Positions 1 through 64,000 of a stretch of 64,000 bases of DNA are shown piece after piece. A program made the position numbers and the translations under genes. Source of the stretch: Burkholderiales bacterium (lineage in GTDB: Bacteria; Pseudomonadota; Gammaproteobacteria; Burkholderiales; JAHFRG01). The notes beneath the pieces were generated by a model, which was not told where the DNA came from, searched no databases, and worked only from the letters and a program-made list of their open reading frames with translations. The stretch is from assembly GCA_035543335.1 (NCBI GenBank), contig DASZZH010000023.1:1-64000 (forward strand), read 5' to 3'. Position 1 is the first letter of the stretch, and each line of letters opens with the position of its first letter.

Positions 1-187
1 ATGTCCGGGAGGTTGGCAGCAGGTAGTGCCGCAACCGCCCGCACCTAATTAGTCCGGTCTCTTTACCCAAGGGCTTACGCCTAGGGACGCTAATTTACCC
101 CGTTACCTTTAAAATACTCCCGGCCCCTAATACCGGTTGGAGCGGTTTGAGAGGACAAGTCATGTCAAAGCTGGGTTCAGATCAGGG

Positions 188-381
188 AGGAGGTTTGAAC
201 CTTTTGCGAGTGACTTGATTCTACCTTGGGCAGCCTAGCGGACCCACAGCCGTTTCGACCTGATCTCAAAATCACCGCGCACCAACTGGGATGAAACTGG
301 GCACTGGCGAGAGATTATTTTAATCAGGTAGCTTTGGCGTTCGAGCTCTCTTCGGCCCCCAAACCAGGGCAAAACTGGGCA
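188..381. repeat. Dispersed repeat A, copy 1
   Basis: This non-coding stretch is closely matched by 1811-2000. Shared blocks in order are a GGTTTGAACCTT box, a TTCTACCTTGGGCAGC box, GGGCACTGGCGAGAG, and a stretch ending in CTGGGCAC. The two copies flank the lipoprotein gene at 816-1448 in direct orientation. Open frames here have no family resemblance, so I treat it as non-coding. Bases 1-187 hold nothing I recognise. Confidence 0.6.
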
Positions 382-490
382 CTTCTGGGAATCGGCCGTG
401 CCGCTCGCGTGATTGCGCTCCCGCCACGTATTCTCATTCACACCTAGGTTCCGGAGATGGCGGCAACCGGCCAACAGCGGACGTTCAATT
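369..490. repeat. Dispersed repeat B, copy 1
   Basis: About 120 bp is repeated at 9069-9190 with few differences (blocks GGCCGTGCCGCTCGCGTGAT and GGAGATGGCGGCAA are shared). It overlaps the end of repeat A. The weak reading frames that both copies share on the minus strand look like a by-product of the repeat, not a protein. From 491 to 815 I see no gene. Confidence 0.65.
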
Positions 491-815
491 GAATCAGCCG
501 CGCCAAGGCCGATTTCGCCCGCGCGGCGACTGGCGCGCCCCATCGGACGGGAACGCGAATGTCTGGGTGCGACCTTTCTCGCGCCCCCACCAAAGACTAA
601 TAGCATTCCAAAGCGTCGATATGGCGTCTTGACCGGGCTATAGCATCGGGGTAGCGTCATTTTCCATGCGGGCGAAAGTTTATCTCGCCGTCCATAGGGC
701 GCGATGGACACTACATTCCCGCTGATGGCGGCGCGCTCACTTGCCAGTCCGGTGAATTGCCGGAATAATTCTCCCTGAGTTAAAGTTTGTGGCTATCTCG
801 CGTCGGCTAAAAAAA

Positions 816-1448
816 CTACCGTGCATTGCCCATTTGTACTTGATTAGTCGTGATACTGATTCGTAGTTCACCAAACTGTTCGGCTTTAGCAGGCGCTATG
901 TTGAATTGCACTTTGTTCCATGTGGCAGGACGGAGAATATCGGTGAGCTTGACCTCCTTTTCATGTTGCGTGCTTATATATGCCTCTGCGGCTTTTGTTC
1001 TTTCCTCGTCATTAAGTTTACTCCAGTCTGGCTCCCGTGAACCCCAAGACACATTTAAAGTAAGGCCATTAAATATGACATAATTAAGGTTTCCAATAAG
1101 CAACGTTATTTTCTGTCCGTCCAGATAAGGTTGAACATTCTCAAGAACCACCAAAAACGTGCCAACGTTTGCATCAACTCTCTGGAAAGCATGTTCTCTG
1201 GTAGGGTCAAACGTGGCATTCTTGTATTGGTTAATTTCAGACTCAAGCCGTACTATTCTGCGGGTTATTGCCGCCAGAAGCTCCTCTAGTTGCTTGATAT
1301 CGTTTTTAGCGGAAACAACATCGACGGGCAGAGACTGCGGCTGATTGGTATCCTTTTCGGTGGGTGGGGAGCAGCCCAGAAGCATAAAGCAGACCGTTAT
1401 CGACAGCATTGCTACTGGAGCAACTTGCCTGGAAGTCGAATGGACCAT
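816..1448 (-). CDS. Lipoprotein, DUF3251 (YajI)-like
   Basis: Predicted outer- or inner-membrane lipoprotein of about 210 residues. The start at 1448 is chosen because AAAGGGGG lies just upstream of that ATG; an in-frame extension to 1490 lacks such a site. The N-terminus has a hydrophobic segment ending in the lipobox LLGC, so lipidation at that Cys is expected. A short heptad-like stretch (QLEELLAAITRRI) follows, then a beta-rich domain with the wording GTFLVVLENVQPYLDG, which I associate with the DUF3251 lipoproteins. The function of that family is not known. It stands alone between two copies of repeat A, so it may be transferred cargo. Confidence 0.7.
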   Translation of the reverse strand: MVHSTSRQVAPVAMLSITVCFMLLGCSPPTEKDTNQPQSLPVDVVSAKNDIKQLEELLAAITRRIVRLESEINQYKNATFDPTREHAFQRVDANVGTFLVVLENVQPYLDGQKITLLIGNLNYVIFNGLTLNVSWGSREPDWSKLNDEERTKAAEAYISTQHEKEVKLTDILRPATWNKVQFNIAPAKAEQFGELRISITTNQVQMGNAR

Positions 1449-1810
1449 ACGCCCCCTTTCTCGGAATACATTACTCCCGTCGAACAACAAGGGTCAACGC
1501 GGCACAATAGCGCTACATGCGATTCAATCAAGCCCTTGCCAGCTTGATCCTGTCGAATACTCGATCTTGGTGATGGGTTGAAGCTCCCATAGAGTGCCCC
1601 TTGTTTTCCTGAGGTGGTTCGATCTGTTAGAACTGCTCATTCGTACTCAATAAACGTGCCCATAGTGCGCCGTAGCGTCCATATCTCTTTTTTTCACTCG
1701 CATCGTCTAGCATAATTTGCTCCCCGAAAAATCGCCCCGCTATTGAGGGGCTGAATGAGGGATAGACTAAAATGCATCACAGTAACTCATTAATTACGTG
1801 GCGTCCCCAA

Positions 1811-2000
1811 GGGGGTTTGAACCTTATGCGAGTGAACTAATTCTACCTTGGGCAGCTTAGCAGACCTGCAGTAATTTCAATCTAATCTGACAGACATTGT
1901 CCGATAACGGCCAAAAGCGGACACTGGCGAGAGGTCGTGTCAATCGGGTAACCTGAATGCTCGAGCCCTGCTCGGCTCCCCGACCAAGGCAAATCTGGGC
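1811..2000. repeat. Dispersed repeat A, copy 2
   Basis: Second copy of the repeat at 188-381. This copy also contains the motif GGCCAAAAGCGGACACTGGCGAG, which recurs at about 13567-13590 and, in part, in most other repeats of the window. It ends about 80 bp before kup. The rest of 1449-2082 holds nothing I recognise. Confidence 0.6.
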
Positions 2001-2082
2001 ACTGGTTGATAAGCGTCGAACTCTGGTAACGCCCAGAGCAGGGGGCCTACGCGCTCACGTCGTTTTCACCACGAGGCGAGAG

Positions 2083-3966
2083 ATGGAAAAAGAGCCGGAC
2101 CAAGGAAAATCTTCGCGCGCCGCACTGACCCTTGCCGCACTAGGCGTGGTCTACGGCGACATTGGCACCAGCCCGCTCTACGCAGTCAAGGAAACGTTCA
2201 ATCCCGAACACGGAATTCCGCTCAACGCCGTGAACATTCTCGGGGGACTCTCGGCGATCTTCTGGGCGCTGATGATCGTGGTCTCGCTCAAGTACGTGAT
2301 CCTGATCATGCGCGCCGACAACAAGGGCGAGGGCGGGATCATGGCGCTGCTTGCGCTCGCGTCCTCCGCAGTGAAGGACCATCCGCAATGGAGCGCGACG
2401 ATCATGCTGCTCGGCGTGTTCGGTGCGTCGCTTTTTTACGGTGACGCGGTACTCACTCCGGCAATCTCGGTGCTCTCGGCGGTGGAAGGGCTCGAGGTGG
2501 GAACCACCGCGTTCAAGCCCTACGTGGTGCCGATCGCAGTCGGAGTGGTGATCTCGCTCTTCGCCCTGCAGCGCAGAGGAACTTCCGTGGTCGGCGCGCT
2601 GTTCGGCCCGGTTACCGTGCTGTGGTTTCTCGCGATCGCGGCGCTCGGCGTGGTTGCGATCGCAAGGAATCCCGAGGTGCTGCGCGCGCTCGATCCGCTG
2701 CACGCCCTTGCCTTCGTCACGCAGCACGGCTGGGCGTCGTTCGTAGTGCTTGGCGCGGTGCTGCTCGCCTTCACCGGTGCCGAGGCGCTTTACGCCGACA
2801 TGGGGTACTTTGGCAAGGCACCGATCCGCATCGCTTGGTTCGGACTCGTGTTTCCGGCGCTGATTCTGAACTACTTTGGGCAGGGCGCGCTGCTGATCGC
2901 GAGCCCGAAGGCGCTGGAGAACCCGTTTTATCTCCTCGCTCCGGGCTGGGCTCTGTATCCGACGGTGGCGTTGGCCACGGCGGCGACGGTGATCGCCTCG
3001 CAGGCTATCATCTCGGGCACCTACTCGCTCACTAAGCAGGCGATCCAGCTCGATTACCTGCCGCGCATGCACGTCGCGCAGACCTCGGCCAAGGAGATCG
3101 GGCAGATCTACATTCCCGGCGCGAACTGGGTGCTGCTCGTCGTGATCATCGCGGTGGTGATCGGTTTCGGCTCCTCGTCGAAGCTCGCCTCTGCATACGG
3201 CGTGGCGGTGACGGGGACAATGCTGGTGACGACCTTCCTCACCTTTTTCGTGATCCGCTTCGGCTGGGGCTATCCACTGTGGCTGTGCATCGCTGCCACC
3301 GGATTCTTCATTTTCGTCGACGCGGCGTTCTTCTCCTCGAGCCTGCTCAAGATCCGGGAGGGCGGTTGGTTCCCGCTCGCGATCGGCGCGGTCGTATTCA
3401 CCGTGATGACGACCTGGCGGCGCGGCCGCCTGCTCACGTTCGCCTCGCAGAAGCGCACCGCGGTCCCGCTCGCGCCGTTTCTGGAATCGCTCTCCGCGCA
3501 CCCGCCGATCCGGGTTCCCGGGACTGCCGTGTTCATGGCCGGCGATCCCGAAGCGGTGCCGCATGCGCTGTTGCACAACCTCATGCACAACAAGGTGCTG
3601 CATGAGCGCGTGGTCTTCGTCACCGTCGTTCCCCGCAACATTCCTTGGGTGCCGTCGTCGGATCGCGTCGCGGTCGAGCCGCTCGGGCAAGGCTTTAATC
3701 GCCTGCTGGTGTACTTCGGCTTTATGGACCGGCCCGACCTCACGCAGACGCTGGAGGTCTGCAAGAGCTATGGGCTCGAGTTCGACCTGACGCAGACCAC
3801 GTTTTTCCTCAGCCGCGCGACGGTGATCCCGACGCCGAAAGAGGGCATGGCGCTGTGGCGCGAGGTCTTGTTCGCAACGATGGCGCGCAACGCGCACACC
3901 GCGGCGGACTACTACAACATACCGGCGAACTGCGTGATCGAGCTCGGCACCAAGATCGAGATCTAG
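2083..3966 (+). CDS. kup: Kup-family potassium uptake permease
   Basis: Inner-membrane K+ transporter that imports potassium with protons; 627 residues, the normal Kup length. The start at 2083 (MEKEPDQ) follows GAGGCGAGAG; the frame is open further upstream through repeat A, which is not part of the protein. The family signature GVVYGDIGTSPLYAVKE is at residues 20-36, followed by about 12 hydrophobic segments and a C-terminal cytoplasmic domain from about residue 450. The motif LFYGDAVLTPAISVLSAVEG around residue 125 is also typical of Kup. No operon partner; the next gene is convergent. Confidence 0.96.
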   Translation: MEKEPDQGKSSRAALTLAALGVVYGDIGTSPLYAVKETFNPEHGIPLNAVNILGGLSAIFWALMIVVSLKYVILIMRADNKGEGGIMALLALASSAVKDHPQWSATIMLLGVFGASLFYGDAVLTPAISVLSAVEGLEVGTTAFKPYVVPIAVGVVISLFALQRRGTSVVGALFGPVTVLWFLAIAALGVVAIARNPEVLRALDPLHALAFVTQHGWASFVVLGAVLLAFTGAEALYADMGYFGKAPIRIAWFGLVFPALILNYFGQGALLIASPKALENPFYLLAPGWALYPTVALATAATVIASQAIISGTYSLTKQAIQLDYLPRMHVAQTSAKEIGQIYIPGANWVLLVVIIAVVIGFGSSSKLASAYGVAVTGTMLVTTFLTFFVIRFGWGYPLWLCIAATGFFIFVDAAFFSSSLLKIREGGWFPLAIGAVVFTVMTTWRRGRLLTFASQKRTAVPLAPFLESLSAHPPIRVPGTAVFMAGDPEAVPHALLHNLMHNKVLHERVVFVTVVPRNIPWVPSSDRVAVEPLGQGFNRLLVYFGFMDRPDLTQTLEVCKSYGLEFDLTQTTFFLSRATVIPTPKEGMALWREVLFATMARNAHTAADYYNIPANCVIELGTKIEI

Positions 3967-4030
3967 CCACTACGTCCCCCATCAACCGTTCCGGACAAAC
4001 CGGACATTCGGCATCGGCACCGACTGCGAT

Positions 4031-4645
4031 TCAGGGTTTGACAAACCGCGCCCCGATCACCGGATGAATCTCCCAAAGGGTAGCGGCGTGCATGCCCTTT
4101 TTCCCGCGCGGGGCATCGCCAACATGTGCGTCGTCAAAGAACAGGGCGCCGGCAAATTCCATGTAGGGCGGGTGCTGCATCACGGAGCCGCCGCTAGAGG
4201 GTTCGCGCCCCTTTAGCAACCGGTCGCGGATCAACTGGCGTACGGCCCCGGCTTTCTCGCGCACGTACGGGTCGTGGACGTAAATCGGATCGTCCTTGGG
4301 CACCTCGACCACGATGCAGTGATCACCCGAGGTCGGGCTGTTTGAAATCTGGATGTGGTAATCCCCGTCGGGCTCTCCCGCCACCAAATGGACGTAGCCG
4401 CGAACGGACACAATTTGATCCTCACCCTGGTATCGCGCCTTTTGAAACTTTGGGTTGTTATGGGCAGCCGAGGGCGGGTCGGGAAGGGTTACAAATTGGT
4501 CGAAGGCCATGGGCGTGGGCAAGCTGACGACTTTGGCAATCGATGTTTTGATTGCCTAGCGTTCTACACCGGGTTTTTGGACCTTGGCCTGAGCGTGCGC
4601 CGTGAGCGCGAGGATCAGGCATACGCCGATAAAGTATTTGATCAT
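4031..4645 (-). pseudogene. Secreted protein gene split by an in-frame amber codon
   Basis: Reading from the ATG at 4645 gives a clear signal peptide (MIKYFIGVCLILALTAHAQA), then a TAG at 4558-4556, then the same frame continues open to 4031. The downstream part (from the ATG at 4522, 163 residues) has the look of a mature exported domain (VRGYVHLVAGEPDGDYHIQI and SGDHCIVVEVP) but no export signal of its own. This is best explained by a single nonsense mutation in a gene of about 204 codons. Readthrough of the amber codon or use of the internal ATG cannot be excluded. I do not know the function; similar small secreted proteins are annotated as hypothetical. Confidence 0.65.
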
Positions 4646-5035
4646 GATGCACTCCCTAGTGATGAACTACCCACCCCATCCTGCGGTTAATCCCGATGCA
4701 AAGTCAGCTCACCTCCGGTACTGGTGCAAATTTGCTTCTGACCCATTATCCACCGTATCAAGTTTACGGTTTAGACACCAGCCCTCGTAGGGTCGTAAGA
4801 ACTTTGCACCAGAACCCTTTTCGGTCTGTTGCCACAGCTCTCGGCGATCCTGGATCGCCTGGTTGACGAGGCGAAGTTGTGAACTACGTCATTGACAGGG
4901 CGAAGTCGTGAGGGCAATCTCCAAGGTAACAGCTGGCGTCTCCTCCTCAATCGCCGGCTCTTTAAAGCGGCGCTTTGGCTGATTGTGGCCGGCGCCGTTT
5001 TTCTTTGGTGGTGGCCCGCATGAGTGGATCCTTGC
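4646..5035. other. Intergenic stretch without recognised gene
   Basis: About 390 bp. I see a GGTGCAAA...TTTGCACC inverted pair roughly 80 bp apart (about 4723 and 4804) and two similar GGCGAAGT(T/C)GTGA boxes near 4871 and 4900. These may be remains of an insertion element, but no transposase frame can be read. No promoter or terminator stands out. Confidence 0.3.
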
Positions 5036-6163
5036 TTAGTCAAACGGCCACGGCATCGCTTTGGGTAGTGTCAAGGCAGGCATCCCGGATGGTTGCTGTC
5101 GAGGCTCTTGTACGTCGACTGCCCGCCACCACGACGTGACCTCATGGGTGTGTGCTGGCTCAACGGGCTCGCCCAGCCGCGGCATCAGCAGCTGCGCACC
5201 GTGCCTCGGACCGAGCGTCAGCAACGTCTCGGCTGGCTGGTCCCAATCATGGAGAGCCAACGCAAATGTACCCCAATGCACTGGCAGGAATGCACCACCG
5301 CCCAACAGGGCGAGCGCCTCAAGCGCGTGTTCGGGGCCGAGGTGGATATGGCCCCACGATGGGTGGAAGGCGCCCACTTCCAGCATGACGAGATCAAACG
5401 GGCCCAATCGGGTGCGGATCGCGGCGTATTCGGTCGTCAAGCCGGTGTCGCCACTAAAAAATACAGCGTGCCGCGGGGAGCGAATAACCAGGGATGACCA
5501 AAGCGTCGCATTACGGTCCTTGAGTCCGCGACCCGAGAAATGTTGCGACGGCGCCGCAGTCACCGATAACTCAGTGTTCAGTAGCGTGTGAGATTCCCAC
5601 CAATCAAGCTCTACAATGCGTTCCGCCGGCACGCCCCACGCCTCCAGGTGCGCTCCGACGCCGAGTGAGGTAACGAACGGCACATCGGACTTCGCCAGCT
5701 TGCAGATCGTTGGATAATCGAGGTGGTCGTAGTGATCATGGGACACGAGCACGACGTCGATCGGCGGAAGCGCCCGTAATGCAACGGGCACTGGCTGGAA
5801 GCGTTTCGGCCCGACCAGACGCGACGGCGAAGCGCGCGGGCCCCACACGGGGTCCGTTAATACTCGAATCCCGTCTATTTCGATGAGGACGGTGGAGTGA
5901 CCGAGCCTAGTCGCTCGCAGTCCAGTGCCCGGTGTCCTGGACCACACTTCGCGCGGATCGACGGAGGGGAGGCCCGTGTGCGGTACCCGGCGATTGCTGC
6001 CGCACAGAAAATCTGATAGTGATGGCGTCGGTACACTAGTATCGCGCAGACCCGGCAGCACCGGATGAATATTGCGAAAGCCATCTCCGCTCCAGAGAGG
6101 CGAGGATTGCATGCGCTCGAGCCGCAAACCGCTTGGCCTCTCACCTAAAGACTTGCAATGCAT
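5036..6163 (-). CDS. MBL-fold metal-dependent hydrolase (NAPE-PLD/UlaG-like)
   Basis: Predicted cytoplasmic metallo-beta-lactamase-fold hydrolase of about 375 residues. The start at 6163 is preferred because GGGGAG and AAAGG sit just ahead of it; an ATG at 6187 has no such site. Metal-binding motifs: HDHYDHLD in the middle, then a histidine in PSQHFSGRG, FFSGDTG with the bridging Asp, and PVHWGTF near the C-terminus. The opening LGHSTVLIEIDGIRVLTDPVW is typical of the N-acylphosphatidylethanolamine phospholipase D-like branch. The substrate cannot be read from sequence. It is the last gene before the island's left end. Confidence 0.85.
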   Translation of the reverse strand: MHCKSLGERPSGLRLERMQSSPLWSGDGFRNIHPVLPGLRDTSVPTPSLSDFLCGSNRRVPHTGLPSVDPREVWSRTPGTGLRATRLGHSTVLIEIDGIRVLTDPVWGPRASPSRLVGPKRFQPVPVALRALPPIDVVLVSHDHYDHLDYPTICKLAKSDVPFVTSLGVGAHLEAWGVPAERIVELDWWESHTLLNTELSVTAAPSQHFSGRGLKDRNATLWSSLVIRSPRHAVFFSGDTGLTTEYAAIRTRLGPFDLVMLEVGAFHPSWGHIHLGPEHALEALALLGGGAFLPVHWGTFALALHDWDQPAETLLTLGPRHGAQLLMPRLGEPVEPAHTHEVTSWWRAVDVQEPRQQPSGMPALTLPKAMPWPFD

Positions 6164-6224
6164 GCCTTTCTCCCCGGTGCGGCCCATCTAAAGCGATATT
6201 GTTGGCCTAAATTCACCCAACGGC

Positions 6225-6254
6225 AATGTCCGCTTTGAGTCGATAGCGGACATT
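6225..6254. repeat. Perfect hairpin repeat (10-bp arms)
   Basis: AATGTCCGCT and AGCGGACATT are perfect inverted arms around a 10-nt loop. The same unit, with one arm mismatch, occurs at 21548-21577, and imperfect versions at 18344-18394 and 18878-18934. At both 6225 and 21548 it is followed by an inverted tRNA-Asn 3' half, so the pair is a composite repeat. Confidence 0.8.
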
Positions 6255-6263
6255 GAGTGCTGG

Positions 6264-6312
6264 CACGCCGAATAGGGCTCGAACCACGGGCCTACGGATT
6301 AACAGTTCGTAG
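6264..6312 (-). other. tRNA-Asn(GTT) 3'-half remnant
   Basis: On the minus strand the sequence shows an anticodon stem-loop with ACTGTTAATCC and a T-arm GGTTCGAGCCC, i.e. the 3' half of a tRNA-Asn. The 5' half (acceptor strand, D arm) is missing, so it is not a working tRNA. Related fragments lie near 16370-16415 and 21590-21640. Confidence 0.6.
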
Positions 6313-6320
6313 TAGCAATG

Positions 6321-6365
6321 TTATCGGAGGCTTGCCGCGGGCAATGTAGCCAAATTTGTACCATT
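6321..6365 (-). pseudogene. Possible tail of a lost integrase
   Basis: A minus-strand frame reads NGTNLATLPAASLR then stop, which resembles the last residues of the intact island integrase (NGTNLAQQ). It sits on the outer side of the left tRNA-Arg repeat. It may be the C-terminal stub of an older, deleted element integrated at the same place. Very short, so low confidence. Confidence 0.3.
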
Positions 6366-6463
6366 TTGAGACTGGATTAAATGATATTCAGGCTTTACGT
6401 GACTGTTTTTTAGTTTAGCGGGCGTCACAGGTTGTTGATTTAAAGGGAGCTACTTTTCACATT

Positions 6464-6511
6464 TCCGTCTCCGAAGCCAAAAGTCACTGGTTCGAATCCA
6501 GTAGGGCGCGC
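6464..6511 (+). other. Left att-like direct repeat, tRNA-Arg(CCG) 3' half
   Basis: This 48-bp block contains the anticodon loop CTCCGAA (anticodon CCG), the T-arm ACTGGTTCGAATCCAGT and the acceptor 3' strand AGGGCGCG, followed by CCA. It repeats at 30620-30667 with two differences. Homology to a tRNA starts at the anticodon loop; no 5' half is present. A tyrosine integrase starts 43 bp away, as expected for an attachment site. Confidence 0.8.
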
Positions 6512-6554
6512 CATTTAAAACATGGCGTTGCAAAAATTCAGCACGTTTTGTTTT

Positions 6555-7586
6555 TCACTGCTGTGCCAGATTTGTGCCATTGGGAAAATCTCCCACTACC
6601 TTAAGCTCGCAAAGGCGATCCGCGTAAGGGGCCAAGTGTTCGCAAGATAAATGCGCGTAACGGCGCACCATCTCCGGCGATGCCCACGCCCCCAATTCCT
6701 GCAAGACGTAAAGCGGTGTGCCTTGCTGCACATGCCAGCTCGCCCAGGTATGCCGCAGATCGTGCCACCGAAAATCCACGATCCCGGCACGCTCTAAGCC
6801 CTTGTACCAGGCTTTGGTGCTCACCTGGATAATCGGCTTACCCCTGAATAAGAACACGTGCGTCGGATGCTTCCCGAGCTGATTGCGGATGATCAATACC
6901 GCCTCCGCGTTCAACGGAACCGCTATCGCTTTCCCCGCTTTCGCCTGATCGGGATGAATCCAGGCCATGCGCCTTACCAAATCCACTTGCGACCATTGCA
7001 GACCTGTGACATTCCCCTGCCGCAAACCTGTGGCGAGAGAAAATGCCGCCATGTCTGCAAGGTGCCCCGGCAGCACCGCGAGCAGTCGAGACGCTTCTGC
7101 TCGCGTTAACCACCGGATACGCCTTGTGGGTTCCTTCAACAGCCGCACCTTTGGCACACGATCGAGCCATTCCCATTCATTGATGCATTTCCTGAGAATC
7201 GCCCGCACGAGCTCCAAGATGCGATTTACCGTTGCGTTACTTACACCTTCAGCAAGCTTGGCCGCCGTAATGCGGTCAAGCACGTCTCGCGTAATGGTGT
7301 CGAGAGGTTTGCCGGACAGGTGTTGATCGAGCCAGCGCAGCCGCGACTTATCGGCTACGCCCGCCCCCTTACGGTTCGCCTCTTTCAGCCATCGTACGAC
7401 CGCCTCATTCCACAGCCTTCGGGGTTTTTCCCCGAGGTAGGCGATGCGCCACGATTCGGCTTTTAACCTGTCGTGGAGTTCTTGCGCGAAGGCTTTGTTG
7501 CCAGTCCCAGCAGATCGGCGTACTCGTTGCCCATTCGGCGCAACGAAGTCGATCCACCAGGTATTGCCGCGTTGGATAAGTGACAT
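6555..7586 (-). CDS. int: Phage-type tyrosine integrase of the island
   Basis: Site-specific recombinase expected to integrate and excise the island at the tRNA-Arg repeats. 343 residues. The start at 7586 follows AAGGAGAG. Catalytic-domain motifs are visible: ATGLRQGNVTGL with the first Arg, HDLRHTWASW with the His-Arg pair, and a nucleophile Tyr in PEMVRRYAHL. The N-terminal part (SLIQRGNTWWIDF) is a typical arm-binding domain. The 3' end lies next to the att repeat at 6464, the usual arrangement. Its start overlaps the end of the small HTH gene by 124 bp, so the two are likely co-expressed. Confidence 0.93.
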   Translation of the reverse strand: MSLIQRGNTWWIDFVAPNGQRVRRSAGTGNKAFAQELHDRLKAESWRIAYLGEKPRRLWNEAVVRWLKEANRKGAGVADKSRLRWLDQHLSGKPLDTITRDVLDRITAAKLAEGVSNATVNRILELVRAILRKCINEWEWLDRVPKVRLLKEPTRRIRWLTRAEASRLLAVLPGHLADMAAFSLATGLRQGNVTGLQWSQVDLVRRMAWIHPDQAKAGKAIAVPLNAEAVLIIRNQLGKHPTHVFLFRGKPIIQVSTKAWYKGLERAGIVDFRWHDLRHTWASWHVQQGTPLYVLQELGAWASPEMVRRYAHLSCEHLAPYADRLCELKVVGDFPNGTNLAQQ

Positions 7587-7786
7587 AAACTCTCCTTGTC
7601 ACCTTGCAACGCTTGCCGGGAACTAGCATAAAGCGAGCGTAGATAGGTTACAAGATCATCTTCAATAAAAACCCAACACCTGCCGACCTTCGCCCCGCGC
7701 ACGAGTCCCGCCTTTGCACGCTGGCGCAATTCCTCAGGATGAACATGGAGGAAAATCGCCGCCTCTTTAAGATCAAGCGTCCTCAT
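7463..7786 (-). CDS. Small HTH protein, excisionase-like
   Basis: 107 residues. The first 50 residues (TLDLKEAAIFLHVHPEELRQRAKAG, then VGRCWVFIEDDLVTYL) follow the layout of the MerR-like HTH_17 fold found in excisionases and AlpA-type regulators: a DNA-binding helix pair and a two-residue wing before a C-terminal helix. Inferred job: directing the neighbouring integrase toward excision or regulating it. It overlaps the integrase start in another frame. Confidence 0.7.
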   Translation of the reverse strand: MRTLDLKEAAIFLHVHPEELRQRAKAGLVRGAKVGRCWVFIEDDLVTYLRSLYASSRQALQGDKESLCHLSNAAIPGGSTSLRRMGNEYADLLGLATKPSRKNSTTG

Positions 7787-7858
7787 ACCTATGATTGCTC
7801 CATCGCTAATTCACGATGAGCCAATTTTGAGGATAGCTGAGAGGTGCGTCTAGGAGGA

Positions 7859-8611
7859 TTAGGGCTTCGAGTTGGCGGAAATCTTCCGGGTGGAGCGGGT
7901 GAGCTTTCTGACCAAATCTTCTGTTACCGGGTTGTCGTGAAAGTTAAAGGAAGCGTTCACGGTGTTGGCGACGACTTCGTTCAAGGGTTTTCCAAAGCGT
8001 CGTTTGACGTAGCGGGCCAAATCCTGGATGTAGGCGGTGCGGTCGGCGTTCTTGTCTCGGAGCTTGCGCGGGCCTACGGGCGGGGCTTGTAGAGCGAGTT
8101 CTGCAGCCTGGATCAGGTTATTGAGTACGTTTTCGATCCCTGTCTCCCTCTGGAGATCGGCAAGGGTCTGTTTTAGGGTGAAGGCGTGAACGATCGTTTG
8201 ATTTTCTTTCCGCAGTGCGAAGGAATGGGTGACTACCTGGTTAAGCAGATGTTCCAAGGCGGCTAGCCCGGCAGCAGGGTTATTTCCGCCAATCGCCTCC
8301 AACTCTTTGAGCAGCTCTTTGCCTAGCTTTGCAACTCGCTTTAGCGCCCGGCGCTGGGAGGACAGGGCGGGGAATTTTCGCCAGTAGCCGTGCCACATGA
8401 GGGTGTAATGGAGGCGGGCGTATTCGAGATAGTCCACCAGATCCTGAGGCTGGGGAGCATATTTCGCCAAGGCGGCCCACGCGGCTCTCATCCCTGCATC
8501 GGTGGTAAGCCTTTTGAGCCGCTCGGTCATCTTTTCACCCAGCCCCCCGCTATCGATGAGCTGGGTAGCGTGGTCGGCTACAATTTGAGGCAACCAAGGG
8601 GGAAAACGCAT
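7859..8611 (-). CDS. Hypothetical island protein
   Basis: About 250 residues, no family recognised. The start at 8611 (MRFPPWLPQ) is the first ATG; a TTG at 8641 is also in frame, and neither has a strong ribosome-binding site. It is largely helical and charged (RRALKRVAKLGKELLKELEAIGG; KLRDKNADRTAYIQDLARYVKRRFGKP), with no signal peptide or membrane segment. It lies downstream of the phased GTAG array at 8825-8908, transcribed away from it, so the array could regulate it. It could be a replication or maintenance protein of the island, but nothing in the sequence proves this. Confidence 0.6.
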   Translation of the reverse strand: MRFPPWLPQIVADHATQLIDSGGLGEKMTERLKRLTTDAGMRAAWAALAKYAPQPQDLVDYLEYARLHYTLMWHGYWRKFPALSSQRRALKRVAKLGKELLKELEAIGGNNPAAGLAALEHLLNQVVTHSFALRKENQTIVHAFTLKQTLADLQRETGIENVLNNLIQAAELALQAPPVGPRKLRDKNADRTAYIQDLARYVKRRFGKPLNEVVANTVNASFNFHDNPVTEDLVRKLTRSTRKISANSKP

Positions 8612-8824
8612 TATGGGGGCACAAAAATCATAAACTACCAAAGAGCAACCAGCAGCGCTTGGATTAAAACTTATCCTGACGCTTTAGCACAGTTTGACGC
8701 GAAAATTCAGAAAAGCTATCTCGGAAATCTTCCCACGCGGTCAAAACACGCTGCGTTAACGCTTTTATGAGCTCTTATAGACGGTAATTGGCGTACAAAG
8801 CGCACCTGAACACCTACCCGCCCT

Positions 8825-8908
8825 GTACGCTTTTACTACGTTTCTTCTACATTTCTCCTACATTTTATCTACTATAGCATCTACTGTTTGACCTACTTTT
8901 CGACCTAC
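8825..8908 (-). repeat. Phased GTAG iteron-like array
   Basis: On the minus strand GTAG occurs seven times, with start-to-start spacings of 12, 12, 12, 11, 11 and 11 bp, followed 11 bp later by GTAC. The spacer bases are A-rich. The spacing is close to one helical turn, so all boxes would face the same side of the DNA. A 14-codon frame (MRYLLKFTTRSVKK) starting at 8949 after GGGGGACCTG ends at the first GTAG box. Confidence 0.7.
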
Positions 8909-9068
8909 TTTTTCACGCTGCGGGTCGTGAATTTCAGAAGGTATCGCATCAGGTCCCCCAAAATATCGCCTGCGCGGCATTAATGCGCGTTGAAGGGCGC
9001 TTTAAAAGGATGTTTGGCTACGAACAAATGCTGTCGCGGATTCGAATGCTGCCGGGCGCGCCCGGCAG

Positions 9069-9225
9069 GCGAAACTGGGCATTTCTGGGAATTGGCCGTG
9101 CCGCTCGCGTGATGGCGCTCCTGCCACGTATTCTCATATACACCTGGGTTTCGGAGATGGCGGCAATCGGCCAAAAGCGGCCGGTCGAGTATTTCCCCCA
9201 TAGCAGTCACTCGATCACGTTATTG
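9069..9225. repeat. Dispersed repeat B, copy 2, with a shared tail
   Basis: Bases 9069-9190 match 369-490. The tail, containing CGGTCGAGTATTTCCCCCAT and GTCACTCGA, recurs at about 16464-16515. It separates the GTAG array from the integron integrase. The rest of 8612-9301 has no gene. Confidence 0.65.
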
Positions 9226-9301
9226 GTCGGCTGAGACGAGTCTGAGCCAGCAGCAGACCAACACTCACTCATGGCCGTGCGATGCGCTTAAGCTAAGAGC
9301 T

Positions 9302-10243
9302 TCACAGTGCATCAAGTGGGCTGGTTACCCGCTTGGTCACCTCCAAGACATGCGTATAGATCATCGTGGTCTGGAGGTTGCGGTGCCCGAGCAAGAGTTG
9401 AATTTTCCGGATGTCCGTCCCCGACGCGAGCAGTTGTGTAGCGAACGAATGTCTCAGCGTGTGAACAGTCGCGTGCTTCAAGATTCCCGCGCGTTCCGCA
9501 GCCTGACGGAATGCGCGCTGGATCGTCGCGGGCGATACATGCCAACGGGCCAGGCGCCCACTTTGACCCCAAGGTCGGCACACGGAAGACGGGAACACGA
9601 ACTGCCAACCGAGGGACTCGAATGCCTTCGGATATTTACGTTCAAGCGCACCGGGTAACGGTGCGAGGCCCGCTCCACGGCTTCGGTCATCGGTATGCAA
9701 TTGCGCAACCTGCATCAGGTGCGCCTGCAAGTCCGCCTGTAAGCGGGCGGGAAGGACGGTCGCCCTGTCTTTCCCGTCCTTGCCATTGCGAACGTTAATG
9801 ATCGACGAGCCGAAATCAATATCTTTGACCCGCAAGGTGCAACACTCCTCGACCCTGAGGCCCGAGCCAAACATCAACTGTGCCATTAGCGCCCTTGTCC
9901 CAGACATCTGCGACAAAACCGCCGAAACCTCGCTCGCTGTCATCACCACAGGAATACGCTTGCGCTGCTGCACACGATTCAGTCCGCTCATCTCGCCGAG
10001 CGGAACAACCAGTACATCGCGATAGAGAAACACAAGCGCATTGAGAGCCTGCGTCTGGGTCGACGCTGCGACTTTGCGCTGAACCGCCAAGTGGTTCACA
10101 AACTGCGTCACCTCGGCCTCTCGGAGTTCCCGAGGATGACGTTTGCCGTGGAAGAAAATGAATTGCCGAATCCAGAACCGATAGGCTTCTTCTGTGCGGG
10201 GACTGAGGTGCCGACGTCGGCAGACCGCATGAACCTGATCCAT
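9302..10243 (-). CDS. intI: Integron integrase IntI
   Basis: Tyrosine recombinase that inserts and excises gene cassettes at attI/attC. 313 residues from the first ATG. Motifs: FGSGLRVEECCTLRVKDIDF (first Arg), VHTLRHSFATQL (His-x-x-Arg), LLGHRNLQTTMIYTHV (Tyr). The insert LPGALERKYPKAFESLGWQFVFPS between the catalytic motifs is the extra segment that separates IntI from other tyrosine recombinases. The gene points away from the cassettes, as in standard integrons. The N-terminus may be damaged: a well-placed ATG at 10301 with CCAGGAG upstream reads into a stop, but would join this frame if the G-run held one G fewer. Confidence 0.93.
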   Translation of the reverse strand: MDQVHAVCRRRHLSPRTEEAYRFWIRQFIFFHGKRHPRELREAEVTQFVNHLAVQRKVAASTQTQALNALVFLYRDVLVVPLGEMSGLNRVQQRKRIPVVMTASEVSAVLSQMSGTRALMAQLMFGSGLRVEECCTLRVKDIDFGSSIINVRNGKDGKDRATVLPARLQADLQAHLMQVAQLHTDDRSRGAGLAPLPGALERKYPKAFESLGWQFVFPSSVCRPWGQSGRLARWHVSPATIQRAFRQAAERAGILKHATVHTLRHSFATQLLASGTDIRKIQLLLGHRNLQTTMIYTHVLEVTKRVTSPLDAL

Positions 10244-10481
10244 CAGGCGCGGCGGCGAGGCGACGGTGTTGCTTTGAGGGGGTTGGCTAATCGGGCCCCA
10301 TAAGTGTCACTCCTGGTTGAGGGTGAAAGCCTCCACAGTACACCGGCGTCATCGATCTGTATTATTATTGCATATGCGGACAGACAACCTCAGGGCACAC
10401 ACAATGAATCAAGCAGTTATTGCGCATCGGCATGTTCTGAGAATTTCAATAGTCCTGACCGGCCGGTCTGGTGAATAACTG
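10244..10481 (+). other. attI region of the integron
   Basis: Region between intI and the first cassette. The recombination point is at GTTAGGG (10481-10487), cut after the first G, where the first cassette begins. The complementary CCCTAAC opens that cassette's attC at 11081, confirming the boundary. The expected cassette promoter would lie here or inside intI; I cannot place it. The stretch 10461-10487 resembles 18391-18417. Confidence 0.75.
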
Positions 10482-10504
10482 TTAGGGTGCACGGTGGATC
10501 AGAG

Positions 10505-11071
10505 ATGACTAGCGTGAAGAGCCCGCTCTACGTGAACTTCTTTGACGCGATTAACGATGTTAAGGTGAAGGCAATCATGGCCGGCCTTGCTGAAGTGATC
10601 AACACAAGGAAGCCCGACCAGATCTATTGCCTGTTCGCCTCTCCGGGCGGAGGGGTGGACGCAGGCATCACCCTATACAACTTCCTTCGCTCCCTCCCAG
10701 TTGAGATCGTGATGCACAATACCGGGAGCATTGACTCGATTGCAAATGTCGTTTTCCTCGCGGCGAACATACGGTTCGCCTCTGTGCATTCGTCCTTTCT
10801 GTTTCATGGAGTAACCTGGAACTTTGCGGCCAACACCTCCATGAACAGGGGTCAATTGGCAGAAACGCTCAGTGGCCTTGATGCCTCAGAGTCCAAGATT
10901 CGCGGATTGATCACGGAGAGAACCAAGTTGACGGCCGAGGAGGTTCGTTCCCTGTTCGCTCAGGGCGAGAGCAAGGCCCCCGAGTGGGCGCTAGAGAAGG
11001 GAATCGTCAGTGAAATCAAGAATCCGATGATTCCGACGGACGTCCCAATCGTTTCACTTAACCTGGTGTGA
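10505..11071 (+). CDS. Integron cassette 1: ClpP/crotonase-fold serine-protease-like protein
   Basis: 188 residues from the ATG at 10505 (a GTG at 10487 is also in frame but lies within the recombination site). The fold is that of ClpP-like proteins: SPGGGVDAG corresponds to the ClpP SPGG motif, the Ser of GSIDSIAN aligns with the catalytic Ser of the ClpP GxxxSMG motif, and the His of FLFHGVTW with the catalytic His. The third catalytic residue cannot be assigned by eye. No signal peptide, so cytoplasmic. As the first cassette it should be the best expressed. What it cleaves, and whether it works with a Clp ATPase, is unknown. Confidence 0.8.
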   Translation: MTSVKSPLYVNFFDAINDVKVKAIMAGLAEVINTRKPDQIYCLFASPGGGVDAGITLYNFLRSLPVEIVMHNTGSIDSIANVVFLAANIRFASVHSSFLFHGVTWNFAANTSMNRGQLAETLSGLDASESKIRGLITERTKLTAEEVRSLFAQGESKAPEWALEKGIVSEIKNPMIPTDVPIVSLNLV

Positions 11072-11080
11072 TGTTGTGCG

Positions 11081-11141
11081 CCCTAACCCGCGGCTGCAGC
11101 CGACACGCTTGCGCGTGCCGCTGAGCCGCAAGCCGTTAGTC
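11081..11141 (+). other. attC site of cassette 1
   Basis: Starts with CCCTAAC, complementary to the GTTAGGG that opens the cassette, and ends with GTTAGTC, where the next cassette begins. Between them are imperfect inverted arms (GCGGCT...AGCCGC) able to fold the bottom strand. About 61 bp. Confidence 0.88.
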
Positions 11142-11155
11142 ATCATTACACGGCC

Positions 11156-11731
11156 ATGAATGTGCGACTGAAGGTTTCCCGAGAGCGCAACTTTTCTGCA
11201 CACCATATGCTTCTGCGGATTGCAGCTGCGGCACTTGAGGATGCCGAGAAGAAACAACCCGGCTGGTTCTCTGCACAATTCACGGCAATGACCATGTCTG
11301 CTTTGTCCCTCGAGGCGATCTGCAACGCGGTCGGCGAAAGAGTCATGGCTGACTGGAAGGACTTTGAGAGTGCAAGCCCTACTGCAAAGCTCAGGCTCAT
11401 TTGTCAACAGACCGGTATTGAGTACAACCGAAATAAGGAGCCTTGGGCAACCGCGTGCTGGCTTTCGCGGTTCAGAAATGCGATAGCACACGCTAAACCA
11501 GAATTTGTGAAGCAGGACGTCGTCTGGACCGAGGAAGAATATGAACGTAGACGCAGTGAGTACCCAAAGTCCACGCTTGAGGCCGAAATCACTCTGGGAA
11601 ACGCTCGTCGCGCGGTACGCGGAATGGACAAGATCAAAGATCTTCTATGCGAGAAAATTCCAGCGGAAAATCGCTTGGGCCTGTACAGTGATGCATGGAC
11701 TGGCTCTGCGAAGATGGCGAATGATGACTAA
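11156..11731 (+). CDS. Integron cassette 2: HEPN-like hypothetical protein
   Basis: 191 residues, mostly helical. The segment LSRFRNAIAHAKPEF holds Arg-x4-His, the catalytic pattern of HEPN ribonucleases. An upstream helical segment (TMSALSLEAICNAVGERV) fits the first HEPN helices. HEPN proteins act as RNA-cutting toxins or RNA-processing factors in defence systems, but some have lost catalysis, and no partner (MNT, helicase) sits beside it. It has no signal peptide. The start 20 bp after the cassette boundary is normal for cassettes. Function inferred from motif only. Confidence 0.7.
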   Translation: MNVRLKVSRERNFSAHHMLLRIAAAALEDAEKKQPGWFSAQFTAMTMSALSLEAICNAVGERVMADWKDFESASPTAKLRLICQQTGIEYNRNKEPWATACWLSRFRNAIAHAKPEFVKQDVVWTEEEYERRRSEYPKSTLEAEITLGNARRAVRGMDKIKDLLCEKIPAENRLGLYSDAWTGSAKMANDD

Positions 11732-11794
11732 CCGCGCGTTCGAGAGCGGACGCGCGCAAGAGCGGCGCGCGCACGCTCAACGCGAACGTTAGGG
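11726..11794 (+). other. attC site of cassette 2
   Basis: GACTAAC at the left is complementary to the GTTAGTC that opens the cassette; GTTAGGG closes it. The interior carries CGCGCGTTCGAGAGCG and CGCTC...AACGCGAACG arms. About 69 bp; it overlaps the last codons of the cassette gene. Confidence 0.88.
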
Positions 11795-11802
11795 GTCACG
11801 CT

Positions 11803-12204
11803 ATGGGATGGATTGCTGATTTACTCAAAGAAATTCCGAGCGCGGCCCGCTACAAGGCCGAGCTTGAAACGATGAAAGACGAGAACACATCTCTCAAGTC
11901 GCAAGTAAGCGATCTGCGGCAAGAAATACAGCGGAGAAATGATGAAGTTCAAAAAGAAAAATCGCATGGTCAACGCCTCGAAGAGGTGAGAGAGAAAATC
12001 TTACTGTTACTTGCCAAGAGCGGCGGCTCAACAGTCACAGAAATATCCAAGTCAATAAACATTGAAGTGCAATTAGCCAAATTTCATTTGAACGAACTTC
12101 TTGCAACCGAATTCGTTCATCATCCAGCGCCTTATGCCGCGTCAGAAAGGTGGGGCATTGAACAAGAAGGGCGGCGTTACTTGGTCAGTCATGGTTTGCT
12201 CTAA
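11803..12204 (+). CDS. Integron cassette 3: coiled-coil and winged-helix protein
   Basis: 133 residues. Residues about 15-60 form a heptad-rich coiled coil (AELETMKDENTSLKSQV, then DLRQEIQRRNDEVQKEK). Residues about 65-130 look like a winged-helix domain (EKILLLLAKSGGSTVTEIS, then VQLAKFHLNELLATEFVHH). Such a layout suggests a dimeric DNA-binding or adaptor protein. Similar small proteins are common in integron cassettes, but no function is known to me. No signal peptide. Confidence 0.7.
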   Translation: MGWIADLLKEIPSAARYKAELETMKDENTSLKSQVSDLRQEIQRRNDEVQKEKSHGQRLEEVREKILLLLAKSGGSTVTEISKSINIEVQLAKFHLNELLATEFVHHPAPYAASERWGIEQEGRRYLVSHGLL

Positions 12205-12207
12205 GAC

Positions 12208-12264
12208 CCCTAACCCGGCGCTCAAGGCGACCGCCTTCGGCGGCGCCTTAGCTTTGCGTTAGAT
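12208..12264 (+). other. attC site of cassette 3
   Basis: CCCTAAC to GTTAGAT, 57 bp. The core GGCGACCGCC...GGCGGCGCC is nearly identical to the core of the next attC, suggesting a common source for these two sites. Confidence 0.88.
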
Positions 12265-12269
12265 TGCCC

Positions 12270-12728
12270 ATGGTAGAAATCATTGCACTGGTCGCGGCAG
12301 TAACAGCACTGTGCGCCGTCCTGCTGGGACCGTTGGTTGCGCTATGGACCACTCAAAGGCAGTCACGCATTGCGGTCCGCGCGACCAATCGTCAAGCCTG
12401 GATTAATAGCCTGCGAGACGCATTCGCAGAGTTCATCTCTCTTGCCTCACTCCTATCCCTGGTTCCTGCTGGCAGAGAGCTTTACGAGAAGGTAGAACGA
12501 TTGGCATTCCTAGAGGCCAAGATAAAACTACTCCTGAATCCGAAAGAGACAGACCATCAACAGCTGATGTCTTTGGTAGGCGATACGCGCAGAGCGGTTG
12601 CCGCAACCATTCGCACTTCAAGGGAGGAGAAGGATCATGAACTGTTGGTTGAAGATGTCAAAGCACTGGTGCCGTTGGTTCAGGCCGTTCTGAAGCGCGA
12701 GTGGGAACGTGTTAAGCGAGTCGAATAG
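12270..12728 (+). CDS. Integron cassette 4: single-pass membrane protein
   Basis: 152 residues starting at ATG 12270, six bases after the attC boundary; a TTG at 12264 is in frame. An N-terminal hydrophobic segment (IIALVAAVTALCAVLLGPLV) is followed by WTTQRQSRIAVRATNRQAWI, then a long helical cytoplasmic-type region (LAFLEAKIKLLLNPKETDHQ; TRRAVAATIRTSREEKDHE). This layout, a TM anchor plus a helical NRQAWI-type region, is often seen in uncharacterised accessory proteins. No catalytic motif was seen. Confidence 0.7.
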   Translation: MVEIIALVAAVTALCAVLLGPLVALWTTQRQSRIAVRATNRQAWINSLRDAFAEFISLASLLSLVPAGRELYEKVERLAFLEAKIKLLLNPKETDHQQLMSLVGDTRRAVAATIRTSREEKDHELLVEDVKALVPLVQAVLKREWERVKRVE

Positions 12729-12731
12729 ACA

Positions 12732-12789
12732 ATCTAACTGTTCGTTGCAGGCGACCGCCTGCGGCGGCGCCTGAACTCGGTTGTTAGGT
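12732..12789 (+). other. attC site of cassette 4
   Basis: ATCTAAC, complementary to GTTAGAT at the cassette start, to GTTAGGT; 58 bp. The core is shared with the attC of cassette 3. Confidence 0.88.
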
Positions 12790-12796
12790 CGCGATC

Positions 12797-13411
12797 ATGC
12801 AGCGGGTACCGGTCACCATATCAGTACTGATTCTCATAGCTTGGGGCGGAACGTCCTGGTACCTCGTTTCATCGAATCAGCTGGGACTTACGAACGCGCA
12901 GCGAGTTGAGTACCTGATTCTTTTGGCTACGGCGGCGGGTGCCTTTATCTCAGCGACCTTTGTCGTATGGAGCTATCTGCAGAAAAACCAGGCGTTTGTT
13001 CTGAGTCAGAAGCCAGCACTTCTACTCTTTGTGAACAACCTCAAGCTGGCACGGTCTCAAACTAACCCGGAGGTTGTACACGTCACTCAGGTCGCTTATC
13101 ACAACATCACCGCGAATAGTTTCTATGATCTGACCATACGAGTGAGCGTGACGATCGCGAATCGAACTGTCGATCTAAGCGATCTCTTCACGCCTCGTAT
13201 GTATATGGCCGGTCGCGACCAGCGGCAACGGCAGTTTGTGACTATGGATGAATTAGGGCCGCGGGGGCTTGACCTGAATGCTATGACGGAAAGAGGAAAC
13301 GAGGCGGTACTTTCCTTACATTACACGTTCACGTTTTTGCGGAAGCCAGAGGTCGTTCAAGTCCAGGAGTACAGGTGGGAACGAGATAAGCAGTGCTGGA
13401 GCGTCCGCTAA
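12797..13411 (+). CDS. Integron cassette 5: two-pass membrane protein
   Basis: 204 residues. Two hydrophobic segments (VTISVLILIAWGGTSWYLV and EYLILLATAAGAFISATFVV) are followed by a soluble, probably beta-rich domain to the C-terminus (VVHVTQVAYHNITANSFYDL; AVLSLHYTFTFLRKPEVV). No enzyme motif. The start lies seven bases after the cassette boundary. Function unknown. Confidence 0.7.
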   Translation: MQRVPVTISVLILIAWGGTSWYLVSSNQLGLTNAQRVEYLILLATAAGAFISATFVVWSYLQKNQAFVLSQKPALLLFVNNLKLARSQTNPEVVHVTQVAYHNITANSFYDLTIRVSVTIANRTVDLSDLFTPRMYMAGRDQRQRQFVTMDELGPRGLDLNAMTERGNEAVLSLHYTFTFLRKPEVVQVQEYRWERDKQCWSVR

Positions 13412-13418
13412 CTTCGCG

Positions 13419-13499
13419 ACCTAACAGCCGGTTCGAGGGCGACGCTTTTGGCCCGGCGCTGCGCGCCTAAGCTCGCGCGCCTCAACCGGAACGTTGAAC
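13419..13499 (+). other. attC site of cassette 5 (last)
   Basis: ACCTAAC, complementary to GTTAGGT at the cassette start, to GTTGAAC; 81 bp. Inner arms AGCCGGTTCGAGG and CCTCAACCGG pair. No further cassette follows; metE is read from the other strand 113 bp away. Confidence 0.85.
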
Positions 13500-13549
13500 G
13501 TCTGCTTTCGGGCAGAGCGAAGGTCAGCTAAGGGTCGTTAGCCGACGTT

Positions 13550-13600
13550 TAGGGAAGTCAGCTTTCGGCCAAAAGCGGACACTGGCGAGCGGATCGTGAC
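13550..13600. repeat. Short dispersed repeat (GGCCAAAAGCGGACACTGG)
   Basis: The block GGCCAAAAGCGGACACTGGC with GAG following is the same as at about 1915-1940. It marks the edge between the integron and metE and may be the element at which the integron was joined to the rest of the island. Confidence 0.5.
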
Positions 13601-13611
13601 AATGGTTCCTT

Positions 13612-15924
13612 CTATACTTGCTCTCGCAACGCCTTCGCAGCGGCAACCATATTGGCAAGCGCCGCCTTGGTCTCCGGCCACCTTCGGGTCTTCAGGCCGC
13701 AGTCGGGGTTGACCCACAGGTTGCGGGCCGGTAACACAACTTGCGCTTTTTGCAGCAGCGCAGTCATTTCCTGTTCGGTAGGAACGCGGGGCGAGTGAAT
13801 GTCGTAGACGCCTGGACCGATCTCGTTCGGATAACGGAACCTCGCGAAGGCGTCGAGCAGCTCCATTTGCGACCGGGATGTTTCGATGGTGATGACATCG
13901 GCATCCATTTCGGCAACGGACTCGATGATATCGTTGAACTCCGAGTAGCACATATGGGTATGGATCTGAGTCTCGTCAGCCACACCGGACGAGGCCAACC
14001 GGAAGGTATCTACGGCCCAACGGAGATAATCCTTCCACTCCGCCTTGCGCAGGGGCAGCCCCTCGCGGATGGCCGGTTCGTCGATTTGGATGATGCGGAT
14101 GCCGGCTTTTTCGAGGTCGCACACTTCATCGCGAATCGCCAGGGCGATCTGTTTCGTCGTGATCGAACGTGGCTGATCGTCCCGTACGGATGACCATTGC
14201 AGGATCGTGACCGGCCCGGTGAGCATTCCTTTGACAGGCTTAGTGGTCAACGACTGCGCGTATTGCGACCATTTCACCGTCATCGGCGCTCGGCGTTCCA
14301 CATCACCATAGATGATGGGCGGCTTGACACAGCGCGAACCGTAGCTCTGCACCCAACCGTTAGCGGTGAACGCAAAACCGTCCAGAAGTTCGCCGAAGTA
14401 TTCCACCATGTCGTTGCGTTCGAACTCGCCGTGCACCAGCACATCCAAACCGATTTCTTCCTGCCAGCGGATGGCCTGCTCGGTTTCCCTGCGAATTGCC
14501 GCCTCGTACTGTTCTTGCGTCAATTCGCCCTTACGGAAGCGGCGCCGGAGCTTTCGCACTTCACCAGTTTGGGGGAAGGACCCGATCGTGGTTGTGGGAT
14601 ATAAAGGCAGCTTGAGGAGCGCGTGTTGTTTTGCCTGGCGCACGCCAAAAGGGCTTTGGCGTTTGAGATCGCCAGGAAGAACGGCGGCAAGACGCTGCTT
14701 CACGGCCGGCCTGTGGATCAAAACCGACTGGCGGCGGCTCTCCATGTCGAGCAAGTTCTCCTTGAGCTTGCCAGCGTATTGCCTGTGGGTCTCGGGCTGC
14801 GCCAATCCCTTCAGCGTAACGACTTCATCCAGCTTTTGCCGGGCAAAAGCCAGCCAACGCTTGATCTCGCCGGGCAGCGCCGCCTCGTCGTTTTCGATTG
14901 TGAGGTCACAGGGCGCATGCAGCAGCGAACAGGAATGTGCCAGCATCACTCGCTCACTACCGAGCTTTTCCACGGCCTTGGCGATCAGCGCCAAGGAATG
15001 GACGAAATCGTTTTTCCACACATTGCGGCCATCCACGACCCCTAGTGAGAGGCCCAACTCGGGTGGGATCAACGACAACACGGTGTTCAGTTGTGCCGGC
15101 GCCCTGACCAGGTCCAGATGCAGGAAGCGCACCGGAAGGCTCGCAGCTAGCTCGGCATTATCGTCAAGCCCTGCAAAGTAAGTGGCGAGGATGATCTTGA
15201 GTCCAGGACACGCTTTTGCAATCTTGGCATAGGCCGATTCATAGGCGCGCTTCGCTTCGTCCTGCAAATCCAGTGCGAGGAAGGGTTCGTCGATCTGGAC
15301 ATATTGCGCGCCGAGACCTTGAAGTTCGCCTAGAATTTGTAAGTAAACCGGCAAGAGCCGGTCGAGCAGGTCAAGGCGGTTGAAGCTCGGTTCTTTCTCC
15401 TTGCCGAGGAGCAAATAACTCACCGGTCCGATCAAGACGGGCTTGGCGTTGATGCCAATCGCTCGGGCCTCTTGGAATTCATCGAAGATTTTCCGCGAGC
15501 TCAAACGAAACGCCTGGTTCTTGGTGAACTCAGGCACCAGGTAGTGATAATTGGTATCGAACCACTTGGTCATCTCCATGGCGATGATGTCGAGACCGTC
15601 TTTCTGATAGCCCCGCGCCATGGCGAAGTATAAATCCAACTCGGAACCATCGGATTTTTCGAGCAGCGGTCGGTAGCGCGCGGGTATCGCGCCAACCATG
15701 AGCGAGAGATCGAGCACCTGGTCGTAAAACGAGAAATCGTTGCAGGGGATTAAATCAATGCCCGCCCCGTGCTGGAGCTGCCAGTTATTCCTGCGGATGG
15801 TCCGGCCGGCCTCCAGGAGTTCATCAAGGCTGATCTGGGAAGACCAGTAACTTTCGCAAGCTTTTTTGAGTTCTCTGTGGCTACCAATACGCGGATAGCC
15901 AAGGTTGTGCGTAAGCATGTGCAT
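13612..15924 (-). CDS. metE: Cobalamin-independent methionine synthase
   Basis: Transfers the methyl group of 5-methyltetrahydropteroyltri-glutamate to homocysteine, the last step of methionine synthesis, without B12. About 770 residues, the normal two-domain length. MHMLTHNLGYPRIG aligns with the family N-terminus, favouring the ATG at 15924; the ATG at 15918 and a GTG at 15936 are alternatives. The zinc-site motifs are present: HTHMCYSEF and VNPDCGLKTR near the C-terminus. A cobalamin riboswitch lies upstream, so the gene should be shut off when B12 is available. It sits between the integron and other cargo inside the island repeats. Confidence 0.95.
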   Translation of the reverse strand: MHMLTHNLGYPRIGSHRELKKACESYWSSQISLDELLEAGRTIRRNNWQLQHGAGIDLIPCNDFSFYDQVLDLSLMVGAIPARYRPLLEKSDGSELDLYFAMARGYQKDGLDIIAMEMTKWFDTNYHYLVPEFTKNQAFRLSSRKIFDEFQEARAIGINAKPVLIGPVSYLLLGKEKEPSFNRLDLLDRLLPVYLQILGELQGLGAQYVQIDEPFLALDLQDEAKRAYESAYAKIAKACPGLKIILATYFAGLDDNAELAASLPVRFLHLDLVRAPAQLNTVLSLIPPELGLSLGVVDGRNVWKNDFVHSLALIAKAVEKLGSERVMLAHSCSLLHAPCDLTIENDEAALPGEIKRWLAFARQKLDEVVTLKGLAQPETHRQYAGKLKENLLDMESRRQSVLIHRPAVKQRLAAVLPGDLKRQSPFGVRQAKQHALLKLPLYPTTTIGSFPQTGEVRKLRRRFRKGELTQEQYEAAIRRETEQAIRWQEEIGLDVLVHGEFERNDMVEYFGELLDGFAFTANGWVQSYGSRCVKPPIIYGDVERRAPMTVKWSQYAQSLTTKPVKGMLTGPVTILQWSSVRDDQPRSITTKQIALAIRDEVCDLEKAGIRIIQIDEPAIREGLPLRKAEWKDYLRWAVDTFRLASSGVADETQIHTHMCYSEFNDIIESVAEMDADVITIETSRSQMELLDAFARFRYPNEIGPGVYDIHSPRVPTEQEMTALLQKAQVVLPARNLWVNPDCGLKTRRWPETKAALANMVAAAKALREQV

Positions 15925-16049
15925 CTTTCCTTTCACAGGTTGGCGCTACCAAGAACGTAGCGATCCTGCCACGGAAAGAGGAAAGGCGAACACACCTCAC
16001 GAATGCAGGCGCAAAGAGTCCACCCGACTGAGCCTCAGACCGCGGAAGC

Positions 16050-16235
16050 ATCGCCGTTGCGGGTAAGGTAGGTCTCCTGGCTTGTCACGTTTGGCCACCC
16101 TTCCCATTCCTTGCTGGAACAGTGGGCATCAATGGCACAAACCTTGTACGTGACTTACAGTTGCGCGACAGCTCGTGATTTGCACACGATTCCCTGTTGC
16201 TCGCGTATAGCGAAACCTTATCCCATGGCTAAAAA
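16050..16235 (-). promoter_or_regulatory. Cobalamin riboswitch upstream of metE
   Basis: On the minus strand the leader contains, in order, AACAGGGAATCGTGTGCAAA, a GCCCACTG segment, and the B12 box AAGCCAGGAGACCTACC, which are the conserved parts of adenosylcobalamin-type riboswitches. It ends about 125 bp before the metE start. Binding of the coenzyme is expected to block expression of metE. The exact outer helix ends are estimated. Confidence 0.92.
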
Positions 16236-16369
16236 TCCAAGGCAAAGAATAACAGTTTATCGTGCATGTGTATAACTTTCGGACGCCCACGACTTTCTGA
16301 AAGCTAACCTGTATTGGTTGACAAATGTGGCGGTTCGCAAAAGCCTCATTCGTAGTTGGATGGCAGCCC

Positions 16370-16415
16370 GATCAGGGCTCGAACCAAGAACCCGGATTAA
16401 CGGTCAGCAGGAATG
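16370..16415 (-). other. tRNA-Asn(GTT) 3'-half remnant
   Basis: Minus strand shows CCGTTAATCCGG (anticodon loop TTAATC with GTT) and the T-arm GGTTCGAGCCC, ending in GGCTGCCA. No 5' half. It is followed on the plus strand by a GACCGCTTTGGGTCGG stretch from the hairpin repeat family. Confidence 0.5.
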
Positions 16416-16463
16416 ACCGCTTTGGGTCGGGAAGCGACCTTTGACGAACGTCAGTTGCCGGCC

Positions 16464-16515
16464 AAAAAAAGACGGTCGAGTATTTCCCCCATAGCCGTCA
16501 CTCGAATAACGATCC
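16464..16515. repeat. Dispersed repeat tail (CGGTCGAGTATTTCCCCCAT)
   Basis: Matches 9165-9225: a GGCCAAAA start, then CGGTCGAGTATTTCCCCCAT and GTCACTCGA. It lies between the tRNA-Asn remnant and the terminator of the next gene. Confidence 0.65.
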
Positions 16516-16524
16516 CTAAAAAAC

Positions 16525-16556
16525 GAAAGGGGTTTCGGACTGCCGAAACCCCTTTC
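16525..16556 (-). terminator. Rho-independent terminator
   Basis: GAAAGGGGTTTCGG and CCGAAACCCCTTTC are perfect 14-bp arms around a 4-nt loop; on the minus strand the stem is followed by GTTTTTT. It lies 40 bp after the stop of the GlcG-like gene, which it should terminate. Confidence 0.88.
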
Positions 16557-16595
16557 TTATACTCACGCTAAATCTAACTCTGCACAGAATACTTT

Positions 16596-17075
16596 CTATT
16601 TGATCACCGCTGCGCCGGCACCGGCCACCTGCCCATCCTGAACAGACGTTCCGCCGGAAGCACCGATGGCGCCGATGATCTTGCCGTCTTCGATGATGGG
16701 TACGCCGCCCTCGATGGCGGTAATGCCGTCCAGGGTCAGGTACGTGATGTTCGACTTGACAACATTCTCGAGCGCTAGGGTTGCGCGCTTGTACTGAACG
16801 GACGCCTTGGCCTTGTGGATCGCCACGTCAATGCTCCCCCACTGCACCACGTCAAAGCGCTCCAGGTAAACCAGCTGTCCGCCCGTATCCACAATGGCAA
16901 TGACCGAGTTGACCTTCATCTCCACCGACTTTGCCGCTGCTGCCGCCGCTACCTTCTTGGCCGCCGCTAGGTTGATGTTCGGGCCGTAGGGGTTCGGCAT
17001 TTGCTGGGCGAAAGCCGATCCTGCGATGAAGAGGGCGACAACACAAAGTACCGCCGCGAGTTTCACAGAACGCAT
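16596..17075 (-). CDS. Secreted GlcG/HbpS-family heme-binding-like protein
   Basis: About 159 residues. Start at 17075 follows AAGGAGG; the longer open frame to 17189 has no such site. A signal peptide (MRSVKLAAVLCVVALFIAGS then AFA) directs export to the periplasm. The remainder is the DUF336/HbpS fold: LAAAKKVAAAAAAKSVE, then VIAIVDTGGQLVYLERFD, IHKAKASVQYKRATLALE, and GGVPIIEDGKIIGAIGASGG. Family members bind heme or act in oxidative-stress sensing; the role here is not shown by neighbours. A terminator follows. Confidence 0.88.
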   Translation of the reverse strand: MRSVKLAAVLCVVALFIAGSAFAQQMPNPYGPNINLAAAKKVAAAAAAKSVEMKVNSVIAIVDTGGQLVYLERFDVVQWGSIDVAIHKAKASVQYKRATLALENVVKSNITYLTLDGITAIEGGVPIIEDGKIIGAIGASGGTSVQDGQVAGAGAAVIK

Positions 17076-17618
17076 GGGTGAATCCTCCTTTGAGATCTGC
17101 ATTTCCACCTCCGGTGGGGAGAGAGCAGTATAAGAAAGAGCAGCGTTCAAGTCAAAAGAGCTGCACAGAAAAAGCGTTTGTACTGCCATGCGGCATCGCC
17201 CGCTCTACGATCTGTCCTCGTCCGACCCCAGGCACCTTGCCCGGACTCAAGCCGGAGCGTCAGGACGCGTTCTGGGGCCCGATCCGCGCTTGCCGGTTAA
17301 TTCAAACATTGAACGGCCGCTTTTCGGATAGGCGGGTGACCGGAATGGGTCGCTTACCGCCAAGTCGCGAATCGGTCAATAGCGGACATTCGCGATCCCA
17401 CTTGGAACCTTCCAAAAACCGGTGGAGAATAGGCATCTGAAAGCGGCATGCCCATGATCTTCACGCACTTCTGGGCTACCGACAATGCAGGGAAGCTCGC
17501 CCAGGCCCTGCGTACCGGGCTTGAGAAAACGGCGATCGCAAAAAACTGAGTCCCTATTGATGATGCGTCACAAGGAATCGAAGCTCGCAACCCGTGGTAA
17601 AACGCAAAAGGAGTAGTT
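17076..17618. other. Intergenic stretch, repeat traces only
   Basis: About 540 bp. Near 17310-17400 there are traces of the hairpin family (GGCCGCTTTTCGG, then GGTCAATAGCGGACATTCGCG). No gene was recognised. The open frame on the minus strand across this stretch resembles nothing and overlaps the next gene's promoter side. Confidence 0.4.
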
Positions 17619-18125
17619 ATGAACACGAGATTCTCAAGGTTGGTCATCTCCGCAATTGGCGGAGTGCTTCTGATGGGCGGCACCGCCATAGCCGAGGAGA
17701 AGGGGGTCGATTGGAATGCGCTCAAAGCGGCAAAGATCTCGCTTAGCAAGGGACTCGCTGCCGCACAGCAGAAAGGTAAACCGATTTCGGGCAAGTTCGA
17801 GATGGAAGATGGAAAGCTCCAGCTCTCCGTATACACCGCAAATAAGGGCAAGTTCTTGGAAGTGATTGTCGACTACAAGAGCGGCAAGATCGCTAAGAGC
17901 GAAGAAATTAAGGAGGGTGATGACCTCTCATATTCAGTCACTCAGGCCAAAGCTATGGCGAAAGCGAAAAAGAGTCTGCGCGCTGCCGCCGATAAGGCGG
18001 TGGCCGGCAACACCGGGTATCGAGCGGTGAGCGTCGTTCCGTCGTTGGAACAGGGTAAGCCCATAGCGACTATTGTTCTAGAGAATGCGACCGGAACGAA
18101 AACCGTCTCAGAAAAACTCGACTGA
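17619..18125 (+). CDS. Secreted PepSY-domain protein
   Basis: 168 residues. AAAAGGAG lies 6 bases before the ATG. A signal peptide ends near GGTAIAEE, so the protein is periplasmic. Two repeats of a PepSY-like layout follow: LSKGLAAAQQKGKPISGKFE with a beta hairpin ending VDYKSGKIAKSEE, and QAKAMAKAKKSLRAAADKAV with a similar beta pair. PepSY domains are found in protease inhibitors and accessory proteins of membrane enzymes. It is not linked to an operon. Confidence 0.82.
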   Translation: MNTRFSRLVISAIGGVLLMGGTAIAEEKGVDWNALKAAKISLSKGLAAAQQKGKPISGKFEMEDGKLQLSVYTANKGKFLEVIVDYKSGKIAKSEEIKEGDDLSYSVTQAKAMAKAKKSLRAAADKAVAGNTGYRAVSVVPSLEQGKPIATIVLENATGTKTVSEKLD

Positions 18126-18343
18126 GTGGTGCCATCCGTTTCACGGTGCCCACGTAAGATCGCCGCTGGACAATTCGTTTAGGGGATTTGCCGTTCCCGA
18201 TCGTAGGTCGAAACCGGGCCTGCTCACAACCCGTCTGCGCCGCGATGGGCCGTTTAGTTTTTAAGGGGGGTTCCCTATGAAATTCGTAAGTCCCGCGGCG
18301 TTAAAACTTGATCATGACGATAATCCCACTGAACTAGCACGTT

Positions 18344-18417
18344 GAATGTCCGCTTTGGGTCGATTAGCGACCGTCACCTCTCGGCCAAAAGCGGCCGGCC
18401 TGGCGAATAACTAGTAG
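18344..18417. repeat. Hairpin-family repeat with attI-like tail
   Basis: GAATGTCCGCTTTGGGTCGA, then GCGACCGTCAC and TCTCGGCCAAAAGCGG. The same order occurs at 18878-18934. The tail GGCCGGCCTGGCGAATAACT resembles 10461-10480 just before the integron recombination point. The rest of 18126-18499 has nothing I recognise. Confidence 0.6.
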
Positions 18418-18499
18418 GCGGTAAGAACACACGAACATGGACGCCACGGTCATCGCATCGTTTGTTCGGCGCATAAGATATTTAGCAATGGAGCAAGAA

Positions 18500-18775
18500 A
18501 TGAAAAAACTATTCGCTGTGCTAGCGGTAGCCGGTATCGCCGGATGTGCAACCCCCGGTTCTGGGATCGTCCAGATCGCGGACGACACCTATATGCATTC
18601 GAAATTTGGATCCGCTTTTACCTATTCGGGGGGATATGTAAAAGCAGAACTGTACAAGGAGGCCACTCAGTTTTGCGCGGCTAAGGGCAAGAAGCTGATA
18701 CCTTTAGACTCAACATCAAAGGATGCTGGCATTGCTTCCTATGCATCTGCGGAAATTCAATTCAAATGCCAGTAA
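18500..18775 (+). CDS. Small lipoprotein
   Basis: 91 residues. The ATG at 18500 is chosen because it opens a lipoprotein signal (MKKLFAVLAVAGIAGC) and has GGAG eight bases before it; the frame is open further upstream. The mature part is small, with two Cys residues (FCAAKG and QFKCQ at the end) that may form a disulfide. It belongs to a class of small uncharacterised lipoproteins; no function can be given. Flanked on both sides by copies of the hairpin repeat. Confidence 0.75.
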   Translation: MKKLFAVLAVAGIAGCATPGSGIVQIADDTYMHSKFGSAFTYSGGYVKAELYKEATQFCAAKGKKLIPLDSTSKDAGIASYASAEIQFKCQ

Positions 18776-18877
18776 GGAGCATTCCACGCATTTACGAATG
18801 CCCACGCGTCATGGTGTCGAGAAATCGCAGCTCATCCATGAGCTCCGCGCCGCGGGCCGCCAGTTACATTGTTTCGT

Positions 18878-18934
18878 GAATGTCTGCTTCGGGTCGATTA
18901 GCGACCGTCACGTCTCGGCCAAGAGCGGACATTC
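18878..18934. repeat. Hairpin-family repeat
   Basis: GAATGTCTGC and GCGGACATTC form inverted arms with one mismatch; the interior repeats the GGGTCGATTAGCGACCGTCAC and TCTCGGCCAA order of 18344-18394. It lies just after the end of the three-gene minus-strand operon. Confidence 0.7.
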
Positions 18935-18946
18935 AGCGCGTTCGAA

Positions 18947-19804
18947 TTAGATGCAAGATCTCGGATCTCCAAGCTCATTTGGCAAAAAGTCCCAATACGT
19001 CTGAGTTTGTTCAGCGACACCATCACGGCGAATCGACCATACAGTCCACTGCGCGTGAATATAGGTATCGACACAGTAGACGTGAGATGGAACATGCCCG
19101 AGATGCTGAATTGCGGATGTGAACGCGCTTCTGATGAATGGAAAATTGGATAGGGCAGCATCCCAGTTTTCGAGAACCAGAACATCAATGGCTCCCAATT
19201 CCGCCCATCCTTTTAGCTTCGAGAGCTTGCTGCTGATTCCTTTCATCATCTGAGTAACACGGTCTTTCTCGATGCTTATCTCATTGATTCCTCTTGCGGC
19301 AAAAAGCTTCGTCGGAGCTGACCAGCGTTGCCATCTGAGATCTGCCGAAAACGGCACCCCCTCGGGAGTCTCGGATTCAGCACCGCGGTCACCTTTGGAT
19401 TCAAGACGGTGCGCAGCATCCAGAATCCATTTTGCTAGGCGTGCTCTTATATGCGGCACCTCGTGATGCTTGATACCGGTTGTCGCGCCGACTGAAAGAA
19501 TTAATTGATACAGACCATTCGCCGGTAGTTTCCCTTCTAACTCCGCACTAAGGCCATCGGTCATTCCAGCGAAGTTGAAACCATCCCCAATCTGATTGTG
19601 AAATGCCTCTACTCGCGTATGTTCTAGCGCATATCTGAGGCCACCAATTCTGCAAACTAGCTCAACTGGGTGTGCGCCACCCATTTTCTCGGGGAATGAT
19701 AGGTCGGCCCTGATCGCATTCCGAGTGCGTTCCAGTACTCTAAGGGTTGCGTCGAGGCACTTGCCTTCATTGTTAGGCAACTTGAGCGTATGCGCAGAGG
19801 TCAT
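18947..19804 (-). CDS. Hypothetical protein, third gene of an island operon
   Basis: About 285 residues; the ATG at 19804 overlaps the stop of the gene upstream (ATGA), which makes it the natural start. No signal peptide or membrane segment. Nothing resembling a known enzyme was seen; there is a helical N-terminal half (CLDATLRVLERTRNAIRADL) and a mixed C-terminal half (AIDVLVLENWDAALSNFPFI; PSHVYCVDTYIHAQWTVWSI). Translational coupling suggests it works with the HEPN-like protein before it. Confidence 0.6.
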   Translation of the reverse strand: MTSAHTLKLPNNEGKCLDATLRVLERTRNAIRADLSFPEKMGGAHPVELVCRIGGLRYALEHTRVEAFHNQIGDGFNFAGMTDGLSAELEGKLPANGLYQLILSVGATTGIKHHEVPHIRARLAKWILDAAHRLESKGDRGAESETPEGVPFSADLRWQRWSAPTKLFAARGINEISIEKDRVTQMMKGISSKLSKLKGWAELGAIDVLVLENWDAALSNFPFIRSAFTSAIQHLGHVPSHVYCVDTYIHAQWTVWSIRRDGVAEQTQTYWDFLPNELGDPRSCI

Positions 19805-20604
19805 GACGCTTTTGTGTCGGCCCGGGCGCCCCAACCCGACCTCTTCACGTCCTCGACCACTTTCTCTATCAGCTCCGATACGCTGAGCGCGTCGCAGATC
19901 ATTTGCGGATGAAGAAATAGCGGCCGCGCGTCGTCGGAGAGCAAATGAGAAAACGCGCCACAGATTGTTCCTAGAGAATCCTGCTCCGCCCTGAGGCGAA
20001 TCACCTCCGCGATGTCTCTATTCGTCATCGCAAGCTGTATGGCGGAACCGAGGTCTTGCCATTTGGCGCTGTCCTTCGTCCTCACCGTGTAAGGCGGGAC
20101 GTACAGCGGTATCCGATGCGCAAGCGCATCCCGATAGTTCTTAGCGTATTCCTCGAACCACGAAAGCAACTTCGAATTGAGATAGCTACGTAACGGCTCC
20201 GAGAGGTGTTGCTGCGTCCGCTTATTGAATAGCCCGACGAACGTGCGATCACCAGCTGTCGTTGACACGCGCCCCTGCTCGAGCATATAAACCCATGCGA
20301 TGTTGTCCAGGATACCGTAGACATTGATCGCAAAGGCATGAAGGTTGATTTGAATATCGTTAAGTTCTTCGATCTCGAGGAGTCGCGTCCTCTCGGGAGG
20401 AAATATTTTGAATACGTTCTCCAAGCACCGGCGCGCGGTCTTTATCCGTCGGCCGACGCCTTGCTTGAGGTACTCGATGGCTTTCTCATTCTTGGCCAAC
20501 GGGACTAGCTCCGCAAGCACGCTAAACATGGCAACGTCGAGCCGATCCGCGGCCGGTTGAAACTCGGCGGCGACTTTCCGCGCTTGCTCTAGAGAGAGCC
20601 TCAT
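19801..20604 (-). CDS. HEPN-like hypothetical protein
   Basis: 267 residues. The segment NYRDALAHRIPLYVPP holds Arg-x4-His, the HEPN nuclease pattern, after a long helical region (LNDIQINLHAFAINVYGILD NIAW). Overall it looks like the large all-helical HEPN proteins found in accessory regions. Middle gene of a minus-strand operon: 13 bp after the membrane protein at 20618-21397 and overlapping the next gene by 4 bp. HEPN domains often cut RNA in defence or toxin-antitoxin systems, but catalysis is not proven here. Confidence 0.6.
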   Translation of the reverse strand: MRLSLEQARKVAAEFQPAADRLDVAMFSVLAELVPLAKNEKAIEYLKQGVGRRIKTARRCLENVFKIFPPERTRLLEIEELNDIQINLHAFAINVYGILDNIAWVYMLEQGRVSTTAGDRTFVGLFNKRTQQHLSEPLRSYLNSKLLSWFEEYAKNYRDALAHRIPLYVPPYTVRTKDSAKWQDLGSAIQLAMTNRDIAEVIRLRAEQDSLGTICGAFSHLLSDDARPLFLHPQMICDALSVSELIEKVVEDVKRSGWGARADTKAS

Positions 20605-20617
20605 GCTCAGAAAGGCG

Positions 20618-21397
20618 TTAGGCCCCTTCAGGGGGAGCAGATTGCTGCGGGACCGTCCGCGCCACGGCGCCCTGGCGATCCATTTCTGCCAGCATTTCGA
20701 GAATCGGGCGCGGCAACTGGGGCAGGTTCTCCCGCCGAAAGTGTGGGGCGACGACAGTCGATTTCACAAAGTGTGGCTGCTTGGCCCACCACTTGTTCAA
20801 AGTGTCCTCAAGAGCCGCGCGGAGGCTCGAAATCGCGTCTGTGTAGGCCTTCTCATTGTCACGGGCGCGCTTCGCAACACTCTTGATGGCAGTGAGCATA
20901 GTCTCAATTCGCTGCGGCCCGAGGGCTTTCTCCGCCTCGGCGTGGGAGGTAAAATTCCTTGTCGAAACTTCTTGATAAATGGCTTGCGCGGCATCGTTGC
21001 GGAATTTTTCAACCGCCTGCATATCGCGGTATGTCAATTCGGCTAGGCGTACTGCGTTGAGCGCCTCGATACGCTCGGGGTTCTCGAAGAGGAACGATAG
21101 CGATTTGAGGTCGATGCAGTAGTCTCCGAAGCTCTGAAGGTTCGGGCGAATGCGTGCCCACAGCGGGCTGTCGCTCGCCCTCTCGGGGTCAGCCATATCA
21201 GCATATGCTCCCAGCCTCCACAGTAGGTACTCGTTCAGCATGCTGTTGAGCATGCTTAGGGTGAGGTTTCCTGCGGCAACGTTCTCCTGTTGCTGACGGC
21301 GCGCGTCGTGAACGCGCGTAGACAAGAACGCAAGGCCCGCGCCAATGAATGGGCCTATGGCAGCGTTGAGTATGCCCAAGATTGCCGTTCCGATCAC
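20618..21397 (-). CDS. Membrane-anchored hypothetical protein, first gene of an island operon
   Basis: 259 residues. One N-terminal hydrophobic segment (AILGILNAAIGPFIGAGLAFL) anchors a largely helical cytoplasmic part with charged heptad-like stretches (RNDAAQAIYQEVSTRNFTSH; AITSVAKRARDNEKAY-type). No enzyme motif. It leads the operon with the HEPN-like gene. Function unknown. Confidence 0.55.
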   Translation of the reverse strand: MIGTAILGILNAAIGPFIGAGLAFLSTRVHDARRQQQENVAAGNLTLSMLNSMLNEYLLWRLGAYADMADPERASDSPLWARIRPNLQSFGDYCIDLKSLSFLFENPERIEALNAVRLAELTYRDMQAVEKFRNDAAQAIYQEVSTRNFTSHAEAEKALGPQRIETMLTAIKSVAKRARDNEKAYTDAISSLRAALEDTLNKWWAKQPHFVKSTVVAPHFRRENLPQLPRPILEMLAEMDRQGAVARTVPQQSAPPEGA

Positions 21398-21547
21398 GGA
21401 TCATCGCCTCGCGAAGCCACCGTGCAGTGGCGCTAGCGTGTATTGTATATCAGTCCCAATGGGTGCCGTTTCAGGACATTCGTCCACCGAGTAGAGAGCA
21501 ATACTGAAGCAGCAGCGCTAAATAGCGCTGGGTTTGAGTCCGATGCC

Positions 21548-21577
21548 AATGTCAGCTTTGGGTCGATAGCCGACATT
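21548..21577. repeat. Hairpin repeat, second composite copy
   Basis: AATGTCAGCT and AGCCGACATT flank TTGGGTCGAT, with one mismatch in the arms. It is the same unit as 6225-6254 and is likewise followed by a GAGTGC(C/T)GGC box and an inverted tRNA-Asn 3' half. Confidence 0.75.
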
Positions 21578-21589
21578 GAGTGCCGGCTT

Positions 21590-21640
21590 TCCCAGTAGGG
21601 CTCGAACCTACGACCTGCGGATTAACAGTCCGCAACGCTC
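21590..21640 (-). other. tRNA-Asn(GTT) 3'-half remnant
   Basis: Minus strand reads AGAGCGTTGCGGACTGTTAA (end of D arm and anticodon stem-loop), then TCCGCAGGTCGTAGG and TTCGAGCCCTAC (T arm). The acceptor 5' strand and most of the D arm are absent. It is the best preserved of the three tRNA-Asn pieces. From 21398 to 21547 I see nothing else. Confidence 0.65.
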
Positions 21641-21800
21641 TTAAAGCCCAGTCTGGCGGCGCAAGCGTTGAGAAATGTGTAAATACTAGTGGTCAGCGAT
21701 GAATTATTTTTGAAGCGATAAAATTCCGCTCCTGAGATTTGCATTCCGTAGAAAAATGCGGCCCCTTAGATTCGGTAACAAAAAAATGTGGCGTTAGGGC

Positions 21801-21828
21801 TTGACAACTCAAATTATATGTATATACT
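21801..21828 (+). promoter_or_regulatory. Promoter of the MarR regulator, with operator-like AT palindrome
   Basis: TTGACA (21801-21806) and TATACT (21823-21828) are 16 bp apart. The spacer carries TTATATGTATATA, similar to the ATATGCATATACATATG palindromes at 22316-22332 and 22474-22490. This suggests the MarR protein binds here and limits its own synthesis. Confidence 0.75.
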
Positions 21829-21836
21829 TGCATTCT

Positions 21837-22295
21837 ATGAACAGCCGTATTGACACTTCTGAACTGGCACTCTGCTCCGAGATAAGCAGGATATGTGTGG
21901 GCTTTAATCTGCGAAAAGCCGCGCGTGCTGTCTCCCAGTTTTATGACAGCACCTTCCAAAACAGCGGCTTGCGCAACACGCAGTTCTCGATGCTGGTAGC
22001 GATCCATACCTATGGGCCGTTGACAATTAACGACCTGGCGAACGGTGGGGTGATGGACCAGACCACGGTTTCCCGGAACGTGAGAGTATTGCAGAGGCAG
22101 GGTTATGTCGAAATGGTGCCGGGTACTGACAAACGGACACGTGCTGTGAGCATTACTAGCAAGGGCAAGAGCGTTCTGAAGAGTGCGATCCCTCACTGGA
22201 AAACCGCTCAGGCCCACATGACAAAAAAGCTCGGAGATCAAGGAATGAAAGTATTGTTGGAAGGACTGAAGATGGCCACAAAAGCCGTCAGGTGA
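21837..22295 (+). CDS. MarR-family transcriptional regulator
   Basis: 152 residues. The ATG at 21837 is taken; the TTG that opens the frame further upstream is the -35 box. The winged-helix core is clear: LRNTQFSMLVAIHTYGPLTI, NDLANGGVMDQTTVSRNVRV (recognition helix), LQRQGYVEMVPGTDKRTRAV (wing). Such proteins repress efflux genes and are released by small aromatic or toxic ligands. It sits upstream, in the same direction, of the secreted protein, SDR and RND efflux genes, so it is the likely regulator of that operon. Confidence 0.92.
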   Translation: MNSRIDTSELALCSEISRICVGFNLRKAARAVSQFYDSTFQNSGLRNTQFSMLVAIHTYGPLTINDLANGGVMDQTTVSRNVRVLQRQGYVEMVPGTDKRTRAVSITSKGKSVLKSAIPHWKTAQAHMTKKLGDQGMKVLLEGLKMATKAVR

Positions 22296-22315
22296 GTCCT
22301 ATATTTTTTAACTGC

Positions 22316-22332
22316 TATATGCATATACATAT
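22316..22332. promoter_or_regulatory. MarR operator-like palindrome, copy 1
   Basis: ATATGCATATACATATG with adjacent TATTGACG. It is followed by a ribosome-binding site (AAAGGAGG) but no open gene. Probably a non-productive leftover that can still bind the regulator. Confidence 0.55.
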
Positions 22333-22473
22333 GTATTGACGTTAATGGGAAGGTGAGATATGCAAATTTTTGAAAGGAGGTTCCCAGCCCAAGACATTAG
22401 ATGTGAAGGTGTTGTTGGAAGGACTGCAGATGACCTCGAAAGTCGTCAGGTAAGTCCTAAATTTTTTAACTGT

Positions 22474-22490
22474 AATATGCATATACATAT
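22474..22490. promoter_or_regulatory. MarR operator-like palindrome, copy 2
   Basis: ATATGCATATACATATG, identical to copy 1, 55 bp before the secreted protein gene at 22545. The likely site through which MarR controls the efflux operon. Confidence 0.6.
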
Positions 22491-22544
22491 GTCTTTACGT
22501 CAATCGTAAGACGAGATATGCAAACTTTTGAAAGGAGTATCACC

Positions 22545-22916
22545 ATGTTTAAAACATTGATTGCTAAACCCACCGTCATCACAGCCAGCGCGCTGCTCTT
22601 CGCTTCTTTGGTTGGTGTACACAACGCCAAAGCAGAGCAAGGCGGCTTCGGCTATGTGGATTCTCAGGAACAAGCGCGTCATCTCCTGCAGCACGGAGGA
22701 GTTGTGGAATCTGGTTACTCGCAGGCACCTGCGGCAGCAGGCATCGTCCGCTCAGTTAAGTTGGACGCGCAGGAGCAAGCAAGACGCCTGATTGCAGGCC
22801 CCATCGCCGGTAGTAACGATGGCCCGGTATATATAGGTGCGATGCTGACCTTGAAACCACAAGAGGTCGACGCTCATAAGCAGATTGAGCGTGTTCTTTC
22901 GGCACCCCTACCGTAA
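22545..22916 (+). CDS. Secreted protein with two QEQAR repeats
   Basis: 123 residues from the ATG at 22545 (GAAAGGAG upstream). A signal peptide ends near VHNAKAEQ. The mature part carries two related segments, VDSQEQARHLL and LDAQEQARRLI, spaced about 42 residues apart. I do not know the function; its place between the MarR operator and the efflux genes suggests a periplasmic accessory part of the same response. Confidence 0.78.
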   Translation: MFKTLIAKPTVITASALLFASLVGVHNAKAEQGGFGYVDSQEQARHLLQHGGVVESGYSQAPAAAGIVRSVKLDAQEQARRLIAGPIAGSNDGPVYIGAMLTLKPQEVDAHKQIERVLSAPLP

Positions 22917-22943
22917 TAAAGGCGAGTGGTGTGACGAAGCGTA

Positions 22944-23003
22944 GTGCGGGTGCGAGAGTGTTGCAATTCTATGAACACGACCCTCGTACTCGCATCAACG
23001 CAC
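22944..23003 (+). other. Imperfect inverted repeat between operon genes
   Basis: GTGCGGGTGCGAG and CTCGCATCAACGCAC pair imperfectly around a 30-nt loop and are followed by TTTTC. It may weakly terminate or attenuate transcription between the secreted protein gene and the SDR gene. Confidence 0.35.
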
Positions 23004-23078
23004 TTTTCACGCTTAAGTGTTGTATAGAAACGGGAGCAGCCCTACAAATGCTGCTCACTTAACTAGGAGGGCAAAAAG

Positions 23079-23942
23079 ATGGTGACTCATAAGTACACAA
23101 AGCAAGTCGTTTTGATTTCTGGCGTCTCATCCGGCATAGGCAATGCCATAGCGCGCTTGTTCGCAGATCGTGGTTATCGGGTATTTGGCAGCAGCCGTGA
23201 TCCCGGCCGGTGTTCCCCGATTTCCGGCGTCGAAATGCTCACACTCGATGTCCGAGATCCGGACTCGGTTCGGCGCTGCGTAGGCGACGTCTTGTCCCAG
23301 GCGGGAAATATCGACGTACTGATCAACAACGCGGGCTATGCCTTAATGGGCGGAACGGAGGAGTCTAGTGACGAAGAGATTGCGGCCCAATTCGATACCA
23401 ATTTCCATGGCGTTGTTCGCCTGACCCGGGCGGTCCTGCCCGACATGCGCAAGCGGCGCCGGGGCCACATCATCAACATCAGTTCCCTCGTAGGCAGGAT
23501 TTCAATGCCTTTCATGGGGATTTACTCCGCAAGCAAGCATGCAGTCGAAGCCTATTCCGAGGCCCTCTACCATGAACTGTTGCCGTTCGGAGTGCCCGTG
23601 TCGCTCATCGAGCCGGGCTTCATTCGCACTGCTTTCGGCGATCACAGCGTCACTGCGAAAACACACATTCCCGACTACGCCCCCTGGTACCGGCAGGCCT
23701 CGGAATCGGTGCAGCAGCACCTCGCCAAAGCACCGTCGCCCGATCTGGTAGCAAAGGCCGTACTGCGCGCAGTCGAATCCGACAGGCCCAGGTTGCGTTA
23801 CCTCGTTGGTTCCGACGCCAACCTAGTTGTAAGGCTTCGCAAGTGGCTTCCGGAAACCATGTTCGGACTGGTCCTGCGCTGCGAGTTCGGCTTAAACCGT
23901 GTCACCACGCCCCCGCCGGGCACGTCCATTTATAGAGAATGA
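23079..23942 (+). CDS. Short-chain dehydrogenase/reductase
   Basis: 287 residues; TAGGAGGG lies 9 bases before the ATG. Classical SDR motifs: cofactor-binding SGVSSGIGNAIARLF near residue 15, NNAGYA around residue 87, active-site Ser in ISSL, and YSASKHA as the Tyr-x3-Lys. It oxidises or reduces an unknown small molecule with NAD(P)H in the cytoplasm. The gene ends four bases into the adaptor region and is read with it, so it may modify the compound that the pump exports. Confidence 0.92.
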   Translation: MVTHKYTKQVVLISGVSSGIGNAIARLFADRGYRVFGSSRDPGRCSPISGVEMLTLDVRDPDSVRRCVGDVLSQAGNIDVLINNAGYALMGGTEESSDEEIAAQFDTNFHGVVRLTRAVLPDMRKRRRGHIINISSLVGRISMPFMGIYSASKHAVEAYSEALYHELLPFGVPVSLIEPGFIRTAFGDHSVTAKTHIPDYAPWYRQASESVQQHLAKAPSPDLVAKAVLRAVESDRPRLRYLVGSDANLVVRLRKWLPETMFGLVLRCEFGLNRVTTPPPGTSIYRE

Positions 23943-23953
23943 GGGAAATACTT

Positions 23954-25123
23954 ATGAACATCGATACTCGAGCATATGTGGCCTTGGCGTTGCTCTTGTC
24001 AGCACTCATTGCGGGGTGCGCAAAACAGATCGAGCCTCAAACGGTCGTCCGCCCGGTGCGCGTGTTCAGGGTCGGGGATCACCAGGTAGCGGGCAACCAG
24101 GAGAGCTATGCTGCTGAAGTCAAAGCGCGCTACGAGACTAAGCTTTCCTTCCGCGTTCCCGGAAAAGTCGTCGCCCGCCGCGTCGAGATCGGCGATCGGG
24201 TCCGCAAAGGGCAGCTCCTTGCGCAACTCGACCCGGTCGACTACCAGCTCGCTTCCAAGAGCCTCGCTTCGCAGCTTGCAGCGGCGCGCACCGAACGCGA
24301 TTTCGCCAAGGATGATCTGGTTCGTTATCGCGAACTCCTGGAGCTTAAGTACATCAGCCAGGCTGAGTATGACCGGCGTGAAACGGCCTATAAAACAGCC
24401 AATGATCGCGTAGAAGCACTGCAGTTTCAGCTCAGTCAAGCGAACAACCAGATAACTTACACGAATCTTTACGCTGATCGAGATGGCGTGGTGACCGCCC
24501 TTGATATGGAAACCGGACAAGTTGTCGGCGTGGGTCAGGTGATCATGAGGATCGCCCAGCTCGACTACAGAGAAGTCGTGATCAACATTCCGGAGCATCG
24601 CATTGCCAAGCTACGCAATGCGACCGAGGTGGCCGTGGTCCTCTGGGCCGACGGAGACCAGCGCATCAAGGGCCGAATCCGGGAGATTTCGCCCGGAGCA
24701 GATCCCGCAAGCCGGACTTATACCGTGAAGGTATCGCTGCTGGAAGGCAACGACCTCGCCCGGCTCGGCATGACCGCGACGGTGTATTTTCCTTCGACCC
24801 AAACAAGCGAGCCCGCCATTCCTTTGGCGGCGGTATTTCAACCGCAGAATAACCCGATGCAGACCCGAGTGTGGCTAGTGGATGAGCGGACGAAAACTGT
24901 CAGGTCCGTTCTGGTCAAGCTTGGCGCGCCGGTGGCCAATCAGCAGGTGACTGTCAGTGGCCTTACACCAGGGCAAACCGTGGTCAGCGCCGGCGCAACA
25001 CGCCTGTTGGAAGGACAGGCTGTAAGAATCCTCGGTGGGGAAAACGCACAGGAGCTGGACCCTACGAGCCTCAAACATGTCGCCTCTGGTCCTGCATCAC
25101 AGGCAGCGGGTGAAGTCAAATGA
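23954..25123 (+). CDS. RND efflux periplasmic adaptor lipoprotein
   Basis: About 389 residues. The ATG at 23954 is preferred (GAGGGAA upstream); an ATG at 23939 overlapping the SDR stop is possible. A lipobox (ALIAGC) anchors it to the inner membrane. The order is that of AcrA/MexA-type adaptors: a lipoyl-like half (YETKLSFRVPGKVVARRVEI), a coiled-coil hairpin (ASQLAAARTERDFAKDDLVR), the second lipoyl half (YADRDGVVTALDMETGQVVG) and beta-barrel (ADPASRTYTVKVSLL). It joins the inner-membrane pump to the outer-membrane channel. The stop overlaps the pump start (ATGA). Confidence 0.93.
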   Translation: MNIDTRAYVALALLLSALIAGCAKQIEPQTVVRPVRVFRVGDHQVAGNQESYAAEVKARYETKLSFRVPGKVVARRVEIGDRVRKGQLLAQLDPVDYQLASKSLASQLAAARTERDFAKDDLVRYRELLELKYISQAEYDRRETAYKTANDRVEALQFQLSQANNQITYTNLYADRDGVVTALDMETGQVVGVGQVIMRIAQLDYREVVINIPEHRIAKLRNATEVAVVLWADGDQRIKGRIREISPGADPASRTYTVKVSLLEGNDLARLGMTATVYFPSTQTSEPAIPLAAVFQPQNNPMQTRVWLVDERTKTVRSVLVKLGAPVANQQVTVSGLTPGQTVVSAGATRLLEGQAVRILGGENAQELDPTSLKHVASGPASQAAGEVK

Positions 25124-28100
25124 AGCGCTTCAACCTCACCGAATGGGCGCTGAACTACCGCCAGTTTACCGGGTTCATGATTGTGTTGCTGGTGTTGGGC
25201 GGCGCGTTCGCTTATTTCCGCCTCGGCCAGCGCGAAGACCCCGATTTTACCTTCCGCGTTATGGTGGTGAAAACGTTCTATCCAGGCGCCACCGCACGCG
25301 AAGTGGAGCAAGAGGTCACCGATCGGCTCGAGAAAAAAATCCAGGAATTACCTAATCTCGACTATCTGAACAGCTATTCCAAGCCTGGTGAGTCGACGAT
25401 CTTTGCTACCTTGCGGCAGGACGTGCCACGCACGGAGGTACCAGGTCTCTGGTACGACGTACGCAAGAAAATTGGCGACATCCGCCTCACGTTGCCACCG
25501 GGTGTGATCGGTCCTTTCTTCAATGACGAGTTCGGAGACACCTACAGCATCATCTACGCGTTCTCCGCCGAAGGTTTTAACTACGCCGAATTAAAAGACT
25601 TTGTCGATTCAGCCAGGCAACAACTTCTGCGCGTGAAAAGTGTGGAAAAAGTCGATCTCATCGGCGCGCAGGACGAGAAAATCTATGTCGAGTTCTCTGA
25701 TAAACGGCTCGCCGAACTTGGCCTCGATGCCCGGCAAATCGCCGCAGCATTACAGACGCAAAACGCGCTCACACCTGCAGGCGATATCTTTACTCCGCTT
25801 CGCAACCTGCCCCTGCGGATCTCCGGCAAGTTTGATACCGTCGAGAGCATCGAAAACCTCCCCGTTCGTCTCAACGGCAGCACCTTCCGCGTCGCGGACG
25901 TCGCCAAGGTCACGCGCGGCTATATCGACCCGCCCGAATTCAAGATGAGATTCAACGGCAAGAATGTCATCGGTCTCGGCGTGACCATGAACAAGAAAAG
26001 CGATGTCCTCGAACTAGGCAAGGAACTCGAGGCGAAGATGGCGAAAATCAAAGCCGAGTTGCCAGTCGGCATCGAGTTCGAGCAAGTCGCCGACCAGCCC
26101 CGTGTAGTGAAAACTGCTGTCGGCGAGTTCATGCGCACGTTTTTGGAAGCGGTCGTCATCGTGTTGATCGTGAGCTTCCTGAGCCTCGGCTTTCGCACCG
26201 GGACGGTGGTTGCGTTTACCGTGCCTCTCGTGCTCGCAGGCACGTTCCTCATGATGCTGTTGTTCGGTATTGACCTGCACCGCATCTCCTTGGGCGCCTT
26301 GATCCTCGCTCTCGGATTGCTGGTGGATGATGCAATAATCGCGGTGGAGATGATGGCGCGCAAGATGGAGGAAGGCTGGGACCGCTTTCGCGCCGCCACC
26401 CATGCTTACAGCACGACCTCTTTCCCAATGTTGACCGGGACCCTGGTGATGGTTGCCGGCTTCCTGCCCGTGGGGCTTGCCCGCTCCAATGCCGGCGAAT
26501 ACACCGTGGCCATCTTCCAAGTGACCGCCATCTCACTGCTGCTGTCTTGGATTGGCGCAGTTGTTTTTACCCCTTTCATCGGCTGGTATCTCCTAAAGGC
26601 CAAGAAGCGCACTGTCGGCGAGCCACATGAAATTTTTAATACGCCGTTCTACAACCGCCTGCGCCGGTTGGTTGATTGGTGCGTCGCGCATCGTTACAAG
26701 GTAATCGTTGCCACGGTGGCGTTGTTCGCGGTCGGTATGGTGGCGTTCATCCACCTGCCGCAGCAGTTCTTCCCGCTCTCCAACCGACCGGAAGTAATCG
26801 TCGACATGTGGCTGCCCGAAGGCTCCAGCTTTGCGCAGACTGAAGCGGCGGCGAAGCGTTTCGAGGCAATTCTTGCCAAGGACAAGGAAATCGCCCATTA
26901 CGCTGCCTACATTGGTGGCGGCACGCCGCGGTTCTTTCTGCTCATTTCCCAGGAACTCGCCAACACTAACCTAGCGCAGTTCGTGGTGATGACTAAGGAC
27001 AACGTCGCCCGTGAGCGGGTAATGAAGCGTATCCGCGAAGTATTTGCTAACGACTTTCCTGAAGTGCGCGCCCGTGTGGGTCGCCTAAATGTGGGCCCGC
27101 CGTTCGAGTATCCCGTGGTGTTTCGCATACTCGGCGAAGACCCGCAAGTTGTTCGCCAGATCGCAGAAAAGGTGAAACAGGTTATGCGCGCCAATCCCAA
27201 TACCGTGGATGTAAATGACGATTGGCACGATCGAATTCCCTCGGTGAGACTTACCCTCGACCAGGAAAAATCCCGCGCATTAGGTATAACGACAGAAGAT
27301 CTTTCCCGAGCGCTGCAAGCGCACTACACCGGCATTCCCGTAGGTCAATTCCGCGAGCGTGACAAGTTGATCGATATTGTTTGGCGGGCACAAGCCGATC
27401 AACGGGTTGCACCAAACGAGTTGCCGGATGTGGCAATTCAGACTGGTAACGGAAAGTCGGTCCCGTTGTCGCAACTTGTAAAGATGGAAGCCACGTTCGA
27501 AGAAGGAGTGATCTGGCGGCGCAACCGCTTCCCGGCAATTTCCGTGCGCACCGATGTGGTTGACGGCGTGCAAGGACCGGATGTGGCACGGCAGATCGAG
27601 TTGGCGTTGAAACCGGTCATGGAGCAATTACCACCCGGCTACAACGTTGAGACAGGCTCAGCGCTCGAGGACAGCAGAATCGCGCAAAAATCAATCCTGC
27701 TGTGGATCCCATTAGTCGTGGTAGCGACACTGGTCCTGCTCATGATCCAGCTACATAACATCGCGCGCACCATGCTGGTGTTTATCACCGCACCCCTGGG
27801 TGTAATCGGTGCCGGTTTTACCTTACATCTGTTCCGCATGCCGTTCGGGTTTGTGGCGCTGCTCGGCATCATCGCGCTCGCCGGGATGATCATGCGCAAT
27901 TCCGTGATCCTTGTCGACCAGATTGAGCATGACGAAAAAGCGGGGCGCAATACCTGGACTGCGATCGTCGAATCCACAGTGCGTAGATTCCGGCCGATCA
28001 TGCTGACAGCATCCGCCGCTATCCTTGCGATGATTCCGCTCTCGCGTAGTGACTTCTTCGGCCCGCAGGCGATCGCCATTATGGGTGGTTTAACCATTGC

Positions 28101-28263
28101 CACTGTGCTCACAATCTTTTTTCTGCCTGCACTCTACGCCGCCTGGTTCCAGGTGAAGCGAGCACCGCGCAAGCCAGGCGAAGACAGCTTAACAACGCCG
28201 TCGCAAGCAAAAGGGAGTGCGCTGCCGGAACCGGTGTTGACGGTAACGAGAGGCGCGTTATGA
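25120..28263 (+). CDS. RND-family efflux pump, inner-membrane permease
   Basis: 1047 residues, the usual length for an AcrB/HAE1-type proton-driven pump. Twelve membrane segments in two halves with large periplasmic loops; the proton-relay motif LGLLVDDAIIAVE with paired Asp residues is near residue 405, and GIIALAGMIMRNSVILVDQI near residue 920. It exports toxic hydrophobic compounds together with the adaptor and the NodT-type channel. Start overlaps the adaptor stop; its stop overlaps the channel start, so the three are translated together. Under likely MarR control. Confidence 0.95.
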   Translation: MKRFNLTEWALNYRQFTGFMIVLLVLGGAFAYFRLGQREDPDFTFRVMVVKTFYPGATAREVEQEVTDRLEKKIQELPNLDYLNSYSKPGESTIFATLRQDVPRTEVPGLWYDVRKKIGDIRLTLPPGVIGPFFNDEFGDTYSIIYAFSAEGFNYAELKDFVDSARQQLLRVKSVEKVDLIGAQDEKIYVEFSDKRLAELGLDARQIAAALQTQNALTPAGDIFTPLRNLPLRISGKFDTVESIENLPVRLNGSTFRVADVAKVTRGYIDPPEFKMRFNGKNVIGLGVTMNKKSDVLELGKELEAKMAKIKAELPVGIEFEQVADQPRVVKTAVGEFMRTFLEAVVIVLIVSFLSLGFRTGTVVAFTVPLVLAGTFLMMLLFGIDLHRISLGALILALGLLVDDAIIAVEMMARKMEEGWDRFRAATHAYSTTSFPMLTGTLVMVAGFLPVGLARSNAGEYTVAIFQVTAISLLLSWIGAVVFTPFIGWYLLKAKKRTVGEPHEIFNTPFYNRLRRLVDWCVAHRYKVIVATVALFAVGMVAFIHLPQQFFPLSNRPEVIVDMWLPEGSSFAQTEAAAKRFEAILAKDKEIAHYAAYIGGGTPRFFLLISQELANTNLAQFVVMTKDNVARERVMKRIREVFANDFPEVRARVGRLNVGPPFEYPVVFRILGEDPQVVRQIAEKVKQVMRANPNTVDVNDDWHDRIPSVRLTLDQEKSRALGITTEDLSRALQAHYTGIPVGQFRERDKLIDIVWRAQADQRVAPNELPDVAIQTGNGKSVPLSQLVKMEATFEEGVIWRRNRFPAISVRTDVVDGVQGPDVARQIELALKPVMEQLPPGYNVETGSALEDSRIAQKSILLWIPLVVVATLVLLMIQLHNIARTMLVFITAPLGVIGAGFTLHLFRMPFGFVALLGIIALAGMIMRNSVILVDQIEHDEKAGRNTWTAIVESTVRRFRPIMLTASAAILAMIPLSRSDFFGPQAIAIMGGLTIATVLTIFFLPALYAAWFQVKRAPRKPGEDSLTTPSQAKGSALPEPVLTVTRGAL

Positions 28264-29684
28264 AGCGAACCTTTCGGCTATCTGCGGTCCTTCTCGCTTC
28301 CGTGTGGCTTGGCGGGTGTTCAATCACTCCAGTACGCGACAAGGTGTCAGTCAATGTTCCCGCCCATTGGAGCAATGCGCTTAAAGCAGAAAATGCGGCA
28401 ACCACGCAGGACCTCGCGCGCTGGTGGAAAGATTTCAACGATCCGTTGCTCGACGACCTCGTTACCAGAGCGCTCGCAGCGAACCACGATCTGAAGATTG
28501 CTGCGGCGCGGGTTCGCGAAGCCCGCGCCTTCGAGACGGTAGCAGAGTCGGTGTTATATCCAACCATTGATGCGACCGCGAGTGCCGGTCGCAACAAATC
28601 GTTCGAACGGCTTCCAAAGCCGCCTATCGGGACAACATGGACCGTCGGCCTTGAGGCCGGTTGGGAAATTGACTTGTTCGGCGGTAACCGGTTCGATGCG
28701 AAAGCGGCATCGGCGCAAGCGCGGGCTTTGGAAGAAGCGCGCCACGCGGTGCAAGTTGGCCTCCTTGCGCAGGTCGCTACCAACTACCTGGAGTTGCGCG
28801 GCGCACAAAAGCAGACCGCTATACTGAAAGAAAACATCGCGGTGCAGCGCGAGCAATTGCGGTTGCTCGAAGCGCGCTACCGCGCAGGTCTCGCTACAGA
28901 ACTTGATATCGCAAGGCAACAAGAACTCCTCCATACGAGCGAAGGCGCGCTCCCACTACTTGCGAACGTGACGGCAACGCTCATTCATCGACTCGGTGTG
29001 CTACTGGGGGAGCCGCCGGCCAATCTTGAGGCATTACTCGGACCGCCCGCGCCCCTGCCCTCGGCACTGCCGAAGATACCGGGTCTCTTGCCTTCCGACT
29101 TGTTCGCGCAACGCCCGGATATCAGGCGTGCGCAGGCTGAAGTAGTGGCTGCCGCTGCAAAACTTGGTTCCGCGAAAACGGATCTGTTCCCCAAGTTCTT
29201 CCTGTCCGCGAGCGGCGGTCGAAGCGCACTCGATCTTAGCCCGCTGCCACTTGCCACCGGCAACGTCTTTGCACTCGGGCTTGGGCTTGTCGAGCCGCTC
29301 TTCAATGCGGGAAGAATTAGAGCCAACATCGAAGCGGTAGATGCCCGTTTGTCACAAGTCGCTGCGAGTTACGAGAAGACATATCTCACTGCTTTGGAAG
29401 ATGTCGAGGATGCCTTTGTTGCGCACACGACGGCGCGCGGGCGTCGTGATGAACTCACGCAAGCAGCAGAAGCAGCCGCACGTGCGGAACACCTGGCGCA
29501 GGAGTTCTACAAACGCGGTGTCACAGACTTTCTTGCGGTGCTCGATTCGGAGCGGAGAAAGCTAACGGCCGAAGACGATCGAGTCAAAGCTGAGACCGCG
29601 GTTTCTGTGTCCATGGTGTCGCTCTACCGCGCTTTCGGCGGGGGTTGGGTAACAGAGGACGAGACAATCGTGAAAACACAGTAA
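28260..29684 (+). CDS. NodT-family outer-membrane efflux lipoprotein
   Basis: 474 residues. Lipobox LGGC after the signal peptide; two OEP repeats follow (WWKDFNDPLLDDLVTRALAA start, the second from about residue 260, RPDIRRAQAEVVAAAAKLGS). This is the TolC-like outer-membrane exit channel of the tripartite pump. The start codon overlaps the pump stop by 4 bp. Confidence 0.94.
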   Translation: MKRTFRLSAVLLASVWLGGCSITPVRDKVSVNVPAHWSNALKAENAATTQDLARWWKDFNDPLLDDLVTRALAANHDLKIAAARVREARAFETVAESVLYPTIDATASAGRNKSFERLPKPPIGTTWTVGLEAGWEIDLFGGNRFDAKAASAQARALEEARHAVQVGLLAQVATNYLELRGAQKQTAILKENIAVQREQLRLLEARYRAGLATELDIARQQELLHTSEGALPLLANVTATLIHRLGVLLGEPPANLEALLGPPAPLPSALPKIPGLLPSDLFAQRPDIRRAQAEVVAAAAKLGSAKTDLFPKFFLSASGGRSALDLSPLPLATGNVFALGLGLVEPLFNAGRIRANIEAVDARLSQVAASYEKTYLTALEDVEDAFVAHTTARGRRDELTQAAEAAARAEHLAQEFYKRGVTDFLAVLDSERRKLTAEDDRVKAETAVSVSMVSLYRAFGGGWVTEDETIVKTQ

Positions 29685-29731
29685 GCAGCAGAGTTGACTT
29701 TATTTCCCGTGTAAGTTGAAAGAGGGTTGTC

Positions 29732-30199
29732 GTGAATCCGATTTTGTTTTTGCATAAAACCGGCCGTTTTGTAGGCTACCTAGTACTTGTTGCTTGGAGC
29801 TTGTTCGCACAAGCGGCCTCTTTCGATTCCCCGGTAGGTTTGTGGATGATGATCGATGATCGGACCGGTACGCCTCGCGCACTGGTCCGGATAACTGAAA
29901 CCAACGGCGAGTTCCAGGGGACGATTGAAAAAGGCCTGCGCCTAGGTGAGGATGAAAATACCGTCTGTGAGAAATGCGAAGGTTCCAGGCACGATCAGCG
30001 GCTGTTCGGCATGGCCATCGTCACCGGAATGAGGAAGCAAGGAGACGTATATGCTGGCGGGGAGATCCTCGATCCTGACAACGGAAAGGTTTATCGTTGC
30101 AAGATGACCCTGGAAGACAGTGGGACCAAGCTCCAAGTGCGTGGGTTCGTCGGGGTATTTTTGTTTGGGCGGACACAGACGTGGGTCCGGATCGAGTAG
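29732..30199 (+). CDS. Secreted DUF2147 protein
   Basis: 155 residues from a GTG at 29732 with AAAGAGGG upstream. A signal-like hydrophobic N-terminus ends at AQAASFDSP. The rest has the DUF2147 layout: GLWMMIDDRTGTPRALVRIT, GTIEKG, a CEKC pair, AGGEILDPDNGKVYRCKMTL and VRGFVGVFLFGRTQTWVRI. Family members are small lipocalin-like periplasmic proteins of unknown role. It follows the efflux operon by 47 bp and may be part of it. Confidence 0.85.
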   Translation: MNPILFLHKTGRFVGYLVLVAWSLFAQAASFDSPVGLWMMIDDRTGTPRALVRITETNGEFQGTIEKGLRLGEDENTVCEKCEGSRHDQRLFGMAIVTGMRKQGDVYAGGEILDPDNGKVYRCKMTLEDSGTKLQVRGFVGVFLFGRTQTWVRIE

Positions 30200-30498
30200 C
30201 TTTGTGGTACGAGCTGCCTCCACACCCAGTACCAACGTTTATTTGCTTGAGAACGCCAAAGATGATTCGAAATTCGAGTAAATTAATTGTGCTGATATCG
30301 TGCTCAGTCTTCCCAGTGGAAAACGTGATCAACCACAATTTACCTAGACAATGATATTGGCCAGCGTTGGTAATTTGTTAATAAAAAATGCATCTTAAAT
30401 TGCGTCTACGACTTTTAATCAGTTGGTTTGGTTGGCAAGCCGTTCTATCCTTTCTTGTCGACCCCTTTCACTTGCGTGATTGGAAGTTAAATCGAACG

Positions 30499-30552
30499 CT
30501 ACGTGTCCAATCTGTGCAAGAGTGATACTGGATGTGCCACAATTGTGCCATG
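30499..30552 (-). pseudogene. Possible tail of a lost integrase, right end
   Basis: A minus-strand frame reads HGTIVAHPVSLLHRLDT then stop. GTIVA-type endings are usual at the C-terminus of tRNA-associated tyrosine integrases. It sits inside the island, about 70 bp from the right tRNA repeat. Short, so low confidence. Confidence 0.3.
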
Positions 30553-30619
30553 CTGAGGCTGTTTTCGAAGTTGGCAAGCGTTGCAAGTTATTGAAATAAT
30601 AAACATTTAAACTTCTAAA

Positions 30620-30667
30620 TCCGCCTCCGAAGCCAAAGGTCACTGGTTCGAATCCAGTAGGGCGCGC
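30620..30667 (+). other. Right att-like direct repeat, tRNA-Arg(CCG) 3' half
   Basis: Matches 6464-6511 over 48 bp with two differences (C for T before the anticodon loop, G for A in the variable region). Here the acceptor end is GCGCGCTAAG, so the CCA is missing. It abuts the ABC transporter operon. Together the two copies delimit about 24.2 kb. From 30200 to 30498 nothing else was recognised. Confidence 0.8.
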
Positions 30668-30673
30668 TAAGTT

Positions 30674-31444
30674 TTAACGTTTTATCACCGGCAGGCACGC
30701 GCGGCCGCCGGGCAAATCGACGACTTCCACCGGCACGCCATACAACGTTTCCAGATTTGAAGCGGTAATCACCTCACTCGGCTTTCCGGTTCCAATCACC
30801 CGGCCTTCGCGCAGCATCATCACTCGTTGCGCGCAGGCAAAGGCTTCGTCGGGATGATGCGTCGAAAATACCACCCCGATGCCGCTTGCCGCGATACGCA
30901 AGAGTATTTCCAGCACCCGCGCCCGATTGCCGAAGTCCAGGCTGGCGGTGGGTTCGTCGAGCACGATGAGGCACGCCCCCTGCGCCAGGGCGCGCGCAAT
31001 CAGCGTGAGCTGGCGCTCGCCGCCGCTGATGCGCGTGTAGATGTTGTGCGTCAAATGCGTAAGTCCCAGCGTCGCGATGGCTGCATGCGCCTTCTCGCGG
31101 TCTTGCACCGAGGGGCTGGCGAACAATCCGACGTGCGCGGTGCGGCCCATCAGCACGATTTCTTCAACGGTAAAAGCAAAAGCGCCTTCGTGAGACTGCG
31201 GCACGTAGGCCAGCGCTTGCGCGAGTTCGGCGCGCGGCCATTCGGCGAGTTCCCTGCCGTCGAGCAGAATCCGGCCCGCTTTCGCGCGCAACAGGCCCAG
31301 CAGCGTGCGAAATAGCGTGGTCTTGCCGCTGCCGTTGGGGCCGAGCACGCACAACGCTTCACCGGCGCTAAGCGAAAAACTCAGCCCTTCGCCGATGACG
31401 CGCTGCGGGTAGCCGTAAGTCAGATTTTCGGCGATGAGCTGCAT
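30674..31444 (-). CDS. ABC transporter ATPase, FepC/BtuD type
   Basis: 256 residues, cytoplasmic ATPase of a metal-chelate or cofactor importer. Walker A GPNGSGKTT, signature RISGGERQLTLIARAL, Walker B CLIVLDEPTASLD, switch His in VVFSTHHPDEA. Third gene of a minus-strand operon, three bases after the permease. It ends seven bases from the island's right repeat. Substrate could be iron chelate, heme, cobalamin or molybdate. Confidence 0.93.
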   Translation of the reverse strand: MQLIAENLTYGYPQRVIGEGLSFSLSAGEALCVLGPNGSGKTTLFRTLLGLLRAKAGRILLDGRELAEWPRAELAQALAYVPQSHEGAFAFTVEEIVLMGRTAHVGLFASPSVQDREKAHAAIATLGLTHLTHNIYTRISGGERQLTLIARALAQGACLIVLDEPTASLDFGNRARVLEILLRIAASGIGVVFSTHHPDEAFACAQRVMMLREGRVIGTGKPSEVITASNLETLYGVPVEVVDLPGGRACLPVIKR

Positions 31445-31447
31445 AGG

Positions 31448-32467
31448 TTAATGCCAACCCCGGCGCGCGGTTGCCAATATCCATACAAAAAACGGCGTGC
31501 CGATTAACGCCGTTAGTACCCCGGGAGGAATTTCGATATTCGCCGCGGTACGCGCGAGCGTATCTACGCCCAGCATGAACGCCGCGCCCAACAGCAGCGA
31601 CATCGGCATGGCCTTGGCGAAATCGGGGCCGACCAGCATGCGCGCGATATGCGGCATGAGCAGTCCAATCCAGCCGATGATGCCGGAGATGGCGACGCTG
31701 GCCGCGGTCATCAGCGTGGCCGCGACAATCACGATAAAGCGCATGCCGGTGGCATTGACGCCGAGCGCCCTTGCTTCGTCATCGGATAGCGAAAGCAGGT
31801 TGATGCGCCAACGCAGGAGATACAGCGGCGCCAATCCCAGCGCAATCAATGGCGCGGCCACCATGAGGTCGGAAGGCGCAATTGCGGCAAGGCTGCCCAT
31901 CAGCCAGAACGTGATGGCGGGCAATTGGTTGTAGGGGTCGGCGAGATACTTGAGCAGCGCGATGAAGCTGCCAAGCAGCGTACCGATCACCACGCCGGTC
32001 AAAATCAGCGTAAGCAACGCGTCATGACCGCGCACCGAGGAACTGATGGCATAAACGAGCCCCACTGCGGCCAACCCGCCCATAAACGCAAAAAACTGAA
32101 TCATGACGATGTTTTTTGAAAGGAAGATGCCAAGCACCGCGCCGAGCGCCGCGCCGGACGACACGCCGAGGATGTCGGGCGAGACCAGCGGATTTTTAAA
32201 CATGCTCTGGTAAGAGGAACCGGCGGCAGCGAGCCCCGCACCCACGAGCAGCGCGGCGGCGATGCGCGGCGCGCGGATTTGCCAGATTACCGCGTCGGTG
32301 TTGACGGGCAGAGTGACGGAAACGCCAAACAGCTTCGCCGCAAGCGCGGCGAGAACATCGCCGGTCGAAACTGGAAATTTGCCGAGCCAGAAAGCGAACA
32401 ACACCAGAACCAGCGTCAGGCCCAATGCGCCGGCATAAAGCCAAGCAAAGCCGCGTGACGTGGTCAT
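31448..32467 (-). CDS. FecCD-family ABC transporter permease
   Basis: 339 residues with about ten membrane segments. Typical FecCD wording: PRIAAALLVGAGLAAAGSSY QSMFKNPLVSPDILGVSSGA and the cytoplasmic coupling region SLSDDEARALGVN. It forms the inner-membrane channel with the ATPase at 30674-31444. Two bases separate it from the binding-protein gene upstream. Confidence 0.93.
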   Translation of the reverse strand: MTTSRGFAWLYAGALGLTLVLVLFAFWLGKFPVSTGDVLAALAAKLFGVSVTLPVNTDAVIWQIRAPRIAAALLVGAGLAAAGSSYQSMFKNPLVSPDILGVSSGAALGAVLGIFLSKNIVMIQFFAFMGGLAAVGLVYAISSSVRGHDALLTLILTGVVIGTLLGSFIALLKYLADPYNQLPAITFWLMGSLAAIAPSDLMVAAPLIALGLAPLYLLRWRINLLSLSDDEARALGVNATGMRFIVIVAATLMTAASVAISGIIGWIGLLMPHIARMLVGPDFAKAMPMSLLLGAAFMLGVDTLARTAANIEIPPGVLTALIGTPFFVWILATARRGWH

Positions 32468-32469
32468 TT

Positions 32470-33510
32470 TTACATTTCCGGATTCAGCAGCGCTTCGACT
32501 TCGCTGTCACCGGGTTCGCGGTGATAAAACAGGCGGTAGAAAGTCTTCACTTTTGGCTTGAGGTCATCCTTGAAAGTTTCCGGATAGAGAATTTTGGCCA
32601 GCCACTGCGCGCCGATTAAACGGTTAGGGCCGAGCGGAAAATCAAACCAGCCGTAAGGCAGATGCGGCGAAAGATAAACGCGCTTGGCGCGCACCGCCGT
32701 CAGGCTTGCCCAGCGCGGATCCAGCCGCACGGTATAGTGGTAAAACGCTTCGTCCGTTGTGACGATAATGTCGGGGTTCCATGCCAGCACCTGCTCGAAG
32801 GAAACATTGGTAAGGCCGCTCGAAATCTCGCTTTTCCCGGCGACATTTTCCGCGTTGAGGAGTTCCAGCGCTTCCACGTTAATCGAGCCTTCGAGCGCAG
32901 TGGTCAAACCGTTGGCGCCGCGTGCATATTAAACCCGCGGCCGCTTGGTTACTGACACTTTCGCGATCCTGTTGCGAATTTCGGCAAGCATCCGTTCCAC
33001 ATAATCGGCGAGCGCATCGCCTCGCGCTTTTTCGCCGACGGCTTCGCCCAGCGCGCGAAATGATTTTGCCGTTTCCGAGAGCCTGCCGTCGAGTAAGAGA
33101 TAGGGAATGCCGGTCTGCGTTTCCACTTTCTGCGCCAGTGAGACGAAAGTCGGCGCGGTGGAGCCGGCGTCAACAATCAGGTCGGGTTTCGCCGCAAGCA
33201 CCACTTCCACGTTGGCGGTGTTGCCGCGGCCGGTAAGCCGGCCGAGTTCCGGCAAATTCGCATATTGCGACGGCAGAAACGCTGCTTCATCGGGACGCAT
33301 CGCCCGCGTCCAGCCGATGAGCTTTTCCGGCGCGATCGCAAACACAAACACCGAAGCAGGCGGGCCGACGGCGTAAACCCTTTTCACTTCCGCCGGCAGC
33401 GCTATCTCGCGCCAGGTTGCATCCGTGACATGCCGCCCGCCGGCTGCGCAAGCCAGGCTGGCTAAGGCAAGGAGAAAAAAAGCGGCAAGCCGCAACACCA
33501 TCAATCGCAT
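32470..33510 (-). pseudogene. ABC transporter periplasmic binding protein with an in-frame ochre codon
   Basis: The frame from 33510 codes a signal peptide and the first lobe of a TroA/BtuF-type binding protein (KRVYAVGPPASVFVFAIAPE; ANVEVVLAAKPDLIVDAGST), stops with TAA at 32931-32929 after KRPRV, then continues in the same frame as YARGANGLTTALEGS and the full second lobe to 32470. In homologues this place reads RPRVYYARG, so TAT to TAA is the simplest cause. The transporter may have lost uptake of its substrate unless readthrough occurs. Total 347 codons, normal family length. Confidence 0.85.
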
Positions 33511-33727
33511 GGGATAGGCAAAAACTGCGGAATTGGCCGAAGGATTTTTCGCTTAAATGGAGCAAACTGTATCACGACGCTTCTGCCATTAAAAGATAAC
33601 GGAGGCGCCGGAGCAGATCTACGGGCCGGAAATGAGTGAAACTAACTGGTGATTTTAATGGGCACGACAGGCATGCCGAATCGGTACCCCGTCGGTATGG
33701 GCGCTGGAAGATTGCCGGGATCGGTCA

Positions 33728-34636
33728 TCAGCTTAAGCGCTTGGCGGTCATCGCGCGCGAAACTTTGGATACTGGAGCACGGCCGAGAAAGTTGGAAATA
33801 AACAAGCCGGTATCTATCAGCTTGTCGAGATTCACGCCGGTTTCAATTCCCAGGCCATTCAACATGTATAGCACATCTTCGCTAGCGACATTGCCCGAAG
33901 CGCCTTTGGCATAAGGACAGCCGCCTAGTCCTGCTACTGAACTATCGATGACCGAAATCCCGCATCCGAGCGCGGCGTAGATATTTGCCAGCGCTTGGCC
34001 GTAAGTATCGTGAAAATGCCCCGCGAGCTTTTCCACCGGCACTCTTTCGGCAACCGTTTCAAGCATGGCTTTGGTCTTGCCGGGCGTGCCGACGCCGATG
34101 GTGTCGCCGAGCGAAATTTCGTAGCAACCCATGCCGTAGAGCAGTACCGCCACATCGGCGACCTTATTGGGCGAAACTTGGCCTTCATATGGGCAGCCGA
34201 GCACGCATGAGATGTAGCCGCGCACGCGAATGTTTTTTGCTTGCGCCGCTTCGCACACTGCGCTGAAGCGTTCCAATCCTTCCGCAATCGAGCAGTTGGT
34301 GTTTTTTTGCGAGAAGGCTTCGGAAGCCGCGCTGAATACCGCAATTTCCTCGGCGCCCGCGGCAAGCGCGGCTTCAAAGCCTTTCATGTTGGGAACCAGC
34401 ACCGGATAGCTCACGCCGGGCTGGCGCTTGATGCCGGCCATGACCTGGGCGTTGTCCGCCATTTGCGGCACCCATTTTGGTGAAACGAAGCTCGTCGCTT
34501 CCACCACCGCCAACCCGGCATCGGCCAGATGCTCGATAAGTTCGATCTTGATCGGAGTCGGAACATTGGCGGCCTCGTTCTGCAACCCGTCGCGCGGCCC
34601 CACCTCGACCATTTTCACGTGTTGCGGCAAATTCAT
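33728..34636 (-). CDS. liuE: Hydroxymethylglutaryl-CoA lyase
   Basis: 302 residues. Cleaves HMG-CoA to acetoacetate and acetyl-CoA, the last step of leucine breakdown. Motifs: [12 protein letters not shown] at residues 11-22, metal-site [14 protein letters not shown], and the signature [20 protein letters not shown] with the catalytic Cys. The start overlaps the end of a decayed biotin-carboxylase gene by 4 bp (ATGA), the usual liu operon arrangement. Since the rest of the pathway here is broken, it may have lost its context. Confidence 0.95.
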
Positions 34637-34795
34637 TCGCCTGCCCCGCCGGTTTCAAAAGCAATCAACTCCGCGCCTTCGCTCACCTCCGCGCCTTGGG
34701 ATAGTGTATCTGTTTTATGCGGCCTTGCACCGGCGCGGTGACGGTGTGCTCCATTTTCATTGCTTCCAAAATTATCAGCGCCGCACCTCGGTTAG
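34633..34795 (-). pseudogene. Remnant of methylcrotonyl-CoA carboxylase biotin subunit
   Basis: Minus strand reads NRGAALIILEAMKMEHTVTA, then PVQGRIKQIHY; after a one-base frame change near 34700 it continues [18 protein letters not shown] to the stop. EAMKMEH is the biotin-attachment motif of acyl-CoA carboxylase alpha subunits. Only the last 50 or so codons remain, so the gene is dead. Confidence 0.8.
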
Positions 34796-34955
34796 CACGC
34801 TGGCGTCGGCGGAGTCGCCGATGGTGCCAATTATGCCGCCATGAAAGAAACCGTGTGGTTGCGAAAGATCACGCTTGTAGGGAAGACGGATTTCGCAATA
34901 GCCTGGGCCGAGCCCCCATCCCGCACCCAAGTAGGCCATCATCTGCTGGCGAAAG
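34775..34955 (-). pseudogene. Remnant of a PaaI-family thioesterase
   Basis: Minus strand reads RQQMMAYLGAGWGLGPGYCE, IRLPYKRDLSQPHGFFHGG and IIGTIGDSADASVL, then stops. HGFFHGGIIGTIGDSA is the hotdog-thioesterase core of PaaI-type enzymes. The C-terminal half is gone and the fragment runs into the biotin-domain remnant, indicating a deletion joint near 34795. Confidence 0.75.
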
Positions 34956-35057
34956 AAGCTGCCACGTAGCGCTCTTTACAATTAGGGTCAACTGCTTGAA
35001 ATATCTTCATTTTTCACTAACGTAGTCGGACCAAGCTTGGAATCATAGTAAGCTACG

Positions 35058-35073
35058 TTTACGTAAACGTAAA
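35058..35073. promoter_or_regulatory. LiuR operator in front of the decayed liu genes
   Basis: TTTACGTAAACGTAAA, with ACGTTTACGTAAACGT (35055-35070) as a perfect palindrome. The same 16 bases occur at 35515-35530 ahead of liuR. MerR-type LiuR regulators bind long palindromes like this. Confidence 0.8.
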
Positions 35074-35091
35074 TCATGCTGGTTCTTTAAC

Positions 35092-35466
35092 CTACTCCTG
35101 TTTTTCCAGGATTCTTTTGCATTGGGCTTCGAGCATGTCGATTTCGGACAATACCGCCTCAATGTCCTTTTTCTTTTCTTCGAGCATGGTGCGCTTCTGC
35201 GCCAGTATTTTCAGGTATTGCTTGAGTTGCGCTTTCTCTCCCTGGGCCGAGGCATATAAATCGAAAAACTCTTTTATTTCTCCTAGAGAAAACCCCAGTC
35301 GCTTACCGCGCAATATGAGTTTAAGCCGAACCCGGTCGCGCTTGCTGTAAACGCGGTTGCGACCGTCGCGGGAAGGGACAAGGAGTCCCTGATCTTCATA
35401 GAAACGGATAGCGCGGGTGGTGAGTTCAAACTCTTTAGCGAGGTCGGTAATGGTGAAAGTACTCAT
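35092..35466 (-). CDS. liuR: MerR-family regulator LiuR
   Basis: 124 residues. MerR fold: ITDLAKEFELTTRAIRFYED QGLL at residues 6-29, RNRVYSKRDRVRLKLILRGK wing, then a C-terminal coiled coil (QYLKILAQKRTMLEEKKKDIEAVL). No metal-binding Cys pattern. LiuR controls leucine/isovalerate breakdown genes in proteobacteria; HMG-CoA lyase and methylcrotonyl-CoA carboxylase remnants lie next to it, which supports the name. Palindromic sites lie on both sides. Confidence 0.88.
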   Translation of the reverse strand: MSTFTITDLAKEFELTTRAIRFYEDQGLLVPSRDGRNRVYSKRDRVRLKLILRGKRLGFSLGEIKEFFDLYASAQGEKAQLKQYLKILAQKRTMLEEKKKDIEAVLSEIDMLEAQCKRILEKQE

Positions 35467-35514
35467 TAGTTTTCACCCCAAAAGGTAAAGAAACAGTTAC
35501 AATATACACTGCCT

Positions 35515-35530
35515 TTTACGTAAACGTAAA
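35515..35530. promoter_or_regulatory. LiuR operator upstream of liuR
   Basis: TTTACGTAAACGTAAA, identical to 35058-35073, about 50 bp upstream of the liuR start. Suggests self-regulation. From 35531 to 35710 there is a 42-codon frame (35571-35699) with no recognisable start signal; I do not annotate it as a gene. Confidence 0.8.
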
Positions 35531-35710
35531 GTGATGAATAAGGCTGTGGCCCAAACGGGTGTTCTTCGCCATGGGAGAGACCATCACGCACCTGGATCAC
35601 CTCATGCTCGCGGCGATGTGCGTAGACTTGACGGTGATGACGGCGTGTATCGCTTTGCCCGTGTACAGTAACGCTGTGGCTGAACGCGAGGTTTCATAAG
35701 GAAATGATTG

Positions 35711-37510
35711 ATGAGCGCACAACAGACAATTTCAACTGACCCGGCGCAGCTTTCTAAGGCCTATGTCGACATAGCGCAGCGGAGCCAGCAAATGGTTTCC
35801 GAGTTCCTCAAGCGCCACGCGGTCGCCAATCTCGGCACAGCGGATGAACTGGGCATTGGCAAAGCGTTTCTTGATCTCACCGCGAAAATGATAGCCGATC
35901 CCTTCAGGCTCGCCGAAATGCAGTGGAAAATGTGGCAGGATTACATGGCGCTGTGGCAGGGATCAGTGATGAAAATGATGGGGCAGAATGCCGAGCCGGT
36001 GGCCGAACCCGATCCCGCAGACCGGCGCTTCAAGGATGAGGCCTGGCAGCAGAATTTCTTGTTCGACTACATCAAGCAGTCTTATTTGATTGCGGCACGT
36101 CACCTGCATGGCGCGGTGGCGAACGTCGAAGGTTTGGATGAGCAGACCACCAAGAAGGTGAATTTCTTCACGCGCCAGTTCATCGACGCGCTTTCGCCGA
36201 CCAATTTTGTGCTCACCAACCCCGAAGTCCTGCGTGAAACAGTGGGGACAGGCGGCCAGAACCTGGTCAAGGGCCTAAAAAACCTGCTTGAAGACATGGA
36301 GCGTGGCGACCACAAGCAACTGCGCATTAAGATGACCGATCTCGATGCCTTCAAGCTGGGCGAAAACGTCGCCACCACCAAAGGCAAAGTAGTGTACCAA
36401 AATGAGCTGATGCAGCTTCTCCAATATCAGCCGACCACCGAAAAAGTCTATCAGCGGCCGCTGCTGATTATTCCGCCGTGGATCAACAAGTTTTACATCC
36501 TGGATCTGCGCGAGAACAATTCCTTCATCAAGTGGGCGGTGGATCAGGGGCATACCGTGTTCGTGATTTCCTGGGTCAATCCGGATGCAAAACTCGCGCA
36601 CAAGAATTTCGAGGATTACCTGCTGGAAGGAACGATGGCGGCGCTGGACGCCATCGAAAAAACCACCGGCGAAAAGGAAATCAACGCCATCGGCTACTGC
36701 CTTGGGGGCACGCTGCTCGCGGCGACGCTCGGTTACATGGTGGCCAAGAAAGAGAATCGCATTGCCAGCGCCACTTTCTTTGCTACCCTGATTGACTTCA
36801 GCGAACCCGGCGAGCTGGGCGTGTTCGTGGACGAGCAGCAGGTGAGCGCGCTGGAGAAAAAAATGGAGGAACGCGGCTATCTCGAAGGCTCGGAGATGGC
36901 GACCACCTTTAACATGCTGCGTTCGAACGATTTGATCTGGTCGTTCGTGGTGAATAATTATTTGCTCGGCAAGGACCCGTTCCCGTTCGATCTGCTGTTC
37001 TGGAATTCGGACTCCACCCGCATGCCGGCGAAAATGCACGGTTATTATCTGCGCAACATGTACATCAGGAATCTGCTGAAAGAGCCGGGCGGGCTGACGC
37101 TTGCCGGTGAGCCGATTGATTTAAGCAAAGTGAAAACACCGGCGTACTTCCTGTCCACCGTAGAAGACCATATCGCGCCATGGAAAACCACTTATGCCGG
37201 CACCAATCTTTTCGCCGGACCGGTGAAATTTGTATTGGGCGGGTCAGGCCATATCGCCGGCGTAATCAATCCGCCTGTCGCCAACAAATACGGTTATCGC
37301 ACCAATGCCAAACTTGCCACAGACGTGGATTCATGGCTGAAAAGTGCCAAGCAAAATGAAGGCTCATGGTGGCCGGATTGGGATAAGTGGGTGGAGAAAT
37401 TTGGCGGCGAGAAGGTCGCACCGCGCATCCCCGGCAAAGGCAAGCTCAAGGTGCTGGAAGATGCGCCGGGCTCCTACGTGAAATTCCGGCTGGATGCCAA
37501 CAAAACCTAA
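35711..37510 (+). CDS. phaC: Class I polyhydroxyalkanoate synthase
   Basis: 599 residues. Polymerises 3-hydroxyacyl-CoA (mostly 3-hydroxybutyryl-CoA) into storage granules. Lipase-like box NAIGYCLGGTLLA with the catalytic Cys near residue 335; Asp in STVEDHIAPW and His in GGSGHIAGVINPP complete the triad. The length and N-terminal helix domain fit class I. The ATG at 35711 follows AAGGAAATGATTG. No phaA or phaB beside it. Confidence 0.96.
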   Translation: MSAQQTISTDPAQLSKAYVDIAQRSQQMVSEFLKRHAVANLGTADELGIGKAFLDLTAKMIADPFRLAEMQWKMWQDYMALWQGSVMKMMGQNAEPVAEPDPADRRFKDEAWQQNFLFDYIKQSYLIAARHLHGAVANVEGLDEQTTKKVNFFTRQFIDALSPTNFVLTNPEVLRETVGTGGQNLVKGLKNLLEDMERGDHKQLRIKMTDLDAFKLGENVATTKGKVVYQNELMQLLQYQPTTEKVYQRPLLIIPPWINKFYILDLRENNSFIKWAVDQGHTVFVISWVNPDAKLAHKNFEDYLLEGTMAALDAIEKTTGEKEINAIGYCLGGTLLAATLGYMVAKKENRIASATFFATLIDFSEPGELGVFVDEQQVSALEKKMEERGYLEGSEMATTFNMLRSNDLIWSFVVNNYLLGKDPFPFDLLFWNSDSTRMPAKMHGYYLRNMYIRNLLKEPGGLTLAGEPIDLSKVKTPAYFLSTVEDHIAPWKTTYAGTNLFAGPVKFVLGGSGHIAGVINPPVANKYGYRTNAKLATDVDSWLKSAKQNEGSWWPDWDKWVEKFGGEKVAPRIPGKGKLKVLEDAPGSYVKFRLDANKT

Positions 37511-37597
37511 CGCCGCAAGGTAACGGGCGCACTAAAGGGCAAATTCAAACTGACGCACTACCGAAATCCCAGCAAGACGTTTACCCTTATGTGTTGG

Positions 37598-37606
37598 TGT
37601 TATAAT
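37598..37606 (+). promoter_or_regulatory. Extended -10 promoter upstream of aceE
   Basis: TGTTATAAT is an exact extended -10 element; upstream GTTTAC (37579-37584) is a weak -35 at 16 bp. It lies about 65 bp before the aceE start and should drive aceE-aceF. Confidence 0.6.
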
Positions 37607-37673
37607 TTTATTTTTTGTTTCTTTCACCACAAGTGGAGGATACGTCAGCAAACCTTAACCAAAGGTGGTCACT

Positions 37674-40334
37674 ATGGACAGATTCCCTGATCACGATCCC
37701 CAAGAAACGCAGGAATGGCTGGAGGCACTGGGAGCCGTTCTTGAGCGGGAGGGTCCCGACCGCGCGCATTATCTCCTGGAACGGCTCATCGAGAAAGCGC
37801 GCCGCTCGGGCGCTTACCTTCCCTACAGCGCCAACACCGCCTATATCAACACCATCCCCGCGGCAAAGGAAGAGCATTCTCCCGGCAACCATGAGCTGGA
37901 ACACCGCATCCGTTCCTACGCGCGCTGGAACGCGCTTGCCATGGTGCTGCGCGCGAACAAGAACACTAATGTCGGCGGCCACATTGCAAGCTTTGCTTCC
38001 GCCGCCACGCTTTACGACGTTGGCTACAACCACTTCTGGCACGCGCCGTCTGAAAAACACGGCGGCGACCTGGTTTACGTGCAAGGCCACTCGGCGCCGG
38101 GCATTTACGCCCGCGCATTCATGTTGGGAAGGCTCACCGAAGAGCAGCTCGACAACTTTCGCCAGGAAGTGGGCGGCAAGGGCCTGTCCTCCTATCCCCA
38201 TCCGTGGCTGATGCCCGATTTCTGGCAGTTTCCCACCGTCTCGATGGGACTTGGCCCGCTGATGGCGATTTACCAGGCCCGCTTCATGAAATACCTGCAT
38301 GATCGCGGCGTCGCCAACACCGAGGAGCGCAAGGTCTGGTGCTTTGTCGGCGACGGCGAAGTGGACGAGCCGGAATCCATGGGCGCCATCGGCATCGCCG
38401 CGCGCGAGAAGCTCGACAACCTGATTTTCGTGGTGAACTGCAATCTGCAGCGCCTCGATGGGCCGGTGCGCGGCAACGGCAAAATCATCCAGGAATTGGA
38501 AGCGGACTTTCGTGGCGCCGGCTGGAACGTGATTAAACTCATCTGGGGCAGTTACTGGGACCCGCTGCTGGCCAAGGACACCAAGGGGCTTTTGCAAAAG
38601 CTCATGGATGAATGCGTGGACGGTGAATACCAGACCTTCAAGTCCAAAGACGGGGCTTACGTGCGTAAGTATTTCTTCGGCAAATATCCCGAGCTTTTGG
38701 AGATGGTCGCCAACATGACCGACGACGACATCTGGCGCTTGAACCGTGGCGGCCACGACCCGCACAAGATTTACGCCGCCTACAGCGCGGCGGTGAAGCA
38801 CAAGGGCCAGCCCACGGTGATACTCGCCAAGACGGTCAAGGGTTACGGCATGGGCGAGGCCGGCGAATCGCAAAACATCACTCATCAGCAGAAGAAGATG
38901 GGCACAATTTCCCTCAAATCCTTCCGCGACCGTTTCAATCTGCCGATTCCCGACGACAAAATCGAGGAAGTGCCTTATCTGAAATTCGAGGAGGACTCGC
39001 CCGAGCTCAACTACATGCGCGAGCACCGCATGTCGCTGGGCGGTTATCTGCCCTCGCGCCGCCGCAAGGCGGAGCCGCTGGAAGTGCCGGGGCTCGCGGC
39101 CTTCGATTCCTTGCTCAAAGCCACCACCGAAGGGCGCGAAGCTTCCACCACTATGATGTTTGTGCGTCTTCTGAACATTCTGGTCAAGGACAAGAACATC
39201 GGCAAGCGCATCGTGCCCATCGTTCCCGACGAATCGCGCACCTTCGGCATGGAGGGCATGTTCCGCCAACTGGGCATCTGGTCCTCGGTGGGCCAGCTCT
39301 ACACGCCGCAGGACGCCGACCAGCTCATGTTCTACAAGGAAGACAGGAACGGGCAGATTCTGCAGGAAGGCATCTGCGAAGCGGGCGGCATGTCGTCGTG
39401 GATCGCCGCCGGGACTTCTTACAGCATGCACGGCGTATCGATGGTCCCGTTCTACATTTTTTATTCGATGTTCGGCTTCCAGCGCATAGGTGACCTGGCC
39501 TGGGCGGCGGGCGATTCCCGCGCGCGCGGCTTTTTGCTTGGCGGCACCGCCGGGCGCACCACCTTGAATGGCGAAGGCCTGCAGCACGAGGACGGCCACA
39601 GCCATTTGATTGCTTCCACCATTCCCAATTGCGTTTCCTATGATCCGACTTTTGCTTATGAGCTCGCCGTGATTATGCAGGACGGGCTGCGCCGCATGTA
39701 CAAGGAGCAGGAAGACGTCTTTTATTACCTTACCCTGATGAACGAAAATTACCCGCATCCGGCCATGCCCAAGGGTGCTGAAGAGGGGATACTGAAAGGC
39801 CTGTATCTTTTCAGCGAAGCGAAAGCGGACCAGAAAACGCCGAAAGTGCAGCTCATGGGCAGCGGCACGATTTTGCGCGAAGTGATCGCGGCGGCGGAAT
39901 TACTGCAAAAAGATTTCGGCGTTGCCGCCGACATTTGGAGCGTGACCAGCTTCAACGGGCTGCGGCGCGAGGGGATGGATGTGCAGCGCTGGAATCTGCT
40001 GCATCCGGAGGCCAAGCCGCGCCTGAGCTATGTCGAAACCTGCATGAAAGATCGCCGCGGGCCGGTTATTGCCGCGACCGATTACATGAAGGTTTACGCC
40101 GATCAGATCCGCGCCTTCCTGCCCAGGCATTATCTGGTGCTGGGCACCGACGGCTTTGGTCGTTCCGACACCCGTGAGCAGCTGCGCAAGTTCTTCGAGG
40201 TGGACCGCCGCAATGTCACAGTGGCGGCGTTGAAAGCGCTCGCCGATGAAGGCATCGTGCCCGCATCCAAGGTCACTGAGGCCATCAAGAAGTACGGCAT
40301 TGATCCCGACAAACCCAATCCCGCCACGGTTTAA
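37674..40334 (+). CDS. aceE: Pyruvate dehydrogenase E1 (homodimeric type)
   Basis: 886 residues, the length of the gammaproteobacterial/betaproteobacterial AceE. Decarboxylates pyruvate with thiamine diphosphate and passes the acetyl group to the lipoyl arm of AceF. Start at the ATG 37674 with AAAGGTGG ahead. Motifs: NVGGHIASFASAATLYDVGY, thiamine-binding CFVGDGEVDEPESMGAIGIA and NLIFVVNCNLQRLDGPVRGN, and VPIVPDESRTFGMEGMFRQL in the second domain. Followed after 8 bp by aceF. Confidence 0.97.
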   Translation: MDRFPDHDPQETQEWLEALGAVLEREGPDRAHYLLERLIEKARRSGAYLPYSANTAYINTIPAAKEEHSPGNHELEHRIRSYARWNALAMVLRANKNTNVGGHIASFASAATLYDVGYNHFWHAPSEKHGGDLVYVQGHSAPGIYARAFMLGRLTEEQLDNFRQEVGGKGLSSYPHPWLMPDFWQFPTVSMGLGPLMAIYQARFMKYLHDRGVANTEERKVWCFVGDGEVDEPESMGAIGIAAREKLDNLIFVVNCNLQRLDGPVRGNGKIIQELEADFRGAGWNVIKLIWGSYWDPLLAKDTKGLLQKLMDECVDGEYQTFKSKDGAYVRKYFFGKYPELLEMVANMTDDDIWRLNRGGHDPHKIYAAYSAAVKHKGQPTVILAKTVKGYGMGEAGESQNITHQQKKMGTISLKSFRDRFNLPIPDDKIEEVPYLKFEEDSPELNYMREHRMSLGGYLPSRRRKAEPLEVPGLAAFDSLLKATTEGREASTTMMFVRLLNILVKDKNIGKRIVPIVPDESRTFGMEGMFRQLGIWSSVGQLYTPQDADQLMFYKEDRNGQILQEGICEAGGMSSWIAAGTSYSMHGVSMVPFYIFYSMFGFQRIGDLAWAAGDSRARGFLLGGTAGRTTLNGEGLQHEDGHSHLIASTIPNCVSYDPTFAYELAVIMQDGLRRMYKEQEDVFYYLTLMNENYPHPAMPKGAEEGILKGLYLFSEAKADQKTPKVQLMGSGTILREVIAAAELLQKDFGVAADIWSVTSFNGLRREGMDVQRWNLLHPEAKPRLSYVETCMKDRRGPVIAATDYMKVYADQIRAFLPRHYLVLGTDGFGRSDTREQLRKFFEVDRRNVTVAALKALADEGIVPASKVTEAIKKYGIDPDKPNPATV

Positions 40335-40342
40335 CTAGGAAA

Positions 40343-41662
40343 ATGGGTGCAGTAAAAGACGTGCTAGTGCCGGACATCGGCGACTTCAAGAACGTTCCTG
40401 TTATCGAGGTGCTGGTCAAGCCCGGAGATGCGGTAAGCAAGGAAGATCCGCTGCTCACGCTGGAGTCGGACAAGGCCACCATGGACATTCCTTCTCCCTA
40501 CAGCGGAGTGGTGAAAGCGCTGAAAGTGAAAGTGGGCGACAAGGTTTCTGAAGGTTCGGTGGTGCTTGCGATTGAAGCCAACGAGGAAGCTGCAGTCGCC
40601 GCGGCAGCGCCGGCAAAAGTCGTCGAAACTGTCGCCGCGCTCCCAACCTATCGCTCCCTCGAAATGAGTGAGGGGGAAGTCGTTCCTTCCTCCTTGATGC
40701 AAGAAAGTAAGGGCGGGGGGAAACAGCTGCCACCGCCCACGCTGCCGCAGATGCCGGAACGTATGCACCTTCCTCACGCCAGCCCCTCGGTGCGCCGCTT
40801 CGCGCGCGAGCTGGGTGTTAATCTCGATCCAGTCAGCGGTTCCGGGCCGAAGAGCCGCATCCTCAAGGAAGATGTGCAGGCCTATGTAAAGGGCGAGCTG
40901 TCGCGACCGCGTGGCGGCGCAGGTTTTGCGCTTCCGGAAATGCCGCAGGTGGATTTCGCCAAGTATGGCCCCGTCGAATCCAAGCCGCTGTCACGCATCA
41001 AGAAGCTTTCCGGCGCCAATCTTCACCGTAACTGGGTGAGCATTCCGCATGTGACGCAGCACGATGAAGCCGACATCACCGACCTCGAAGCCTTCCGCAA
41101 GTCAAACAGCGCGGAAACCGAAAAGCAGGGCTTCAAGCTCACCATGCTGTCGTTTTTAATCAAGGCTTGCGTGACTGCGCTGAAAGCACATCCGGAATTC
41201 AACGCATCGCTGGACAAAAGCGGCGAGAACCTTGTGCTCAAAAAGTATTACCACATCGGTGTGGCGGTGGACACGCCCGACGGTCTGGTAGTGCCGGTGA
41301 TACGTGACGCCGATCGCAAAGGCGTGTTTGATCTGGCGCGCCAGCTTGCTGAAATCAGCAAGCGGGCGCGGGATAAAAAACTCTCGCCCGCAGAAATGCA
41401 GGGCGGATGTTTTTCAATTTCGAGCCTGGGCGGCCTCGGCGGCACGGCGTTTACGCCCATCATCAACGCGCCCGAGGTGGCGATACTGGGCGTTTCCAAG
41501 GCGCAATTGAAGCCGGTGTACCAGAATGGCCAATTGGTGCCGCGACTGCTGCTGCCGCTCTCGCTTTCCTACGACCATCGCGTGATTGACGGCGCCGCCG
41601 CCGCTCGCTTCACCACTTATCTCTGCTCGGTACTTTCCGACATCCGCCGCCTGCTGCTGTAG
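40343..41662 (+). CDS. aceF: Dihydrolipoyllysine acetyltransferase (E2)
   Basis: 439 residues. Core of the pyruvate dehydrogenase complex, moving acetyl to CoA. One lipoyl domain (residues 1-80) with the lipoylated Lys in LESDKATMDIPSP, a linker, an E3-binding domain (SPSVRRFARELGVNLDPVSG), and the catalytic domain with SLSYDHRVIDGAAAARF. Many relatives carry two or three lipoyl domains; this has one. The E3 gene is not in the window. Its stop TAG overlaps the nadD GTG by one base. Confidence 0.96.
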   Translation: MGAVKDVLVPDIGDFKNVPVIEVLVKPGDAVSKEDPLLTLESDKATMDIPSPYSGVVKALKVKVGDKVSEGSVVLAIEANEEAAVAAAAPAKVVETVAALPTYRSLEMSEGEVVPSSLMQESKGGGKQLPPPTLPQMPERMHLPHASPSVRRFARELGVNLDPVSGSGPKSRILKEDVQAYVKGELSRPRGGAGFALPEMPQVDFAKYGPVESKPLSRIKKLSGANLHRNWVSIPHVTQHDEADITDLEAFRKSNSAETEKQGFKLTMLSFLIKACVTALKAHPEFNASLDKSGENLVLKKYYHIGVAVDTPDGLVVPVIRDADRKGVFDLARQLAEISKRARDKKLSPAEMQGGCFSISSLGGLGGTAFTPIINAPEVAILGVSKAQLKPVYQNGQLVPRLLLPLSLSYDHRVIDGAAAARFTTYLCSVLSDIRRLLL

Positions 41663-42318
41663 TGAACGCGTTAAACCCTATCGGCATTTTGGGCGGCACG
41701 TTTGACCCGGTGCATTACGGCCATCTCACGCTTGCCGCTGAAGTCGCCGAACAACTCAACCTTGCCGAAGTGCGTTTCATCCCGGCAGGCACGCCGCCGC
41801 ATCGCCCCGCCCCCCTTGCATCGCCTAAAGCGCGTGTAGATATGCTGCAATTGGCGATTTCCGGAAACCCGCGGTTTTCTGTGGATCAGCGGGAAATCTC
41901 TCGCACGAGCGCCCGCTATACCGTCGATACCCTGAGCGAGCTGCGCCAAGAGGTGGGCGCTTCACGTCCGCTGTGTTTGCTGCTTGGAACCGATGCCTTT
42001 GCCGGGCTTGCGACCTGGCGGCGCTGGGAAAAGCTGTTTAACCTTGCCCATGTCGCCATCGCGTTGCGGCCGGGATTCTCGCTTAAGGATTTGCCGCCGG
42101 TGCTCGCTGCGGAATTCGCCAAACGCCGTGCTCCGTCGCCGCGCACCGCAGTCAGCAGCCCTTGCGGCAGCATCGTGGTTCTGGAAATCACGCCGGTGGA
42201 TATATCGGCCTCCATGATTCGGGAACAACTGGCCGAGGGTGCAACGGTGCGCGATTGGCTTCCCCCGGCGGTTCTCGACTATATTCGGATTAATCATTTA
42301 TATACTGGAGGCGGATGA
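41662..42318 (+). CDS. nadD: Nicotinate-nucleotide adenylyltransferase
   Basis: 218 residues, GTG start. Adenylates nicotinate mononucleotide in NAD synthesis. Nucleotidyltransferase motif GILGGTFDPVHYGHLTLA at the N-terminus and ISASMIREQLAEG (the S-x3-R motif) near the C-terminus. First gene of a nadD-rsfS-rlmH-maf-rng string with overlaps; its stop overlaps rsfS by 4 bp. Confidence 0.95.
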   Translation: MNALNPIGILGGTFDPVHYGHLTLAAEVAEQLNLAEVRFIPAGTPPHRPAPLASPKARVDMLQLAISGNPRFSVDQREISRTSARYTVDTLSELRQEVGASRPLCLLLGTDAFAGLATWRRWEKLFNLAHVAIALRPGFSLKDLPPVLAAEFAKRRAPSPRTAVSSPCGSIVVLEITPVDISASMIREQLAEGATVRDWLPPAVLDYIRINHLYTGGG

Positions 42319-42677
42319 GAATCGATAGAATGGTAAAAGCTACGGTCGCGGCGCTGGAAGACATCAAGGCGCGCGATATCTTGGTGCTGGATGTGCGCAA
42401 GATGACTTCGCTGTGCGACCACATGATTATCGCCAGCGCCGATTCGGGCCGGCAGAGCAAGGCGCTTTCCAGCAATGTGCAGGAGAAACTCAAGGCGCTG
42501 GGCGTCAAAGTTTACGGCGTGGAAGGGGAAGAGACCGGCAATTGGGTGCTGGTGGACCTCGGCAATGTGGTGGTGCACATCATGCAACCCAAGGTTCGCA
42601 CTTATTACAATCTCGAGCAATTGTGGGGTGGTGAGCATAAGCCTGTGCGGCGCCGTCGCAAAGCCGCCGCGGTTTAG
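42315..42677 (+). CDS. rsfS: Ribosome silencing factor
   Basis: 120 residues. Binds ribosomal protein uL14 and keeps subunits apart when nutrients are short. Core wording [39 protein letters not shown] and [16 protein letters not shown] is typical. The C-terminal tail RRRRKAAAV is basic. ATGA overlap with nadD. Confidence 0.95.
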
Positions 42678-42688
42678 GCCAGGCGGCG

Positions 42689-43159
42689 ATGAAACTTTGG
42701 ATCATCGCGGTGGGCGATAAAATGCCGGCCTGGGTTGGGGCGGGTTTTTCCGAATACGCAAAGCGCATGCCGCCGGAAGCGCGGGTGCAGCTCATCGAAA
42801 TCAAGCCGGAAAAACGTGGAGCGGGGAAAAGCATCCAGCAAGTTCTGGAAGCGGAAAAGGGTCGCATTCTTGCCGCCCTGCCGCGCAACGGCCGGCGCGT
42901 GGTGCTCGATGAAAAGGGCAAGACGCTGAGCACGGTGCAGCTGGCCCAGAGTCTTGCGCGCTGGATGCAGGCGGGGCGCGATGTGGGGTTTGTCATCGGC
43001 GGCGCCGACGGCCTGGATAATGAAATCAAGGCTTCCGCCGACATGTGGCTTTCGCTTTCCGCCATGACGCTGCCGCACGCGCTGGCACGCGTGGTGCTGG
43101 CCGAACAGCTCTACCGCGCGGTGTCGTTGCTGCACAATCACCCTTATCATCGCCGGTAA
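42689..43159 (+). CDS. rlmH: 23S rRNA (pseudouridine1915-N3)-methyltransferase
   Basis: 156 residues. SPOUT-fold enzyme methylating pseudouridine 1915 of 23S rRNA with SAM. Trefoil-knot motif [15 protein letters not shown] and C-terminal [20 protein letters not shown] with NHPYHR at the end. Twelve bp after rsfS. Confidence 0.96.
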
Positions 43160-43167
43160 TCAACAAA

Positions 43168-43788
43168 ATGAAACGTCCCGACCAGCACCTATACCTCGCT
43201 TCGAGGAGCCCCAGAAGGCGCGAGTTGTTAAAACAGATCGGCGTGAATTTCGAGGTCGTGCTGTTTCGGGAATACCTTGTACGCGGTGCCGACGTGGACG
43301 AATCGCCCCATCCCGGCGAGCCCCCGGGAGATTATGTGAAGCGCATCGTGCGCGCCAAGGCCGAAGCCGGCTGGTCGTCAGTCATTCGAAGAAGGCTGCG
43401 GCACTTCCCGGTGCTGGCGGCGGATACCACAGTGGCGCTGGGCGGGAAAATCATCGGCAAGCCGGAAAATCGCGAACATGCGGTGAGGATCTTGAAGGAG
43501 CTTTCAGGGCAAATCCATCAAGTGCTGACCGCGGTGGCGATGAAGCTGGAGGGCAGGCTGGAACTGCGCCTGTCCGTGACATCAGTGCGCTTTCGCGAGC
43601 TCAAGGACCAGGAAATTCTGAACTACGTCGCCACCGGCGAGCCGCTCGACAAGGCGGGCGGCTACGCGATCCAGGGTTTGGCCGCGGCATTTATTGCGGA
43701 AATTGACGGAAGCTACTCGGGCATCATGGGTCTGCCGTTGTTCGAGACGGCAGAATTAATGCGGGAATTCGGATACCAGGTGCTGTGA
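43168..43788 (+). CDS. maf: Maf-family nucleotide pyrophosphatase
   Basis: 206 residues starting at MKRPDQHLYLASRSPRRREL, eight bases after the rlmH stop; the open frame runs further upstream inside rlmH but is not coding. Hydrolyses non-canonical nucleoside triphosphates. Motifs SRSPRRRELL, ADTTVALGG, and GGYAIQGLAAAFIAEIDGSY. The stop overlaps rng (GTGA). Confidence 0.93.
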   Translation: MKRPDQHLYLASRSPRRRELLKQIGVNFEVVLFREYLVRGADVDESPHPGEPPGDYVKRIVRAKAEAGWSSVIRRRLRHFPVLAADTTVALGGKIIGKPENREHAVRILKELSGQIHQVLTAVAMKLEGRLELRLSVTSVRFRELKDQEILNYVATGEPLDKAGGYAIQGLAAAFIAEIDGSYSGIMGLPLFETAELMREFGYQVL

Positions 43789-45239
43789 GCGAAGACATTC
43801 TAATTAACGTTACCCCCCAGGAGACGCGCGTTGCGGTGATGGGGCAGGGCGTGGTACAGGAGCTGCACATCGAGCGGGTGAGCGGCCGCGGCCTGGTCGG
43901 CAACATTTACTGCGGCGAGGTCTGTCGCGTGCTGCCCGGCATGCAGTCGGCGTTCGTCGAAATCGGCCTCGACCGTGCGGCGTTCCTGCATGTGGCGGAC
44001 ATCTGGGGGCAATGGCAAAACGGCGAAGAGCCGAAGCCCATCGAAAGATTGCTGCACGAGGGGCAGAAGCTTTTAGTGCAGGTGATTAAAGATCCCATCG
44101 GCAGCAAGGGGGCGCGGCTTTCCACGCAAATCAGCGCGGCCGGGCGCATGCTGGTATACCTGCCGCAGGAAACGCATATTGGCATTTCGCAGCGCATCGA
44201 GGATGAGGAAGAGCGCGCCCATCTGCGCGACAAGCTGCAGCAGCTTCTGCCGCAGGACCAAAGCGGCGGCTTCATCATTCGCACCATGGCCGAAACCGCA
44301 AGCGAGCGCGAGCTGCTCGCCGACATCGAGTACTTGCGCAAGCTGTGGAACGGGATTCAGGAACAAGCGCAATCGGCGCCGCCGAGGACGCTGCTCTATC
44401 AAGACCTTACCCTGAGCTTGCGCGTATTGCGCGATTTCGTGAGCGAAGATAGTGAACGGGTGGTGGTGGATTCGCGTGAGACTTTTCACAAAATGCAGTC
44501 GTTTGCACAGAATTACATGGACAATGTAGTGCCGCGCATCGAGCACTATACCGGCGAGCGCCCGCTGTTTGACCTTCACGGCGTGGAAGAGGAAATCCAG
44601 AAAGCGCTGGCGCGGCGCGTCGAGCTGAAATCCGGCGGTTATCTGATTATCGACCAGACCGAGGCGCTCACCACCGTGGATGTGAACACCGGCGGCTTTG
44701 TCGGCGGGCGCAATTTCGACGACACCATCTTCAAGACCAATCTCGAAGCGGCGCAAGTAATTGCGCGACAATTGAGGCTCAGAAATCTGGGCGGCATCAT
44801 CATCATTGACTTCATCGACATGGACAACGAAGAGCATCGCAACGCGGTGCTGGCGGAATTCAGGAAGGCGTTGGCGCGCGACCGCACGCGCATGACGGTG
44901 AACGGCTTCACCGCCCTGGGTCTGGTGGAGATGACGAGGAAGCGCACGCGGGAGAGCCTCGCCCATGTGCTGTGCGAGCCGTGCCCGACCTGCCACGGGC
45001 GCGGCGAAGTGAAGACCGCGCAGACCGTGTGCTACGAAATCCTGCGCGAGCTGCTGCGTGAAGCGCGGCAGTTCAATGCGCGCGAGTACCGCATTCTCGC
45101 TTCACAGGATGTGATTGATCTGTTCCTCGACGAGGAGTCGCAAAGCCTGGCCATGCTCGGCGACTTCATCGGCAAGCCGGTCTCGCTTCAGGTGGAAACG
45201 CAGTACACGCAGGAACAGTACGATATCGTGCTGATGTGA
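43785..45239 (+). CDS. rng: Ribonuclease G
   Basis: 484 residues, GTG start. Endoribonuclease for 16S rRNA 5' processing and mRNA decay. S1 domain from about residue 38 (GNIYCGEVCRVLPGMQSAFV), RNase E/G catalytic domain with metal-binding IIIIDFIDMDNEEHRNAVL, and the zinc link CEPCPTCHGRG. Last gene of the nadD string. Confidence 0.96.
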   Translation: MSEDILINVTPQETRVAVMGQGVVQELHIERVSGRGLVGNIYCGEVCRVLPGMQSAFVEIGLDRAAFLHVADIWGQWQNGEEPKPIERLLHEGQKLLVQVIKDPIGSKGARLSTQISAAGRMLVYLPQETHIGISQRIEDEEERAHLRDKLQQLLPQDQSGGFIIRTMAETASERELLADIEYLRKLWNGIQEQAQSAPPRTLLYQDLTLSLRVLRDFVSEDSERVVVDSRETFHKMQSFAQNYMDNVVPRIEHYTGERPLFDLHGVEEEIQKALARRVELKSGGYLIIDQTEALTTVDVNTGGFVGGRNFDDTIFKTNLEAAQVIARQLRLRNLGGIIIIDFIDMDNEEHRNAVLAEFRKALARDRTRMTVNGFTALGLVEMTRKRTRESLAHVLCEPCPTCHGRGEVKTAQTVCYEILRELLREARQFNAREYRILASQDVIDLFLDEESQSLAMLGDFIGKPVSLQVETQYTQEQYDIVLM

Positions 45240-45339
45240 GTTTAAGTTCGCCGGTGGGCGGCCGCGACACGGTCAGCGAAGCTTGGGGTGCGGAAGCGGC
45301 CGCATAAGCCTCAGGAAACAGTGTTTCTTGCAGCCGCTG

Positions 45340-45600
45340 CGCCTCGTCCCCGCACAAAGCTGCGCTCACCGTGATCCGAGGCGCACGGCGGCTGGTTTCT
45401 TTCTTTTGCTTGCCCAAAAGAAAGAAACCTGAAAGACAACGAAGTTGCGGCGGAGGCTAACATGCGAAGCATGTTATGCCAGAACCAAAAGGGCACCCTA
45501 CTGCGCCGTCCTACGGATTCCTTCGGTTTGTTGGCAAATTGGGCGGCTGCGCAACTCGCGCTAAGCGCTCAAACAGTGCTCACCGAATTCCCCTGATTTG
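45340..45600. repeat. Dispersed intergenic element with a 15-bp hairpin
   Basis: GGTTTCTTTCTTTTG (45394-45408) and CAAAAGAAAGAAACC (45415-45429) are perfect arms around CTTGCC. On the right is GGGCGGCTGCGCAACTCGCG then GCGCTCAAACAG, a wording I know as a dispersed intergenic element in beta- and gammaproteobacteria. The hairpin could also terminate rng. The rest of 45240-45632 holds no gene. Confidence 0.65.
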
Positions 45601-45632
45601 ATTTCGTCGCTTGGAGGCTCAGAAGGGGAAAC

Positions 45633-46205
45633 TTAAAACATGCCCGCTATCGTGCGATAAGCTTGAGTAATCAGAATCAACACAAGTTGCGCCAGCACCA
45701 GGACGAACAGCGGCGACAAGTCCACATTCCCAATCGGGGGAATCAGGCGCCGGAACGGGCGCAGGAACGGCCGGGCCAGGCTGTTGAATAGCGGCGCCAG
45801 CGGCGCATGGGGATTCACCCAGCTGAACAACACCTGCACGATGATCAGGAAAATCAGAAGGTAAACACTGAGCTTGATAACTTCCAGCAGGGCGAGGGTC
45901 AGCAAAATGCCGGCGGCAATGCCGGGAGAGCCGGCAAAAACGAAGCCTTTAATCCAGTAAAGCAAGAGCAGTAATATGACCTGCATGGCCCAGGCGAGGG
46001 TGAAACTCGCGAGGTCGAATCCGAAAAGGCCGGGAATCGCGCGCCGTACCGGTCGCGCCAGCCAGTCGGTGAGCGCCACCACGAATTCTCCTACCGGGTT
46101 GCGGAACGAGACGCGCAGGGTTTGCATGTAAAAACGCATGAGCAGCACCAGCGCGAGCAGATCAAACGTAGTTTCCAGGAGAAATTGCAATGCCTGGCCA
46201 AACAT
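45633..46205 (-). CDS. yggT: YggT-family membrane protein
   Basis: 190 residues, four membrane segments arranged as two YggT units (LLMRFYMQTLRVSFRNPVGE first, VQVLFSWVNPHAPLAPLFNS second, each followed by a PFRR or PVRR turn). Thought to act in membrane or osmotic homeostasis. Part of the yggS-proC-yggT string on the minus strand. Confidence 0.92.
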   Translation of the reverse strand: MFGQALQFLLETTFDLLALVLLMRFYMQTLRVSFRNPVGEFVVALTDWLARPVRRAIPGLFGFDLASFTLAWAMQVILLLLLYWIKGFVFAGSPGIAAGILLTLALLEVIKLSVYLLIFLIIVQVLFSWVNPHAPLAPLFNSLARPFLRPFRRLIPPIGNVDLSPLFVLVLAQLVLILITQAYRTIAGMF

Positions 46206-46323
46206 ATCCTCCCTCCTACCCTTCTCCTCCCCGGGGGAGATAGAAAAGATTCCTTCTCCGCCGGGGGAGCAGGATTGGATGAAGGGGAAAGCGGCCCGCG
46301 GTTATCCCGCCCGGTTCCATTTA

Positions 46324-47136
46324 TTATCCCGCCTTGCCGAATTCATCCCCGAGTTCGCGTGAGCGCCCAGCCGCAGCGCGGACGGCATCGATGATATGTT
46401 GCTTGATCTGCGCTTCATCCATCTTGCCAATCGCGCGCTCGGTGGTGCCGCCCTTTGATGTGACGCGGCTCCGCAGCGCTTGTGCGTCTTCGCCCTGGCT
46501 TGCCAATTTCACCGCGCCGGAAAACGTGGCGAGCGCAAGCTGCCGAGCTTGATTGGCATCGAACCCGAGCTCTCTGGCTGCCTGCTGCAGCGCTTCAATG
46601 AAATAAAAAACATAAGCCGGACCGCTGCCCGACAGCGCGGTAATCGCGTCCAGTTGCTCCTCGCGCTCCAGCCACAGCGTTGCGCCCACCGCGCCCAAAA
46701 TCGCTTCGGCCTGCTGCTTTTCCGCTGGCGTTACTGTCGGCATGGCGTAAAGGCCGGAGAAGCCGGAGAGCACCAGCGCCGGCGTATTGGGCATTACCCG
46801 CACAATTCGGGTATAACCTCCAAGCCAGCGCGAAAGATCGGCAGTGCGAATGCCGGCGGCAATCGAAATGACCAATTGTTGCTTGAGCAGGGGTTTCAGA
46901 TTTCGCGCGGCTTCGCACATTTGCTGCGGTTTGACGGCGAGAATGAAGATGCCGGCTTCGGCGCAGCCCTGATTTAGATCCGCAAAAGCGGCAACGCCGA
47001 AGCGGTTGTTGATATTGTCGCGGGCTTCCGTGGAGACATCCACCACGCATAGGCTCTCGGCGACGTAGCCCTTTTGCAACAATCCGCCGACCATGGCGTT
47101 CGCCATGTTGCCACCGCCAATGAATGTAATTTGCAT
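46324..47136 (-). CDS. proC: Pyrroline-5-carboxylate reductase
   Basis: 270 residues. Last step of proline synthesis, NAD(P)H-dependent. Nucleotide-binding ITFIGGGNMANAMVGGLLQK at the N-terminus, VMPNTPALVLSG in the middle, and the signature ALSGSGPAYVFYFIEALQQA with GAVKLA and TSKGGTTERAI. Lies between yggT and a SRPBCC gene. Confidence 0.96.
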   Translation of the reverse strand: MQITFIGGGNMANAMVGGLLQKGYVAESLCVVDVSTEARDNINNRFGVAAFADLNQGCAEAGIFILAVKPQQMCEAARNLKPLLKQQLVISIAAGIRTADLSRWLGGYTRIVRVMPNTPALVLSGFSGLYAMPTVTPAEKQQAEAILGAVGATLWLEREEQLDAITALSGSGPAYVFYFIEALQQAARELGFDANQARQLALATFSGAVKLASQGEDAQALRSRVTSKGGTTERAIGKMDEAQIKQHIIDAVRAAAGRSRELGDEFGKAG

Positions 47137-47161
47137 TGTTGCTGCGGTGCGAAGCTAATTA

Positions 47162-47707
47162 TCAGCCTTCGGCCAGTTTCTTCAGATTCTCCAAGCCCGC
47201 TTTGTAAATCGCGGTGATGGTGTTTTTCGCGGTAGCGTCATTCTCTCCGGCCGGCGGATTGACCAGCGGCGACTTGCGCTGGAACTTGCCGAACCACTCG
47301 ACGACCGAGCCGCTATTCTTGCCCGGCTTCACGCGAATCACGGACTCGTAGTGGCTGACCGGCAGCACGCCTTCAATGATGCTGTACTTGAAGCTCTTGC
47401 CTTTAGCGTTATAGCGCAGCAGTTTTTCCTTGATGGTGCCGCCGTCCTGCAGAGTCAAGAGGCGCACGGCGCCTTTCTGGTTATTGGTGCCGCTCAAGAT
47501 TTCGCTTTTCGCCACGGCCGGATGCCAGGTGTTAAGACCGTTGAAATCGCTGATCTTGCCCCACACCGCGTCGGGAGAGGCCTTGATTTCGATGGTTTGG
47601 GTCACAGTTAGCTTTGGCAGCTTGGCCGGTTTCTGGGTTTTCGCTTCCACGCCGGCGAACGGCAAAGCCAGAAGCAAAACAAGTAGGGGCGCAAGGTTTT
47701 TTTTCAT
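47162..47707 (-). CDS. Exported SRPBCC (START-like) protein
   Basis: 181 residues with a signal peptide (MKKNLAPLLVLLLALPFAGV then EA). The mature part has the polyketide-cyclase/START-like layout: TIEIKASPDAVWGKISDFNG, LNTWHPAVAKSEIL, VRLLTLQDGGTIKEKLL. MxaD-type proteins in the periplasm have this shape. It sits between proC and yggS in the same direction, which is not universal; role unknown. Confidence 0.85.
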   Translation of the reverse strand: MKKNLAPLLVLLLALPFAGVEAKTQKPAKLPKLTVTQTIEIKASPDAVWGKISDFNGLNTWHPAVAKSEILSGTNNQKGAVRLLTLQDGGTIKEKLLRYNAKGKSFKYSIIEGVLPVSHYESVIRVKPGKNSGSVVEWFGKFQRKSPLVNPPAGENDATAKNTITAIYKAGLENLKKLAEG

Positions 47708-47807
47708 TTGTTTGACTCCGATAAGGGTTGAGATAAGGGTTGAAAAAGAATCGTTTCGAGTATAGGGTTGAGCCCGATGTTGTGCAAGCGTTATTGCGGT
47801 CTGTTCT

Positions 47808-48494
47808 TCAGGGCTTGCGCTCGCCGAAAATAGCCGTGCCGACGCGCACCAGCGTGGCGCCTTCCCAAATCGCGGCTTCCAGGTCGTGCGACATGCCCAT
47901 CGAGAGTGTATCCAACGGGATGCCCTGCGCCACCAGTGCGTCTTTCATTTCGCGCAACTTTCGAAGCTGCCGGCGCTGCAATTCGAAATCCACGGTCGGC
48001 TGAGGGACGGCCATAAGGCCGCGCAGTTTCAACCCGGGCAAATCTTGAATAAATCGGGCCAGCCGCGCCGCATTACCGGGCGAGATGCCGCTTTTGGTTG
48101 CTTCTCCGCTTACGTTTACCTGGATGCAAACCTGCAGTGGAGACAGATGAGACGGGCGCGCGATGGACAACCGCTCTGCGATTTTTTCGCGGTCCACGCT
48201 GTGCACCCAGGCAAAGTGCTCGACAATCAGTCGCGTCTTGTTGCTCTGGATGGGGCCGATGAAGTGCCACTCCAGCAAAATTTTTTCCAGCGCCAGAATT
48301 TTTTCCACTCCTTCCTGCGCATAGTTCTCGCCAAAGGCGGTCTGCCCGGCTTGATGGGCTTGGACAATTTTGCTGGGCGGAAAAGTCTTGCTGACTGCGA
48401 CGAGCTGTATTTCGCGGGGTGCCCGACCGGCTGCTTGGGCGCATGCTGCAACGCGTTCCCTGACAGCTTGCAAAGCCAAAGCGATTGCGGTCAT
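47808..48494 (-). CDS. yggS: PLP homeostasis protein YggS/PROSC
   Basis: 228 residues. Pyridoxal-phosphate-binding protein that keeps free PLP and amino-acid pools in balance. The PLP lysine lies in IQLVAVSKTFP; FGENYAQEGVEKI, LEWHFIGPIQSNKTR and LSMGMSHDLEAAI are family motifs. Divergent from pilT, as in many proteobacteria. Confidence 0.95.
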   Translation of the reverse strand: MTAIALALQAVRERVAACAQAAGRAPREIQLVAVSKTFPPSKIVQAHQAGQTAFGENYAQEGVEKILALEKILLEWHFIGPIQSNKTRLIVEHFAWVHSVDREKIAERLSIARPSHLSPLQVCIQVNVSGEATKSGISPGNAARLARFIQDLPGLKLRGLMAVPQPTVDFELQRRQLRKLREMKDALVAQGIPLDTLSMGMSHDLEAAIWEGATLVRVGTAIFGERKP

Positions 48495-48574
48495 AATGAT
48501 TCATCAATAAGGGAGGAAAGGACGGCGCCTGCTGTTCGTGAGCGCTCCCTGCCTTCACATCCCCGGGGATTATA

Positions 48575-49618
48575 ATGGATATTGCCGAACTGCTGGCTTT
48601 CGTCGTCAAGAACAAGGCTTCCGACCTGCATCTTTCGGCGGGAATGCCGCCGATGATCCGCGTGCATGGCGACATCCGCCGCGTCAATCTGCCGGCGATG
48701 GAGCACAAGGAAGTACACGACATGGCGTATGACATCATGAACGACTCGCAGCGCAAGATCTACGAAGAAAACCTCGAGCTCGACTTTTCCTTTGCCATTC
48801 CCAATCTCGCGCGCTTCCGCGTCAACGCCTTCAACCAGAACCGCGGCGCCAGCGTGGCGATGCGGACCATTCCTTCCAGGGTGTTGAGCCTGGAAGAACT
48901 CAACGCGCCAAAAACCTTCGCCGCCATCGCCGACCAGCCGCGCGGCCTGGTGCTGGTCACTGGCCCCACCGGTTGCGGCAAGTCCACCACGCTCGCGGCG
49001 ATGGTCAACTATATCAATGAAAAGGTGTACGGGCACATCCTGACGGTGGAAGATCCGATCGAATTTGTGCATGAGAGCAAGAAATGTCTCGTCAACCAGC
49101 GCGAAGTTGGGCCGCACACGCTCTCCTTCGCCAACGCTCTGCGTTCCTCGCTGCGCGAGGATCCGGATTACGTGCTGGTGGGCGAGATGCGCGACCTGGA
49201 AACCATACGTCTCGCGCTGACCGCCGCCGAGACCGGCCACTTGGTGTTCGCCACCGTGCACACCAGCTCCGCTGCCAAGACGGTGGACCGCGTCATTGAC
49301 GTCTTTTCCGCGGCGGAAAAGGATATGGTGCGCTCGATGCTTTCGGAAAGCTTGCGCGCAGTAATATCGCAGGTGCTGCTCAAGACCAAGGACGGCAGCG
49401 GGCGCGTGGCGGCGTATGAAGTCATGATCGGCACACCGGCGATCCGAAATCTCATCCGCGAGAACAAGGTGGCGCAGATGTACTCGGCGATTCAAACCGG
49501 ACAGAACGTGGGAATGCAGACCTTGGATCAGAACTTGATGGAGCTGGTGAAGCGCGGTGTCGTGACTTCCGAGGAAGCGCGCGGCAAGGCGTCGAACAAG
49601 GATATTTTTTTCGGATAA
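48575..49618 (+). CDS. pilT: Type IV pilus retraction ATPase PilT
   Basis: 347 residues. Hexameric cytoplasmic motor that depolymerises the pilus. KASDLHLSAGMPPMIRVHGD at the N-terminus, Walker A GPTGCGKSTT (Cys in place of the usual Ser), Asp box HILTVEDPIEFVH, Walker B VLVGEMRDLETIRLALTAAE (Gly-Glu), and His box HLVFATVHTSSAAKTVDRVI. Followed by pilU after 24 bp. Confidence 0.97.
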   Translation: MDIAELLAFVVKNKASDLHLSAGMPPMIRVHGDIRRVNLPAMEHKEVHDMAYDIMNDSQRKIYEENLELDFSFAIPNLARFRVNAFNQNRGASVAMRTIPSRVLSLEELNAPKTFAAIADQPRGLVLVTGPTGCGKSTTLAAMVNYINEKVYGHILTVEDPIEFVHESKKCLVNQREVGPHTLSFANALRSSLREDPDYVLVGEMRDLETIRLALTAAETGHLVFATVHTSSAAKTVDRVIDVFSAAEKDMVRSMLSESLRAVISQVLLKTKDGSGRVAAYEVMIGTPAIRNLIRENKVAQMYSAIQTGQNVGMQTLDQNLMELVKRGVVTSEEARGKASNKDIFFG

Positions 49619-49642
49619 AGGCTGTTTCGCAAGGAGCAGATT

Positions 49643-50779
49643 ATGGAACGAGAGCAGGCAGTAAAATTCATGAACGATCTGCTGCGCCTGATGCTCAGCA
49701 AAAAAGCTTCCGACCTGTTTATCACCGCGGGTTTCCCGCCGGCGATCAAGGTGGACGGCAAGGTGACGCCGGTTTCCAGCCAGGCGTTGACGCCGCAGCA
49801 TACCCAGGAATTCGCGCGTGCGCTGATGAATGACAGGCAGACGCAGGAATTCGAAGCCACCAAGGAATGTAATTTCGCGATCAACCCGCCGGGAATCGGC
49901 CGTTACCGTGTCAACGCTTTTGTGCAGCAGGCCCGGGTCGGCCTGGTGCTGCGCACTATCACCACAACCATCCCGAAATTCGAGGATCTTAATCTTCCGG
50001 CGGTGCTCAAGGACATCGCCATGACCAAGCGCGGCCTGGTTATCTTCGTCGGCGGCACCGGTTGTGGCAAATCGACTTCGCTGGCGGCGATGGTCGGCTA
50101 CCGCAATGAAAACAGCTACGGCCACATCATCACCATCGAGGACCCGGTGGAATTCGTGCACGAGCACAGAAACTGCATCGTCACCCAGCGCGAAGTCGGG
50201 GTGGATACCGACAACTGGTTTTCCGCACTGAAAAACATGCTGCGCCAGGCGCCGGACGTGATTCAGATCGGCGAAATCCGCGAGCGCGAGACCATGGATT
50301 ACGCGATCGCCTTTTCCGAAACCGGACACCTGTGCATGGCGACGCTGCATGCCAACAGCACCAACCAGGCGCTTGACCGCATCATCAACTTCTTCCCTGC
50401 AGAGCGCAGACAGCAGCTGCTGATGGACCTGTCGTTGAACATCCGTGCCTTCGTCTCGCAACGCCTGATTCCGAAAAAAGAGGGCAAAGGGCGCGTCGCA
50501 GCGGTCGAAATCATGCTGAACTCACCGTTGATTTCCGACCTGGTTTTCAAAGGCGACGTGCATGAGATCAAAGAGATCATGTCGAGATCGCGCGAGCTGG
50601 GCATGCAGACTTTTGACCAGTCCCTGTTCGATCTGTACGAAGCGGGGCAGATCAGCTATGAGGACGCGCTGCGTAACGCCGACTCGGTCAACGACTTGCG
50701 CTTGAGAATCAAGCTGCACGGGTCGGAGGCGAAAGACAAGGATGTGATGTCCGGCATCGATCACCTCAATATCGTGTAG
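49643..50779 (+). CDS. pilU: PilT-like ATPase PilU
   Basis: 378 residues. PilT-dependent accessory retraction ATPase. KKASDLFITAGFPPAIKVDG, Walker A GGTGCGKST, IEDPVEFVHEHRNCIVTQRE, IQIGEIRERETMDYAIAFSE, HLCMATLHANSTNQALDRII. AAGGAGCAG precedes the ATG. The C-terminal tail is longer than in PilT, as usual. Confidence 0.96.
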   Translation: MEREQAVKFMNDLLRLMLSKKASDLFITAGFPPAIKVDGKVTPVSSQALTPQHTQEFARALMNDRQTQEFEATKECNFAINPPGIGRYRVNAFVQQARVGLVLRTITTTIPKFEDLNLPAVLKDIAMTKRGLVIFVGGTGCGKSTSLAAMVGYRNENSYGHIITIEDPVEFVHEHRNCIVTQREVGVDTDNWFSALKNMLRQAPDVIQIGEIRERETMDYAIAFSETGHLCMATLHANSTNQALDRIINFFPAERRQQLLMDLSLNIRAFVSQRLIPKKEGKGRVAAVEIMLNSPLISDLVFKGDVHEIKEIMSRSRELGMQTFDQSLFDLYEAGQISYEDALRNADSVNDLRLRIKLHGSEAKDKDVMSGIDHLNIV

Positions 50780-50915
50780 CGGAACATCGTATTCGGCTTC
50801 TATACTTTGTTGCTCGCTTGTCCCGAATGCTCATGTATTGCCTTATACACTCCGCTTCGGGCCAAGCTCGCGCCTCGTCTATAAGCCGAACACTGGTTCC
50901 GCTTTACGCCCCTAT

Positions 50916-52067
50916 TTAGTCCGGTCTGTTCTTGCGCATGGATCCAGCGACGATCTTGTATTCGAACAACCGGCATTCCAGCGGACCGTTGTGAAGCGGC
51001 GTGCGCTTCGAGGCGTTAAGCCGGATCAATTTCGGCAAACGCATGTCGGCGCTGAAAATGTAGCAGTTCCAGCCGCTGAATTTTTTCTTGAGCACATCGC
51101 CCAGCTGTGGATAAAATTTTTCCAGCTCATCAATCTCGCCGACGCGCTTGCCGTAGGGCGGATTGGTGACCATGATCCCCGCGCTTGCCGGCGCCGTAAT
51201 TTCCAGCACATTGACCTGCTTGAGCGCGACCGTACCTTCCAGTCCTGCCGCCGCCAGATTGGCGCGTGCGTGTTTCAAGGCCTCGCCATAGAGGTCGCTG
51301 CCATAAACCGGCAGGAGAGTTTTTGCTTTCTGTCCCTGTTCGCTTTCATGCAGCAGCATTTTCCATTTGCGCGCATTGAAATTCTTGAGCTTCTCGAAAG
51401 CAAAATGCCGCCCCATGCCCGGCGCCATGTTGAACGACATCAATGCCGCTTCCATTAGAAAAGTGCCGCTGCCACACATCGGGTCGAGGAACGGAATCCC
51501 CGGCGACCAGGAAGCAAGATGCAGAATTCCCGCGGCTAGGTTTTCCCGCAGCGGCGCTTCGCCCTGGACCTTGCGCCAGCCGCGCTTGAATAGCGGTTCG
51601 CCGCTGGTGTCAAGATATAAAAAAATTTCCCTGGCGTCGAGAAAAGCGTGGATGCGCAGGTCCGGCCGCTGCGTGTCCACGCTCGGACGCCTGCCGGTTT
51701 CCTCGCGGAAGCGGTCGCACACGGCGTCCTTGATTTTGAGCGTGACAAAATCCAGACTGGGAAGGGAGCAGTGAATGGCGGAAACATTGACGCGCAGAGT
51801 CAATTCGGGCTCAAACCAGTCGGTCCACGGCAGCGCATGCGCCGCCCGGTAAACGTCTTCCTCGGTTTGGTAGCGCCGCTGGGCGAGCAACCACAACACG
51901 CGGCTGGCGACGTGGCTGTGCAAATTGACCTTGTAAGCGAGCGGGAACTCGCCGGCAAAGGTAACTCCGCCGTCAGTCGCTTCGAGCCGCGCCGCGCCGA
52001 GAGACTGAAGTTCCGCTGCCAGCGATTTTTCCAGACCGCGCGGGCAGGATGCAAAGAATTTTTCCAT
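50916..52067 (-). CDS. THUMP-domain RNA methyltransferase (RlmL N-terminal type)
   Basis: 383 residues. Predicted SAM-dependent N2-guanine methyltransferase of 23S rRNA. THUMP domain in the first 150 residues (FASCPRGLEKSLAAELQSLG; RVLWLLAQRRYQTEEDVYRA), then a Rossmann methyltransferase with PFLDPMCGSGTFLMEAALMS and the catalytic VTNPPYGKRVGE. It corresponds to the RlmL half of E. coli RlmKL. Confidence 0.93.
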   Translation of the reverse strand: MEKFFASCPRGLEKSLAAELQSLGAARLEATDGGVTFAGEFPLAYKVNLHSHVASRVLWLLAQRRYQTEEDVYRAAHALPWTDWFEPELTLRVNVSAIHCSLPSLDFVTLKIKDAVCDRFREETGRRPSVDTQRPDLRIHAFLDAREIFLYLDTSGEPLFKRGWRKVQGEAPLRENLAAGILHLASWSPGIPFLDPMCGSGTFLMEAALMSFNMAPGMGRHFAFEKLKNFNARKWKMLLHESEQGQKAKTLLPVYGSDLYGEALKHARANLAAAGLEGTVALKQVNVLEITAPASAGIMVTNPPYGKRVGEIDELEKFYPQLGDVLKKKFSGWNCYIFSADMRLPKLIRLNASKRTPLHNGPLECRLFEYKIVAGSMRKNRPD

Positions 52068-52102
52068 GACCAGCGACGAGTGATGAATTGGAATACTACG
52101 AC

Positions 52103-52513
52103 TCAGAACGGCTTGACTACAACCAGGATTACTATTGCAATCAGAATGACAGTGGGAATTTCGTTAACCCAGCGGTAGAATTTCCGGCTGTGGCTCTTGG
52201 GGTCGTTCTTGATGTCGATGAGCAGCTTGCCACAAAACATGTGAAAAAGAATCAGCGCGATTACCAGCACTAGTTTCAGATTGAGCCACATGCCGGAAAA
52301 GCCGTAACCCAACAGCCAGAAGCCGAAACCCAGCGCCAGCACCGCCGCCGGCGTCATGATGTAGAAATAGAGCTTGCGCTCCATCGTGACGAAGCGCTCG
52401 AGGCTGATGGAGTCTTCGGCTGCCGAATGATAAACAAAAAGCCGCGGCAGGTAGAAAAGCCCGGCAAACCACGCCACGACTGAAATAATATGAAAGGCTT
52501 TGATCCAGAGCAT
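52103..52513 (-). CDS. hemJ: Protoporphyrinogen oxidase HemJ
   Basis: 136 residues; start at MLWIKAFHIISVVAWFAGLF (52513), since the frame upstream lies in repeats. Four membrane segments; His in KAFHII and FHMFCG are heme-ligand candidates. Oxidises protoporphyrinogen IX in heme synthesis where HemG/HemY are absent. Confidence 0.9.
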   Translation of the reverse strand: MLWIKAFHIISVVAWFAGLFYLPRLFVYHSAAEDSISLERFVTMERKLYFYIMTPAAVLALGFGFWLLGYGFSGMWLNLKLVLVIALILFHMFCGKLLIDIKNDPKSHSRKFYRWVNEIPTVILIAIVILVVVKPF

Positions 52514-52524
52514 AAACTTAAATT

Positions 52525-52640
52525 CCGCAGTTAACCGCCGATACACGCCGATAAATGCCGATAAATGCCGACAAAACAGATTATTTTTCCGGCTGCTGAA
52601 ATATCTGCGTTCATCTGCGTTAATCGGCGGTTTAGCGAGT
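52525..52640. repeat. Short intergenic inverted and tandem repeat
   Basis: TAACCGCCGAT and ATCGGCGGTTTA flank the stretch; inside are three CCGATAAATG/CCGATACACG units and two TCTGCGTT(A/C)ATC units. Such ATCTGCGTTAATC boxes are common between genes in many bacteria. No gene. Confidence 0.6.
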
Positions 52641-52648
52641 TTTTGGGT

Positions 52649-53436
52649 TTATTTCAGCAGCCGCCGGCGTGTCAATACCAGCGCCACATAAAAGCCGACT
52701 GCGCCATATCCGGCAAGAACCAGTATATGCATTAAAGCCCGTTCGGGCACTCGCCCGCTGACTAGCGGCCTTGCCAGTTCTATGGCATGGGTGAGCGGCA
52801 GATAGGAGGAGATTTCCCGCAAGAACAGGGGCAACTGGCTTACCGGAAAAAATACCCCGCACAGGAGCACCATCGGGGTGATGAAGAGAGTGAAGTAATA
52901 CAGGAAAAACTCGTAGCTTGGGCAGACGGAGGTCATTATCAGACCGAAACCGGCGAAGCTCAAGCCGATCAGCACAATGAGCGGGATGAGCAGCAGCATC
53001 AGCCAGGAATGCGACAGCCCAAGCGTCCAGATAATCAGGAGAATCGAGATGCCGCTCAAAAAACTCTTGCTGGACGCCCAGACCATTTCGGCAAACAGAA
53101 CGTCGTCCAGCGTGAGCGGCGCATGCAAAATGGCATCCCAGGTTTTTTGCACGTGCATCCGCGCAAACGCGGAATACAGCGCCTCGAAGCTGGCGGTGTT
53201 CATGGTGCTGTAGCAAAGCGTGCCGGAGGCGAGAAAAGTGATATAGGACATGCCGTTGATTTGGGGCAACAGAACGCCGAGGCCGTAACCCAATCCCAAC
53301 ATGTAAAGCAAAGGGTCGGCAAGGTTGCCAAGGATCGAGGGTATGGCAAGTTTTTTCCATACCAGAAAATTACGCCGCCATACTGGAATGAAGCGCAGGC
53401 TGATCTGCGGCGGCCGGAAGTATTTGCGGTTCGGCA

Positions 53437-53440
<4 letters not shown>
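52649..53440 (-). CDS. ABC-2 type exporter permease, NodJ family
   Basis: 263 residues, six membrane segments. Wording [20 protein letters not shown] and [14 protein letters not shown] is that of NodJ-like permeases, which with NodI export lipo-oligosaccharides or related lipids. Overlaps the ATPase gene by 4 bp. Substrate here unknown. Confidence 0.9.
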
Positions 53441-54335
<895 letters not shown>

Positions 54336-54348
<13 letters not shown>

Positions 54349-54947
54349 GCGTCGAGTACGATTTGCTTGAGCTGGGTAAGTCGCCCGTGAAAGAAATGCC
54401 CAGTGCCGGGCAGCAGGACAATCGGCAGCTGCTGCGGGCGCGCCCAGTTGAGCACGGAGGCCAGTGGCACCACATCGTCTTCTTCGCCGTGAATGACCAG
54501 CGTATTTGCCGGAACCGCGCTGATGTCAAAACGCTCTACCGCGGGGGCAATCAACACCAGCTTTTCCGCAGGTAGCCGCGTCATCACGCGCGATTGCACG
54601 AAGGCGCCGAAGGAAAAACCGGCAAGCAGGAAAGGCAAATTGCCAAACTCACGCCGGGCGAATCCGGCGACGGCGAGCATGTCTTCGATTTCGCCGCGTC
54701 CCTCATCAAAAGCGCCCGCGCTTTTTCCCGCGCCGCGGAAATTGGGGCGCAGCGCGACATATCCCAACTCAACAAAAGTCTTGGCGAGTGTCTGCACCAC
54801 TTTGTTGTCCAGGGTGCCGCCAAACAGAGGATGAGGATGGGCAATCAGCGCAATGCCCCGGCGCGCTTCAGGAGGATGATCGATGACGGTTTCCAGCTGG
54901 CCCGCCGGCCCGTCGATGAACAGTTTGCGCAGGGTGAGGGGATGCAA
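54336..54947 (-). CDS. Alpha/beta hydrolase
   Basis: 203 residues. [20 protein letters not shown] and the nucleophile elbow [11 protein letters not shown] (Ser), then [12 protein letters not shown] (Asp) and [10 protein letters not shown] (His) form the triad. This is the small hydrolase family COG2945, whose substrates are unknown. Located between the ferredoxin-like gene and the NodI ATPase. Confidence 0.9.
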
Positions 54948-54962
54948 TGCGGCAAAAGCACT

Positions 54963-55271
54963 CTATATTTTCAGGCGCTCAACAATGCGCCCACGGCAGA
55001 GGTGTTGTTCGACAATTTCATCAATGTCGTGTTGGTCGACATAGGTGTACCACACGCCTTCCGGGTAAACCACCAGCACCGGGCCTTCATTGCAGCGGTC
55101 CATGCAGCCCGCCTTGTTGATGCGGATTTTACCGGGGCCAGCCAGCTTCAGCGCCTTGATTTTCTCCTTGGCGTAGGTGCGCAAATCATTGGCGTGATGA
55201 TTGTTGCAGCAGGTTTCGCCGGGCTCGCGCTGATTGCAGCAGAAAAACACATGTCTTTGATAGTGGCTCAT
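54963..55271 (-). CDS. Thioredoxin-like [2Fe-2S] ferredoxin
   Basis: About 102 residues, start at MSHYQRHVFFC (55271). Four Cys as CC and CC early plus AGCMDRCNEGP later provide cluster ligands; the fold is that of shethna-type/thioredoxin-like ferredoxins (VVYPEGVWYTYVDQHDIDEI). Electron-transfer protein; partner unknown. Confidence 0.9.
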   Translation of the reverse strand: MSHYQRHVFFCCNQREPGETCCNNHHANDLRTYAKEKIKALKLAGPGKIRINKAGCMDRCNEGPVLVVYPEGVWYTYVDQHDIDEIVEQHLCRGRIVERLKI

Positions 55272-55304
55272 GGCACCGGCCGAGTGCAAATGCGACTCAA
55301 TCTA

Positions 55305-56408
55305 TTATACTCGATGCCGGATTCCCGCGCGGAGTCTTTGCACCAGCAGGTAGAGATAACCGAGCGCGGTAAACGGCCACAGTTCAGCGACAATCCGCGC
55401 CAGGCCGGTGAAATTGAGCAAATGCCCGTAATGCCAACTGAACAAATGCAGCGCCAGGCTTGAGCGGGATTCGCCCGCATGCAGGTGGGCGACGAAGATA
55501 CCCGCCGCCAGCGCAAAAGCACACACCGGAATGATTTGACGAATCGTAAGCAGCAGCGATGCGGCGACGATAAACAAGCCATAACCGATGCCGATGACCG
55601 ATTCGGCGGTTAGCCACTGCAGCAGCGCTTCCGGCTTCAATAGCGCCGCCGCGGCCAGAAGCTTGATAACAGAGGCTGCCAATAACAGTACAAGCATGGC
55701 GATGATGGCCACCCTGGCGGTGCGCATCAGCACCATCAGGAGCAGACCGATGCTCACAAGATTGCACATGACCGAGAGACTGCCCATGAGGCTGAAGCGG
55801 TGAGCAATGGAATCCACGCGCTCGGAAAAAAATACGATGCCCAGCAGGGGCAGTGATGGATTCAATTGGCTGACAAACCACAATCCCAGCAGCACCAGTC
55901 CCAGATCGCCCAGGCTTCCGTGAATAAACCAGCGGTCGCGGAATTCGGCGAGACGGACTGCAATCAGCCCGCGCACCTCCTCGCGTGCGGCGATGAGTGC
56001 GCCGGTGAAGCCTCCCAACCCGTTGGTCAGAATATCCAGAGTGGAGCTGGTGCGGGCTGGCAAATACATTTGCACCGCTTCCATCCCCAGGCTTAGTGTG
56101 AATCCACACAGAGTGGAAGCCATCAGTGCGGCCTTGATGCTTAAACGCGATTGCAGCGCCAGCGCTAACAGAAAACCCAGCGGAATATAGGCGAGGAAAT
56201 TGATGAAAGTGTCGAAGCGCCTGATATGGCGCGACCAGGGCGCTAACAGAAACGACCAGAGGCCCACGGCGGGATCGCGCCAGCCACCGGTAAATGGCGT
56301 CAAACTGGCATAGACGATGAGGAGCAGGTAAGCTAGCGCGAGATAAGCGGCGAGCCTGGCGCCGCGCGGACGAGGGACCGATTCATTCGTTGCCAGTGTC
56401 GAATCCAT
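55305..56408 (-). CDS. VanZ-family membrane protein
   Basis: 367 residues, about ten membrane segments. The first half carries the VanZ layout (FDTFINFLAYIPLGFLLALA, then SLGMEAVQMYLPARTSSTLD ILTNGLGGFTGAL). The second half is an additional membrane domain. Function unknown; commonly found next to this ABC/ferredoxin set in betaproteobacteria. Bases 56409-56667 hold no recognised feature. Confidence 0.88.
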   Translation of the reverse strand: MDSTLATNESVPRPRGARLAAYLALAYLLLIVYASLTPFTGGWRDPAVGLWSFLLAPWSRHIRRFDTFINFLAYIPLGFLLALALQSRLSIKAALMASTLCGFTLSLGMEAVQMYLPARTSSTLDILTNGLGGFTGALIAAREEVRGLIAVRLAEFRDRWFIHGSLGDLGLVLLGLWFVSQLNPSLPLLGIVFFSERVDSIAHRFSLMGSLSVMCNLVSIGLLLMVLMRTARVAIIAMLVLLLAASVIKLLAAAALLKPEALLQWLTAESVIGIGYGLFIVAASLLLTIRQIIPVCAFALAAGIFVAHLHAGESRSSLALHLFSWHYGHLLNFTGLARIVAELWPFTALGYLYLLVQRLRAGIRHRV

Positions 56409-56667
56409 TATTGTTTTTTCCGTAAGCCCATTCAGAGCAGTAGCAATGACATTTTATGACATATTTTAATGGCGACGCCGACGGCCTTTGCGCGTTGCAC
56501 CAGCTTGCTGATTTGTGGTTGATATAAGCAAGGTGCCGTCATCGTTGACACCGTACCGGTTCTCCATATAATTCATTAAGCGTGGCGAATGCGCTATGCA
56601 ATTTTAGAGGTGGCTGCGTATAAAACTTTTGTCCCGTGTTTAGACTGACAAGCTAAAGGGGAAAATC

Positions 56668-57057
56668 ATGAAAAACATCAAGTTAGGACTGATTATTGCC
56701 GCAGGTATCCTGTTAGTGGCGGCATGCGCAACACCGGTATTGAATATCGCCAATGCGCCGCTGCAAACCGGCAGCGGCCAAAAAATATCACTGGATCAGG
56801 CAGGCAAAGCCATCACCGCCGCGGGCGCGACCCTGGGCTGGCAAATGGAGACGGTGAGCCTGGGCAATATCGTCGGCACGCTAAAGCTGCGCAGTCATGT
56901 TGCGGTTGTGAACATCAGCTACGACACCCAGAGCTACAGCATCAATTACAAAGACAGCGTGCATCTGAATTACGACGGCAGCAGAATCCATCCGAACTAC
57001 AACGGCTGGATTCAGAATCTCGATAAGGGAATTCGCGCCCAGCTGGGCACGCTTTAA
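56668..57057 (+). CDS. Small lipoprotein
   Basis: 129 residues; AAAGGGGAAAATC precedes the ATG. Signal peptide with lipobox LVAAC. The mature part (LDQAGKAITAAGATLGWQME; VAVVNISYDTQSYSINYKDS) is a small alpha/beta domain found in uncharacterised proteobacterial lipoproteins. No operon partner. Confidence 0.8.
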   Translation: MKNIKLGLIIAAGILLVAACATPVLNIANAPLQTGSGQKISLDQAGKAITAAGATLGWQMETVSLGNIVGTLKLRSHVAVVNISYDTQSYSINYKDSVHLNYDGSRIHPNYNGWIQNLDKGIRAQLGTL

Positions 57058-57471
57058 TTCCCGCATCACGGCCAGCCTGCCCTTGGCCGGTGCCCAGGGG
57101 TGCGGGTTGTTTAGTGAAAAAGTATTATAGTTAGGCGTGCATCGGCGATTTATACACTTTGCTTACCCGTGCTAGCGCAGTCAGAGCAGTTGCCGTTGTG
57201 GGGAAGCAGAGGCGGGGGCTGTGGCGCTTACCTTGCCTGATTATCGGGGCTCCAGCCAGCAACGGCAGTATGTCTTGCCCATATCCTACGTGTTTTAGGC
57301 CGGCTTTGCGCTTGGCTGTTCGCGGTTTCCAAAACGACGGTAGAAGCAGAAAATCAGCCTGTTGATATTAGTGCGCGCCTTGTAGGGTTTAACCAGCGGC
57401 AGTTAAAATGATTAAGTCGCGTTTTAAGGACAATCCGCCGCAGCAATGGTCGGGTGCGGGAACCGAGGAGA
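57058..57471. other. Upstream region of the aryl-polyene-type cluster
   Basis: About 410 bp without a gene that I recognise. It should hold the cluster promoter, but no convincing -35/-10 pair or operator was found by eye. Confidence 0.35.
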
Positions 57472-57738
57472 ATGGAAAAAATACAGGACCTGGAAAGAGA
57501 AGTGGCGCAACTCATCGTGGATGCGCTGAACCTGGAAATCACCGCGGAGCAAATTGATCCGGATGCCCCCTTGTTTGGCGAGGGCCTCGGCCTTGATTCC
57601 ATAGACATGCTGGAGATCGCGCTGGCGGTCTCCAAAAAATACGGTTTCCAGCTGCGCTCGGACGACGCCGGCAATCGGCGTATTTTTGCCTCATCGCGCT
57701 CCCTTTCGGCCCACATTGGACAAAACTGCACCAAATAA
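57472..57738 (+). CDS. Acyl carrier protein of an aryl-polyene-type cluster
   Basis: 88 residues; GAGGAG lies just before the ATG. Phosphopantetheine attachment at the Ser in GLGLDSIDMLEIAL. Helical ACP layout (EREVAQLIVDALNLEITAEQ). In aryl-polyene clusters one of two ACPs carries the growing chain. First gene of a plus-strand operon running to the window end. Confidence 0.92.
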   Translation: MEKIQDLEREVAQLIVDALNLEITAEQIDPDAPLFGEGLGLDSIDMLEIALAVSKKYGFQLRSDDAGNRRIFASSRSLSAHIGQNCTK

Positions 57739-58357
57739 GCCGACCGGTTCCGCGCTGCCGCTACGCATATGGGTATGGGTCATCATGCTTTGCTTCTATC
57801 CGGCTGTCACGCATTACGCGGTAATCTATCAAAACTTTGCGCTCGGCATCGGCATGCTGGTGTTACTGATCCTGGTTGCCGCGGCATTGCTGCCGGGGAG
57901 AAGCAAATGGCTGGTTGCGGCGGTTTTGCCCCTGCTGCTGCTGGTCCCAGTTGACCCCGGAATCCTGCTCTTCTGCCCGCCGGTTATCATCAATGTGCTT
58001 GGGTGCGGGTTTTTTGGAATGAGTCTGCGCGAGGGCCGCGAACCCGTCATCAGCCGGATTGCGCGGCTGGAGCGTGGGGAACTGCCTGCCGAGCTTGCCC
58101 AGTATACGCGGCGGCTTACCTGGATTTGGACCGTGTTTTTCGCCCTGATGGCCCTGCTTTCCATCCTGCTCGCGGCTTTTGCTCCACTGACGGTCTGGTC
58201 ATTGTTTAGCAACCTGGTTAATTATCTGCTGGTGGGGTTTCTGTTCTTCGGGGAATTTGTTTACCGGCGCATTCGCTACCGGCATTATCATCACGCCCCG
58301 CCTTTTCAGGTTATCCGCAGCATCTGGGACAAGGGCGCAGCGCGCCTTAAATCTTAG
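57716..58357 (+). CDS. COG4648-type membrane protein
   Basis: About 213 residues with a TTG start overlapping the ACP stop; the true start is uncertain (57686 also possible). Four to six membrane segments (WVWVIMLCFYPAVTHYAVIY; WTVFFALMALLSILLAAFAP). This conserved but uncharacterised membrane protein is a regular member of aryl-polyene clusters (the ApeG position). Confidence 0.75.
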   Translation: MDKTAPNKPTGSALPLRIWVWVIMLCFYPAVTHYAVIYQNFALGIGMLVLLILVAAALLPGRSKWLVAAVLPLLLLVPVDPGILLFCPPVIINVLGCGFFGMSLREGREPVISRIARLERGELPAELAQYTRRLTWIWTVFFALMALLSILLAAFAPLTVWSLFSNLVNYLLVGFLFFGEFVYRRIRYRHYHHAPPFQVIRSIWDKGAARLKS

Positions 58358-58367
58358 CCTATTTCCA

Positions 58368-59714
58368 ATGACCGAGACCTATCCCTTGCTTGCCGGGCAC
58401 GGACCGGAAAGTATCATTGCCTGCCACCAGGGCAAACCTATTAGTATCGCGCGTTTCATGAGCGAGGTTGCGCAACTTATGGTGCATCTGCCGCAAAAGC
58501 GCCATGTATTGAACCTGTGCGAAGACCGTTATCATTTCCTGCTGGGCTTTGCCGCCGCCCTGCAAGCGGGCCAGGTGAGCCTGTTGCCGCCGAGCCGCGC
58601 GGAAGACGTATTGCGCAGGCTCGGCGAGGATTATCCCGACGCGTATTGCCTTGCAGATCACGACGACGTACCGGAAGGGCTTGATGTTTTCCCGGTGCAG
58701 GCGAATGACAATTGCACTTCAAAAACTTTGCCTGTCCCGCATATAGCCGCCGCGCAGGTCGCCATAATTGTTTTCACTTCGGGCAGTACCGGCAGTCCCA
58801 CGCCGCACGTGAAAAACTGGGCTTCGCTGGTCAAAGTGGCGCAGGCAGTGGGCGAACGGATAGGTTTGTTGCCCGGATCGAGTATTTTGGGAACCATTCC
58901 GCCGCAACATTTGTACGGCATGGAAACCACCGTCCTGTTGCCGCTGCAATGGGGCGCGATGATGCACTACGGGCGGCCGTTGCTGCCAGCGGACATCCGG
59001 TCGGCGCTGGAACAAATCCCGTCCCCGCGCTGGCTCATGACCACCCCCTTGCATTTGCGCGCGTGCATCGCCGAAAGGTTGAAACTCGGCGGCCTTGCCG
59101 GCGTGCTTTCGGCGACCATGCCGTTAGCGCCCGACTTGGCCCAACAAGTGGAAACCCTGTGGCAAACCCGGGTGCATGACGTATATGGTTGCACCGAAGC
59201 CGGCATCGTGGCGCTGCGTCATGCCGCTTCGCTGGAGAATTGGCGTACGCTGGAAGGCGTGCGGGTTTACGGGAAAGGCGAGGAAGCCTGGGTCGAAGGC
59301 GGGCACATCCCGCAACCGTCACGGCTTGCCGACCACATCAGCATCCACAGCGAGCAGGAATTCAGCCTCCACGGCCGCCTCGCCGATTTGGTGAAAATTG
59401 GAGGAAAGCGTGCTTCGCTCGAGGCGCTCAATGCCGAGCTTAACCGGGTAGCGGGCGTGATGGACGGAATATTTTTCATCCCGGATGAAGCCGGTGCCGT
59501 AGCCGAACGCCTGGTTGCTTTTGCCGTGGCGCCGGGATTAAACGCTGAGACGATTCTCGCCGAGCTGCGCAAGCGCATTGACCCGGTTTTTTTGCCGCGC
59601 CCGCTGTACCTGGTGAAAACCCTGCCGCGCAACGCCACCGGCAAGCTGCCGCGTGAAAACCTGCGCAGGCTCGCCGCCGAGTTGTCGCCTGCAGGCCCAT
59701 TCGGGAAAACTTGA
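58368..59714 (+). CDS. AMP-dependent acyl ligase of the aryl-polyene-type cluster
   Basis: 448 residues from the ATG at 58368. Activates an aromatic or acyl starter and loads it on ACP/CoA. IIVFTSGSTGSPTPHVKN is the AMP-binding P-loop, VYGCTEAG the second motif, and LPRNATGKLPRENL carries the C-terminal Lys. Corresponds to ApeH. Overlaps the next gene by 4 bp. Confidence 0.88.
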   Translation: MTETYPLLAGHGPESIIACHQGKPISIARFMSEVAQLMVHLPQKRHVLNLCEDRYHFLLGFAAALQAGQVSLLPPSRAEDVLRRLGEDYPDAYCLADHDDVPEGLDVFPVQANDNCTSKTLPVPHIAAAQVAIIVFTSGSTGSPTPHVKNWASLVKVAQAVGERIGLLPGSSILGTIPPQHLYGMETTVLLPLQWGAMMHYGRPLLPADIRSALEQIPSPRWLMTTPLHLRACIAERLKLGGLAGVLSATMPLAPDLAQQVETLWQTRVHDVYGCTEAGIVALRHAASLENWRTLEGVRVYGKGEEAWVEGGHIPQPSRLADHISIHSEQEFSLHGRLADLVKIGGKRASLEALNAELNRVAGVMDGIFFIPDEAGAVAERLVAFAVAPGLNAETILAELRKRIDPVFLPRPLYLVKTLPRNATGKLPRENLRRLAAELSPAGPFGKT

Positions 59715-60922
59715 TGCGTTATACCTGGAGCGACGAGATTACCCCCGCTCATCCGGCGCTGACGGGACATTTTCCGGGCAATCCGGTGGTTCCGGGCGCG
59801 GTGCTGTTAAGCCGGGTCATGCACGCGGCAGAGCAGGGCTTTGGGCCGGGCATAAAAATTGTGGCGGTGCCCGCAACCAAGTTCAGCGCGGTCCTCCACC
59901 CCGGCGAAAAATTTGACGTAAGCCTGGAAATGGCGGGTGACAGCCTGATTCGGTTTGTCATCACCCGCGGCGAGACCCGAATCGCAAGCGGCAGCTTGCG
60001 TTACCTGCGTTCTCGGGCGGGAAAAACAGTGAGTGAGGCCTGGCTTGCGCAGCGGGAGCGCGGCAGCCTCACTGCCATGCGGCTGCTGATTTGGCTGACG
60101 CTGAAGCTTGGCCGTAACGCCGCGCGGATATTCCTCTACCCTATATGCGCGTACTTTATTGTTTTTTCCCTGCATGCAAGACGGGCTTCGCGTTTGTACC
60201 TGAGCCGCGTGCTCGGACGAAAGACCGGTTGGCGCGACCTGTTCAGGCACTACCACACTTTTGCTTCCACCATACACGACCGGGTGTATTTGCTGTCGGG
60301 ACAACACGGCTATTTCGACGTGCAAGTGCACGGGCTCGATTCACTGGAGTGCGCGCTGGAACGCGGTGCGGGCTGCGTTTTGCTGGGCTCGCACCTTGGC
60401 AGTTTCGAAATCCTGCGCGCGTACGGGACGTTGGAGAAAAAACTCCCGATCAATATTCTGATGCACATGGAAAACGCCAGCAAGATAAACCGCGCGGTGC
60501 ACGGCCTGCATACGGAAATTCCGGAACGCATCATTCCCCTGGGCAAGCCGCAAACTTTGCTGCAGGTGAAAGAATGTCTCGAGCGCGGCGAAATCGTCGG
60601 CGTGCTCGGCGACCGCACGTTTCAGAGCGACAAGGCTGTGTCCTGCCGCTTTCTCGGGGAAGAGGCGCGGTTTCCCGAGGGGCCGTTGCTCATGGCCGCC
60701 CTCCTAGAAGTTCCGGTCGTGTTGTTTTTTGGTTTTTACCGCGGCGGCAGGCGTTACGACATTAATTTCGAGGCATTTGCGCAGCGAATTACGCTGGATC
60801 CGTCGCGGCGTTCGGAAGAACTGCGGGAATGGGTAGAGCGCTATGTCAACCGGCTCGAATACTACTGCCGGCAGGCGCCGTATAATTGGTTCAATTTTTA
60901 CGATTTCTGGCGCAACAATTAA
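59711..60922 (+). CDS. Dehydratase-acyltransferase fusion
   Basis: 403 residues in one uninterrupted frame. Residues 1-105 are a hotdog 3-hydroxyacyl-ACP dehydratase (HPALTGHFPGNPVVPGAVLL, catalytic His). Residues about 115-403 are an HtrB/LPLAT-type lysophospholipid acyltransferase with a membrane segment (FLYPICAYFIVFSL) and the catalytic LLGSHLGSFEILR (His-x4-Glu). In most aryl-polyene clusters these two activities are separate genes (ApeI and ApeK). The joint near residue 108 (RSRAGKTVSEAWLAQRERGS) looks like a lost stop. Overlaps the ligase by 4 bp. Confidence 0.88.
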   Translation: MMRYTWSDEITPAHPALTGHFPGNPVVPGAVLLSRVMHAAEQGFGPGIKIVAVPATKFSAVLHPGEKFDVSLEMAGDSLIRFVITRGETRIASGSLRYLRSRAGKTVSEAWLAQRERGSLTAMRLLIWLTLKLGRNAARIFLYPICAYFIVFSLHARRASRLYLSRVLGRKTGWRDLFRHYHTFASTIHDRVYLLSGQHGYFDVQVHGLDSLECALERGAGCVLLGSHLGSFEILRAYGTLEKKLPINILMHMENASKINRAVHGLHTEIPERIIPLGKPQTLLQVKECLERGEIVGVLGDRTFQSDKAVSCRFLGEEARFPEGPLLMAALLEVPVVLFFGFYRGGRRYDINFEAFAQRITLDPSRRSEELREWVERYVNRLEYYCRQAPYNWFNFYDFWRNN

Positions 60923-60925
60923 TGT

Positions 60926-61495
60926 ATGTATAGACCGCTGTTTATTTTTATCTTGTTTCTATCCCAAGCGGCAAGCGCCGGCCAGGCGGATTGGGATTTG
61001 CCGCAATTGATGCAGAGCATGGCGCAAGTGGAGTCGTCGCGCGCCCGCTTCACCGAAGAAAAACACTTGGCAATATTGACCGCGCCGCTCACCTCATCGG
61101 GAACGCTCGCCTATAGCCGTCCTGGATTCATAGAGAAACAGGTCCTGGCTCCCTATGAGGAGCGGATGACGGCGGACGGGGATGTCCTAATGATAGAAAA
61201 AAAAGGCGAGAGGCGTAGCCTGGCGCTACAAAACTATCCGATCGCATGGGCTTTTGTCGAGAGCATCCGCGCCACACTGGCCGGCGATTTGGCGTTACTT
61301 CAACGCTTCTACCGCATCGCGCTCGAAGGCGGCAGGCAGGAGTGGCGGCTTACTCTGGAGCCGCTTGACGCGCAGATGGCGCGTTATGTGCAAACGATAA
61401 AAATCGGCGGCGCGGAAAATTGCATCCAAAGCGTGGAAATTCTTGAAACCGGCGGCGACCGGTCGGTGATGGCCATCAGCAGAAACGAATTTTGA
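60926..61495 (+). CDS. LolA-like outer-membrane carrier of the cluster
   Basis: 189 residues with a signal peptide ending at QAASAGQA. LolA fold: LPQLMQSMAQVESSRARFTE, SGTLAYSRPGFIEKQVLAPY, GDVLMIEKKGERRSLALQN. In aryl-polyene clusters such a protein (ApeM) is thought to carry the lipid product across the periplasm. Its stop overlaps the exporter start. Confidence 0.88.
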   Translation: MYRPLFIFILFLSQAASAGQADWDLPQLMQSMAQVESSRARFTEEKHLAILTAPLTSSGTLAYSRPGFIEKQVLAPYEERMTADGDVLMIEKKGERRSLALQNYPIAWAFVESIRATLAGDLALLQRFYRIALEGGRQEWRLTLEPLDAQMARYVQTIKIGGAENCIQSVEILETGGDRSVMAISRNEF

Positions 61496-63798
61496 AGCCG
61501 CGTTTGCTCCTGTGGTTGTCATTCCTCGGCGTCTGCGCCTGGCTGGTGCTGCGCACTCCAGTGGTCACCGATCTCACCGCTTTTTTGCCCTCCTCCGCCA
61601 CGCGCAGCCAGCAATTGCTGGTGGAGCAATTGAAGAGCGGTGTTGCCGCCCGGCTCATGCTGGTGGCGGTGGAAGGCAACGACCCGCGCGCGCTGGCCGA
61701 AGTCAGCCGCAAAATGGTGCAGGGATTGCGCGACACTGGCCTTTTCAACTACGCCAACAACGGTGAAGCGCAGTCAATCGCCAATGAGCGCGAACTGCTG
61801 CTTCGCCACCGCTACTTGTTGAGCCCCGCGGTTACCCCCGATCATTTTAGTGTCCCGGCCCTGCGTGAGGCGCTGCAAAACGATCTCGAGCTGCTCGCAT
61901 CGCCTGCCGGTGCGTTCGTCAAGCTGGTATTGGCGCAAGATCCCAGCGGCGAGTTATCGCGCCTGATGACGTCGTTTGGCGGCGGCCCGGAAGAGCGCTA
62001 CGGCGCCTGGTTTTCACACGATGGAAAGCGCGCGCTGCTGATTGCGGAAACCAAGGCAGCGGGCTTTGATGTAGAGGCGCAAGGCCGGGTCGCGGCGGCG
62101 GCGAGCCGCGCTTTTACTGCTGCGCGCCCCTTGGCGGACATGCATTTGTTGTTGACGGGGCCGGGCGTATTCACCGCGGAATCGCGAGCCATCATCGAGC
62201 GCGACTCCTGGCGGCTGACACTGATTGCCGCGGTGCTGGTATTCGCGATTCTGTTCAGCGTCTACCGTTCTTTCACGGTTCTGGCTTTGGGCCTGCTGCC
62301 GGTGGTCAGCGGGCTGCTTGCCGGCATCGCCGTGGTGGGTGTGGTTTTCGGCATGGTGCACGGCATCACGTTGGGTTTTGCGGCGACGCTGATCGGGGAA
62401 GCGGTTGATTACCCCAGTTATCTATTCACCCACGTGGCGAAAGGAGAACGGGTCGCCGACACTTTAAAGCGCATCTGGCCGACCCTGCGCCTGGCGGTGC
62501 TGACCACGGTGTTCGGCGGACTGACCATGCTGCTTTCCAGTTTCAACGGGCTATCGCAACTGGGCCTGCTCTCCATGACCGGGGTGTTGGTCGCGGGCGC
62601 CGTGACACGCTGGATCCTGCCGCTGCTTGCGCCAGAGGGTTTTGCACCGCGTCAGCTTAAACCTGTGGCAGGGTTGAGTTGGCTATCGGCTTCGCCGATG
62701 TCGGCGAGAGGCGTGGGCGTAGCGTTGATTGCCGCTTGCGTAATCCTCATCGCGCGCCGCGAAACGTTATGGGACGACGATCTTGCCAATCTCAATCCGA
62801 TACCGGAAGCGGCAAAACAGCTGGACAAGGAATTGCGCAACGAGCTTGGCGCGCCCGATGTGCGGCATCTGGTCGTGGTGACGGGCCGGGAACGCGAACA
62901 GGTTTTGCAAAGAAGCGAAGCGGTTGCGCAGACATTGCATGGGTTGGCGGCGCGGAAGTTTATTTCCGGCTTCGAGGGCGCGTTCCGGTACCTGCCCAGC
63001 CAAAAAAAACAGGCTGAGCGTCGGGCGGCGCTACCGGACAACATAACCTTGCGGAAAAACTTGAGCGAAGCTTTGCGCGGGCTGCCTTTCCGCGAAGGCT
63101 TGTTCGCGCCCTTCCTTAACGATGTGGAAGCGGCAAGGCTGGCGCCGCTGATGCAAGAGCGCGATTTGCAAGGCACGGCCTTTGCCTTGAAAGTGAATTC
63201 GCTGCTTTTCCGGAGCGGCAGCGAGTGGGTAGCGCTGCTGCCATTGCGCGGCGTGGAAGACCCGACCGGGCTCGCTCAACAGTTTGCACCAATCGAAAGC
63301 CGCGACGTAACTCTTCTCGATTTGAAAGCCGAATCCAATCGCCTGATCAACGGCTACCGCAACGAATCGCTACGTTTGACCGGTTTGGGCATGCTTGCGA
63401 TCACGCTGGTGCTGGCCTGGGGTTTGCGCCAGCCCAGTCGAATCTGGCGGGTACTTAAACCCGTGCTCGCCGCACTGGGTGTCACCCTGGCATCGCTGCT
63501 GGTTGTGGGCGAGCGACTTAATCTCTTCCACCTGGTTTCACTGTTGCTGGTGCTGGGCATCGGGCTCAATTATGCGCTGTTCTTCAACCGCGAAGCGGGC
63601 GGCGCGGAAGATCGGCAACGCACGCATTTGGCGCTTATTGTTTGCAGCCTTACCACTTTGAGCGCATTTGGCTGCCTGGCGTTTTCGCAAACACCGGTAT
63701 TGCACGCGATAGGGTTGACAGTGAGCCTGGGCGCGGTGTTTTCTCTGCTGATCTCCGCCGTGTGGGCGCGGAGTCGAATTTCCCACGGCCTGTTATAA
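61492..63798 (+). CDS. MMPL-family exporter of the cluster
   Basis: 768 residues from a TTG overlapping the LolA-like stop. RND/MMPL architecture: two sets of membrane segments (VLVFAILFSVYRSFTVLALG, and LGMLAITLVLAWGLRQ onward) with large periplasmic loops; the motif GFAATLIGEAVDYPSYLFTH with conserved Asp-Tyr is typical of MMPL. It probably exports the polyene lipid through the inner membrane (ApeN position). The last codons contain TGTTATAAT, which could serve as a -10 for the next gene. Confidence 0.9.
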   Translation: MKPRLLLWLSFLGVCAWLVLRTPVVTDLTAFLPSSATRSQQLLVEQLKSGVAARLMLVAVEGNDPRALAEVSRKMVQGLRDTGLFNYANNGEAQSIANERELLLRHRYLLSPAVTPDHFSVPALREALQNDLELLASPAGAFVKLVLAQDPSGELSRLMTSFGGGPEERYGAWFSHDGKRALLIAETKAAGFDVEAQGRVAAAASRAFTAARPLADMHLLLTGPGVFTAESRAIIERDSWRLTLIAAVLVFAILFSVYRSFTVLALGLLPVVSGLLAGIAVVGVVFGMVHGITLGFAATLIGEAVDYPSYLFTHVAKGERVADTLKRIWPTLRLAVLTTVFGGLTMLLSSFNGLSQLGLLSMTGVLVAGAVTRWILPLLAPEGFAPRQLKPVAGLSWLSASPMSARGVGVALIAACVILIARRETLWDDDLANLNPIPEAAKQLDKELRNELGAPDVRHLVVVTGREREQVLQRSEAVAQTLHGLAARKFISGFEGAFRYLPSQKKQAERRAALPDNITLRKNLSEALRGLPFREGLFAPFLNDVEAARLAPLMQERDLQGTAFALKVNSLLFRSGSEWVALLPLRGVEDPTGLAQQFAPIESRDVTLLDLKAESNRLINGYRNESLRLTGLGMLAITLVLAWGLRQPSRIWRVLKPVLAALGVTLASLLVVGERLNLFHLVSLLLVLGIGLNYALFFNREAGGAEDRQRTHLALIVCSLTTLSAFGCLAFSQTPVLHAIGLTVSLGAVFSLLISAVWARSRISHGLL

Positions 63799-63829
63799 TT
63801 TTCTAAGTTTTTTAGAGGCAGGAGCGCCA

Positions 63830-64000
63830 TTGCAGCCTTTACTCGTCACACATTTTGCCGCGGCCAATCCGCTCGGCCTGGGTGCCGCCGCCACGCTCAA
63901 AGCCTTGCGTGAAGCGCGCACCGGCCTGCGCCCGAACGATTTTGAACACGCGGAGATCAACACCTGGATCGGCCGCGTTGACGGTTTGGAACGGCAGCCT
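63830..64000 (+). CDS. Beta-ketoacyl-ACP synthase, truncated by the window end
   Basis: 57 codons visible from a TTG at 63830, with AGGCAGGAG six bases upstream. VTHFAAANPLGLGAAATLKA and LREARTGLRPNDFEHAE match the N-terminus of FabF-like ketosynthases of aryl-polyene clusters. It should supply chain elongation; the catalytic Cys lies beyond the window. Confidence 0.82.
   Translation, partial: MQPLLVTHFAAANPLGLGAAATLKALREARTGLRPNDFEHAEINTWIGRVDGLERQP

Follow-up and report, generated by a model that had tools for sequence, protein, structure and literature searches.

A helically phased GTAG box array upstream of excisionase and integrase genes: a candidate docking site in a tRNA-Arg genomic island

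We asked what could read the run of GTAG boxes that lies, about one box per helical turn, between an integron integrase gene and a minus-strand gene cluster in the window (the whole 64,000-nucleotide stretch of Burkholderiales DNA that was analysed), and what it might do there. The initial annotation had placed seven GTAG boxes plus a GTAC in 8825-8949, spaced 12-12-12-11-11-11-11 bp. All of these boxes are present at that spacing, and one further GTAG (8814-8817), missed at first, lies one more 11-bp step beyond them, so that the array consists of nine GTAG/GTAC boxes on the minus strand at 8814-8908; the limits also shift at the other end, as 8909-8949 (∼40 bp) is free of boxes. On the minus strand the GTAG boxes start at 8908, 8896, 8884, 8872, 8861, 8850 and 8839, followed by GTAC at 8828 and GTAG at 8817 (steps of 12-12-12-11-11-11-11-11 bp). 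Constancy is confined to the boxes; the spacers vary and have an A-rich mid-part (GTAGATAAAAT, GTAGGAGAAAT, GTAGAAGAAAC, GTAGTAAAAGC). When all 4-mers were scanned across the window at spacings of 10-12 bp, the longest chain was the array itself, with seven exact GTAG, and the runner-up had four; in the same scan of all 256 4-mers, none of 60 Markov windows gave a chain longer than four. In the 2.25-Mb genome, four GTA[G/C] boxes at 11/12-bp spacing were matched seven times, always within two array regions, one in the window and one on contig C15, and nowhere else, and the control matches to this pattern numbered zero. This confirmed that the array is real and well above chance expectation.

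Features of the array and its surroundings in the window
Feature	Position	Strand	Remarks
Attachment-site copy, 45 bp of the tRNA-Arg(CCG) 3' end	6469..6513	+	Forty bases past the integrase stop
Tyrosine integrase, 343 aa	6555..7586	-	PF00589 E 1e-28; overlaps the excisionase gene
Excisionase-type HTH_17 protein, 107 aa	7463..7786	-	PF12728 E 4.5e-7; PHROG excisionase E 3e-10
Rare hypothetical protein (250 aa if started at the ATG at 8611)	7859..8611	-	Homologues precede HTH_17/AlpA genes and are array-free
End motif GTACGCCAA	8788..8796	-	Starts at 8796, 21 bp (two turns) past the last box
Imperfect inverted repeat GCGTACAAAGCG / CGCCCTGTACGC	8791..8830	.	Flanks the array end; 12 nt, 83%
Phased array	8814..8908	-	GTAG x7 (8836-8908), GTAC (8825-8828), GTAG (8814-8817)
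Mini-ORF, 14 codons, MRYLLKFTTRSVKK	8905..8949	-	GGGGGA upstream; first box supplies the TAG stop; at chance level and not regarded as functional
Integron integrase gene	9302-10243		Other side of the array; TIGR02249, 387 bits against a cutoff of 265
Second direct copy of the tRNA-Arg(CCG) 3' end	30623..30667	+	Likely distal island boundary

The second array region belongs to another island of the same genome (locus L019 on C15), whose excisionase and integrase are 52% and 61% identical to those of the window and whose module abuts tRNA-Arg. Here two arrays lie upstream of the excisionase-integrase genes: one at 6187-6250 (GTAG, GTAG, GTAG, GTAG, GTAC, GTAG, GTACGCCAA; 11-bp spacing from 6198 on) and one at 6336-6384 (GTAG, GTAG, GTAC, GTAC, GTAG; 12-11-11-11). 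The end order GTAG-GTAC-GTAG-GTACGCCAA is common to the window and C15, with the last step in the window spanning two turns. As the same array stands in a second island of the same genome, we regard it as a real candidate docking site of the islands' mobility module. The original proposal of a helically phased array for protein binding is supported at the level of sequence.

The same cannot be said of the mini-ORF, which does close at the first box as first described, and for which an attenuation leader had been offered as one meaning. ORFs of this kind occurred in 19% of shuffled upstream sequences; such a frame is expected by chance because every box carries a TAG stop and the 11/12-bp spacing walks this TAG through the frames. 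No peptide resembling its product was found in frame at the C15 array. With its frequency at the chance level and its peptide not conserved, we rejected the attenuation leader.

From the array, the genes on the minus strand run in the order 7859-8611 protein, excisionase, integrase. Besides the integron integrase, the island (probably 6469-30667) has metE, an operon for RND-type efflux and some small genes of unknown function. A complete tRNA-Arg(CCG) gene was found at one place only, on C15, adjoining the second integrase; probably two tRNA-Arg(CCG) islands stand in tandem and are divided between contigs C15 and C23. The GTAG boxes were also considered as integrase arm sites and rejected, as the likely arm motif, judged by eye, is TGGCACAAA, which lies near the attachment site and the integrase end. 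On the integron side of the array, a ∼113-bp dispersed repeat begins (window 9068-9180) that occurs at six genomic places with 85-94% identity (also C3, C11, C14, C21 and C23:368-486); several copies adjoin tRNA-3'-end-like sequence (window 9038-9063; a tRNA-Asn end at C3), and the repeat may mark island ends. A perfect 20-bp palindrome, CTGCCGGGCGCGCCCGGCAG, at 9049-9068 overlaps the tRNA-3'-end-like sequence. At locus L020 on C3 (5200-5262), a GTAG-GTAG pair 11 bp apart leads into four TTGGCGAGYG units at 10-bp intervals; this phased array adjoins the ∼113-bp repeat and the tRNA-Asn-like 3' end, i.e. an attachment-type site.

Which neighbour, then, goes with the array? The initial annotation had pointed to the 7859-8611 protein and to homologues of it as the place to look for further arrays. 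Two homologues were examined, that of C11 in the same genome (36% identity) and that of a second genome, G630, and both precede an AlpA/HTH_17 gene with no array beside them; conversely, the arrays on C15 and at two further loci (L027 and L056, described below) have no protein of this type. The proposed partnership therefore fails, and the protein was rejected as the array's partner on the two array-free homologues. It matched no Pfam or NCBIfam family, no homologues were found in plasmids, phages or viral contigs, and its predicted structure model is poor (pLDDT 51). The association that holds is with the downstream excisionase and the tRNA-targeting integrase genes.

This pairing of excisionase and integrase occurs widely among Burkholderiales and related betaproteobacteria, and we compared ∼175 loci that carry it. 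Chains of at least seven boxes were seen at four loci, versus ∼0.3 expected per shuffled set; two of these (L167 and L331) are distant relatives or have the chain far from the genes, and were left out as arrays of this kind. Besides the window and C15, L027 and L056 have 11-bp arrays in the same position as the window array, built from boxes other than GTAG (TAGGAA; CCGGTTTTT), and their excisionases and integrases show 65-68% and 71-73% identity. In L027, a short element flanked by an ankyrin-repeat gene and tRNA-Thr, TAGG recurs every 11-11-11-12 bp; in L056, which has type I restriction genes upstream, CGG boxes recur every 11 bp, eight of them in register. The array loci number four only, several of them from metagenome assemblies, and the excisionase and integrase are the only genes common to all four. 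A four-box GTAG match was seen in 15 further genomes of the order, and at none of the loci inspected was an excisionase or integrase gene within ∼1.5 kb; no similar DNA was found in plasmids. L027 (5420-5640) and L056 (5450-5650) also share a ∼215-bp leader ahead of the excisionase gene (80% identity over 217 bp). It shows an inverted repeat, GCGAACTTCGC / GGCGAGTTCGC, and is preceded by a promoter of the TTGACA type. This leader could be a structured RNA; it gave one short weak match elsewhere among 399 genomes of the order, and an Rfam scan of C15, L027 and L056 returned tRNA and no other family.

Next to these four loci, the remaining relatives show what else occupies the slot upstream of the excisionase-integrase pair. 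At the 86 loci with an integrase identity of at least 50%, the slot held Rep_trans initiators directly upstream of the excisionase gene (18 loci), other Rep-like genes (15), a second integrase (8), a MOBP oriT with traK (5), the array (4) or none of these modules (36); Rep_trans and integrase domains were assigned by Pfam, and the other Rep-like family by position and gene shape, with no convincing Pfam match. A Rep initiator (33), a second recombinase (8) or oriT/TraK (5) thus fills the slot in 46 of the 86 loci, and an array never shares it with such a module. This exclusive use is modest evidence, with p ∼0.04 in a hand calculation that ignores relatedness; related loci and not independent events were counted. 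Mobilizable elements also use Rep_trans-type proteins as their relaxases (PMC7563843), so that this position may in general be one for mobilisation functions.

Among the readings of the array, we place first, and tentatively lean toward, an assembly site of the transfer- or replication-origin type that is read by an accessory protein acting in trans, by analogy with the TraK-bound repeats of oriT; an excisionase filament is its main rival. The array would be a cis-acting docking site of the island's mobility module, on which a DNA-binding protein would assemble in head-to-tail order with a subunit for each helical turn, all on one face, so that ∼100 bp of DNA may be wrapped or bent, and its role would lie in starting transfer or replication of the excised island. 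In MOBP (IncP-type) oriTs, TraK binds the phased repeats of the nic-traK interval, and the reader of the array would likewise be supplied in trans. That the box type tracks the genome and not the recognition helix of the excisionase points to such a reader acting in trans.

In five relatives, all of one genus (L304 (=L084), L305, L312, L315 and L316), an IncP-type oriT with traK immediately precedes the excisionase and integrase genes, and these islands are likely mobilizable elements. Against a profile built from six MOBP oriTs they gave E values of 5e-11 to 6e-18 (L084, itself in the profile, also scored 3e-18; the other four are outside it), and in L084 the same stretch was found between traJ and traK in an annotated conjugative plasmid. 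Their nic-traK segments have a 10/11-bp periodicity (z 2.4-3.6), and over MOBP plasmids and oriT-bearing relatives together this stretch shows a 10-12-bp periodicity. Two MOBP plasmid oriTs contain ACGGTAAAACA-like 11-bp units, which resemble GTACGGGAAAT in C15 and CCGGGAAAAAA (reverse strand) in L056; the array, too, consists of direct repeats ∼11 bp apart with A-rich tracts. The origin reading is weakened by the oriT repeats being weaker than the array, by the oriT examples coming from one genus and by the A/T tract of L056 lying on the opposite strand. The MOBP nick region (GTTGAGC..GCGAATAAG..ATCYTGCC) was not found near the arrays by the profile in the window, C15, L027 or L056, the scores being E 3 or worse and far from the arrays in the first three and none in L056. 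TraK tblastn detected traK in the five oriT loci and at none of the four array loci, and a search of the genome for the relaxase family PF03432, in an assembly that may miss a helper, returned no match. As these searches turned up neither a nick site nor TraK nor a relaxase of the MOBP type, we do not claim that the array is an oriT.

Alternatively, like Apl, Cox and lambda Xis, the HTH_17 excisionase itself could fill the boxes in head-to-tail order, forming a filament that controls excisionase-integrase transcription, i.e. an autoregulatory, prophage-like switch; we consider this possible, if somewhat unlikely. The boxes are indeed head-to-tail direct repeats one helical turn apart, a winged HTH excisionase lies beside the integrase (by HTH_17, PHROG and fold), and the two are the sole genes that the four array loci share. 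Direct repeats spaced by one turn, at promoters as well as attachment sites, are targets of excisionases such as Apl (PMC7498355, PMC11963761). For Apl, seven direct repeats of 10-11 bp lie between pR and pL and a further five at att (PMC7498355); RdfS occupies attP as well as the promoter of its own gene (PMC11963761). The structures nearest to the excisionase model are BldC-DNA, Pukovnik Xis, the GIsul2 excisionase, RdfS and lambda Xis, at Z 5-7, which the tool does not rate as high, and several of these proteins bind direct repeats about one turn apart. However, regulatory sites of the Apl/Cox type resemble the attachment sites, whereas here no three- or four-box GTAG pattern lies near any attachment-site copy: such patterns were restricted to the two arrays, although isolated weaker sites may be present. 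Box and excisionase are also uncoupled, as the window and C15 have the same boxes and a differing recognition helix, the window, L027 and L056 have the same recognition helix and differing boxes, and most relatives with a near-identical helix have no array. Finally, the array lies ∼0.5-1.1 kb from the excisionase gene and, in our reading of L056 and L027, 110-360 bp upstream of a promoter-like TTGACA.

The regulator-binding array and the iteron-type origin of the initial annotation are both retained, with less weight. A regulator acting in trans, from the host or a helper plasmid or phage, could use the array as an operator that switches on excision, comparable to IncC AcaCD on SGI1-type islands, for which helper control of excision is established (PMC5389848, PMC7826253). 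Two islands of one host with the same boxes and other boxes elsewhere would suit such a regulator, as would the position upstream of the excisionase-integrase genes in both islands, but the distance to the excisionase gene varies, nine tandem boxes exceed what a normal activator needs and no candidate regulator was found, which makes this quite unlikely. We regard as improbable that the boxes are iterons of the replication origin of the excised island, with an initiator from elsewhere (e.g. phage O/DnaD-like) or the 7859-8611 protein. Rep_trans initiators do fill this slot in relatives, and viral contigs have 11-bp phased GTAG/CTAC arrays at codons 125-160 of ∼300-codon genes. These CTAC/GTAG boxes every 11 bp were seen in L170, L172, L188, L190, L191, L195, L207, L209, L216 and L236, where we read the host genes as phage replication initiators and the arrays as, probably, origins inside the initiator gene. 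Against iterons, no initiator gene stands beside the array (neither Rep_trans nor L024-type Rep was matched at the array loci), no long ORF crosses it, homologues of the 7859-8611 protein have no arrays and the unit pattern of the window and C15 is unmatched in the viral contigs. A functionless short tandem duplication, i.e. simple-sequence noise, is highly improbable: Tandem Repeats Finder does call weak 11/12-bp tandem repeats in the array, but conservation is restricted to the boxes while the spacers vary, and the chance tests and the second locus with the same boxes and end order, given which this reading was already disfavoured, speak against it.

Returning to the origin-type site, what would such an array mean for the islands that carry it? 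The coding content of many genomic islands is limited to integrase and excisionase, and their route between cells is often obscure. The islands in C15 and L027 are small (∼2.4-2.6 kb, little more than array, leader, excisionase and integrase), and they might be origin-only hitchhikers that, with no relaxase or replication gene aboard, copy the site of a helper's origin protein. We hold this extension to be unlikely; if true, the box type would differ between hosts and be shared by the islands within one host. More generally, a phased array in the Rep/oriT slot would serve as a sequence mark for hidden origins of transfer or replication, and it would offer a direct bait for its reader protein.

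How does the array compare with known systems? Phage iterons of O/DnaD-like initiators share with it the CTAC/GTAG boxes every 11 bp, but they lie inside the presumed initiator gene whereas no ORF covers the window array. Centromeres of the ParR/parC type are likewise built on 11-bp repeats; neither a ribbon-helix-helix ParR gene nor a ParM gene is apparent among the genes that surround the array. The phage 186 operators of Apl (and the Cox sites of P2 type) resemble it in having seven head-to-tail repeats of 10-11 bp in the regulatory region of an excisionase/integrase system (PMC7498355), and differ in that Apl sites are also present at att, while here no such boxes lie at att and the box type does not follow the excisionase. 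BldC, RdfS and Pukovnik Xis-type proteins form polymers in which each subunit takes up about one turn of DNA (PMC11963761), and the island excisionase is predicted from its model to have this HTH_17-type fold; RdfS, however, has no consensus motif, in contrast to the sharply conserved box of the island array. In MOBP (IncP-type) oriTs the repeats are less regular, and the array loci differ from them in having no nick region, traK or PF03432 relaxase, but both place a short box and an A-rich tract in about every turn of an intergenic region, and in five relatives the oriT occupies the very slot in which the array stands.
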